Source: a virus
IMG/VR virus record: IMGVR_UViG_3300036851_000526
Coordinates: 1-33,871 of that record
Strand: one strand, 5' to 3'
DNA: 33,871 nt
The translations under genes were made by a program, and so were the position numbers. This document shows, piece by piece, positions 1-33,871 of the stretch. The notes under the pieces were generated by a model. It did not search any database. It had not been told where the DNA came from and saw only the letters and a program-made list of their open reading frames with translations. How positions within the stretch are numbered: the first letter of the stretch is position 1; every line of letters begins with the position of its first letter.

Positions 1-36
1 GGGCTCTCGCAACGTGAATGATTCTGGAGGTGTGAG

Positions 37-450
37 ATCGCCGGACGTGGTCGTGCACCGAAAGACCAGGCGGAGCGGCGGAACACGACCGCTCCAACTC
101 GAGGCGAGTGGCAGGCGTCGGAGGCCGTGGGTTGGCAGCACGGTGATATGCCGGCGCCACCCGACGGGCTGCTCAAGGCGTCGCGGGAGGCGTGGGGGAT
201 CTGGATGGGGGCGTGGTTCGCGGCCCACTGGGGCCCGGATGACCTGCCAGGCCTGCGGCAGCTGATCCGCTTGTACGACCAGGTCGAGCGGGGCGAGTTC
301 CAGCGGGCGAATGAGGTCCGCATCGAGATGGATAACTATGGGATCACCCCGAAGGGGCAGCAGGATCGTCGGTGGAAGAAACCCGATGGTGGGAAGGTGG
401 AGACGGCACCGGTGCGGCAGATCAGACCGAGGAAGCTGAAGGCTGTCTGA
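37..450 (+). CDS. Terminase small subunit, probable non-ATG start
   Basis: Likely the DNA-recognition subunit of the packaging terminase, about 137 residues, directly upstream of the large subunit. The N-terminal stretch AGRGRAPKDQAERRN followed by TRGEWQ is the usual opening of actinophage small terminases. The C-terminal part (LRQLIRLYDQVERGEF, then GITPKGQQDRRW) is also typical. The frame is open only from a TGA at 19-21, and no ATG, GTG or TTG occurs in it before GTG at 127. An ATC at 37 lies six bases after GGAGG (26-30) and would give the expected M-A-G-R-G start. I therefore place the start at this ATC. The conservative start is GTG 127, which would discard 30 conserved residues. A sequencing error of ATG to ATC is possible. 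The stop overlaps the upstream extension of the large subunit. Confidence 0.72.
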   Translation: MAGRGRAPKDQAERRNTTAPTRGEWQASEAVGWQHGDMPAPPDGLLKASREAWGIWMGAWFAAHWGPDDLPGLRQLIRLYDQVERGEFQRANEVRIEMDNYGITPKGQQDRRWKKPDGGKVETAPVRQIRPRKLKAV

Positions 451-2008
451 GTTCCTCACCCCGGAGAACACGCTGTCGCTGGGCTGGGTGCTGCTCGACT
501 GGTATGAGACGTACCTGCGGGTGCCGAGCGGTCCGAGCTACGGGGCGCCGCTGCGGCTGACCGACGAGCAGGCGCGACTGATCATCCGGTGGTACCAGGT
601 CGATCCGAAGTCGGGCCGGTTCCTGTTCCGTCGGGGGGCGTCGAGGCGGTCGAAAGGGTGGGGGAAGAGCCCGCTGCTGGCGGGGTGGGGGATCGGCGAG
701 CTCGTCGGCCCGGTGCTGTTCGATGGTTGGGATGCCGGTGGCCGGCCGGTGGGGAAGCCGTGGCCGACGCCGTGGATTCAGATCGCGGCCAACTCGGAGG
801 ACCAGACGGCGAACACGTACTCGTCGCTGTACTCGATGCTGGCGGAATCGCCGGCGCTCGACGAGTTCGCCATCGACTTGGGCCGGACGAAGGTGTTCTT
901 GAAAGACCGGCCCGGGTGTGTGGTGGAGCCGGTGACGGCAGCGGCGGGGAGCCGGGAGGGGCAGCTGATTACTGCCGCGGTGCTCGATGAGACGCATCTT
1001 TGGATCCGCCAGAACGGTGGCCAGCGGCTGGCGGCGGTGCTCCGTCGGAACCTAGGGAAGATGAACGGCCGGTCGCTCGAGTCGACCAACGCATTCGTGC
1101 CCGGGGAGGGGTCGGTGGCGGAGGAGACCCACAAGGCGTGGGAAAAAGGCGAGGCGGGGCTGCTGTACGACGCGGTGGAGGCACCGTGGGTGGAGAACCT
1201 CGCCGACAAGCGGGCGTTGCGCCGAGCGTTGAAGGTGGCGTATGGCGACGCCAGGTGGGTGGATCTGCCTCGGGTGGTGGCGGAGATCCAGGATCCGTCG
1301 ACGGATCCGTCGGACGCCCGCCGGTTCTACTTGAACCAGCTGGTGAAGCAGGGACGGGCGGCGGTGGACCCGCATCGTTGGCAGGAGCTGGCCCGCCCGA
1401 AGGTGGTGGTCCCCGCCGGGACCCGGATCGGGGTGGGGTTCGACGGTTCGATCAGCGAGGATGCCACGGCGCTGATGGGGTGTACCGCGGATGGCCACCG
1501 TTTCAAGCTTGGTTTGTGGGAGCGGCCGTTGGGTGCCAGCCCGGAGTGGCGGGTTCCACGGCTCGAGGTGGAGGCGCGGGTGGCGTGGGTGTTCGCCACG
1601 TACGACGTGGGGCGGATGCTGTGTGACCCGGCGAAGTGGTGGACGGAGATCGAGGAATGGGTCGGTCGGTGGAACCTGGGTGGGCCTGAGGCTGGGCCTG
1701 TCGCTTTCTTTGACACCAACGCGACGAAGCGGATGGCGGCGGCGTGTGACCGGTATCTGACGGCGCAGGCGGAGCGGACCTCGACCCACGACGGCGATCC
1801 GGATGTCACCCGCCACGTGTTGGCCATGGCGAAGAAGAAAGTGCGGGTAGCCGACCCCGACGACGACGGCCGTACCCGCTATGTGTTCGTGAAGATGGAC
1901 ACCCGCAAGATCGACGCCGGTATCGCCGACGTGCTCGCTCTCGAGGCGGCAATGACGATGCCGGCGGCGCCCGCCCCCGCGCCCGAGCCGATGGCGGTGT
2001 GGCGCTGA
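443..2008 (+). CDS. Terminase large subunit (ATPase/nuclease)
   Basis: Motor and nuclease that cuts and packages phage DNA into the prohead. Visible motifs, numbered from the CTG at 443, are a Walker A-type loop SKGWGKS (Lys about 75), a Walker B VLDETH (Asp-Glu about 182-183), and a C-terminal RNase H-like nuclease domain with GVGFDGS (Asp about 334) and late acidic residues near DTRKIDAGIADVLALE. At 506-521 residues it has normal family length. The first ordinary start is GTG 488. The preceding in-frame codons encode SEFLTPENTLSLGW, which looks like a genuine terminase N-terminus, so initiation at CTG 443, overlapping the previous stop, is preferred but uncertain. Confidence 0.93.
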   Translation: MSEFLTPENTLSLGWVLLDWYETYLRVPSGPSYGAPLRLTDEQARLIIRWYQVDPKSGRFLFRRGASRRSKGWGKSPLLAGWGIGELVGPVLFDGWDAGGRPVGKPWPTPWIQIAANSEDQTANTYSSLYSMLAESPALDEFAIDLGRTKVFLKDRPGCVVEPVTAAAGSREGQLITAAVLDETHLWIRQNGGQRLAAVLRRNLGKMNGRSLESTNAFVPGEGSVAEETHKAWEKGEAGLLYDAVEAPWVENLADKRALRRALKVAYGDARWVDLPRVVAEIQDPSTDPSDARRFYLNQLVKQGRAAVDPHRWQELARPKVVVPAGTRIGVGFDGSISEDATALMGCTADGHRFKLGLWERPLGASPEWRVPRLEVEARVAWVFATYDVGRMLCDPAKWWTEIEEWVGRWNLGGPEAGPVAFFDTNATKRMAAACDRYLTAQAERTSTHDGDPDVTRHVLAMAKKKVRVADPDDDGRTRYVFVKMDTRKIDAGIADVLALEAAMTMPAAPAPAPEPMAVWR

Positions 2009-2010
2009 CC

Positions 2011-2160
2011 GTGGCGGTAGCCCTGGCGGTGATGGGGGTCATGCTCGTGTCGGCCGGGGCCGGCCTGTGGAATGTGTCGGCCGGGATGGTGCTCGCTGGC
2101 GTCCAGTGCATCGGGGCGGCGTATGTGGTCATGTACATGAAGGCGAGGGCACCCCGATGA
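2011..2160 (+). CDS. Small two-segment membrane protein
   Basis: A 49-residue ORF starting at GTG 2011, two bases after the terminase stop. Its stop overlaps the portal start as ATGA. It is almost entirely hydrophobic: segment one runs VALAVMGVMLVSAGAGLW and segment two MVLAGVQCIGAAYVVMYM, followed by a basic tail KARAPR. No separate Shine-Dalgarno is visible, so translation is probably coupled to the terminase gene. I do not recognise the family. Its exact fit between two essential genes and its clean membrane profile argue that it is real. Confidence 0.6.
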   Translation: MAVALAVMGVMLVSAGAGLWNVSAGMVLAGVQCIGAAYVVMYMKARAPR

Positions 2161-3800
2161 AGCTTTTGGACGCCCTCGTCCGCCCATCGAACGGGAAGCT
2201 CCCGGCCCGGTTCTCCTTTGACGACTGGGTGAATCTGTTCACCTTCGGGGGCCACCAGTACGGGACGTTCCCGGGCCTGTCGACGACGATGGGTGGGGAG
2301 CGGGCCGAGCCCATCGAAGCCAACTTCGTCGGGTTGTGCGAAGGTGGCCTCAAAGCCAACGGGGTCATTTTCGGCTGTGAGCAGATCCGGGTGGCGACGT
2401 TCTCCGAGGCCCGTTTCCAGTTCCGTCGGCTACGTGACGGCCGCCCCGGAGACCTGTTCGGCACCTCCGCGCTGGCCATCCTCGAGCAGCCATGGCCTGG
2501 TGGCACCACCGGCGACCTGCTGGCCCGCATGCTGCTCCACGCAGACTTCGCCGGCAACGCCTACAGCACCATCATCGACGGGGAGATCGTCCAGCTGCGC
2601 CCCGACTGGGTGGACATCCTGCTTCAGGAACGCACCGCCAACGTGGGCCGGGACGGCATGTCGGCGGCGGTGGGGTTCAAGCGGGTCGGATACGCCTACT
2701 ACGAGGGGGGCCGCCGCGGTGTGAAACCAGCGGTGTTCCTCCCCGACGAGGTGGCCCACTTCGCTCCCATGCCCGACCCGACGGCCAGCTATCGGGGGAT
2801 GGCGTGGCTGACGCCGCTGATCCGCGACATCCAGTCTGACAGCGCGTTGACCCGCCACAAGATCCGTTTCATCGAGAACGCGGCGACTCCGAATCTGGCG
2901 GTGTCGTTCCCGAAGGAGGTCAACCGCACCGAGTTCGAGGCGTTCGTGGAGGCGATGGACCGGGCCCACAAAGGCGCGGAGAACGCCGGGAAGACCTTGT
3001 ACACCGGCGGCGGCGCCGACGTGACCGTGATCGGCGCCAACCTCGCCGAGCTCGACATGAAGAGCGTCCAGGGCGCCGGCGAAACCAGGATTGCCATGGC
3101 CGCCGGGGTCCACCCGGTCATCGTCGGCCTGTCCGAGGGTCTCCAGGGGGCGTCGCTCAACGCCGGGAACTTCTCCGCTGCACGGCGCCGCTTCGCCGAC
3201 ATCACCATGCGTCCCCTGTGGCGCAACGTATCCGGGTCGCTCGCCGCCATCGTTACCCCGCCGGCGGCGTCGGAGCTGTGGATCGACGAACGGGACATCG
3301 CCTTCCTGCGGGAGGACGAAGCCGACGCCGCCAACATCCAGAACGTCCGAGCGGCCACCATCACCGCCCTCATCCGCGAAGGGTTCGACGCCGCCTCTGC
3401 CATCGCCGCTGTCGACAACGACGACTTCCGTCTGTTGGTCCACACCGGGTTGGTGTCGGTGCAGCTCCAGCCAGCCGGCAAACCGCCGGCTCCAGTGGCA
3501 ACCAACGGCGCCGGCCGCGCCGAACATCTCGAACTTCTCGAATATCGGATTGCCCGCATGGAGAACCAGGCGGCGGCCGCTCAGGATATGAGACCGACCG
3601 TCGTGAACGTGGCCACCCCCGATGTCCGCGCCGACATACATCTCGACGCCCCCATCACCGTGGAAGCCGCTCCTGCTCCCGATGTTGAGATCCATCCGGC
3701 GCCGACCGAAGTGAACGTTCATCTGCCCGAGGCGCGGTCCGTGACGAGGACCGTGATACGAGACGACGCTGGCAACATCGTCCGCATCGAGGAGGACTGA
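2157..3800 (+). CDS. Portal protein (HK97/SPP1-type)
   Basis: Forms the dodecameric ring at the capsid vertex through which DNA passes. It has 547 residues. Recognisable features are the N-terminal clip/wing region with WPGGTTGDLLARMLLHADFAGNAYS, a central ESxxN-like region, and the segment LNAGNFSAARRRFADITMRPLW, a hallmark of phage portals. The last 60 residues are Pro/Val-rich strands ending in TVIRDDAGNIVRIEED, a tail seen on many siphophage portals. The start is ATG 2157, which overlaps the stop of the small membrane protein; the reading frame extends further upstream, but that part is noncoding shadow of the membrane gene. Confidence 0.92.
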   Translation: MKLLDALVRPSNGKLPARFSFDDWVNLFTFGGHQYGTFPGLSTTMGGERAEPIEANFVGLCEGGLKANGVIFGCEQIRVATFSEARFQFRRLRDGRPGDLFGTSALAILEQPWPGGTTGDLLARMLLHADFAGNAYSTIIDGEIVQLRPDWVDILLQERTANVGRDGMSAAVGFKRVGYAYYEGGRRGVKPAVFLPDEVAHFAPMPDPTASYRGMAWLTPLIRDIQSDSALTRHKIRFIENAATPNLAVSFPKEVNRTEFEAFVEAMDRAHKGAENAGKTLYTGGGADVTVIGANLAELDMKSVQGAGETRIAMAAGVHPVIVGLSEGLQGASLNAGNFSAARRRFADITMRPLWRNVSGSLAAIVTPPAASELWIDERDIAFLREDEADAANIQNVRAATITALIREGFDAASAIAAVDNDDFRLLVHTGLVSVQLQPAGKPPAPVATNGAGRAEHLELLEYRIARMENQAAAAQDMRPTVVNVATPDVRADIHLDAPITVEAAPAPDVEIHPAPTEVNVHLPEARSVTRTVIRDDAGNIVRIEED

Positions 3801-3970
3801 TGCCCGAAGCCAAGGCGAAAACCACGCCCAAGGCGACCATCTCCGCCAAGGTCACTCGGGCTGACGGCACCGTTGAGGATTTGGGCGAGATCGCCGGTGT
3901 CAGCCAGGACGACGCCAACGCTGCCATCAAGCTGCTGCGGTCAATCGCCAACAAGGTGAGGAAGGACTAG
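3800..3970 (+). CDS. Small portal-adjacent protein
   Basis: A 56-residue protein whose ATG overlaps the last base of the portal stop (TGATG). It begins with a Lys/Ala/Thr-rich stretch, then ISAKVTRADGTVEDLGEIAG, a short strand-turn-strand pattern, and a helical C-terminus IKLLRSIANKVRKD. Small proteins with a VxRxDGTVEDLG-like core sit beside portal genes in many siphophages. No function is known to me. Coupling to the portal suggests a head-assembly role, which is inference. Confidence 0.65.
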   Translation: MPEAKAKTTPKATISAKVTRADGTVEDLGEIAGVSQDDANAAIKLLRSIANKVRKD

Positions 3971-3976
3971 CCCAAG

Positions 3977-4483
3977 ATGGCGGGGATCTGCAGTGTTGTT
4001 GGCTGCAGCAGACCCCTATTGGCGAAAGGCTGGTGTTCAGCGCATTACAAACGGTGGCGACGTCATGGCGACTTGGAACTTCGACTGCCGCCTGCCGTAG
4101 TAGACGGACAGCGCCGTTGTTACATGTGCGGCGGCACTGGACCGTTCGGTTCAGATAGCACTCGTTCTGATGGACTCAATCCTCGATGTAAGGCCTGTCA
4201 CAACCGAGAGAGCCGCTTAGCGTACGCACGCTGGCGAAGGACGGTTATCGAACACCTCGGTGGGCGCTGCGCCGAATGTGGTTATGACACGGATCAGCGG
4301 GCGTTTCAGATCGACCACATCAATGGTGGCGGTAGATCCGAACGTCTGTCGATGTCTGGGCACACCATTGGGTTCATGAAGCGTGTCCTGACTGCGGAAG
4401 TCGGGATTTACCAGCTGCTCTGTGCCAACTGCAATCAGATCAAGCGGGTTGAATTGGCTGAGCACGGAATGAGGGGTGGTTGA
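3977..4483 (+). CDS. HNH homing-type endonuclease with N-terminal zinc motifs
   Basis: A 168-residue HNH nuclease, probably a free-standing homing endonuclease. The N-terminus has a Cys/His cluster (CSVVGCSRPLLAKGWCSAHY), followed by a CxxC...CxxC pair (CYMCGG, CKACH). The HNH domain includes CAECGYDTDQRAFQIDHINGGG and the closing LCANCNQIKR. Base composition looks less GC-rich and codon use more mixed than in the flanking genes, consistent with recent acquisition. It starts seven bases after the previous stop, and its last codons overlap the next gene. It sits inside the head operon, between portal and protease. Confidence 0.85.
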   Translation: MAGICSVVGCSRPLLAKGWCSAHYKRWRRHGDLELRLPPAVVDGQRRCYMCGGTGPFGSDSTRSDGLNPRCKACHNRESRLAYARWRRTVIEHLGGRCAECGYDTDQRAFQIDHINGGGRSERLSMSGHTIGFMKRVLTAEVGIYQLLCANCNQIKRVELAEHGMRGG

Positions 4484-4862
4484 AATACCGGGCACCGTGT
4501 TCGTCCAGGCAGGCCAGGACTACATTGTGGATAAGGTGCAAAACACCCTTGCGGGTGACACCGGGGTGAAACCGGAATGGATCGGCTGGGGGACGGGCAC
4601 GACCGATCCGGTGGTGGGCAACACCGGTCTGGAGACGGCGGCGGCGGAGGCCCGCACCCAGGGGACCCTCTCCCAGCCGGCCACTGACACGTCCCGGTGT
4701 GTCGGCACCATCACCTGCGCCGGTTCGGGCAAGACGATCTCCGAGGTCGGGCTGTTCACCGCCTCGACGGCGGGGACGCTCATCATCCGCGCCACCTTCA
4801 CCGGCATCCCCCTCCTGGTGGGGGACAGAATTGAATTTACCATCGACCTCGTTGTCACCTAG
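4476..4862 (+). CDS. Putative virion structural protein (beta-rich)
   Basis: A 128-residue beta-rich protein starting at GTG 4476 inside the end of the HNH gene. The pattern GWGTGTTDPVVGNTGLETA, then SRCVGTITCAGSGKTISEVGLF and a closing LLVGDRIEFTIDLVV resembles small phage appendage or decoration proteins, in which a GTGTT loop is followed by an EVGLF strand. No catalytic motif is visible. The 128 residues look like a complete domain, so the HNH insertion probably did not truncate it. Its position, before a large repeat protein and before the protease, is unusual for a fibre-type protein. Confidence 0.65.
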   Translation: MVEIPGTVFVQAGQDYIVDKVQNTLAGDTGVKPEWIGWGTGTTDPVVGNTGLETAAAEARTQGTLSQPATDTSRCVGTITCAGSGKTISEVGLFTASTAGTLIIRATFTGIPLLVGDRIEFTIDLVVT

Positions 4863-4866
4863 GTAA

Positions 4867-6510
4867 ATGCCGTTTACCGCCACGGCGGGCTATCCCAGCA
4901 CCGTCGCCGGGGAGACCGCCTCCGCCCGCAAGCTCCAGGACAGCGCACCTGCCGCCAACAGCAGCACGATCGCCGACTTCTCCACCACCACCACCCGCCG
5001 GAAAATCCAGTGGAAACCGGCCACCTCGAATACGGCGTCGGGCACCCCCGGGGCCGCCACCGGATTCGGGTACGGCACCCTCAAAGCCGAGATGAACCGC
5101 ACCGTTGACCTGCCGTCGAAGGCGCTCATCTCCGGTGGGGTGTGGACCTTCGACATCGCCTTCGAAACCTCCCAGGCGGACGCCGTTGGCGCCGCCGCCA
5201 AAATTGAAGCCCACGTCTACAAACGGTCCGCCGCCGGCACCTTCACCCTGTTGTTCTCCGCCACCATGCCCACTGGCGTCTCTGTCACCCTGGCCGGAGC
5301 CAAAACCGCCACCATCACCTCCGCCTCCCAATCCGCCGTCACCTTCGAAACCGACGAGACGCTCCACATCGAATTGTGGGTCGACGCTCAGGGCGTCACT
5401 CTCAGCGGCAACACCTACGCCCTCAACCTCGGGACGGGCACGAAAGTATCCTTCCCGCTCATCACCAGCCAGACCGAAGGGATCCTCGACCACCACCCGC
5501 GGTCCTACTCAGCCACCGGTGTCGGCACTGCCCCCGTCCCCTTGAAGTGGGTGCGCTTGGCAGCCAAGGCCGCTACCGGTATCGGGACCGCCCCAGTGCC
5601 TCTCAAGTGGGCCCGTCTCGCAGCCAAGACCGCCACCGCTGTGGGGGTGGTACCCACCCCCCTGAAATGGACCCGCCTCTTACCCAAGTCGGCGACCGCC
5701 ATCGGTGTTGTCGCCACCCCGGTCAAGTACGTCCGCCTCGCCGCCAAGACCGCCACCGCCGTGGGGGTGGCCACCCGCCAGGCCAACTGGATCCGCCTCG
5801 CCGCCAAAACCGCCACCGCTATCGGGCTGCCGACAGCCGCCCGCCGCATCGAAGCCTTCCGATCCTTCGCCGCCACCGGCGTCGGGACCTCGGCCATGAC
5901 CCGGGCGGTCATCGCCGTGCGAACCTTCGTCGCCACTTCGGTCGGGGTCGCCACCGCCTCCCGTGTCCTCACGCTGTTCCGTTCATTCTCGGCCGCGGCG
6001 ATGGGGATGGTTTCGGTGCCAGTCAAGTATGTTCGCCTAGCGGTCAAGTCCGCCACTGCTATCGGAATGGCAACCGCCAGTCGCTTTGCTGACCTGTTCC
6101 GTTCCTTCTCGGCTGCGGCCGTCGGGAACTCCGCCATGACCCGAGCCGTCATTGCCGTCCGCACGTTCGTCGCCAACCTCGTCGGTCTCGCCCGGGGCGA
6201 CGTTCAGATGCCGTTCACCGCCCTCAACCGGATCACCACTGGTGGCCCGGCGGACTGGTCCCCCAACAACGGGGCCAAAACCATTTCCGGGGTCGTCCGT
6301 GACGCCACCGGCACCGCCTACGCCGGTGCCACGGTCGAGCTCATCCGAGAATCGGATGGGTTCGTGGCCGCCACCACCATCTCCGGTGCTGACGGCTCCT
6401 ATTCCTTCACCCGTGACACGAACGATCCATACACCTACAGGGTTCTTGCTTGGGAGGACACCGGCACTCCCACCCAGGGTGTCTCAGCCCGAGGGCTAGT
6501 CCCCGTCTAG
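4867..6510 (+). CDS. Large structural protein with twelve 20-residue repeats
   Basis: A 547-residue protein, probably on the virion surface. Residues 1-214 form a beta-rich N-terminal domain (Thr/Ala/Ser-rich, WKPATSN...WTFDIAFETS...LHIELWVDAQG). Residues 215-454 are twelve consecutive 20-residue repeats with consensus [ST]ATA[VI]G, about five variable residues, then a KWxRLAAK or xxFRSF strand. Residues 455-547 form a carboxypeptidase-regulatory-like beta sandwich (ISGVVRDATGTAYAGATVELI...DGSYSFTR). The start ATG follows the previous stop by four bases. Neighbouring small genes share its motif or architecture. It may be a fibre, spike or decoration protein; I cannot say which. Confidence 0.75.
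   Translation: MPFTATAGYPSTVAGETASARKLQDSAPAANSSTIADFSTTTTRRKIQWKPATSNTASGTPGAATGFGYGTLKAEMNRTVDLPSKALISGGVWTFDIAFETSQADAVGAAAKIEAHVYKRSAAGTFTLLFSATMPTGVSVTLAGAKTATITSASQSAVTFETDETLHIELWVDAQGVTLSGNTYALNLGTGTKVSFPLITSQTEGILDHHPRSYSATGVGTAPVPLKWVRLAAKAATGIGTAPVPLKWARLAAKTATAVGVVPTPLKWTRLLPKSATAIGVVATPVKYVRLAAKTATAVGVATRQANWIRLAAKTATAIGLPTAARRIEAFRSFAATGVGTSAMTRAVIAVRTFVATSVGVATASRVLTLFRSFSAAAMGMVSVPVKYVRLAVKSATAIGMATASRFADLFRSFSAAAVGNSAMTRAVIAVRTFVANLVGLARGDVQMPFTALNRITTGGPADWSPNNGAKTISGVVRDATGTAYAGATVELIRESDGFVAATTISGADGSYSFTRDTNDPYTYRVLAWEDTGTPTQGVSARGLVPV
5509..6228 (+). repeat. Twelve tandem 60-bp coding repeats
   Basis: Within the large structural gene, twelve units of exactly 60 bp run in frame without a gap. 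Early units end in KWxRLAAK, later ones alternate with FRSF or VRTF endings. Two units (TSAMTRAVIAVRTF and NSAMTRAVIAVRTF) are near copies, showing block duplication. The repeats are degenerate at the third codon position, so selection appears to act on the protein. Confidence 0.85.
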
Positions 6511-6523
6511 ATCGGAGGGCGTC

Positions 6524-6934
6524 GTGGCTGATGTCCTCCTCTTCCCTGCTGAATCCAATCCCGAAGACGTCCGCCTCCGCGAAGGCGGTGTCGCCGAACC
6601 GACCACCTACACCGTTGCCGTCTCAGCCACCGCTGTCGGCGATGCCACCACCATCCAATCCGCCACTCACCTGGTGGCGGCGACGGCGACAGCAGTCGGC
6701 TCAGCCAATATCGGCACCGTTCTCAGCCTCGGCGCTCCGCCGGTTGCACTATCCAGTTTTGTCGGTGGTGGATATGCTCCCCCGCTCCGACCCCGCTGGC
6801 CCGTCACCAACCCGCAATCGGTGCGGGCCGACGTCACCTGCCAGCCCAGCCTGACCATCAAGGTCGACCCCGCCGGACGTCGTCTCGCACGCCGCCGGGA
6901 AGAAGACGAGTTCGTGCTCATCGGAGTTCTCTGA
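6524..6934 (+). CDS. Putative structural protein sharing the ATAVG repeat
   Basis: A 136-residue protein starting at GTG 6524 behind a GGAGGG site. Its middle contains two units like those of the preceding gene (VSATAVGDATTIQSATH and VAATATAVGSANIGTVLS). The C-terminal part is Pro/Arg-rich (PPLRPRWPVTNPQSVRADVTCQPSL) and ends with a charged helix RRLARRREEDEFVLIGVL. It likely belongs with the upstream repeat protein in one virion structure. No catalytic motif is seen. Confidence 0.65.
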   Translation: MADVLLFPAESNPEDVRLREGGVAEPTTYTVAVSATAVGDATTIQSATHLVAATATAVGSANIGTVLSLGAPPVALSSFVGGGYAPPLRPRWPVTNPQSVRADVTCQPSLTIKVDPAGRRLARRREEDEFVLIGVL

Positions 6935-6946
6935 AGGAGGGCCCGT

Positions 6947-8017
6947 TTGCCTGCCATCGGATCCCACTCCAGCGGAACCAGCGATGCGACCTGGGACGCC
7001 GGCGCCAACGTCAAGGCCCTCCCTGCCGACGCCACCGCCACCACCTACCGGGCCATGTACGCCTGGCGTGACCCGGACGGCGACCCGGACACCCAGGCGG
7101 CCTACAAGTTCCCCCACCACATGGTCACCGGCGGGCGGCCCGGGGTGGCAAGCACCAAAGGCTGCTCGGCTGGCATCGCCGTCCTCAACGGCGGCCGAGG
7201 CGGAGCGGCCATCCCCAGCGGCGACCGCAAAAGGGTATGGAACCACCTGGCCGCCCACCTGCGAGACGCGGACCTAGAACCACCCCCGCTCCGCAGCCAT
7301 GATCCTCGGAGGCTAACCATGAGGGCACCTAAGGACAACGTCTGCCGCGCCGCCCCCTTCGAGTTGCGGGGCGAGGACACCGGCGATGGGTTCACGCTGG
7401 AGGGCTACGGCGCCGTGTTCGGCAAGGTGGTCCGGATCGACTCGTGGGAGGGCCTGTTCGATGAGAAGATCGCCCGGGGTGCCTTCGCCAAGACCATCCA
7501 GGATCGCAAACCGGTCCTTCAGTTCGACCATGGCCGCGACGCAGCCACTGGTTCCGTGCCGATTGGTGCGATCGAAGAACTCAAAGAGGACCGGCGGGGC
7601 CTGTTCGTCCGGGCCCGCATGCACGACAACGCCCGGGTGGAGCCGATCCGCCAGGCGATCGCGTCGGGTGCCATCGACGGCATGTCGTTCCGGTTCCGGG
7701 TGATCCGCGAAGACTGGGACGAGTCGGATGACATCCCGGTGCGGACCATCAACGAGGTCGAGCTGTTCGAGTTGGGTCCGGTGGTGTTCCCCGCCTACGA
7801 GGCGACCACCGTCGGCGTGCGCTCCTTGCTCGCCGACCTGCCCGACGACGAGCGCTACCGGGTGCTCGCCGAACTCGCAGTAACGGTCGACGCCGCCCCT
7901 ACGGGCACCTCGGCCGAGCAGGACCCTGACGCCGCCCAGCCGGGCACCTCAGGAGCCACGTACGGGGAACGCGAAGCGTTCTTCCGCACCCTCCTGATCG
8001 AAAAGGACACAGCATGA
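6947..8017 (+). CDS. Prohead protease with extra N-terminal domain
   Basis: HK97-family serine protease (S78 type) that matures the capsid. It has 356 residues, initiating at TTG 6947 six bases after AAGGAGG. Residues 1-120 form an added domain (TYRAMYAWRDPDGDPD, YKFPHHMV, KGCSAGIAVLNGGRGGAAIP, WNHLAAHLRDADLEPP) that is found fused to or next to proteases in actinobacterial phages. Residues 125-300 are the protease: LEGYGAVFGKVVRID, catalytic-type His in LQFDHGRDAATGSVPIG, and Ser in AIDGMSFRF. An internal ATG at 7319 would produce the protease alone. The stop overlaps the capsid gene as ATGA. Confidence 0.9.
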   Translation: MPAIGSHSSGTSDATWDAGANVKALPADATATTYRAMYAWRDPDGDPDTQAAYKFPHHMVTGGRPGVASTKGCSAGIAVLNGGRGGAAIPSGDRKRVWNHLAAHLRDADLEPPPLRSHDPRRLTMRAPKDNVCRAAPFELRGEDTGDGFTLEGYGAVFGKVVRIDSWEGLFDEKIARGAFAKTIQDRKPVLQFDHGRDAATGSVPIGAIEELKEDRRGLFVRARMHDNARVEPIRQAIASGAIDGMSFRFRVIREDWDESDDIPVRTINEVELFELGPVVFPAYEATTVGVRSLLADLPDDERYRVLAELAVTVDAAPTGTSAEQDPDAAQPGTSGATYGEREAFFRTLLIEKDTA

Positions 8018-9417
8018 ACTTGGAACAACTTCGAGAGCTCCTCGTCTCCACTGAGACGCGGATGCATGAGATCCACATCGGCGCTATTGATCGCGCCCTT
8101 GACGACACCGAACAGACGGAGTGGGACGGCCTCGTCGCCACCCTCGAAACCACCCGTGGGCAGATCGCCGGCATGGAGGCCCGCAACCGGGTCGCCGAGT
8201 CGATCAACCGGCCCGGTGGCACCGAGTCCGGCGACGGCGCCCGCGACACCGGCCCGAACTTCAACCGTTCCCACGACCCCATGGACGTTCTCGAGGATCG
8301 GGCGGCGACCCCCCGGCAGCTGGCCGACGCCGCCACCCGCGCCCTCGAGGACAAGGTGGAAGACCCGGACAACATGGCCCACGTCCGTGCCGTGCTCAAG
8401 CGGCACAGCTCCGACCGTGACTGGGTGCGGGGCATGATCCTCCGCGCCAGCGACGACTACACCAACGCCTGGGCCAAGGTGTTCACCGGCCGCGAGTACG
8501 CCCTCACCGCCGAGGAACGCGCCGCCCTTGGGGTGACCACCAACGCCAACGGCAAATTCCTCCTGCCCACCCACCTTGACCCGACCATCATCCTGACGTC
8601 GGCCATGTCCACCAACGAGATCCGCAAGATCGCCCGGGTGGTCACCCTCACCGAGGGCCAGCCAGCGTGGAACGGGGTCACCTCCGCCGGGGTGACCGCC
8701 TCCTGGGACGGCGAGCTCGTCGAGGTCTCCGACGACTCCCCCACCCTGGGGCAGCCGTCGATTGCCACCGTCCGGGCGCAGGCGTTTGTCCAGGCGTCGA
8801 TCTCCGCCACCGAGGACATCGCCAACCTGGCCAACGACCTGCTCATGATGTTCAACGACGCCAAGGACCGCCTCGAGGGCGCCGCCCACGCCACCGGCGC
8901 CGGCACCACCGAACCCAAGGGCGTGTTCACCGCCGTCGCCGCGGTGACCGCCTCGAGGGTGGTCTCCACCACGGCTGCCACCATCGGCCTCGTCGACATC
9001 CACGCCGCCTACCGAGCCGTACCGGTCCGCTACCGGACCCGGTCCACCTGGGTCGGTAACCCCCTCTTCACCCTGGCCATCAAGGCGTTGGGTACGGCCG
9101 TCTCCGCCAGCTTCAGCGGCGACCTCACCGAACCCGTCGCCGGCCGCATCCTCGGCCACCCCCTCGTCGAATCCGACGACGCCCCATCCACCACCACCAC
9201 CACCGCCCTCGACCAAGAGATCATGGTCGGGGACTTCTCCCAGTTCGTCATCGTCGACCGTCCCGGAGACATGGCCGTCGAATACATCCCCCATCTGTTT
9301 GCCACCGCCAACAACCTGCCCGACGGCCGCCGAGGCTGGTACGCCACCTGGCGTAACGGCAGCGACGTAACCAACGTCGACGCTTTCAGATTACTTGTGG
9401 ACAAAACCTCGGCCTGA
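8014..9417 (+). CDS. Major capsid protein, HK97 fold
   Basis: The main shell protein, 467 residues. Residues 1-115 form a charged, helical scaffolding (delta) domain beginning MNLEQLRELLVSTETRMHEI, normally removed by the protease encoded just upstream. The remainder has typical HK97 capsid segments: LLPTHLDPTIILTSAMSTNEIRKIARV, PTLGQPSIATVRAQAFVQASI, and HATGAGTTEPKGVFTA, then LVESDDAPS and MVGDFSQFVIVDRPGDMAVEYIPH. The start overlaps the protease stop, which fits stoichiometric coupling. A strong hairpin follows the gene. Confidence 0.95.
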   Translation: MNLEQLRELLVSTETRMHEIHIGAIDRALDDTEQTEWDGLVATLETTRGQIAGMEARNRVAESINRPGGTESGDGARDTGPNFNRSHDPMDVLEDRAATPRQLADAATRALEDKVEDPDNMAHVRAVLKRHSSDRDWVRGMILRASDDYTNAWAKVFTGREYALTAEERAALGVTTNANGKFLLPTHLDPTIILTSAMSTNEIRKIARVVTLTEGQPAWNGVTSAGVTASWDGELVEVSDDSPTLGQPSIATVRAQAFVQASISATEDIANLANDLLMMFNDAKDRLEGAAHATGAGTTEPKGVFTAVAAVTASRVVSTTAATIGLVDIHAAYRAVPVRYRTRSTWVGNPLFTLAIKALGTAVSASFSGDLTEPVAGRILGHPLVESDDAPSTTTTTALDQEIMVGDFSQFVIVDRPGDMAVEYIPHLFATANNLPDGRRGWYATWRNGSDVTNVDAFRLLVDKTSA

Positions 9418-9428
9418 GTAACACCGCC

Positions 9429-9475
9429 CAGGTGGACCCGGCGCGCGAGTGGTCCCGCGCGTCGGGTGCCACCTG
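9429..9475 (+). terminator. Long hairpin after the capsid gene
   Basis: An inverted repeat immediately downstream of the capsid stop: arm CAGGTGGACCCGGCGCGCG pairs with its near complement ending CCACCTG, about 18 base pairs with one bulged G and one G-T pair, loop about 8 bases. No T-run follows, so it may attenuate transcription or stabilise the abundant capsid message rather than terminate fully. The downstream genes must still be expressed. Confidence 0.6.
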
Positions 9476-9494
9476 ACGTTCATGGGAGCTTGCC

Positions 9495-9719
9495 ATGCCG
9501 CATCCGAATGCCCCGGTCATCGTCCGCCACCCCGACGGCGGCATCCTCATCGTGTTGGACCCTGCCGTCGACTACGACCCGGATGACGTGCTGGTCAAGG
9601 CGTATCCGTGGGCGTTTGTGCCTGCCGACACGACCATCGTCGAATCGGTGGCGGTGGAGCAGGCCACTGCCGCCCCCGGCGAAAAACGGACTCGGGGCCG
9701 ACCGAAGAAGACGGCGTGA
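9495..9719 (+). CDS. Small capsid-adjacent protein
   Basis: A 74-residue acidic protein with a basic C-terminal tail. The core reads VIVRHPDGGILIVLDPAVDY followed by VLVKAYPWAFVP, a pattern found in small proteins directly after actinophage capsid genes. It ends in EKRTRGRPKKTA, an AT-hook-like RGRPKK motif that could bind DNA or the inner capsid surface. Function is unknown to me. Its last codon overlaps the glycosyltransferase start (GTGA). Confidence 0.65.
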   Translation: MPHPNAPVIVRHPDGGILIVLDPAVDYDPDDVLVKAYPWAFVPADTTIVESVAVEQATAAPGEKRTRGRPKKTA

Positions 9720-10471
9720 AACCGGGGACGGTTGCCGTCGGGTTCCTCGACAACGGCGACTGGTCGGCGTGTTTCGGCCTGTCGTTGCTCAACCTGTCGC
9801 TGGCCGACGCCCACGGCCCCCGCCGACTGGTACCCGACGGGAAACTGCTGCGGAAACGGTGTGCCGCCGGCGGGCTGGTCGCCGCCCGCAACGAGGTGGC
9901 GGCGCAGACCCTCGACGCCACCGAATGCGAATGGCTGTTCATGGTCGACGCCGACATGGGCTTCGCGCCCGACACGATCGAGCGGCTGGTGGCCGCCGCC
10001 GACCCAGACACCCGCCCTGTCGTCAGTGGCCTCTGTTTCAAGCTCCACAGCGACGGACCCGGCGTCTTCCACGGCGAGAAGTACGTGATCCTTCCCACCG
10101 CCTTCGCCTGGGTGGACGAACCCGACACCGTCGGGTTCGCGCCACTCCGAAGCCTGCCCGACGACACGCTCCTTGAGGTGTCGGCCACTGGCGCCGCCTG
10201 CCTCCTCGTTCACCGCTCCGCTCTAGAGAAGGTGCGGGGCCGCTATGGCGACTGCTGGTTCGACCCTGTCACCCACCCGACTGGCCCCACCACGTTCTCT
10301 GAGGACCTGTCGTTTTGTATTCGGCTCGCTTCCGTCGACATCCCCATCTTCGTCCACACTGGCGTGGGCACCACCCACGACAAGGGCGGCGTGTTCCTCG
10401 ACTGGGACGCTTTCGAAGCCCAGCATCTGGACGCCGACCTGGGCCGCCACCCCGAGGCTGTCCCCGCATGA
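9716..10471 (+). CDS. GT-A-type glycosyltransferase
   Basis: A 251-residue protein with the signature of a small family-2-like glycosyltransferase. The early segment GLVAARNEVAAQTL precedes WLFMVDADMGF, whose DAD (Asp78, Asp80) matches the metal- and nucleotide-sugar-binding DxD motif. Later segments are SGLCFK, SATGAACLLVHRSAL and FSEDLSFCIRLA, the last resembling the acceptor/catalytic ED motif. The start is GTG 9716, overlapping the previous stop; the frame extends upstream only as shadow. Being in the head operon, it may glycosylate the capsid or another virion protein, which is inference. Confidence 0.85.
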   Translation: MKPGTVAVGFLDNGDWSACFGLSLLNLSLADAHGPRRLVPDGKLLRKRCAAGGLVAARNEVAAQTLDATECEWLFMVDADMGFAPDTIERLVAAADPDTRPVVSGLCFKLHSDGPGVFHGEKYVILPTAFAWVDEPDTVGFAPLRSLPDDTLLEVSATGAACLLVHRSALEKVRGRYGDCWFDPVTHPTGPTTFSEDLSFCIRLASVDIPIFVHTGVGTTHDKGGVFLDWDAFEAQHLDADLGRHPEAVPA

Positions 10472-10483
10472 GAGGAGCGTGAG

Positions 10484-11116
10484 GTGGCCGACATCCTCGA
10501 CATCCTCACCCTCGCCGAAGCGAAACTGGCCCTGAACCTGTCGGGAACAACCAGCTACGACTCCGAACTACCCGCCTGGATCACCGGCGTGTCCCGGCTA
10601 CTCGACTCCGAGTTTGGCCCGGTGGTGCGCCGAACCATCACCGGCGAAACCCACGACGGCGGATATTCCTCCATCCGCACCCGCCTCCGGCCCGTGACCT
10701 CGTTCACGTCCGTCACCGAATACGTGTCCACCACCGGCACCGCCCTCACCGTCGAAACCAACGCGTTGAAGCCGGCGTCGGCCTATTTCGCTGACACCTA
10801 CGACCGGGATCCCACCCTGTTCTCCGGGCGGATCCGCCGCCGGGCCAGCGGCTCCGACACCGTCTTCGCCACCGGGTCGAAGAACGTGGCGGTCACCTAT
10901 GTCGCCGGCCGGTTCGCTGACACCGCCGGCGTGGACGAGCGGTTCAAAGGTGCTGCCCGTCTCACCTTGGCCCACATGTGGATGAGCCAACGGCCGAGCC
11001 TCGCCCAGGTGGGTGAGTTCGAGGTGCCCACTCAGCAGTTCCCGCGGTGGGCGATGCCGAATGCGGTCCGCGAAATGCTCGCCGATGAGTGGCAATGGAA
11101 GCCGTTGGTAGCGTGA
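10484..11116 (+). CDS. Head-tail connector (gp6-like adaptor)
   Basis: A 210-residue protein starting at GTG 10484 behind GAGGAG. The opening DILTLAEAKLALNLSGTTSYDSELPAWITGVSRLLDSEFG is the usual start of phage adaptor proteins that form a ring under the portal. The middle is beta-rich (RLRPVTSFTSVTEYVST). The C-terminal helix FKGAARLTLAHMWMSQRP, followed by FPRWAMPNAVREMLADEW, completes the family pattern. Its stop overlaps the second HNH gene, which separates it from the remaining head-completion genes. Confidence 0.88.
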   Translation: MADILDILTLAEAKLALNLSGTTSYDSELPAWITGVSRLLDSEFGPVVRRTITGETHDGGYSSIRTRLRPVTSFTSVTEYVSTTGTALTVETNALKPASAYFADTYDRDPTLFSGRIRRRASGSDTVFATGSKNVAVTYVAGRFADTAGVDERFKGAARLTLAHMWMSQRPSLAQVGEFEVPTQQFPRWAMPNAVREMLADEWQWKPLVA

Positions 11117-11685
11117 GCCAGTGCCAGAGATGCGGGCAGGAGGTACCTCCCCGAACACGTCCGGGTGGTACTCCCAAGAAGTTCTGCTCGAAGAGATGCA
11201 AGGACGCCGCGTGGTACGCAGACCACCAAGATGAGCAGCGCGAGTGGCGGACGGCGAACCGCGAACAACGGTGCGAGCTCATGCACCAGTGGTATCTGGC
11301 CAACACAGAACGACATCGAGCTGCCACTCAGCGTTGGGCAGCGGCCAACCCTGAGCGCGTACAAGCCTTCAGCCGTGAAACAGCCCGTCGCTGGCGGGCA
11401 GCGCACCCAGAAGAGGCCCGAGAAGCAGCACGTAAACGCCGGGCGTTGAAGAAAGGTGCGGCGGTAGTCGAGCAGATCTCCCTTGATGTGCTCTTCGAAC
11501 GCGATGGGCGCCGCTGCCATATCTGCAAGAAAATGCTGACTCGTTCCAAGGCATCAGTAGACCACCTCGTCCCGTTGTCGCACGGCGGCGAGCATTCGTG
11601 GGCGAACGTGGCGTTGGCTCATCGTTCGTGTAACTCGAGACGTGGGGCGGGGCGGCTACCGGCGCAGCTCAGGTTGGTCGGATGA
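11113..11685 (+). CDS. HNH endonuclease with N-terminal zinc finger
   Basis: A 190-residue protein starting at GTG 11113, overlapping the connector stop. The N-terminus holds a Cys4-type finger (CQRCG, then FCSKRCKDAAWY). Residues 40-110 are charged helices with repeated A-N-P-E-R and R-R-W-R-A-A patterns. The C-terminal HNH domain reads DGRRCHICKKMLTRSKASVDHLVPLSHGG, then WANVALAHRSCNSRRG, with all expected His/Asn residues. Unlike the first HNH gene it is tightly coupled on both sides (GTGA, ATGA). It occupies the place where a head-closure gene would be expected. Confidence 0.87.
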   Translation: MSQCQRCGQEVPPRTRPGGTPKKFCSKRCKDAAWYADHQDEQREWRTANREQRCELMHQWYLANTERHRAATQRWAAANPERVQAFSRETARRWRAAHPEEAREAARKRRALKKGAAVVEQISLDVLFERDGRRCHICKKMLTRSKASVDHLVPLSHGGEHSWANVALAHRSCNSRRGAGRLPAQLRLVG

Positions 11686-12149
11686 CTACTGGAACGTCGT
11701 TGATAGTGGTAAAGCAAAGCCTGGTCACGGCGTTGCGGGCCCGGGCCGGCCTCGCTGGCGTCCAGGTCCTCTACGCCTCCGACGATTTCCCCTCTGGCGA
11801 CGACCACGTCGAGGACGAATCGATCTGGCTGGGGGATACCGAGTGGCTCGAGTCGGAGATTCCGGTGTTCAACACCGGGACGAAGAAGGTCGACGAGGTG
11901 TACGAGCTGGCGTGGGTGGTGCAGGTCGTCAAGGCCGACGGGTCCACCCAGGAAGCCACTGACGTGCGGGCCAAGGCGATCCTTGTCGAGTTGCAGCAGG
12001 CGTTGGCGGAGACCCCGCAGCTTTCGGTGGCGACGTTCTGGGCGCTGATGCGGATGCGCCGCCACGCCACCGGCCAGGTCCTCTCCGGACCCGGACACGG
12101 CTCCCGGTTCGAAGGTGTCATTGAAGTGAAAGCCCGGCTCGCCCCGTAA
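11682..12149 (+). CDS. Tail terminator / tail completion protein
   Basis: A 155-residue protein with the profile of the ring protein that caps the tail tube. It begins with LVTALRARAGLAGVQVLYA, a helix-strand typical of tail terminators, followed by WLGDTEWLESEIPVFNTGTKKVDEVYELAWVVQVVKADG and a helix containing RAKAILVELQQALAETPQL. The ending SRFEGVIEVKARLAP is a closing beta strand. The assignment rests on this pattern and on its position just before the tail tube gene. The start ATG overlaps the HNH stop. Confidence 0.75.
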   Translation: MTTGTSLIVVKQSLVTALRARAGLAGVQVLYASDDFPSGDDHVEDESIWLGDTEWLESEIPVFNTGTKKVDEVYELAWVVQVVKADGSTQEATDVRAKAILVELQQALAETPQLSVATFWALMRMRRHATGQVLSGPGHGSRFEGVIEVKARLAP

Positions 12150-12157
12150 GGAGCGTC

Positions 12158-12331
12158 ATGAAGCTCAAGTACGTAGGGCCGCATGAAGCGGTCGAGATCC
12201 CTGCCCTCGGCATGACCGTCGAAGCCGGCGAGACCGTCGAAGTCACCGGCGACATGGCCGAGGAGTTTTTGAAGCGGGACGACTGGGTGCGGACCGACAA
12301 GCCGAAGACCGGGAAAGGTGACAGCGCATGA
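12158..12331 (+). CDS. Small protein before the tail tube
   Basis: A 57-residue acidic protein beginning MKLKYVGPHEAVEIPALGMTV and continuing EAGETVEVTGDMAEEFLKRDDW. This compact beta pattern with a closing helix (phage-type small 'VGPHEAVEI' proteins) is common beside tail genes in siphophages. It follows a GGAG at 12150-12153, and its stop overlaps the tail tube ATG. The biochemical role is not known to me. Confidence 0.72.
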   Translation: MKLKYVGPHEAVEIPALGMTVEAGETVEVTGDMAEEFLKRDDWVRTDKPKTGKGDSA

Positions 12332-13281
12332 GCGGCTCAGGACTCAACGCCCAGCTCGGGTTCGTAGCGGAGTCGACCTACGGAACCGCGGTTACGGTCA
12401 CGAAATTTTTGGAGTTCGTGAACGAAACGATGGAGGCAGACGTAGAAAGGATTCCGTCTGCTGGGCTCCGGGCTGGCCGGCGGGTCCAACTGTCCTCCCA
12501 GTGGGCCGTGGGGCGGAGCTCCGCTGGCGGCGACATCGAACTCGAACTCTCCAACGTCGGCCAGGGGCTCCTGTGGCTCCACGCCATGGGGTCATCGACA
12601 ACCAGTGGCAGCGGACCCTATGTCCACACCTACAAGCCAACCGACCTCCAGACGTTGTTCATGACGATACAGATCGGGAAACCGTTCATCGGTGGGACCG
12701 TCCAGGCGTTCACCTACACCGGCTGCAAGATCGCTGGCTGGGAGCTCTCCGCGTCCGCCGGGGAAATCGCCATGGTCACCTTCAACATCCTGGCCCAGGC
12801 CGAATCGACCGCTATCGCTCTGGCGACGGCAACCTATCCGGCGACCTATGCGCCGATGACATTCGTACAGGGCGTCCTGTCGTTGGGCGGGTCGGCTGTC
12901 GACGTGCGGGAGATCACCATCTCGGCAGACAACGGTTTGAAGGACGACCGGTACTTCATCAAAGGGAGTGGACTGCGGAGCCAGCCGATCGAGTCGGCGA
13001 GGCGCGAATACACGTGGTCGGCGGAGATGGACTTCGTCGATCTGACCGCCTACAACCGGTTCAAGAACGGCACCGAGGCGGCGCTCACCCTCACATTCAC
13101 CAACGGTGCCGACATTTTCCAGGTGGCCGGCAACGTCAGAACCGACGGGTCGACCCCGACGGTTGGTGGCCCGGACATCTTGGCCCAGCCGTTGTCGGGC
13201 CGGTTCGTGGCGTCGGGAGCGACGGACGATACGGCGATCAAGATCGTCCGGACGACCAGCGAGGCGACGGCGACGGCATGA
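12328..13281 (+). CDS. Major tail protein (tail tube)
   Basis: A 317-residue tail-tube subunit. Characteristic segments are the opening QLGFVAESTYGTAVTVTKFLEF, the central beta strands (SSAGGDIELELSNVGQGLLW, YVHTYKPTDLQTLFMTIQIG, KIAGWELSASAGEIAMVTFNI), and the late VDVREITISADNGLKDDRYF. Length fits a single-domain tube protein plus a small extension. The gene sits in the standard place just upstream of the assembly chaperone, with overlaps on both sides (ATGA). Confidence 0.88.
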   Translation: MSGSGLNAQLGFVAESTYGTAVTVTKFLEFVNETMEADVERIPSAGLRAGRRVQLSSQWAVGRSSAGGDIELELSNVGQGLLWLHAMGSSTTSGSGPYVHTYKPTDLQTLFMTIQIGKPFIGGTVQAFTYTGCKIAGWELSASAGEIAMVTFNILAQAESTAIALATATYPATYAPMTFVQGVLSLGGSAVDVREITISADNGLKDDRYFIKGSGLRSQPIESARREYTWSAEMDFVDLTAYNRFKNGTEAALTLTFTNGADIFQVAGNVRTDGSTPTVGGPDILAQPLSGRFVASGATDDTAIKIVRTTSEATATA

Positions 13282-13664
13282 CCGACAAGGAGCGGTTCCT
13301 CAAGGCACGTCTCCCCGAACGAGACGTCGACGTCGATGGCGTGGGGACGGTCCGGGTGCGGAGCCTGTCCCGGGCTGAGGCTGGTCGCCTCAAGGAGTTC
13401 GTGGACAACCCGGAGGCGGGCGAGGTGTTCGTCCTCGCTACCGGTTTGGTCGACCCGGTCTTGTCTGAGGATGAGGTACGCCAGTGGCAGGCGGCGGCCA
13501 CGTCGGCGGAGGTGGAGGAGGTGACGACCGCCATCTTGGGCCTGTCCGGGTTGTTGGGTGACGCCATCGGGGATGCCAGACGGTCCTTTCGTCCGCAACC
13601 CGGAGCGGCAGATGGAGTTCCACCTGGCCCGGACGTTGGGGATGACGGTGGGCCAGTTGCGTGA
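13278..13664 (+). CDS. Tail assembly chaperone, upstream frame
   Basis: The gpG-like part of the tail assembly chaperone, 128 residues if translated without slippage. It starts at ATG 13278 overlapping the tube stop. The text ERDVDVDGVGTVRVRSLSRAEAGRLKEF and VLSEDEVRQWQAAATSAEVEEVTTAILGLSGL is the usual N-terminal chaperone domain. After about residue 98 the frame becomes Pro/Gly-rich and loses helical character, while the next frame carries a typical C-terminal chaperone domain. This indicates a frameshifted extension in the overlap. Confidence 0.8.
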   Translation: MTDKERFLKARLPERDVDVDGVGTVRVRSLSRAEAGRLKEFVDNPEAGEVFVLATGLVDPVLSEDEVRQWQAAATSAEVEEVTTAILGLSGLLGDAIGDARRSFRPQPGAADGVPPGPDVGDDGGPVA

Positions 13665-13764
13665 GGAGATGAGCAGCGCCGAGTTCTTCGAATGGTGGGG
13701 TTTCCTGGCCTGGGAGATGGCGGAGGCCAAGAAGGCCGAGCGGAAGGCACGGGGCCGTGGCTGA
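13573..13764 (+). CDS. Tail assembly chaperone, downstream frame
   Basis: The gpT-like C-terminal part. It reads NPERQMEFHLARTLGMTVGQL, REEMSSAEFFEWWGFLAWEM and then a Lys/Arg tail, typical of the second domain of tail assembly chaperones. The frame is +1 (equivalently -2) to the upstream ORF, not the usual -1. Slip candidates are GGGG at 13569-13572, where a GGG-decoding tRNA re-pairs perfectly, and TTTC at 13587-13590. The fused product would be about 161 residues. Independent start at ATG 13573 is possible, but no well-spaced ribosome site precedes it. Confidence 0.72.
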   Translation: MPDGPFVRNPERQMEFHLARTLGMTVGQLREEMSSAEFFEWWGFLAWEMAEAKKAERKARGRG

Positions 13765-14188
13765 CGAGATCACCATCAAGGTCGAAGGGCTTCGCGACCT
13801 GAACAAGACCTTGAAGCGTCTGGCTGATGACGCCCCGAAGGCGCTGCGGCAGGCCAACCTGGCCGCCGCCAAAGCGATCGTGGCCGAGGCCCTGCCCCAC
13901 GTCCCCGTCGGTACCTCCCAGTACGACCGTCACCAGGGGGCGCTGAAGAAGTCGGTCAAAGCACTGGCGTCGGCTACGGCGTCGCGGATGAAGGCCGGCT
14001 CGGCCGCCGTGCCCTACGCCCCGGCGGTCCACTGGGGTACTGGCCCCCGCCCGGGCCTGAAGGGACCGCACAACATCAAGCGCAACGCCTTCCTGTGGAA
14101 TGCCCGTCAGAGGCTCCTGAAAGAGGTTAGGGACGAATACGAGAAGGAGCTCGAGGCCCTGATCACCAAGACGGTGAGGGGCCGGTAG
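13757..14188 (+). CDS. HK97 gp10-like tail/head completion protein
   Basis: A 143-residue protein with the HK97 gp10-like pattern: ITIKVEGLRDLNKTLKRLA at the start, a helix with AAAKAIVAEALPHVPVGTS, and AVPYAPAVHWGTG followed by NAFLWNARQ. These proteins join or complete the head-tail interface. Here the gene lies after the tail chaperone and before the tape measure, rather than between connector and tail terminator where it usually occurs. It starts at GTG 13757, overlapping the chaperone stop. Confidence 0.78.
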   Translation: MADEITIKVEGLRDLNKTLKRLADDAPKALRQANLAAAKAIVAEALPHVPVGTSQYDRHQGALKKSVKALASATASRMKAGSAAVPYAPAVHWGTGPRPGLKGPHNIKRNAFLWNARQRLLKEVRDEYEKELEALITKTVRGR

Positions 14189-15451
14189 ATGGCATCGCCC
14201 GTAGTTGTCAGTGTTCTCGGCAACGTCAAGAACCTCCAGGACGCGTTGGACAAGGGGGCCAAGTCCACTCAGTCGTTCGGGGACAAGGTCCACGCAGCCG
14301 GTCAGAAGATGACCGCGTTCGCCACCGTCCCCATCGCCGGGTTCCTGGCCCTAGCCACCAAGGCGGCCATCGAGGACGCCGCCGCCCAGGACAAGTTGGC
14401 CACGGTGGTGAAGAACCTGAAGGGTGATTCCGACGCGCTGGTGAAGACGGTGGAGGAGCAGATCCTCAAGTTCCAGAAGGTGTCCACCTTCACCGATGAT
14501 CAGCTCCGCCCCGCCTACCAGAACCTCCTGGTGGCCACCAAGGATGTGAAGCAGACCCAGGATCTGATGACGGTGGCGATGGACGTCGCCGCCGCCAAGG
14601 GCCTGGATCTCGAGACGGTGACCAAGGCCATGGCCAAGGCCCACGACGGGAATACGGGGGCCCTCTCCAAGCTGGGTATCGCCGTGAAGGACGCGTCGGG
14701 GGAGACCCTGTCCTTCGAGCAGATCATGGCCAATGCCACCAAGACGTTCGGGGGCTCGGCCCAGGCGGCGGCGGAGACCACCTCGGGGAAGATGCAGAAC
14801 CTCAAACGCGACCTCGGGGAGCTGACCGAACAGATCGGGACGGTCATGCTGCCCATCGTCCAGCAACTGGCAGACAAGCTGCTGCCGGTGATCCAACGGT
14901 TCTCAGAGATGGACGCCGGCACTCAACAGATGATCGTGGGGGTGGGTCTGGCCGTGGCGGCCATCGGCCCCCTGTTGACGTCGATCCGTTCTATTCACAC
15001 GGCGTTGACGTTCCTGGCCGCCCATCCGATCATCCTGTTCTTGGCGTCCCTCACCCTCGCCATCAACGACGTGAAAAAGAGTTGGGATGACCTTCAAAAG
15101 GGCATCTCGCCCAAGGGTGGTATCCCCGGATCGGGGATCAGCGTCCTCGACCGGTTGACCGGCGGGAAGCTCCTCAACCCGATCCGTAATGTCCTCGGTG
15201 ATTTCGGGAACCAACTGATGGGCCGAGCCGGTGGCGGCCCGATTTCGGGTCCGGCGATCGTGGGGGAACGCGGACCGGAGCTGTTCCTCCCGTCTGGGTC
15301 GGGGCGGATCGTCCCCAACCATCTGTTGGGAGGCGGTGGGACGGTGATCAATGTGACGGTCAACGGGGCGTTGGATCCGGTGTCGGTCGGCCGGCAGATC
15401 ATCGGCCTGATCCAGGCCGAGCAGCGCCGCACGGGGACGCTGGTGGCCTGA
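14189..15451 (+). CDS. Tape measure protein (short)
   Basis: A 420-residue tape measure that sets tail length. It has long helical and coiled-coil stretches, with a hydrophobic region (MIVGVGLAVAAIGPLL and FLAAHPIILFLASLTLAI) around residues 248-292. Its C-terminal motif GGGPISGPAIVGERGPELFLP is typical of siphophage tape measures. Using the common rule of about 1.5 angstrom per residue gives a tail near 60 nm, short for a siphovirus. It starts directly after the previous stop. No lysozyme or peptidase domain is visible in it. Confidence 0.9.
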   Translation: MASPVVVSVLGNVKNLQDALDKGAKSTQSFGDKVHAAGQKMTAFATVPIAGFLALATKAAIEDAAAQDKLATVVKNLKGDSDALVKTVEEQILKFQKVSTFTDDQLRPAYQNLLVATKDVKQTQDLMTVAMDVAAAKGLDLETVTKAMAKAHDGNTGALSKLGIAVKDASGETLSFEQIMANATKTFGGSAQAAAETTSGKMQNLKRDLGELTEQIGTVMLPIVQQLADKLLPVIQRFSEMDAGTQQMIVGVGLAVAAIGPLLTSIRSIHTALTFLAAHPIILFLASLTLAINDVKKSWDDLQKGISPKGGIPGSGISVLDRLTGGKLLNPIRNVLGDFGNQLMGRAGGGPISGPAIVGERGPELFLPSGSGRIVPNHLLGGGGTVINVTVNGALDPVSVGRQIIGLIQAEQRRTGTLVA

Positions 15452-15452
15452 C

Positions 15453-17324
15453 ATGGCCATGCCAACCGTCATTCTTGAAGTCGCCTTTACCACCGACCCG
15501 GGTGCCACCCCCACGTGGACGGACATCTCCGACTACCTACGGGAGTTCACCATCCACCGGGGGAAAACCGGCGAGCTGGACCGCTACGCCGCCGGGCGGG
15601 CCACGTTCGTCCTCGCCAACGAAGACCGCCGCTTCGACCCCATGTACACGTCGAGCCCTTATTCCCCCAACGTGGTCCCCATGCGCAAGGTCCGGCTCCG
15701 GTCCACCTACGCCGCGGTCACCTACGACGAATTCACCGGCTACGCCGACGGATGGTCCCAAACCTACGAACACCCCCAGGAGGCCCGCTGCACCCTCACC
15801 GCCACCGACGCCTTCAAGGTCCTCGCCAACATCGAACTCCCCTCGTCGGCCTACGCCACCGAGGTGCGGGCCGACAGCCCCTCACACTGGTGGCGGCTGG
15901 GGGAACCGGCAGGATCCACTCTGGCCCTCGACACCATCGGCACATCCCATCTGAGCGCCTTCGGATCCCCCACGTTCGGGGCGGCCGGTCTTACCGTCCG
16001 TGACCCGGACACCGCCGTCACCCTCCCCGGTGTCGCAACCCAACGATTCGAGGTGGAGACGGCGGCGGGACCCACGGGCACCGACTGGACATTCGAATTC
16101 ATCATGAAACAGGCGCCGTTCACGTCGGCTGGGGCGGCGGCCAGCGGTGTCATCTACTCCTCCCAGGCGTATGCGGTACTCAACGTCGGGGTGTTCGCCG
16201 TCTTCGTCATGGCATCCGATTCGGGGGTCTCCCCCAACAAACTGGAAGTGGTCATCAATGACAACCTCGGGTACACGGGCGCGACCGTCGCCGACAGCAC
16301 CCCCCACCATGTGGCGATCACCCGGTCGGGGGCGACCACTCTCGTCTACGTAGATGGCACGTTGAGTCTGACAGTCCCGGCCTACACCGCCGGGGCCACC
16401 ACCGCCGACACGGTCGCCCGCCTCTTCCCCGTCCTCAGTGGGTCATACAACGCCCTGAGCGGCACCTACGACGAGATCGCCATCTACCCCACGGCCCTAT
16501 CCGCGGCGCGGATCGCCGCCCATTCTTCCGCTAGGGCAGTCGCCTGGTCGGGGGAGACCTCCGGGGCCCGCGTCGGCCGGATCCTCGACGCCGCCGGCTG
16601 GGCGTCGGCCGACCGCAACATCGACACCGGAGTTGCCACCCTCCAAGGCGCGGACCTCGGAGGCAACGCGCTCGCCGCCCTCCAGAAGGTGGAGGAAACC
16701 GAACAGGGTCGCCTGTTCGTCACCGGCGACGGCAAGGTCCGCTTCATCGCCCGGGACAAGCTCCTCCAGGCCCCCTACACCACCTCTCAGGCCACCTTCG
16801 GGGATTCCGGCGCCGAGCTGGAATACGAGGACCTCACTTACCGCTACGACGACTCGCTCATCTTCAACGAGGCGGTCGTCTCCCGGGCGGACGGCACCGC
16901 CCAGACGGTAAAGGACGCCACCTCCCAGACCCGCTATCTGCGCCGCACCAGGGTTGTGGACGGGCTCCTCCACGTCTCCGACGCCACCTCGGTGGACCTA
17001 GCGAACTGGATCGTCGCCCACTACAAGGACCCCCTGCTGCGGGTCACCGACCTGACCCTGCATCCCACCGCCGGCAACGAGACCACCCACTTCCCCCAGG
17101 TCCTCGGCCGGGAGCTGGCCGAGCGGGTCACGGTGCGGCGCAAACCGCAGAACCTAGGGACGGTCATCGACCAGGCGGTGGCCATCGAAGGCATCGAACA
17201 TTCGGTGAGCGCGGTGGACTGGGTCACCCGCTGGAACCTGTCCCCGGCGGAAACCGAGACCTACTGGATTCTCGGCGTGGCCGGAGCCTCCGAACTTGGT
17301 GAAACCTCAAGGCTGGCGTTCTGA
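15453..17324 (+). CDS. Tail hub / minor tail protein with LamG insertion
   Basis: A 623-residue baseplate or tail-tip protein. Residues 1-138 look like a hub/distal-tail domain (WTDISDYLREFTIHRGKTGELDR). Residues about 140-360 are an inserted LamG/concanavalin-like domain, opening with SPSHWWRLGEPAGSTLALD and closing with GTYDEIAIYPTALSAARIAAH. Residues 360-623 resume the hub fold, with GRLFVTGDGKVRFIAR and a terminal WNLSPAETETYWILG. The LamG part probably binds a surface glycan of the host. This is the only large tip protein present, so it may combine distal-tail and hub roles. The start is the first of two ATGs. Confidence 0.83.
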   Translation: MAMPTVILEVAFTTDPGATPTWTDISDYLREFTIHRGKTGELDRYAAGRATFVLANEDRRFDPMYTSSPYSPNVVPMRKVRLRSTYAAVTYDEFTGYADGWSQTYEHPQEARCTLTATDAFKVLANIELPSSAYATEVRADSPSHWWRLGEPAGSTLALDTIGTSHLSAFGSPTFGAAGLTVRDPDTAVTLPGVATQRFEVETAAGPTGTDWTFEFIMKQAPFTSAGAAASGVIYSSQAYAVLNVGVFAVFVMASDSGVSPNKLEVVINDNLGYTGATVADSTPHHVAITRSGATTLVYVDGTLSLTVPAYTAGATTADTVARLFPVLSGSYNALSGTYDEIAIYPTALSAARIAAHSSARAVAWSGETSGARVGRILDAAGWASADRNIDTGVATLQGADLGGNALAALQKVEETEQGRLFVTGDGKVRFIARDKLLQAPYTTSQATFGDSGAELEYEDLTYRYDDSLIFNEAVVSRADGTAQTVKDATSQTRYLRRTRVVDGLLHVSDATSVDLANWIVAHYKDPLLRVTDLTLHPTAGNETTHFPQVLGRELAERVTVRRKPQNLGTVIDQAVAIEGIEHSVSAVDWVTRWNLSPAETETYWILGVAGASELGETSRLAF

Positions 17325-17857
17325 TGGCATACACGGCCCCGACCACCCGCTCCACTGGCAATCTGATCACCGCGTCGATCTGGAACACCGACCTAGTCGA
17401 CAACATCTCGTTTCTGGCCAATCCGCCGGCGTGTAAGGCGACGAGAACCAGCACCCAGGCCATCGTCACCGCCACCGCCACCGCCATCCAATTCAACGCC
17501 GCCGACGCCTACGACACCGCCTCCATGCATGACACGGTCACCAACAACACCCGGGTGACCATGGCCACGGCTGGTCTCTACGTGATCGTCGGCTACACCG
17601 AATGGGAGTTGAACGCTACCGGCACCTACCGGCAGGCTCGCCTGCGGGTCAACGGGACAACTGCCATCGCCATTCAGACTCATTCGGCGGGGACCCTCTC
17701 CGCCAACACCGCCTACGAGACCAGCCTGTCGACCATCTACAAGGCGGCCGCGAACGACTACGTGGAACTGGTCGTTCAACACGACCGGGGTGCGAACCTC
17801 AACGCTTGGAACGCCAACGCCCTCTACCTGGCTGTCACCTGGGTCGGCCTCGGCTGA
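17324..17857 (+). CDS. Minor tail protein, jelly-roll receptor-binding type
   Basis: A 177-residue beta-rich protein starting at the last base of the hub stop. The first 35 residues (STGNLITASIWNTDLVDNISFLANPP) resemble the attachment segment of phage tail appendages. The rest has a C1q/TNF-like pattern: VTMATAGLYVIVGYTEWE, RLRVNGTTAIA, YKAAANDYVELVVQHDRGA and a final YLAVTWVGL strand. Such domains trimerise and bind receptors. It is the best receptor-binding candidate after the LamG domain. No enzyme motif is visible. Confidence 0.75.
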   Translation: MAYTAPTTRSTGNLITASIWNTDLVDNISFLANPPACKATRTSTQAIVTATATAIQFNAADAYDTASMHDTVTNNTRVTMATAGLYVIVGYTEWELNATGTYRQARLRVNGTTAIAIQTHSAGTLSANTAYETSLSTIYKAAANDYVELVVQHDRGANLNAWNANALYLAVTWVGLG

Positions 17858-17875
17858 CCCTAGAGAACCCACCCC

Positions 17876-18619
17876 ATGGCTGACGCCACCGCCCGCGGCT
17901 GGGGAGCCGGCTGGCCCACTGACCGCCGCCGCGACATGACCCGGGCCAGCGCCGGTGACGTCACCGTCCTCGTCCACAAGGAGATCGCCGAGCTCGTCAG
18001 TTGGCTGCTCGCCGAAACCGAACGGCACGGCTACGACCTCAGGGCCGGCCAATGCTGGGGGTACGCCAACCGGGCTATCGCCGGCACCAAGCGGCCGTCG
18101 AACCACTCTTGGGGCCTCGCCGTTGACCTCAACGCCCCGTCGAACCCGCAGTCCCGCGATCTCATCACCGACATGCCCGCCTGGTTGCCGGGGCTGTGGA
18201 AGGCGTGGGGCTTCGGGTGGGGCGGCGACTACCAGGGACTCAAAGATCCGATGCACATGGAGTTCATGGGCAGCCCCGACACCGCCCGGGAACTGACGGC
18301 ACGTATTGGTGACGAGCGATCAGTCCCTGTGCCGACATCACCCCCGACCGTCACTGATTTTCCTGCTGGGGAGGACCGCATGATGCGCTACGACCTGCAG
18401 ATCACCTTGGACGACAAGGGCAACGGGTGGGCCCGGGTCGATGTCCCCGCCGGCCACGTCGTCTCGCTGGTTGCCCACGGCCCCTATCCGCCCAGCGACA
18501 ACTACTGGCAGCTACCCGCGCTGGGCCGGCAGGACCGCGACGGCGACACCGTCGTCACCGCCACCGAAGGCCCGCCGGGTGGGACGGTCAACGTCACCAT
18601 GTGGGCCCTTGACCAATGA
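17876..18619 (+). CDS. Endolysin, M15 peptidase (VanY-like)
   Basis: A 247-residue zinc peptidase that probably cleaves peptidoglycan stem peptides at lysis. The metal site is complete: SNHSWGLAVDL provides His77 and Asp84, and PMHMEF provides His127, matching the SxHxxGxAxD and HxEF motifs. Residues 155-247 form a separate beta domain (MRYDLQITLDDKGNGWARVDVPAGHVVSLVAHGP) that may bind the cell wall. There is no signal peptide, so release should need the holin encoded downstream. It lies 18 bases after the tail gene. Confidence 0.88.
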   Translation: MADATARGWGAGWPTDRRRDMTRASAGDVTVLVHKEIAELVSWLLAETERHGYDLRAGQCWGYANRAIAGTKRPSNHSWGLAVDLNAPSNPQSRDLITDMPAWLPGLWKAWGFGWGGDYQGLKDPMHMEFMGSPDTARELTARIGDERSVPVPTSPPTVTDFPAGEDRMMRYDLQITLDDKGNGWARVDVPAGHVVSLVAHGPYPPSDNYWQLPALGRQDRDGDTVVTATEGPPGGTVNVTMWALDQ

Positions 18620-18623
18620 CCTG

Positions 18624-18938
18624 ATGTGGATCGCCGCGGGGACCGATCCGCTCCTCTTCGCCCAGTACGGCATCCTCGGTGTGGTCGTCATCGGATTCAT
18701 ATCCGGCTGGTTGTGGGCGAAGCCATCGGTGGATCGGCTTCAACGGGACCTCGACGTGGCCATCCAGCGCCTCGACGAACGCAACCGGTTCGACCGAGAA
18801 GTGGTCGTCCCCGCCATCACCTCCAACTCAGACCAACTCGAAGAAGTGGTGGAGGTCATCAAGGCCAACGCCGACGTGATGAAGCGCTGCACCGATCACA
18901 TGGACAAGGAGGATCGTCGCCGTCGGAGCACCCCGTGA
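18624..18938 (+). CDS. Membrane protein with coiled-coil tail
   Basis: A 104-residue protein with one N-terminal membrane segment (YGILGVVVIGFISGWLW) and a charged coiled-coil region (RLQRDLDVAIQRLDERN, then QLEEVVEVIKANADVM) facing presumably the cytoplasm. It may be a holin accessory or antiholin, as its position directly after the endolysin suggests, but no family was recognised. ATG 18624 was chosen; an alternative TTG 18609 would overlap the endolysin stop. Confidence 0.65.
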   Translation: MWIAAGTDPLLFAQYGILGVVVIGFISGWLWAKPSVDRLQRDLDVAIQRLDERNRFDREVVVPAITSNSDQLEEVVEVIKANADVMKRCTDHMDKEDRRRRSTP

Positions 18939-19108
18939 CATGGCGACCAGCCTGGCTGGATCGGCGCCGGGCCCAGCGGGTCGAACTCGCCATCCGCCTC
19001 GAGGAGTCGAACCAGACCCTCTACGAGTTGGCCGATGTGATCTTGAAACTGCGGGCTGTCACCGAGAACGTGGAGGACACTCTGGCCAGGATGAAGGACG
19101 AACAGTGA
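18935..19108 (+). CDS. Small coiled-coil protein
   Basis: A 57-residue protein starting at GTG 18935, overlapping the previous stop, and itself overlapped by the receiver gene start (GTGA). It opens with TWRPAWLDRRRAQRVELAIRL and continues with helical heptads (EESNQTLYELADVILKLRAV, TENVEDTLARMKDEQ). It could pair with the coiled coil of the preceding membrane protein. No known function is evident. Confidence 0.58.
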   Translation: MTWRPAWLDRRRAQRVELAIRLEESNQTLYELADVILKLRAVTENVEDTLARMKDEQ

Positions 19109-19497
19109 GGGTGGTCGTTATCGAAGATCACATCATGACGGCCAATCTCTACGGGTTCCTGCTCGGGGAACGGGGCCATGAGGTGGAGGTGATCACCGAC
19201 GGGTTTGAGCGGCTCATCTCCGCCCGCTGGCCCTGGGACGAAATCGACGTGGCCGTCGTCGATCTGCGCCTCCCACCCGGCATCCAGGGGGAGGTCATCA
19301 TCGGCTGGCTGGCCACCCACCACCCCCGTGTGCGGACGGTGGCGGTGACGGGTTACGAGCAGCGGGGCAGCCAGGCGTCGGTGCTGCTGGTCAAGCCGGT
19401 CACGGCGGAGGAGTTCGTTGACACGGTGGAATCCCCGCCCGCCTCGGGACAGAGCCAAGCCAGCCCGCGCCCGATGGCGGGCGGGGAGGGGACATGA
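19105..19497 (+). CDS. Stand-alone response-regulator receiver (CheY-like)
   Basis: A 130-residue receiver domain with no output domain. The conserved sites are all present: the acidic pair Glu7-Asp8 in VVVIEDH, the phospho-acceptor Asp53 in VVDLRLP, Thr82 in VAVTGY, and Lys97-Pro98 in LLVKPV. The fold order beta-alpha is intact to about residue 110, followed by a Ser/Pro-rich tail. GTG 19105 overlaps the stop of the preceding gene. No histidine kinase is encoded nearby, so it would take its phosphate from a host kinase or work unphosphorylated. Its place among lysis genes is unexpected. Confidence 0.85.
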   Translation: MRVVVIEDHIMTANLYGFLLGERGHEVEVITDGFERLISARWPWDEIDVAVVDLRLPPGIQGEVIIGWLATHHPRVRTVAVTGYEQRGSQASVLLVKPVTAEEFVDTVESPPASGQSQASPRPMAGGEGT

Positions 19498-19874
19498 CCG
19501 ACCATCCGGGCCCGCCCGACGGGATGGAACGCCGCCGGGAACGCCAGACCGATCTCGCCCAGGCGATGGCCGACGTCGTCGAGCTCCAGGAGAGCGTGAC
19601 CACCCTGGCGGGGGCGGTGAGCAAGATCATCCCCGAGCAGGTCGGCTTGGGCGTCGACGCCATCAAGGTGCTGTTGACCAAGTTTGCCATCATGCTCGGC
19701 GTCTTCTTCGTGCTGCTCATGATCGCCAACCAGCTGTTCGTGGCCCACATCGTCAGCGAGGGCCACGAGGACCGGAACCAGATCATCGACGTGAACACCT
19801 GCATCCACGCCAAGGCGGCGGCCGGCACCGCCTTCGACGACGCCCAGATCGCCTGTGAGGAGCAGTACCGATAG
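19494..19874 (+). CDS. Single-pass membrane protein of lysis region
   Basis: A 126-residue protein. A charged N-terminal helix region (MERRRERQTDLAQAMADVVELQESVTTL) leads to one strong membrane segment (FAIMLGVFFVLLMIANQLFV). A soluble tail with two Cys residues follows (DVNTCIHAKAAAG, IACEEQYR). By charge the N-terminus should lie inside and the Cys-containing tail outside. It overlaps the receiver gene (ATGA) and precedes the holin. It could be a lysis accessory protein; no family was recognised. Confidence 0.65.
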   Translation: MTDHPGPPDGMERRRERQTDLAQAMADVVELQESVTTLAGAVSKIIPEQVGLGVDAIKVLLTKFAIMLGVFFVLLMIANQLFVAHIVSEGHEDRNQIIDVNTCIHAKAAAGTAFDDAQIACEEQYR

Positions 19875-19882
19875 GAGATGCG

Positions 19883-20239
19883 ATGAGCCCAGCGTGGTCG
19901 CGTGGGTTGAAGAAGGGCGCGCGTACGGTTTTCCAGCTGGCCGCCGGGGGGGCGCTCACGGCCGCTGTAAACGTTCTGGCCGACGGGTTGGCCTCCAACA
20001 CCAAGGTGCTGGTTCTGACGGCGTGGACGGCTCTTGTGGCCGTCCTCCAGAACAGCCTGGAGGCTTCGGGAAAGGTGCCGGTGCTGTTGCCGTCGCCGGC
20101 GCTGGTCACCGACGCCCCGGGAAAGATCGTGGGCCGGGCCGGTGCCGTCGTGGAGATGGGGGTAGATCAAACAGGGGACCTCGTGGGAGAGGTCACCGAT
20201 GTGGTTGGGGACGTACTGGGGAACGGAGACCACGCATGA
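19883..20239 (+). CDS. Holin
   Basis: A 118-residue protein with the pattern of actinophage holins. A basic N-terminus (WSRGLKKGARTVFQL) is followed by two hydrophobic segments (AAGGALTAAVNVLADGL and VLVLTAWTALVAVLQNSLE). The motif PVLLPSPALVTDAPGK follows the second segment and is characteristic of the group. The acidic tail (EMGVDQTGDLVGEVTDVVG) is soluble. It would permeabilise the membrane to release the M15 endolysin. ATG 19883 follows AGGAGAT. Confidence 0.8.
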   Translation: MSPAWSRGLKKGARTVFQLAAGGALTAAVNVLADGLASNTKVLVLTAWTALVAVLQNSLEASGKVPVLLPSPALVTDAPGKIVGRAGAVVEMGVDQTGDLVGEVTDVVGDVLGNGDHA

Positions 20240-20616
20240 GAAGACTCCTGCTGGGGTTGACGATCATTACCGCGAGCCTGTTAGGACCACCCGTCTACGC
20301 CGACAACGGGCAGCGTTGCAACGAGCAGGGCCGCTGCTATCACGAGAATCCCGCCCCTGACGAATGCCGCAAGGACTGCGGCGACCAAGAGGAAGGCGGA
20401 AAGAAGGAAAAGTGCGTCGGCTGGATCGCCATCTGCGGCAACAAGTTCCCTGACCTGCCTGGTCAGCCTGCGCAGCCCGCGTCTCTCTTCCCTCCCAATC
20501 CCGCAAAGATCGGCGAGTACATCGGCGCCGGCTTTCAAATCGGCCTCGACTTCGCCAAGGCCCTCACCGACGTGATCGTCACCTTCATTGGTTCGATCGG
20601 CAAGTTCCTCGCCTGA
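20236..20616 (+). CDS. Secreted Cys-rich protein with C-terminal membrane segment
   Basis: A 126-residue protein with a signal peptide (MRRLLLGLTIITASLLGPPV, then YA-DN, probable cleavage after about residue 22). The exported region contains seven cysteines (CNEQGRCYHE, ECRKDCGDQ, KCVGWIAICG), a Pro-rich linker, and a C-terminal hydrophobic stretch (FAKALTDVIVTFIGSIGKFLA). The layout suits an envelope-located protein with disulfides. It may act in lysis or superinfection exclusion; neither is shown. The ATG overlaps the holin stop. Confidence 0.65.
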   Translation: MRRLLLGLTIITASLLGPPVYADNGQRCNEQGRCYHENPAPDECRKDCGDQEEGGKKEKCVGWIAICGNKFPDLPGQPAQPASLFPPNPAKIGEYIGAGFQIGLDFAKALTDVIVTFIGSIGKFLA

Positions 20617-20627
20617 GAAGGGAGGAG

Positions 20628-20945
20628 ACGACGTACCAGTACCGCGCCGTCGTCCTCAAGGTCGTTGACGGCGACACCGTCCACTTAGACGTCGAGCTGG
20701 GATTCGACATCAAACGCCGCGACAGCTTCCGGCTCTACGGCATCAACGCCTCCGAGATGAGCACCCCCGAGGGCGTGGCGGCCCGAGAGTGGCTCGTCGG
20801 CCGCCTGGAGCACGGCGCCCTCATCATCACCACCCATAAGGACCAGCGGGAGAAGTACGGCCGCTACCTAGCCACCTTGTGGATCGACAACGTCAACCTG
20901 AACGAGGCGATGGTCGAAGCAGGCCACGCCGTGGTCTATCCGTAG
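20628..20945 (+). CDS. Staphylococcal-nuclease-like protein, non-ATG start
   Basis: A 105-residue thermonuclease-fold protein. Conserved elements are KVVDGDT (Asp14, Asp16), FRLYGIN (Arg35), SEM (Glu43) and EKYGRYLATLW (Arg79), matching the metal and catalytic residues of the family. The first ordinary ATG (20757) would remove the DGDT motif and the catalytic Arg/Glu, so translation must begin upstream. ACG 20628, shortly after GGGAGGAG, would give M-T-Y-Q-Y-R-A, an ordinary N-terminus. No signal peptide is visible. It may degrade nucleic acid in the host cytoplasm or act in DNA maintenance. Confidence 0.75.
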   Translation, partial: TTYQYRAVVLKVVDGDTVHLDVELGFDIKRRDSFRLYGINASEMSTPEGVAAREWLVGRLEHGALIITTHKDQREKYGRYLATLWIDNVNLNEAMVEAGHAVVYP

Positions 20946-20970
20946 ACACACAAAGAGGAGGCGTCCCCTT

Positions 20971-21165
20971 ATGACCGACATCCTGGCTGGACTGACCAAG
21001 GTCGCCGACCTCGTCGACTTGGGCCACGACGCCCTGTTGACCGTCCTCGCCGAGATCATTGACGGAATCGGCACCGGCACCGAATGGACCGGCGAGCAGA
21101 TCGACCGCCTCGGCGAACTCGAGGGCAAGCTGGCCGACAAGCTGCGGGCACTACGGGGCGGGTGA
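20971..21165 (+). CDS. Small helical protein
   Basis: A 64-residue protein behind a strong GAGGAGG site. It is acidic and helical (DILAGLTKVADLVDLGHDAL, then EQIDRLGELEGKLADKLRAL). The stop overlaps a GTG that could start the next small gene. No family was recognised. It begins the block of small ORFs leading to the Pup homologue and may be cotranslated with it. Confidence 0.6.
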   Translation: MTDILAGLTKVADLVDLGHDALLTVLAEIIDGIGTGTEWTGEQIDRLGELEGKLADKLRALRGG

Positions 21166-21170
21166 TCCCT

Positions 21171-21302
21171 ATGGCTTTCGGGCTGCCGAAACCAGCGGAA
21201 CTGAAAGCGCTCTTCGACGCCAAGTTCGGTGAGCTGATCGCCAAGCTGGACGAGATGCTCGCCGAGCTGCGGCTCATCCGAGAGCAGGTGAGCCAGCGAT
21301 GA
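21171..21302 (+). CDS. Small coiled-coil protein upstream of Pup
   Basis: A 43-residue ORF, MAFGLPKPAELKALFD followed by AKFGELIAKLDEMLAELRLI and REQVSQR. It is predicted to be a single amphipathic helix. ATG 21171 was used; GTG 21162 would overlap the preceding stop and add three residues. Its stop overlaps the Pup-like ATG, so the two are probably translationally coupled. It could be a partner or delivery factor for the Pup homologue, which is speculation. Confidence 0.52.
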   Translation: MAFGLPKPAELKALFDAKFGELIAKLDEMLAELRLIREQVSQR

Positions 21303-21478
21303 GCCAGACCCGGCCCTCACGGAAGGAGCGCCGCGCCAAAGCCGAAGCGGAGAAACATCCGTCCACGGAGCGGATCGAGGTGGAGGACATCGACGAGATC
21401 CTCGCCGGGGTGGACGCCATCTTGGAGGAGAACGAACTCGAGGTCACTCGGACGTTCAGACAACGGGGCGGCGAATGA
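21299..21478 (+). CDS. pup: Pup-like protein (prokaryotic ubiquitin-like modifier)
   Basis: A 59-residue protein closely resembling actinobacterial Pup. The N-terminal third is basic and disordered (RPSRKERRAKAEAEKH), with Lys at 9, 14 and 19 and none later. The second half holds the Pup core: VEDIDEILAGVDAILEEN aligns with the LLDEIDDVLEEN helix of known Pups. The terminus FRQRGGE aligns with YVQKGGQ. In pupylation PafA joins the C-terminal side chain Glu of Pup to substrate lysines, and Mpa reads the coil for proteasomal degradation. Ending in GGE rather than GGQ means no Dop deamidation would be needed. No PafA, Dop, Mpa or proteasome gene is in this window, so it would use host enzymes. 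It is coupled to small ORFs on both sides (ATGA). Confidence 0.86.
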   Translation: MSQTRPSRKERRAKAEAEKHPSTERIEVEDIDEILAGVDAILEENELEVTRTFRQRGGE

Positions 21479-21576
21479 AGGACTGGGGTGGCGTCCTCTA
21501 CGCCCTGCTCGTCATCATCGCCTTGCTCGTCTTGCTGGCGCTCGTTGGTGTCCGATTCGATGTGGTGATGAGATAG
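21475..21576 (+). CDS. 33-residue membrane peptide overlapping Pup
   Basis: A tiny ORF whose ATG overlaps the Pup stop (ATGA). It encodes MKDWGGVLYALLV, a continuous hydrophobic stretch (LLVIIALLVLLALVGV) and RFDVVMR. One membrane segment is clear. Coupling implies coexpression with Pup. Its only lysine is Lys2, so it is a possible, untested pupylation target. It is the last gene of the late operon. Confidence 0.55.
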   Translation: MKDWGGVLYALLVIIALLVLLALVGVRFDVVMR

Positions 21577-21604
21577 GAGGGTCGACACCTCCGCCCTATG
21601 CAAG

Positions 21605-21655
21605 CAAAGGCGAGACGCGAAGCCGCCCCCCAGACGGGGGGCGGCTCGCCCTTTG
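21605..21655. terminator. Bidirectional terminator between late operon and propeller gene
   Basis: An inner hairpin with arms AGCCGCCCCCC (21621-21631) and GGGGGGCGGCT (21636-21646) around a four-base loop. Outer arms CAAAGG and CCTTTG extend it. Short T-runs appear on both strands, suiting termination of the + late operon and of the convergent - strand gene. Confidence 0.85.
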
Positions 21656-21665
21656 TCAGGAGGCT

Positions 21666-22844
21666 CTAGCTGCAGTTCTGTACGCAGACATCTTGACCGA
21701 CGCTCAGATTCCAAGAGGTGTCATCGTTGATGCTGAATTCCCGGATCTGGATGTAGTGGCGACCATTGACTCTGGGGTGGAGAGTGAGGACGCCGCTCTG
21801 ACCGGGGTTGGCGCTGACGTAGTCGAGGATGGTGCCGGTGTCGTATTCGTAGACGGCGAAGTTGCATCCGGCGGAGTAGTCCGATGCCTGACCGCAGTGC
21901 CACTGCATCGTCGTCGTCGTCGCCACCAGTTGGAACGGTTGTGAATCGGTGCTCCCCGTCCCTGCGGTGTCAAAGATCGTCCGCGACTGGTAGACCGGCG
22001 GAGGGGGCGGGTTCCCAATGGCGGCGATAGAGACGACCGGGTGCGCCGGCGGATTGTTGCCGAGGGACCCGTAGAAGGGCACGTCCCCGAAGGTGAAGAC
22101 ACCGCCGTCCTCGGCCACCATCAGGTAGCCGCCGCCGGTGGGGCTGGCCACCATTCCTGAGATCGGCTTGTTGAGGCGGAGGTTCCCGGTGGAGCCATGG
22201 AAGGGCGCCTCGAAGGTGAAGATGCCGCCGTCGGAGGCGACCAGCCAGTAGCCCACCCCGTCAGGGTCGGGGGCGAGGGACATGACCGGCTTGTTGAGCT
22301 TCTTGTTGCCCGTCGAGCCGTAAAACTTGGCGTCGCCGAAGGTGAAGACCCCGCCATCAGAGCCGACCATGTAGTAACCCTGCCCGGTCGGGGTGGCCAC
22401 GGCGTCGAGGACGGGCCCGTTGAGCGGGGTGCCGGCCAGGTCGCCGAAATGCTGGGCGTCGCCGAAACGGAACACACGGCCCTTGCTGGTGAACAACCAG
22501 TAGCCCTTGCCGGTGGGCGTGGCCGCCATGGTGGTGTAGTCCTCGTCAAAGGGGACGCTTGGGGCGATGCCGAAGTAGCCGGCGTCGCCGTAGTTGTAGA
22601 CAGACCCGGCGGCGCTGAGGACCCAGTAGCCGTTTCCGGATGGCGTGGGGGTGATCTTGACCCGGCCGGGGATGGAGAAGGGCGAGCCGAGCTGCTCGGC
22701 GCCGCCGAAGGCGTAGACCTGGCCGTCGGCGGTGAGCATCCAGTAGCCGGGGCTGGCGTGCGCGGCGTGGGCGGCGGGCGGGGAGATGAAAAGGACGCTG
22801 GCCGCGAGCGCGGCGGCCAGGAACATTCTGCGTACGATCTTCAT
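21666..22844 (-). CDS. Secreted beta-propeller protein, likely lysogenic cargo
   Basis: A 392-residue exported protein. The signal peptide is MKIVRRMFLAAALAASVLF, with cleavage near AHA-AHA (about residue 28). Six propeller-type repeats of about 41 residues follow, each with GYW-x(3-5)-DGGVFTFGDAxFYGS and a closing PTPTG-like turn. After a PPPPP linker, a C-terminal beta domain of about 110 residues contains four Cys (HCGQ, GCNF, VCVQNC). These GYW/DGG/FGDA repeats are very common in Acidimicrobiia proteins. AGGAGAG precedes the ATG. It lies on the opposite strand from all phage structural genes, next to attP, typical of a cargo gene expressed from the prophage. Confidence 0.82.
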   Translation of the reverse strand: MKIVRRMFLAAALAASVLFISPPAAHAAHASPGYWMLTADGQVYAFGGAEQLGSPFSIPGRVKITPTPSGNGYWVLSAAGSVYNYGDAGYFGIAPSVPFDEDYTTMAATPTGKGYWLFTSKGRVFRFGDAQHFGDLAGTPLNGPVLDAVATPTGQGYYMVGSDGGVFTFGDAKFYGSTGNKKLNKPVMSLAPDPDGVGYWLVASDGGIFTFEAPFHGSTGNLRLNKPISGMVASPTGGGYLMVAEDGGVFTFGDVPFYGSLGNNPPAHPVVSIAAIGNPPPPPVYQSRTIFDTAGTGSTDSQPFQLVATTTTMQWHCGQASDYSAGCNFAVYEYDTGTILDYVSANPGQSGVLTLHPRVNGRHYIQIREFSINDDTSWNLSVGQDVCVQNCS

Positions 22845-22985
22845 GCTGATCTCTCCTGACAGAGGTTGGCCGTGCCCCGGGCTGGTGACACAGCGCCGGG
22901 GCGTTGATGTCTTCCTACAACGTTGGTATCGGCTGGCCGTGACGGCAGGTGAACCGCAAACCTGCTGGGAAGCTCAGCCAGATCC

Positions 22986-23003
22986 TGTCCATGGTTGTCC
23001 ATG
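22986..23003 (+). repeat. Arm-type integrase repeats, left pair
   Basis: Two copies of TGTCCATG at 22986-22993 and 22996-23003, ten bases apart (one helical turn), in the same orientation as the right pair. They flank the tRNA-derived core and are candidate arm-binding sites for the N-terminal domain of the integrase. Confidence 0.65.
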
Positions 23004-23094
23004 ATCTTGCGCGTCGCCGCAGGTCAGAGTCTGCCGCTGTGGCCTTTGGTGGCGGCGAATTCCGGCGAATTCCCGTAGGAACGGGTGGGGTCCT

Positions 23095-23144
23095 CGACCT
23101 TGCCAAGGTTGGGGTCGCGGGTTCGAATCCCGTCGTCCGCTCCA
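23095..23144 (+). other. attP core: 3' part of tRNA-Gly(GCC)
   Basis: Fifty bases match the 3' part of a tRNA. Anticodon stem CGACC/GGTTG encloses loop TTGCCAA (anticodon GCC, glycine). A variable loop, the T-arm GCGGG-TTCGAAT-CCCGT, the acceptor strand CGTCCGC, a discriminator T and CCA follow. The 5' half (acceptor GCGGACG and D-arm) is missing upstream, so this is not a functional tRNA gene. It fits the attachment core of a phage that integrates at tRNA-Gly and restores its 3' end. No other copy is seen in the window. Confidence 0.85.
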
Positions 23145-23171
23145 ACAAAACAGCAGGTCAGAACCCATATT

Positions 23172-23201
23172 ACGCCCCCGGTCAACCGCCGGGGGCGTTT
23201 C
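23172..23201 (+). terminator. Terminator downstream of att core
   Basis: A perfect 10-bp stem, ACGCCCCCGG (23172-23181) with CCGGGGGCGT (23189-23198), loop TCAACCG, followed by TTTCG. It would end the tRNA-Gly transcript after integration and insulates the att region. Confidence 0.82.
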
Positions 23202-23204
23202 GCT

Positions 23205-23224
23205 TGTCCATGGGTCTGTCCATG
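23205..23224 (+). repeat. Arm-type integrase repeats, right pair
   Basis: Two further copies of TGTCCATG at 23205-23212 and 23217-23224, twelve bases apart, on the other side of the att core. Together with the left pair they give the P and P' arms expected for a tyrosine integrase. Confidence 0.65.
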
Positions 23225-23501
23225 AAGTTCTGCTGTCCCTACCAGCAGGCGTAGTCAGAGGCTCCTGATTTGAAAAGAAAGCGTTCACGATTGCTAACCA
23301 TCGCGAACGGGTTCTGACCAGCGCCTCCGCCACCTGAGGTCGCACCTTCCATCCATGTAATTCGTTCAGGATCAGCGTGGAGGGAGTCACGCGGGGCTTC
23401 ACATGACCGTAACTACAAATGTGCCGGATGCCCTCTAGATACGCTAGAGCCTACGTGGTACGCTCTAGCCCCTGTAATCCACCACGGAGGACCTCCGAAT
23501 C
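23225..23501. promoter_or_regulatory. Intergenic control region upstream of ParB-like gene
   Basis: No gene is supported here. Visible elements are a near-perfect inverted repeat CGTTCACGAT (23282-23291) and ATCGCGAACG (23300-23309), and a cluster of CTCTAG, CTAGAG and CTCTAG (23433-23438, 23444-23449, 23463-23468). The last two form a perfect GCTAGAGC/GCTCTAGC palindrome with an 11-base spacer. An AGGACCTCC ribosome site precedes the ATG at 23502. The palindromes are candidate operators, or a ParB-type binding site. Confidence 0.55.
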
Positions 23502-24287
23502 ATGGAAGCCACCGGCCCCTACCAGCTGCTCCCTCCGCTCACTGCCGATGAGTACGACGCACTCAAGGCTGACATCCAGCGTCACGGCATCCGGGAGCCC
23601 ATCGAATACGACACCGACGGCAATGTCCTCGACGGCCACCACCGCCTCCGTATCGCCGAAGAGCTCGGTCTCACCCAGTTCGACACCCGCTTCCTGCCCT
23701 TCAAGAACGAACGCGAGAAGCGCGAGCACGTCTTGGCCGTCAATCTGCTGCGGCGGCATCTGACGCCCAAACAGAAGCGAGAGATCGCCGCCAAACTGCT
23801 GAAAGAGAATGCCAAGCGGAGCGACCGAGATGTCGCTCGGCTTGTTGGTATCGACCACAAGACAGTCGCCGACGTGCGCACCCAAGCTGAGTCGCGTGGG
23901 GAACTTCCCCACGTCGCCACCCGAGTCGATTCGAAGGGTCGTCAGCAGCCAGCTCAGAAGCCGAAGAAGCGGGCAACGGCGCCGGAGGACACGAGCCAGC
24001 CGAACTCGCCCGCTCCCGTGATGCAGCCGGCGTTGGTTGTTCAAGCCGCGAAACCAACCAACGGAGCGGCACCGACGGTGGCGCCTTCACCTCTGCCCCT
24101 TGAGGCCACCCGTGAGGAACGCGCCGAGGCCACCGCCTTTGCCAAGGAGCTCTCCGTTGTCCTCGAGCGGGCCATGGCGCGCCGCCCCGACGTGTTCATC
24201 CAACTCGCCAGCCCAAAGACGCGAGACCAGCTTCTCGCCCAGCTTCACAGTTTCAGTAGGTGGGCGGCGGCTGCCGCCGCCGTCTAA
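23502..24287 (+). CDS. ParB-like DNA-binding protein
   Basis: A 261-residue protein with a ParB/Srx-type N-terminal domain: LTADEYDALKADIQRHGIREPI and DGNVLDGHHRLRIAEELGL, where DGHHR corresponds to the ParB nucleotide-binding box. Residues 85-125 contain a helix-turn-helix (KRSDRDVARLVGIDHKTVADV). A Pro/Ala-rich linker (residues 145-205) and a helical C-terminus follow. Proteins of this type are common in actinobacterial mobile elements and act as regulators or partition-like factors. The gene is first in the operon with the GHKL ATPase, 14 bases apart. Confidence 0.8.
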   Translation: MEATGPYQLLPPLTADEYDALKADIQRHGIREPIEYDTDGNVLDGHHRLRIAEELGLTQFDTRFLPFKNEREKREHVLAVNLLRRHLTPKQKREIAAKLLKENAKRSDRDVARLVGIDHKTVADVRTQAESRGELPHVATRVDSKGRQQPAQKPKKRATAPEDTSQPNSPAPVMQPALVVQAAKPTNGAAPTVAPSPLPLEATREERAEATAFAKELSVVLERAMARRPDVFIQLASPKTRDQLLAQLHSFSRWAAAAAAV

Positions 24288-24301
24288 GAAAGGAAACACC
24301 C

Positions 24302-26266
24302 GTGCTTCTCATTGACCCCAACGCCAGGCGCCGTGCCTATGAACGGCCCGACCTTCACATGGAGACGATGGGAATAGTCGACAACGGCGTCCTGATCGAC
24401 CGGACCTACCGCCATGCCGCCCCAGGCCAATGGGTCCGGGAACTCGCCATCAACGGCATCGAGGCCGGCGCCACCAGGATTCACTTCGGTGTCGACTGGG
24501 GCCATGTTGACGAGTGCGTCGCCCGCGGTGAACGACCTGCGTACCGTCTTCTGTACCAGGACAATGGTTCGGGTATGGAACCGACTGAGGAGTTGATCCA
24601 CTACTTCAACAACCTGAGCGCGAGCTCCAAGGCGATGGGTGAGCACGGGAACTTCGGGATGGGCGTCAGGGTGACGATGCTCCCGTGGAACGGGCACGGC
24701 CTAGCTGTCATGTCATGGCAGGACAGCGACGGCGGGATGATCGTCCTCGGAGGAGACAAGAACGGTAACTACGGCGTCGTCAAGCAGCGCGCGGTCGACA
24801 TCTACGGCATCGAAGCCGACATCAACGTCGTGGAACCACCCCGTCAGTATCAGCCGCTGGAAGGCGGGACCGGGGTGAACCTCGTTGCCATGGGCAGGAC
24901 GGGGAGAGAGAACACCTTCTTTGGTCCGCCGGAGGATCAGCGACTGCGGGCCTATCTGTGGGCGCTCCAGCGCCGGCTCTTCGAAATTCCCGAGAGCATC
25001 GAAATCACCTGCGATGAGCTCCCGTCGATGGATGTGGACTCTTGGCCGGACGGTGATGCTCGGCGCAGTGACCGTGGGGTATCAACGAGGCGCCGGATCA
25101 CAACCATGGCGAGTCTTCTCGAGAAGTTGACACCCGTTGGTCACAGCGGGTCGGTGCCGTTGTCCGACGCGGAGGTGTACTGGTGGCTCTTGCCGCCCGC
25201 CGAGCGTCGGCCACGAAGCAGCGCATCCGGGGTCTTCGCCTACATGGGATTGGTGGCCACCCTGTACGAGGACGAGCGGATCGGCGTCAAGGAGGTGTAC
25301 GACCTCATCGACAATGCCAGTCTCCTCAGCCAGCATGCCGCTCGATTCAAAATGTTCGGGGTTCCGTTCACCAAGGTTCAGCAGCGCCTCGTCCTTCTCG
25401 TCCAGGCTCGCAAGGCCATCCGCCAGGCGGCCATCGCGGGTGTCGAGCCCGATCCGAGCAGGCGCGGACTCGTCTACAGCGACGGACCGCACGTGACGGA
25501 ACTGCCTTGGAACCGATGGGGTGAGGAGTTCAAGGCGGCGATGCCCGCGGTGGTAGTGGCGGCGCTCAACGAACAGTACGCGCGACTCGAAGCCGCCGAC
25601 CCGACGGAACGCGTCAAGCCGTACCTCGACCGCATGCGCCAACCCGTGCTGCGGCGTTCACTGAACGGTAAGCACCGTGCCGCCCTCGACGACTTCAACC
25701 TCGAAGGAGGGCAGACGGGGACACAGGAGCCGACGACGGTTGGCGCGCCGCCAAGCGGTAACCAAGGGAACGCCGGCGGCACCGCTGGTCATGATGTCAC
25801 CCGTATTGAGCGGCCTCGGGCGAAAATCAAGACCGCGGCCGTGAATCCGAGGACCAACCTGCCGAAGGTCCTGTGGATCTACGGTACGAACGACGTGTCG
25901 ATCAATCCTGGGGCGGCCGCAACCTACGACGTCGTCAACCATGCGGTGTACGTGGACGGCAACTACGACGTCTTTTCCGAAGTCCGCGACTACTACCTGT
26001 CGCACTACGACACGCCCGGTGTCGAGGTGACCGTGAAGAACGCTGTCGAGACCGTCTACGGGGCGAAGTTCGCCGCTCGCATCTTCCACGCCTGGGCCAA
26101 GAAAGGCTCGGCGGGCTGGAGTCAGGACTTCTTCGAGCTCGTCTTGTCCGACGGTGGCATGACCGGATGGGTCCTCGGTCTCGAGGACGCCGATGAATCG
26201 ATCCGCCGGATCGTCACCGGGCGGCACGGTGCACTCAAGAAGCCGACCTTGGCGAAGTCCGCTTAG
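24302..26266 (+). CDS. GHKL-type ATPase (Hsp90/MutL-like N-terminal fold)
   Basis: A 654-residue protein with a Bergerat ATP-binding fold in the first 200 residues. Motifs are the N-box WVRELAINGIEAGA, the G1 box YQDNGSGM and the lid glycines GEHGNFGMGVRV. The rest has no recognised domain. Residues 480-515 form a Gly/Thr-rich linker, and the last 110 residues are a compact alpha/beta region. No histidine-kinase dimerisation box is present, so it is more like a MORC/MutL or defence-type ATPase. The start is GTG 24302 behind AAAGGA. It is cotranscribed with ParB-like, excisionase and integrase genes. Confidence 0.75.
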   Translation: MLLIDPNARRRAYERPDLHMETMGIVDNGVLIDRTYRHAAPGQWVRELAINGIEAGATRIHFGVDWGHVDECVARGERPAYRLLYQDNGSGMEPTEELIHYFNNLSASSKAMGEHGNFGMGVRVTMLPWNGHGLAVMSWQDSDGGMIVLGGDKNGNYGVVKQRAVDIYGIEADINVVEPPRQYQPLEGGTGVNLVAMGRTGRENTFFGPPEDQRLRAYLWALQRRLFEIPESIEITCDELPSMDVDSWPDGDARRSDRGVSTRRRITTMASLLEKLTPVGHSGSVPLSDAEVYWWLLPPAERRPRSSASGVFAYMGLVATLYEDERIGVKEVYDLIDNASLLSQHAARFKMFGVPFTKVQQRLVLLVQARKAIRQAAIAGVEPDPSRRGLVYSDGPHVTELPWNRWGEEFKAAMPAVVVAALNEQYARLEAADPTERVKPYLDRMRQPVLRRSLNGKHRAALDDFNLEGGQTGTQEPTTVGAPPSGNQGNAGGTAGHDVTRIERPRAKIKTAAVNPRTNLPKVLWIYGTNDVSINPGAAATYDVVNHAVYVDGNYDVFSEVRDYYLSHYDTPGVEVTVKNAVETVYGAKFAARIFHAWAKKGSAGWSQDFFELVLSDGGMTGWVLGLEDADESIRRIVTGRHGALKKPTLAKSA

Positions 26267-26284
26267 ATGGAGGAAAGGCGCCAT

Positions 26285-26527
26285 ATGCTCTCCGCGGTGT
26301 CCGACAAGGAATTGCCGGTCGAACGCCAGACGTACACCATCGCTGAGGCCGCCCGGATCCTTGGTGTCAGCAAGGAGACGCTCTACAAGGCGGCGGCCCG
26401 TGGTGATCTTCCACACATCCGATTCGGTAAGCGCGTGCTCATTCCTCGCGCGTTCATTGAGCGTCTGCTGTGCGGGGAACAGACCTTCGAATCGAACGGC
26501 GATCCCGACGAGGTGGGCGAGTCATGA
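26285..26527 (+). CDS. xis: Excisionase / MerR-type HTH protein
   Basis: An 80-residue winged-helix protein: QTYTIAEAARILGVSKETLY, KAAARGDLPHIRFGKRVLIP, then RAFIERLLCG, the standard excisionase (DNA-binding domain, MerR-like) pattern. It would bend attachment DNA and steer the integrase toward excision. ATG 26285 was chosen because GGAGGAAAGG precedes it; an upstream ATG at 26267 follows the ATPase stop directly. The stop overlaps the integrase ATG. Confidence 0.85.
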   Translation: MLSAVSDKELPVERQTYTIAEAARILGVSKETLYKAAARGDLPHIRFGKRVLIPRAFIERLLCGEQTFESNGDPDEVGES

Positions 26528-27861
26528 GAGGCTCGAAGCGTCTCCGGGGCAGGTCGTGGCAGCTCCGTGCCTACGCTGGCACCAGCCCCGGAGGTGGCGA
26601 GCGGTGGCTCTCTGAGACTTTGCCTCCTCGGAAGACCGCCGACGGGCCCGTGCCGATCCCTGAGCGCGAGGCTGATGAAGCACTGGCCCGGCTCATCGCG
26701 CGGGCCGCCCGTCTGCGGGACGGCGGAACGGTCAGCCCTCGCAAGCAGAAGGCGGGGGTACTCACGGTCCGGGAAGCGTTCGAGGCGTGGCGGGCGCACG
26801 CCAAGCCGAACCTCGAGCCGAATGGTGCCGACACCGATGAGGATGTTCTCCGGAGCTATGTCTATCCGCACCTAGGCGATGTCCAGCTGTGGCGCCTCCG
26901 GCCTGATCAGCTCGCCGCCCCGGGCGACCCGGACCATGACCAGGATCTCGTCTCCCTGACCGCCTTCTATGCCATGTTGGCGGAGCGTGGCACGGCCGGC
27001 CGCCGTTACCGGGACGGCACCGTCAGGGGCGCTGGTCGGCCGCTGGGTTCGCAGACGATCCGGCGGGTGCATGGGACGATGAGCCGGGCGTTTGACTATT
27101 GCGTCGACCGAAATTGGATCCGCTCGAACCCGGCGGTGGGCGCCAAGCTGCCTCCGGTGGTGAAGCGGGTGGCGACGACCCCGTCGGCGGGCGGCCTGGC
27201 CGCGTTCATCCGCTGGCTCGAGCACGACGCCCCCGAGGTGCTCTGCTTTCTCGACCTGATGAACTCCGGGGCCCGGCGGGTTGACATGGGCCTCCAATGG
27301 CTGGAGGTGTCCTTCGGCGCTGAGGGTGGGGGGGCGGTGACGTTTGGGGCCCGGGGACTGATCACCAGCCGGGGCCCGGACGGCAAGCCGGTGGTGTTGG
27401 TGCGGACGACCCCGACCCGGAAGCGGCGGCTGCGGACCGTGGCGCTCGATCCGGTGGCCGCGGGGCGACTGCTGGCGCTGCGCACGGCCCAGGAGGTGCG
27501 GGCCGCGCTGGGAGACGTCGAGCTCCGCCAGGACGCCTTCGTGTTCCCGGCGCCCACCGCGATCGACGGTGGCCAGCCCCGGGATCCGAACTGGTTCTCG
27601 GGAGCGTTCCGCTACGCCAAGAAGCGGGCGGCGAAGGCGGGGCTTGAGGGGCTGGAGAAGGTGCGGCCCTACGACGTGCGACACTTCATGATCTCCCAGC
27701 TGCTCGCCCATGGTGAATCACCGGCGGTGGTGGCCGAGCGGGCGGGGAACAGCCAGCGGACCATGGACGCCTTCTACCGCCACGCAGTCCCGGCCCGGGA
27801 TCAGGCGGCCGCGGAGCTGATGGCCAGGATCCTGCGGGACGCCGGTTCAGCTAACGGTTAG
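26524..27861 (+). CDS. int: Tyrosine integrase
   Basis: A 445-residue site-specific recombinase. An N-terminal arm-binding domain comes first, then a SAM-like core-binding domain (AFYAMLAERG...RVHGTMSRAFDYCVDRNWI), then the catalytic domain. Catalytic residues are Arg251 (NSGARRVDM), the basic strand around TPTRKRRLRTVAL, Arg386-His387 (YDVRHFMIS) and the nucleophile Tyr418 (DAFYRHAV). The usual first His of HxxR is Tyr383 and the usual LGH His is Asn409. The start ATG overlaps the excisionase stop. It probably acts at the tRNA-Gly core 3.4 kb upstream. Confidence 0.93.
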   Translation: MRGSKRLRGRSWQLRAYAGTSPGGGERWLSETLPPRKTADGPVPIPEREADEALARLIARAARLRDGGTVSPRKQKAGVLTVREAFEAWRAHAKPNLEPNGADTDEDVLRSYVYPHLGDVQLWRLRPDQLAAPGDPDHDQDLVSLTAFYAMLAERGTAGRRYRDGTVRGAGRPLGSQTIRRVHGTMSRAFDYCVDRNWIRSNPAVGAKLPPVVKRVATTPSAGGLAAFIRWLEHDAPEVLCFLDLMNSGARRVDMGLQWLEVSFGAEGGGAVTFGARGLITSRGPDGKPVVLVRTTPTRKRRLRTVALDPVAAGRLLALRTAQEVRAALGDVELRQDAFVFPAPTAIDGGQPRDPNWFSGAFRYAKKRAAKAGLEGLEKVRPYDVRHFMISQLLAHGESPAVVAERAGNSQRTMDAFYRHAVPARDQAAAELMARILRDAGSANG

Positions 27862-27902
27862 ATACCGCCCGGAAACTTCTAGGCATGTGAACGACCGTTA
27901 GC
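27850..27902. repeat. Inverted repeat at the integrase 3' end
   Basis: Perfect 9-bp arms, GCTAACGGT (27850-27858, within the last integrase codons) and ACCGTTAGC (27894-27902), 35 bases apart. No T-run follows. They may be paired operator half-sites or a loose terminator. Another dispersed pair, TTGTTCC (about 27908) and GGAACAA (about 27978), lies in the following noncoding stretch. Confidence 0.45.
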
Positions 27903-28058
27903 GCAGGTTGTTCCAGTTGCAGCGCGTTTTCCACAGGGTTGATTGATATTTGAACGTTGCGCCGCGCTTACGCAACAGGGAACAATTGGTGGCCGAGAGA
28001 GGGAAAGGCAATGGGCGCTGCTTCGTAGTTTTCGTCGCAATAGAATTGAGGCCATTGC

Positions 28059-28271
28059 ATGGAACGATGCGCCCAGGCGGCTCTGGCAGCTCTCTCTGAC
28101 CTCTCCCGGAACGTGGTGTCAGATTCACTGACGTTGGCCCGACGTCAACGGGAGCTCGACCGTCAATCTCGCCGACTCGAGGACATCGGCCGTGAACTGC
28201 GAACCCTCATCGCCGTTTTGAGCGACGTCCCTCATCGTTCGGAGGCAGCAGGCGCATCACCGCCGACCTGA
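28059..28271 (+). CDS. Small coiled-coil protein facing the repressor
   Basis: A 70-residue ORF starting at ATG 28059, thirteen bases after a TAGAAT (-10-like) element. It is helical throughout (AALAALSDLSRNVVSDSLTL, then RQRELDRQSRRLEDIGRELR). Its C-terminal helix resembles the C-terminal coil of the convergent repressor (DRQxRxxxxI). The two genes overlap tail to tail by 65 bases. It might dimerise with or antagonise the repressor, but this is inference and the ORF itself is only moderately supported. Confidence 0.48.
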   Translation: MERCAQAALAALSDLSRNVVSDSLTLARRQRELDRQSRRLEDIGRELRTLIAVLSDVPHRSEAAGASPPT

Positions 28272-28662
28272 GCTCAGCGAGGTCGACCGCGATCTGGTCG
28301 ATCTGGCGGCCCTGCCGGTCGATCTGGATTCCCATGGTTTCGTAGGCGGCATGGAACGCCTGATAGGTATCCACGAAGCTCTGGACCACCTTGAGCGCTT
28401 TGAGTGCCTCGTTCAGATCGCGGCGGGACTCAGTGGCATCCGCCGCCGATGCTTCGGCGAGCAGTTCGAAGAGTTCCTGGGGGTTGGCACCTAACGCCTT
28501 GGCGAGCTGGGGCACCTTGTCGGGGGGAGGGAGGTTGAGGCCTTTCTCCCAGGCGGAGATGCGCCGCTGGTCGACACCGGCCAGTTCTCCTAACGCTGTC
28601 TGATTGAGGCCGCTCACGGAACGTAGCGCCGCGAGTCGTCGACCAAATGCGTCCCGGGTCAC
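28207..28662 (-). CDS. Immunity repressor, XRE-type HTH with coiled-coil tail
   Basis: A 151-residue putative CI-like repressor, the only - strand gene of the early half. Residues 5-65 form an XRE helix-turn-helix (FGRRLAALRSVSGLNQTAL, GELAGVDQRRISAWEKGLNL, then KVPQLAKALG). The C-terminal half is helical with a coiled coil (GIQIDRQGRQIDQIAVDLAEL), suitable for dimerisation; no LexA-type peptidase is present. It starts at GTG 28662. A TATACAT -10 element ends nine bases upstream, so the message may be leaderless. It is divergent from the Cro-like gene. Confidence 0.82.
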   Translation of the reverse strand: MTRDAFGRRLAALRSVSGLNQTALGELAGVDQRRISAWEKGLNLPPPDKVPQLAKALGANPQELFELLAEASAADATESRRDLNEALKALKVVQSFVDTYQAFHAAYETMGIQIDRQGRQIDQIAVDLAELRSAVMRLLPPNDEGRRSKRR

Positions 28663-28671
28663 AAATTAAAA

Positions 28672-28678
28672 ATGTATA
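28672..28678 (-). promoter_or_regulatory. -10 element of the repressor promoter
   Basis: On the - strand TATACAT lies nine bases before the GTG of the repressor, in a short AT-rich stretch. Transcription would begin within a few bases of the start codon, giving a leaderless or nearly leaderless message. No convincing -35 hexamer was found. Confidence 0.45.
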
Positions 28679-28719
28679 TCAAGGTCAGCGGGGGTGCGTT
28701 GTCCAAACCCGCCAGAAAA

Positions 28720-28767
28720 CCGCAAGTATCCCCTTGTCAGGTACTTGCGGTATAGGTACCTTGCGGG
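28720..28767. promoter_or_regulatory. Operator array between repressor and Cro-like gene
   Basis: CCGCAAGTA (28720-28728) and TACTTGCGG (28742-28750) form a perfect inverted repeat. A third related half-site TACCTTGCGG follows at 28757-28766, so AGGTAC-TTGCGG occurs twice in tandem about 16 bases apart. A TATAGG at 28751-28756 lies between them, 14 bases before the Cro-like GTG. The layout fits operators overlapping the early promoter. Confidence 0.65.
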
Positions 28768-28769
28768 TC

Positions 28770-29012
28770 GTGCCCACCCACAACCTCCACACCCACTGGG
28801 CAGCCTCCCTCCGAGCAGCCCGCCACCTCGCCAACCTCAAACAGGTCGAGCTCGCCGCCCTCGCTGGCGTCACCCAACAGCGCATCTCCTCCTGGGAATC
28901 CGGGATCGCCATCCCCCGCGAGGACGCCCGCATCCGGCTCGCCCGCGCCCTCAACACCACCGTCGCCGAACTCTTCCCCTACCCCAACGACGACGAGGGC
29001 GAAGCCGCGTGA
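28770..29012 (+). CDS. Cro-like XRE-family regulator
   Basis: An 80-residue HTH protein: WAASLRAARHLANLKQVELA, ALAGVTQQRISSWESGIAIP and REDARIRLARALNTTVAELF, a full XRE domain without any extra domain. GTG 28770 immediately follows the operator array and lacks a ribosome site, so it may be translated from a short-leader message. It would act as Cro or early regulator against the divergent repressor. Its stop overlaps the next small HTH gene (GTGA). Confidence 0.8.
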   Translation: MPTHNLHTHWAASLRAARHLANLKQVELAALAGVTQQRISSWESGIAIPREDARIRLARALNTTVAELFPYPNDDEGEAA

Positions 29013-29221
29013 GCGATCTTGTCGGTACCCCCGCCCAGGTCGCCGAAGCGCTCGAGGTCTCCGAGGACATCGTCCGTGAACTCAAAGCTGCTGGCCGCGG
29101 CTTCCCCTATGTCCCCATTTCCCGCCAGCGGTGGGTGGTGCCCTGGGCCGCGCTCCACCGCTGGCTGGAAGAAGAAGCCGCCCGGACCGGCGGCCACAAC
29201 GGCAGCGAGATTCCCCAGTGA
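29009..29221 (+). CDS. Small HTH (excisionase-like) DNA-binding protein
   Basis: A 70-residue protein starting at GTG 29009, overlapping the Cro-like stop. TPAQVAEALEVSEDIVRELK is a helix-turn-helix, followed by a wing (GRGFPYVPISRQRWVVPWAA) and the helix LHRWLEEEAART. The layout is that of helix-turn-helix domain family proteins used as excisionase or early regulators in actinophages. Since a dedicated excisionase sits next to the integrase, this copy is more likely a regulator. Confidence 0.75.
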   Translation: MSDLVGTPAQVAEALEVSEDIVRELKAAGRGFPYVPISRQRWVVPWAALHRWLEEEAARTGGHNGSEIPQ

Positions 29222-29505
29222 CCCGGGCGGAGGAAGCGGGGGGGTGGGGCGCCCACGGCCCGTCCCACCCCCCCGCAGGGCCGCTCTGCACCATGTGCCA
29301 CCAGCCCGCGTGGGGTGGCCAGGTATGGATGGACCCCGGCGGTAACCCGACGATCGCCTGCCGGGCCTGTCTGCTCTGGATCGGCGAGAAGGACCTCGGC
29401 CTCGTCTGCGACCTCTGCGGTGGCAGCGGCTGGCGGCCCGTCCCCGACCCGACCATGCCCGGCACCACCATCGACAGCCGATGCCCCTGCGGGGTCCGCC
29501 GATGA
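29218..29505 (+). CDS. Zinc-finger protein upstream of RecT
   Basis: A 95-residue Cys-rich protein starting at GTG 29218 on the preceding stop. It carries CTMCH, a later CRAC, CDLCGGSGW and a closing CPCG, giving several CxxC pairs. The CDLCGGSGW segment resembles a DnaJ-type zinc knuckle. It overlaps the RecT ATG. It may bind nucleic acid or assist the annealing protein; neither is shown. Confidence 0.65.
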   Translation: MTRAEEAGGWGAHGPSHPPAGPLCTMCHQPAWGGQVWMDPGGNPTIACRACLLWIGEKDLGLVCDLCGGSGWRPVPDPTMPGTTIDSRCPCGVRR

Positions 29506-30524
29506 CGGCGCCGAAGGGGGACCTCGCCCGTATCGACCAGGCGGCCACTGTTGTCTGGTCACCGGAACAGACCGAGATCCTCAAACGTGACCTCGGGATC
29601 AAAACCGACGAACACCTCGCCTACTTCGCCCAGGTGTGCACCCACAAACAACTCGACCCATTCCTCGGCGAGATCGTCCCCGTCTACTACGGCAACACCA
29701 TGGTCATCCAAGAGACCGTCGAAGGGCTCCGCACCATCGCCGAACGCTCCGGCCTCTACGGCGGCTTCGACGGCCCCTACTGGTGCGGCCCCGACCTCGA
29801 TTGGAAACCCGTGTGGCTCTCCGACGGTCCCCCCGCCGCTGCCCGCTACTTCGTGCGCCGCAAGGACTGGCCCGAAATGGTCCCCGGTGTCGCCCGGTGG
29901 GCGTCGTCCGCCCAGATGGACCGCAACGGGAACCTGATGCCGCTCTGGAAGGACCGCCCCGACGAGATGCTGGGCAAGACCGCCGAAACCCGCGCTCTCA
30001 AACGTGCGTTCCCGAAGGAGTTCGCCCGGGCCGGGATCAACATCCGGGATCTCACCGACGCCCAGCGGGTTGTCATCGAAGCCCGCCGTGTCGGCCTCGA
30101 CGACGACGAACGACATGCCCTCGTCGCCGATGTCACCGACGGGCGCACTGACTCCACCCGCGACCTCACCGACGACGAAACCCTCGCGGTCCGCAACGAA
30201 CTCGCCCGCCGCCGACCCAACGAACCCGTCGACCCCGACACCGGCGAGCTCCACAAGATCACCACGGTTGTCCAGGCCGGACCCGGCGGCAGCAACCACC
30301 TCCTGCGCTGCACCTGCGGCTGGCAGGTCACCGCCGGCGACGCCGACAAGGCCAAAACCAAAGAAGCCCAGCATGCCCTGAAGGCGTATCTCAATGCCCT
30401 CCAGCCCGAGCAGCGCCAAGAGCTGCGTCGGTGGATGGCCGAGCGGACCATCCTCGACCTGGACGCCACGACCAGCGACGACTTGGCCGCCATCGAGACC
30501 GAGCTCGACAAGCGGGGCTGGTGA
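29502..30524 (+). CDS. RecT/Bet-family single-strand annealing protein
   Basis: A 340-residue recombinase. The Bet-like signature is clear: LAYFAQVCTHKQLDPFLGEI, VPVYYGNTMVIQETVEGLRT, IAERSGLYGG and a later AETRALKRAFPKEFARAGI. It anneals complementary single strands in phage recombination and replication. Residues about 265-300 hold an additional CTCGW motif with a helix, then a helical C-terminus. No partner exonuclease (RecE/Exo) or single-strand binding protein is encoded nearby. ATG 29502 overlaps the preceding stop. Confidence 0.85.
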   Translation: MTAPKGDLARIDQAATVVWSPEQTEILKRDLGIKTDEHLAYFAQVCTHKQLDPFLGEIVPVYYGNTMVIQETVEGLRTIAERSGLYGGFDGPYWCGPDLDWKPVWLSDGPPAAARYFVRRKDWPEMVPGVARWASSAQMDRNGNLMPLWKDRPDEMLGKTAETRALKRAFPKEFARAGINIRDLTDAQRVVIEARRVGLDDDERHALVADVTDGRTDSTRDLTDDETLAVRNELARRRPNEPVDPDTGELHKITTVVQAGPGGSNHLLRCTCGWQVTAGDADKAKTKEAQHALKAYLNALQPEQRQELRRWMAERTILDLDATTSDDLAAIETELDKRGW

Positions 30525-30713
30525 ATGAAACCCCGCCGCTACCGGCTCGTCCACCACCCCGCCTCCGAACGGCGCGCCTGGATCGTCCAAGGCAAAGGCG
30601 AAGGACGCCACGACTGGGTCGACATCGCCCGCTACTCCCACGCCGACGAAGCCCGCCGGTACCTGAAAGAGATCCTCGACCGTCAATTTACCCTCATCGA
30701 GGCCAACGCATGA
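30525..30713 (+). CDS. Small hypothetical protein
   Basis: A 62-residue basic protein starting directly after the RecT stop and overlapping the next ATG. It reads KPRRYRLVHHPASERRAWIV, then DWVDIARYSHADEARRYLKE and a final helix. The strand-then-helix pattern resembles small early phage proteins of unknown function. No motif beyond this is visible. Confidence 0.6.
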   Translation: MKPRRYRLVHHPASERRAWIVQGKGEGRHDWVDIARYSHADEARRYLKEILDRQFTLIEANA

Positions 30714-31459
30714 GGAACGGCCGTCGATGGCTCGCCCTCGACGCCGACCTCATGTCCAACCCCTTCACCCTCCGCCTCTTCGAACGGTTCGGCTCAACCG
30801 GAGTCGTCCTCTGGGTCGCATTCCTCTGCGCCTGCAAACGGTCCCGAAAACCAGGAGTCCTCATCTACACGACCGACGCCCAAGCCCGCGATGAGCTCCG
30901 CATCATCGGCCTCAAACTCACCGATGAAAACGGCGGCGAATGGACCCTTGATGACCTGTGGAGATTCACCGGACGTCAGAAGCAGACGTCACGGAGGCGT
31001 CACGGAGGCGTCACGTACGTCGCATGCAGTCATTGGGGACGTTGGCAGAAGGACGCACAGAGACAAGCAAACGCCCAGCGTATGGCCACTGTTCGACGCG
31101 CACAGGCCGCGCACACGACGCGCACAGGCCGCGCACACGACGCGCACATGTGCGCGCCTGAGATAGAGAGAGAGATAGATATACCCCTTACCCCAGCGGC
31201 AAACGGCGTTGGGGGACCCGAAAAAACGCAGGGGGCTTCGCCCCCCGCACCCCACCAAGACGCTTCGCAGAGAAAACCAAACCCCAGGGCGGCCGGTACC
31301 AATCCTCGCGCTCGCGGCACCAATCCCCGATCGGCGAAAGCCGAAGCCCACCGGGAGCGGATCGTCGACTGGGTCGCCGACCCGCCCGTCGAGGACGTCA
31401 TCGACCCCGTCGCCGTCGAAACCCTCCGGGCGACCCTTCGCGGCGATGAGGTGCCGTGA
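30710..31459 (+). CDS. Replication-type protein (candidate initiator)
   Basis: A 249-residue protein. The N-terminal 115 residues resemble the winged-helix start of phage replication proteins (WLALDADLMSNPFTLRLFER, STGVVLWVAFLCACKR, IGLKLTDENGGEWTLDDLWRFTG). Beyond residue 120 the protein becomes low-complexity, rich in Arg/Ala/His, because the DNA there carries 11-bp repeats. The remaining C-terminus is Pro/Arg-rich and ends with a short helical segment. The combination of initiator-like N-terminus and iterons inside the gene mirrors the O gene/origin layout of lambdoid phages. The assignment is inference. Confidence 0.6.
   Translation: MRNGRRWLALDADLMSNPFTLRLFERFGSTGVVLWVAFLCACKRSRKPGVLIYTTDAQARDELRIIGLKLTDENGGEWTLDDLWRFTGRQKQTSRRRHGGVTYVACSHWGRWQKDAQRQANAQRMATVRRAQAAHTTRTGRAHDAHMCAPEIEREIDIPLTPAANGVGGPEKTQGASPPAPHQDASQRKPNPRAAGTNPRARGTNPRSAKAEAHRERIVDWVADPPVEDVIDPVAVETLRATLRGDEVP
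30988..31020 (+). repeat. 11-bp repeats upstream of the iterons
   Basis: GTCACGGAGGC is repeated perfectly at 30988-30998 and 30999-31009, and a third GTCACGTACGT follows at 31010-31020. The 11-bp period is not a multiple of three, so each copy is read in another frame and the protein does not repeat. This indicates conservation as DNA. Confidence 0.7.
31094..31156 (+). repeat. Iteron array, candidate replication origin
   Basis: A perfect 22-bp tandem repeat (31094-31115 and 31116-31137) is built from 11-bp units each carrying GCGCACA. Five direct GCGCACA copies occur at 31098, 31109, 31120, 31131 and 31142. The last joins an inverted copy to form the 16-bp palindrome CGCGCACATGTGCGCG (31141-31156). 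An AT-richer purine run with GATAGAGAGAGAGATAGATA follows at 31161-31182. The repeat, palindrome and low-GC stretch are the usual parts of an origin. Confidence 0.7.
31221..31248 (-). terminator. Rho-independent terminator on the - strand inside the Rep gene
   Basis: Read on the - strand, GCGGGGGGC-GAA-GCCCCCTGC folds into a GC-rich hairpin with one mismatch and is followed by TTTTTT (complement of AAAAAA 31221-31226). No opposing gene is annotated there, so it would stop antisense transcription from reaching the iteron region. Confidence 0.6.
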
Positions 31460-31830
31460 CGACTGTGGAAGCACTCGAGCTCCTCCCCGGCGTAACCATT
31501 GGCCGGCTTCACCGGTGGGCCCACCGCGGACTCCTCAACCCGAACCACACCGGCACCGGAACCGGAGTCCCCGCCGACTGGACCACCGGTGATGTTCTCG
31601 CTGCCCGCTTCCTCCTCGCCGCCCAGGCCCTCGGCCTCAAACTGTCGGCCCCCGGGGTGATCGCCGCTGCCCACCTCCTCGCCGGCCGCCGCCCATCCGA
31701 CCTTGTCGGGTCCGTCCTCGTAGTCAGCCCCGTCGATGTCTACCTCCGATGCCTCAACGAACGGCCCACCATCGACGCAACCTGCGTCCTCGTCTCCCTC
31801 GACCCCCTCCTCGACGGACTCGCCGCGTGA
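31456..31830 (+). CDS. MerR-like HTH protein
   Basis: A 124-residue protein starting at GTG 31456, overlapping the Rep stop. The N-terminus ALELLPGVTIGRLHRWAHRG, LLNPNHTGTGTG and TTGDVLAARFLLAAQALGL is a MerR-type winged helix. The C-terminal part (GVIAAAHLLAGRRPSDLVGS) is a helical/strand region of unknown role. Its stop overlaps the WhiB start. It is probably an early transcription regulator. Confidence 0.72.
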   Translation: MTTVEALELLPGVTIGRLHRWAHRGLLNPNHTGTGTGVPADWTTGDVLAARFLLAAQALGLKLSAPGVIAAAHLLAGRRPSDLVGSVLVVSPVDVYLRCLNERPTIDATCVLVSLDPLLDGLAA

Positions 31831-32201
31831 GCCGCATCATCCTCTTCGACCTCGCCGACTGGATCACCGGCGCCGCCTGCCGCGGCGCAGACATCGACCT
31901 GTTCTTCCCCGAACGCGGCCGGCCAGCCACCGAAGCCAAAGCCATCTGCAGCCAATGCCCCGTCGCCAGCGAATGCCTGGCCTACGCTGTCACCCACCGC
32001 ATCAAAGAAGGCATCTGGGGAGGCACCACAGAGATCGACCGGCGTCGGCTCTACCGGCGAGCTCCCTATCGCGCTGGCCGGCCGCCCTCACCGCATGGCA
32101 CCACCACCCGCTACCAACGCGGCTGCCGCTGCGACCCCTGCCGAGAAGCGAACCGCGTCTACGCCGCCGACTACAAGCAGCGGCGCGAGGCCACCCAATG
32201 A
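31827..32201 (+). CDS. WhiB-family iron-sulfur regulator
   Basis: A 124-residue WhiB-like protein. The four cluster ligands are Cys18 (AACRGAD), Cys41, Cys44 (CSQC) and Cys50 (SECLAYAV), followed by the WhiB turn GIWGGTTE and the basic helix RRRLYRR. A C-terminal extension (RYQRGCRCDPCREANRVYAA) has three more Cys and is found in actinophage versions. WhiB proteins bind host sigma factor and redirect transcription, so this one may alter host gene expression. GTG 31827 overlaps the preceding stop. Confidence 0.9.
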   Translation: MSRIILFDLADWITGAACRGADIDLFFPERGRPATEAKAICSQCPVASECLAYAVTHRIKEGIWGGTTEIDRRRLYRRAPYRAGRPPSPHGTTTRYQRGCRCDPCREANRVYAADYKQRREATQ

Positions 32202-32377
32202 CCCTCCACGTCGACACCACCGAACAGCTCCCCTTCTTCAACCTCGGCCCCCACGAAGAACCCGACACCTGGACCAAGACCGAACTGTTCGCCTGTCGCG
32301 TCACCTTCGCAGACCCGCCCCCCACATGGTCCGGGCGACCTTACGAGAACATCCAGCCCACGGGGGAATGGCTGTGA
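32198..32377 (+). CDS. Small hypothetical protein
   Basis: A 59-residue acidic protein starting at ATG 32198 on the WhiB stop: VDTTEQLPFFNLGPHEEPDT, WTKTELFACRVTFADPPPTW and a short tail. It is mostly extended, with one Cys. No family was recognised. Its stop overlaps the next tiny membrane ORF. Confidence 0.58.
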   Translation: MTLHVDTTEQLPFFNLGPHEEPDTWTKTELFACRVTFADPPPTWSGRPYENIQPTGEWL

Positions 32378-32493
32378 CCACCGTCGAGCTAATGCTCATC
32401 GTGGCCGTCGTCCTGGGCTTGGTGCTCGGTCTGTGGGTTTTGGCCGGAATCACTCTTGATGTGGTGCGGGAGAGTCGGGAGGAAGATCGGTGA
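32374..32493 (+). CDS. 39-residue membrane protein
   Basis: A very small ORF starting at GTG 32374 on the preceding stop. It has one continuous hydrophobic segment (LMLIVAVVLGLVLGLWVLAG) and a charged cytoplasmic tail (VVRESREEDR). Overlap on both sides (GTGA) supports expression. Function unknown. Confidence 0.58.
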   Translation: MTTVELMLIVAVVLGLVLGLWVLAGITLDVVRESREEDR

Positions 32494-33031
32494 GCGCACA
32501 GTCCGCTCCCCAAAACCCGCCCTCAGCCGCCGAAACGGTGCGGCCGTCCGAACTGGCACCCGACATGTTCTTGACGCCCGAGGAGCAGGCTCGCAAGAAG
32601 GCGCAGCCCCGACTCACCATCGTGCCCATGTCGCTGCGTGAAGCGAACGCCTTCGTCACCCAGTCGCACCGCCACCACAAGCCGGCCCGAGGGCACAAGT
32701 TCAGCATCGGCGTCCACGACGGTGAGCACCTCGTGGGGGTTGCCATCGTGGGCCGCCCCGTGGCCCGTGCCTATGACAACGGCCGCACCCTAGAGGTCAA
32801 TCGGACCTGCACCGACGGCACCCCGAACGCCAACAGCGCCCTCTATGGGGCGGCGTGGAGAATCGCCAGGGAGATGGGCTACGTGCCAGTCTTCGAGGCG
32901 CCGGCTGGCGTGTCGTGGGCGAGCGGCCTGCCCGTGGCAGCTGGGCAGAGTCATCACAGAAGCTCAAGCACCTGCGAGATGAAGTCGGTAACGGCGGCGT
33001 CGCCCGCACCCTGTGGGAGGCGGCGTCATGA
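32490..33031 (+). pseudogene. XF1762-like gene broken by a deletion/frameshift
   Basis: The first 130 residues match the small phage family often called XF1762-like, acyltransferase-fold proteins (IVPMSLREANAFVTQSHRHH, RGHKFSIGVHDGEHLVGVAI, ALYGAAWRIAREMGY). After MGY the frame turns to noise. The true continuation appears in the -1 frame (ASLRGAGWRVVGERPARGSW, KLKHLRDEVGNGGVARTLWE) and stops at 33031, overlapping the next ATG. About 13-16 residues usually found between MGY and ASLRGAGW (containing the YTQ-G-SG part) are missing, so a non-triplet deletion has occurred, or the assembly is wrong. The ordinary ORF runs on to 33137. Confidence 0.72.
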
Positions 33032-33108
33032 ATCTCTGGGAAGCACTCGCACTCCTGATCGGCGTACCACTCGCAGCTGGCGCCATCACTTGGCTGGTGC
33101 TGCGATGA
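33028..33108 (+). CDS. 26-residue membrane peptide
   Basis: A tiny ORF, MNLWEALALLIGVPLAAGAI followed by TWLVLR, one membrane segment. Its ATG overlaps the true end of the broken XF1762-like gene (ATGA), the same coupling style seen across the window. Evidence is only this overlap and composition. Confidence 0.42.
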   Translation: MNLWEALALLIGVPLAAGAITWLVLR

Positions 33109-33129
33109 CCGCTCACAACGACGGGTCCG

Positions 33130-33363
33130 ATGGCTGATCTCCGCTGCGTAGTGGGCCAGCGAGAGGCCGAGATGTGCGACTGGGGCGGCGAGTTCCGCCA
33201 CGTCAAGTGCGTCTCGACGTGGCTCCGCGACCGGGCCGATTCGTTCTGGCGAGACGCCATCGTGCTCAAGGAGCAGGAGGACTTCCCGATGGCCGCCGCC
33301 TACGAATCGGTCGCTCATGAGTTGAGGGCCTGCGCCGCACAAATCGACGGTGATGTGCGGTGA
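33130..33363 (+). CDS. Small hypothetical protein
   Basis: A 77-residue protein, MADLRCVVGQREAEMCDWGG, then HVKCVSTWLRDRADSFWRDA and helical segments (EDFPMAAAYESVAHELRACA). Four Cys are present, without a clear metal motif. It is largely helical. No family recognised. The stop overlaps the next GTG. Confidence 0.55.
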   Translation: MADLRCVVGQREAEMCDWGGEFRHVKCVSTWLRDRADSFWRDAIVLKEQEDFPMAAAYESVAHELRACAAQIDGDVR

Positions 33364-33863
33364 GACTCTGTAACTGCCCCACCCCCCTCCACGACAACGC
33401 CCGCCCCGACCGGCGACTCTCCTGCTCCCTCTGCGGCGGCGCCACCCCCTACGGCCGCCCCATGAGCGTCCTCCGCCTCCACCTCGCCTGCCGAGAAGCC
33501 CACTCGCTCCTCAACCAGCTCGAACAAGACCTCGCCTGGGACATCGCCCCCGCCCGAGGAGACAGCCTCGGCATCCGCGGCGGCGTCTCCAACCCCACCC
33601 TCGCCGCCGCCGTCGACACCAGAGGCGCCTCTGTGCGCCGCTGGCGCGTCCTCGCCGCCCGCCGGCTGGAACGGGCCATCGCCGAACTCCGACTCGCCGA
33701 CGAAGCCACAGGAGCCGCCCTGCTCGCCGCCGAGACCCGCCCACCCGACCATGTGCGCGCCCCCTTCCACGACACGTTCCCCGAAGGTCGACCCGACCTT
33801 GAGGACGCCCACGCCGCCAAGGCACGACGGACGGGCCGGGGCGAAGGATGGGGGTCAGCATGA
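33360..33863 (+). CDS. Cys-motif helical protein
   Basis: A 167-residue protein starting at GTG 33360 on the preceding stop. The N-terminus has a CxC...CxxC pattern (CNCPTPLHDN, LSCSLCGGATPYG) that may bind zinc. The rest is mostly helical and Arg/Ala-rich (VRRWRVLAARRLERAIAELR, LADEATGAALLAAETRP). No family was recognised. Its stop overlaps an ATG at 33860 that begins another gene cut off by the window end. Confidence 0.6.
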   Translation: MRLCNCPTPLHDNARPDRRLSCSLCGGATPYGRPMSVLRLHLACREAHSLLNQLEQDLAWDIAPARGDSLGIRGGVSNPTLAAAVDTRGASVRRWRVLAARRLERAIAELRLADEATGAALLAAETRPPDHVRAPFHDTFPEGRPDLEDAHAAKARRTGRGEGWGSA

Positions 33864-33871
33864 CCGCAGCG

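Follow-up and report, generated by a model that had tools for sequence, protein, structure and literature searches.

The virus record IMGVR_UViG_3300036851_000526 was analysed over its full length of 33,871 bases, which we refer to as the window. Terminase, capsid, tail, endolysin, integrase, repressor-like and RecT genes are all present in it, and the nearest relatives of its capsid protein are those of phages of Gordonia, Rhodococcus and Mycobacterium (31-37% identity). The virus is actinophage-like and temperate. Downstream of its endolysin lies a gene encoding a response-regulator receiver, surrounded by the following features:

17876-18619, plus strand: endolysin, peptidase M15_4 of the D-Ala-D-Ala carboxypeptidase type (PF13539, E = 1.8e-12; PHROG endolysins)
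18624-18938, plus strand: TM-coil membrane protein, an N-terminal transmembrane segment (residues 10-28) followed by a coiled coil (transmembrane call; relatives in L007, L011-L013, L076-L078)
18935-19108, plus strand: small soluble coiled-coil protein of 57 residues, GTG start (GTGA overlap with the preceding gene; coding LLR 0.243)
19094-19098, plus strand: AAGGA ribosome-binding site, 6 nt 5' of the receiver GTG at 19105 (sequence)
19105-19497, plus strand: stand-alone response-regulator receiver, 130 residues (PF00072, E = 8.2e-8; GTGA and ATGA overlaps)
19123-19128, plus strand: acidic pair E7-D8 of the receiver (translation, alignment)
19261-19263, plus strand: D53, the predicted phosphoacceptor (translation, alignment)
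19348-19395, plus strand: T82-G83-Y84 to K97, the beta4-beta5 linker with a T-K spacing of 15 and helix alpha4 missing (alignment, both structure models)
19494-19874, plus strand: membrane protein with an N-terminal coil, a long hydrophobic segment and Cys in the C-terminal part (ATGA overlap; hydropathy)
19883-20239, plus strand: moderately hydrophobic protein without a family match, possible holin
20236-20616, plus strand: putative secreted protein with a signal-peptide-like N-terminus and no significant family match

The receiver gene is embedded in a late operon

The open reading frame at 19105-19497 (+) translates into 130 residues from a GTG start. Its codon log-odds of 0.225 compare with -0.62 and -0.52 in the other two plus-strand frames, and its third-position GC is 0.86. 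We rejected a longer protein starting at the in-frame ATG 18940, since the upstream stretch carries no coding signal in the receiver frame and a ribosome-binding AAGGA (19094-19098) stands ahead of the GTG at 19105. Translation reproduces the frame, the coordinates and the five key residues (E7, D8, D53, T82 and K97) of the original prediction, which had been made from the sequence alone.

The receiver gene shares four bases with each of its neighbours: GTGA at its start, with the stop codon of the 57-residue coil gene, and ATGA at its end, with the start codon of the gene at 19494. On its own strand, no promoter-like or terminator-like site was found near the gene. Overlaps on both sides and the lack of a nearby promoter-like site indicate expression together with the lysis genes, and the receiver gene is operonic, translated within the late/lysis operon. 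It does lie between membrane and coiled-coil genes as originally described, and the proposed lysis-region location, downstream of the endolysin, is supported. We could not establish the further claim that the holin gene comes next: the product of the gene at 19494 has one long hydrophobic stretch and that of the gene at 19883 is no more than moderately hydrophobic, with no holin-family match for either.

Other features of the record accompany this region. An SNase-like nuclease frame at 20622-20945 (+; PF00565, E = 1.3e-9), also in the lysis region, lacks any ATG, GTG or TTG ahead of its domain. Behind a GGAGG-like site stands an ACG at 20631, so the frame may begin at a non-standard codon or contain an error in the sequence. 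The inverted gene at 21666-22844 (-) encodes GYWMLTADGQVYAFGGA-type repeats after a signal-peptide-like start. A gene of this kind is typical of Acidimicrobiia and may be a clue to the host. A tRNA-Glu (CTC) at 23065-23144 (+) lies between the inverted gene and a gene for a ParB-like protein (23502-24287), and read antisense it yields the well-known spurious peptide TGFEPATPT. The ParB-like protein is directly followed by a 668-residue protein (24260-26266, +) with GHKL ATPase motifs, which matches HATPase_c_3 below the cut-off (E = 7.9e-5) and has no PHROG match.

The receiver keeps its acceptor site and lacks helix alpha4

Residues 3-106 of the protein match PF00072 (Response_reg) with 32.8 bits against a curated cut-off of 30.2 (E = 8.2e-8). 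This is the sole receiver in the virus record, where no second PF00072 match was found. No output domain follows: the protein ends about 20 residues past the receiver, Pfam finds no second family in it, and the tail beyond about residue 110 is disordered-looking. The protein therefore lacks the output domain of full-length response regulators (OmpR, NarL). In an alignment with 38 further receivers from three plasmid records of alphaproteobacteria, its residues E7, D8, D53, T82 and K97 fall on their acidic pair, phosphoacceptor, Thr/Ser and Lys. The match above the Pfam cut-off and the intact active-site residues bear out the receiver identity proposed earlier.

The same alignment reveals an unusual linker. 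The distance between T82 and K97 is 15 residues, compared with 22 in 28 of the 38 other receivers; spacings of 16-19 occur only in L066, L049, L063 and L064, all four of which have T/S-G after beta4. A spacing of 15 rather than 22 leaves the alpha4-forming linker about seven residues short, so that helix alpha4 is essentially missing. The aromatic switch position on beta5 (K-3) is occupied by Leu94. Of the two hallmarks of a canonical CheY-like receiver, an alpha4 of usual length and an aromatic residue on beta5, the protein has neither, and its description as a complete CheY-like receiver holds for the active site but not for the linker or the beta5 aromatic. Two single-sequence AlphaFold2 models likewise contain no helix at residues 84-99, although both are of low confidence, with pLDDT below 50 there and 62-63 overall. 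Fold searches with both of these models (pLDDT 62-63) returned receivers as nearly all top PDB matches, over residues 1-92 and with Z of at most 9.8. Helix alpha4 and the aromatic switch make up the usual phospho-dependent binding face of receivers.

Likeness to known receivers

No close relative of the phage receiver was found in the viral contigs, genome contigs and named phages that we searched. Among the named phages, a match under the name "Acinetobacter phage MD-2021a" is a bacterial ypdA/ypdB contig filed as phage, the match in Mycobacterium phage Beckerton runs antisense to gene 59, and the other matches are weak (E of at least 5). Judged by its sequence, the protein encoded at 19105-19497 is a real, orphan, alpha4-less stand-alone receiver.

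The nearest solved structures by sequence are DivK, which is the best (E = 2.5e-4), the RpfC receiver, CckA Rec (6tne) and Sma0114 (2lpm). In CckA Rec and Sma0114, alpha4 is flexible or absent, and both carry a FATGUY-type motif (PMC9981736, PMC5898713). The phage receiver has in common with alphaproteobacterial Rec-only receivers of the FATGUY kind (the phosphorelay proteins Sma0114 2lpm and SdrG, and MrrA) that it stands alone and keeps an intact acceptor site, and it further resembles them in the T-G-Y after beta4, the short linker without alpha4 and the non-aromatic beta5 position (PMC9981736, PMC5898713). However, the full PFxFATG[G/Y] motif is reduced to its T-G-Y in the phage protein (R-T-V-A-V-T-G-Y), the linker spans 15 residues versus 19 in the Sma0114-like L063 and L064, and the gene is virus-borne, without a known HWE kinase. 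The phage receiver thus resembles, and may work like, the FATGUY/HWE-associated Rec-only proteins, by analogy with which we describe it without filing it as a member.

Other single-domain receivers offer partial parallels. Two stand-alone receivers from a Bradyrhizobium japonicum plasmid, L049 and L066, are among the best plasmid matches (30% and 24% identity) and have T-K spacings of 18 and 16, but they are bacterial genes and distant from the phage receiver. A Leisingera OmpR-type regulator scores equal to these Bradyrhizobium receivers, which makes placement in a subfamily by similarity weak. The single-domain response regulators DivK and CheY lack an output domain, as the phage receiver does; unlike it, they have a full helix alpha4.

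Comparable phage cassettes manage without the receiver

The pair formed by the TM-coil gene and the small coil gene recurs in MT835568.1 (L007), L011, L012, L076, L077 and L078, and L013 also has a TM-coil gene. None of these seven viral cassettes, some of which come from records that are possibly fragments, contains a receiver (PF00072). The family is also absent from the records L002 (an endolysin relative), L003-L006 (TerL relatives) and L014 (a TM-coil relative). Directly after the coil gene, L078 and, in a looser arrangement, L013 have a coil-membrane-Cys gene whose likeness to the gene at 19494-19874 of the window is one of architecture only; in L078 the start of this gene shows the ATGA start/stop overlap. 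Because seven cassettes are without the receiver and L078 and L013 keep the flanking order, the receiver looks inserted into an existing gene order. The simplest reading of these gene orders is that it was probably added between the coiled-coil gene and the coil-membrane gene.

The TM-coil protein, the small coil protein and the membrane protein with Cys in its C-terminal part recur together, mostly without annotation, as a late-gene module in distant phages (L007, L011-L013, L076-L078). It often stands beside endolysin or holin genes and is a possible lysis module. A second profile scan, of the genome contigs with the TM-coil alignment, gave no match.

Receivers in other phages

An OmpR-type receiver used as the query against 50,697 phage records matched 232 of them, many being short and unannotated or bacterial contigs with phage names. 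The CAKLQH/CAKLQF records under the name Acinetobacter phage MD-2021a (e.g. L009) are bacterial chromosomal contigs and give false phage matches for two-component genes. The view that phage-borne receivers are rare is therefore roughly right, given how many of the "phage" records with canonical receivers are of these kinds, but it has to accommodate published stand-alone cases. Genuine ones are gp30 of Alteromonas phage V22 and gp11 of Alteromonas phage A5 (PMC7289586, PMC10579305). Like the receiver at 19105-19497, these are phage-borne, stand alone and belong to a late-gene region (PMC7289586, PMC10579305). They differ from it in being part of a tail-fibre module and in the phylum of the host, and the spacing across alpha4 is a canonical 22 in V22 gp30 where the present protein has 15. 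The named-phage search with the 19105-19497 protein did not retrieve the V22 and A5 CheY-like proteins.

In the literature we found no paper on a receiver within a phage lysis cassette. To our knowledge, no phage lysis operon contains a phosphorelay receiver. Yersinia RoeA governs a lysis cassette, yet it is a PhoB-like DNA-binding regulator (PMC10101115), and we rejected it as a precedent.

Possible roles of the receiver

We tentatively favor the reading, with a probability of roughly 40%, that this late-expressed, alpha4-less receiver is a phosphoryl sink or an intermediary for a host kinase and not a CheY-type effector. In principle, D53 could be phosphorylated by a histidine kinase of the host or from a small phosphodonor. 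The reduced 4-5-5 output face would suit a sink or intermediary better than a CheY-type effector: the missing helix alpha4 and aromatic switch lend weight to the phosphate-sink idea, and with the acceptor site kept while the output face is reduced, a sink or intermediary is the best-supported guess. No histidine kinase was found in the virus record, where nothing matches HATPase_c, so that the phosphoryl source would be either a kinase of the host or a small phosphodonor. The GHKL ATPase at 24260-26266 was considered as a phage kinase partner and rejected on its sub-threshold HATPase_c_3 match and its lack of a HATPase_c match. Expression alongside the lysis genes suggests late action, and the receiver might, speculatively, blunt an envelope-stress response; its partner is possibly an envelope-stress kinase that is active during the attack on the wall. 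Several points stand against a sink or intermediary of this kind: the searches gave no homologue in which retention of the acceptor site by selection would show, the structure models are of low confidence, a protein made only late would have little time to act, and the record is possibly a fragment, so that a kinase could lie beyond its ends. Confidence is limited by the single orphan sequence.

The main rival makes the receiver a phospho-switch that, in one of its phosphorylation states, would bind the coiled-coil membrane proteins next to it (18624-18938, 18935-19108, 19494-19874) and so couple the triggering of holin and endolysin to two-component signalling of the host. The tight overlap coupling to both neighbours, the location between the endolysin and the putative holin, and the long coil-like segments of the neighbours all speak for it; we nevertheless regard it as rather unlikely, since the protein lacks helix alpha4 as well as the aromatic switch and comparable cassettes manage without a receiver. 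The stronger proposal, that the phage uses its own alpha4-less receiver as a direct phosphorelay input that ties lysis to, or uncouples it from, host envelope-stress two-component signalling, strikes us as doubtful. That relatives' cassettes lack the receiver also fits a chance arrival: accessory cargo that came to lie among the lysis genes, acts on host physiology (surface, stress response) and has no role in lysis. Accessory-looking genes do follow downstream (the SNase homologue at 20622-20945 and the inverted gene at 21666-22844), and Alteromonas phages carry stand-alone CheY-like extras in a late module (PMC10579305). Typical cargo is independently expressed, however, whereas translational coupling on both sides ties this gene into its operon, with no promoter-like or terminator-like site of its own found on its strand, and we consider chance cargo unlikely, a little more so than the phospho-switch.

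Two readings dispense with ordinary receiver signalling. The fold might have been kept as a scaffold for protein binding, with phosphorylation irrelevant, which would agree with the missing alpha4 and the weak similarity to all known receivers. The retention of E7, D8, D53, T82 and K97, which would not be expected under drift, makes this improbable. The divergent cREC domain of jumbo-phage NAD/ADP-ribose systems is a known phage-borne receiver variant (PMC7824862), but the protein at 19105-19497 matches the classical PF00072 model and no NAD/ADP-ribose enzyme occurs among the 19 window proteins scanned, a subset of the open reading frames; we give this identification very little credence.

Phages heed host signals such as quorum sensing for the timing of lysis (PMC10426928). 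Even if the protein at 19105-19497 accepts no phosphoryl group, a virus-borne receiver without its output face is still unusual. If it does accept one, it would offer the phage a small, testable means of reading or damping two-component signals of the host as the cell lyses.
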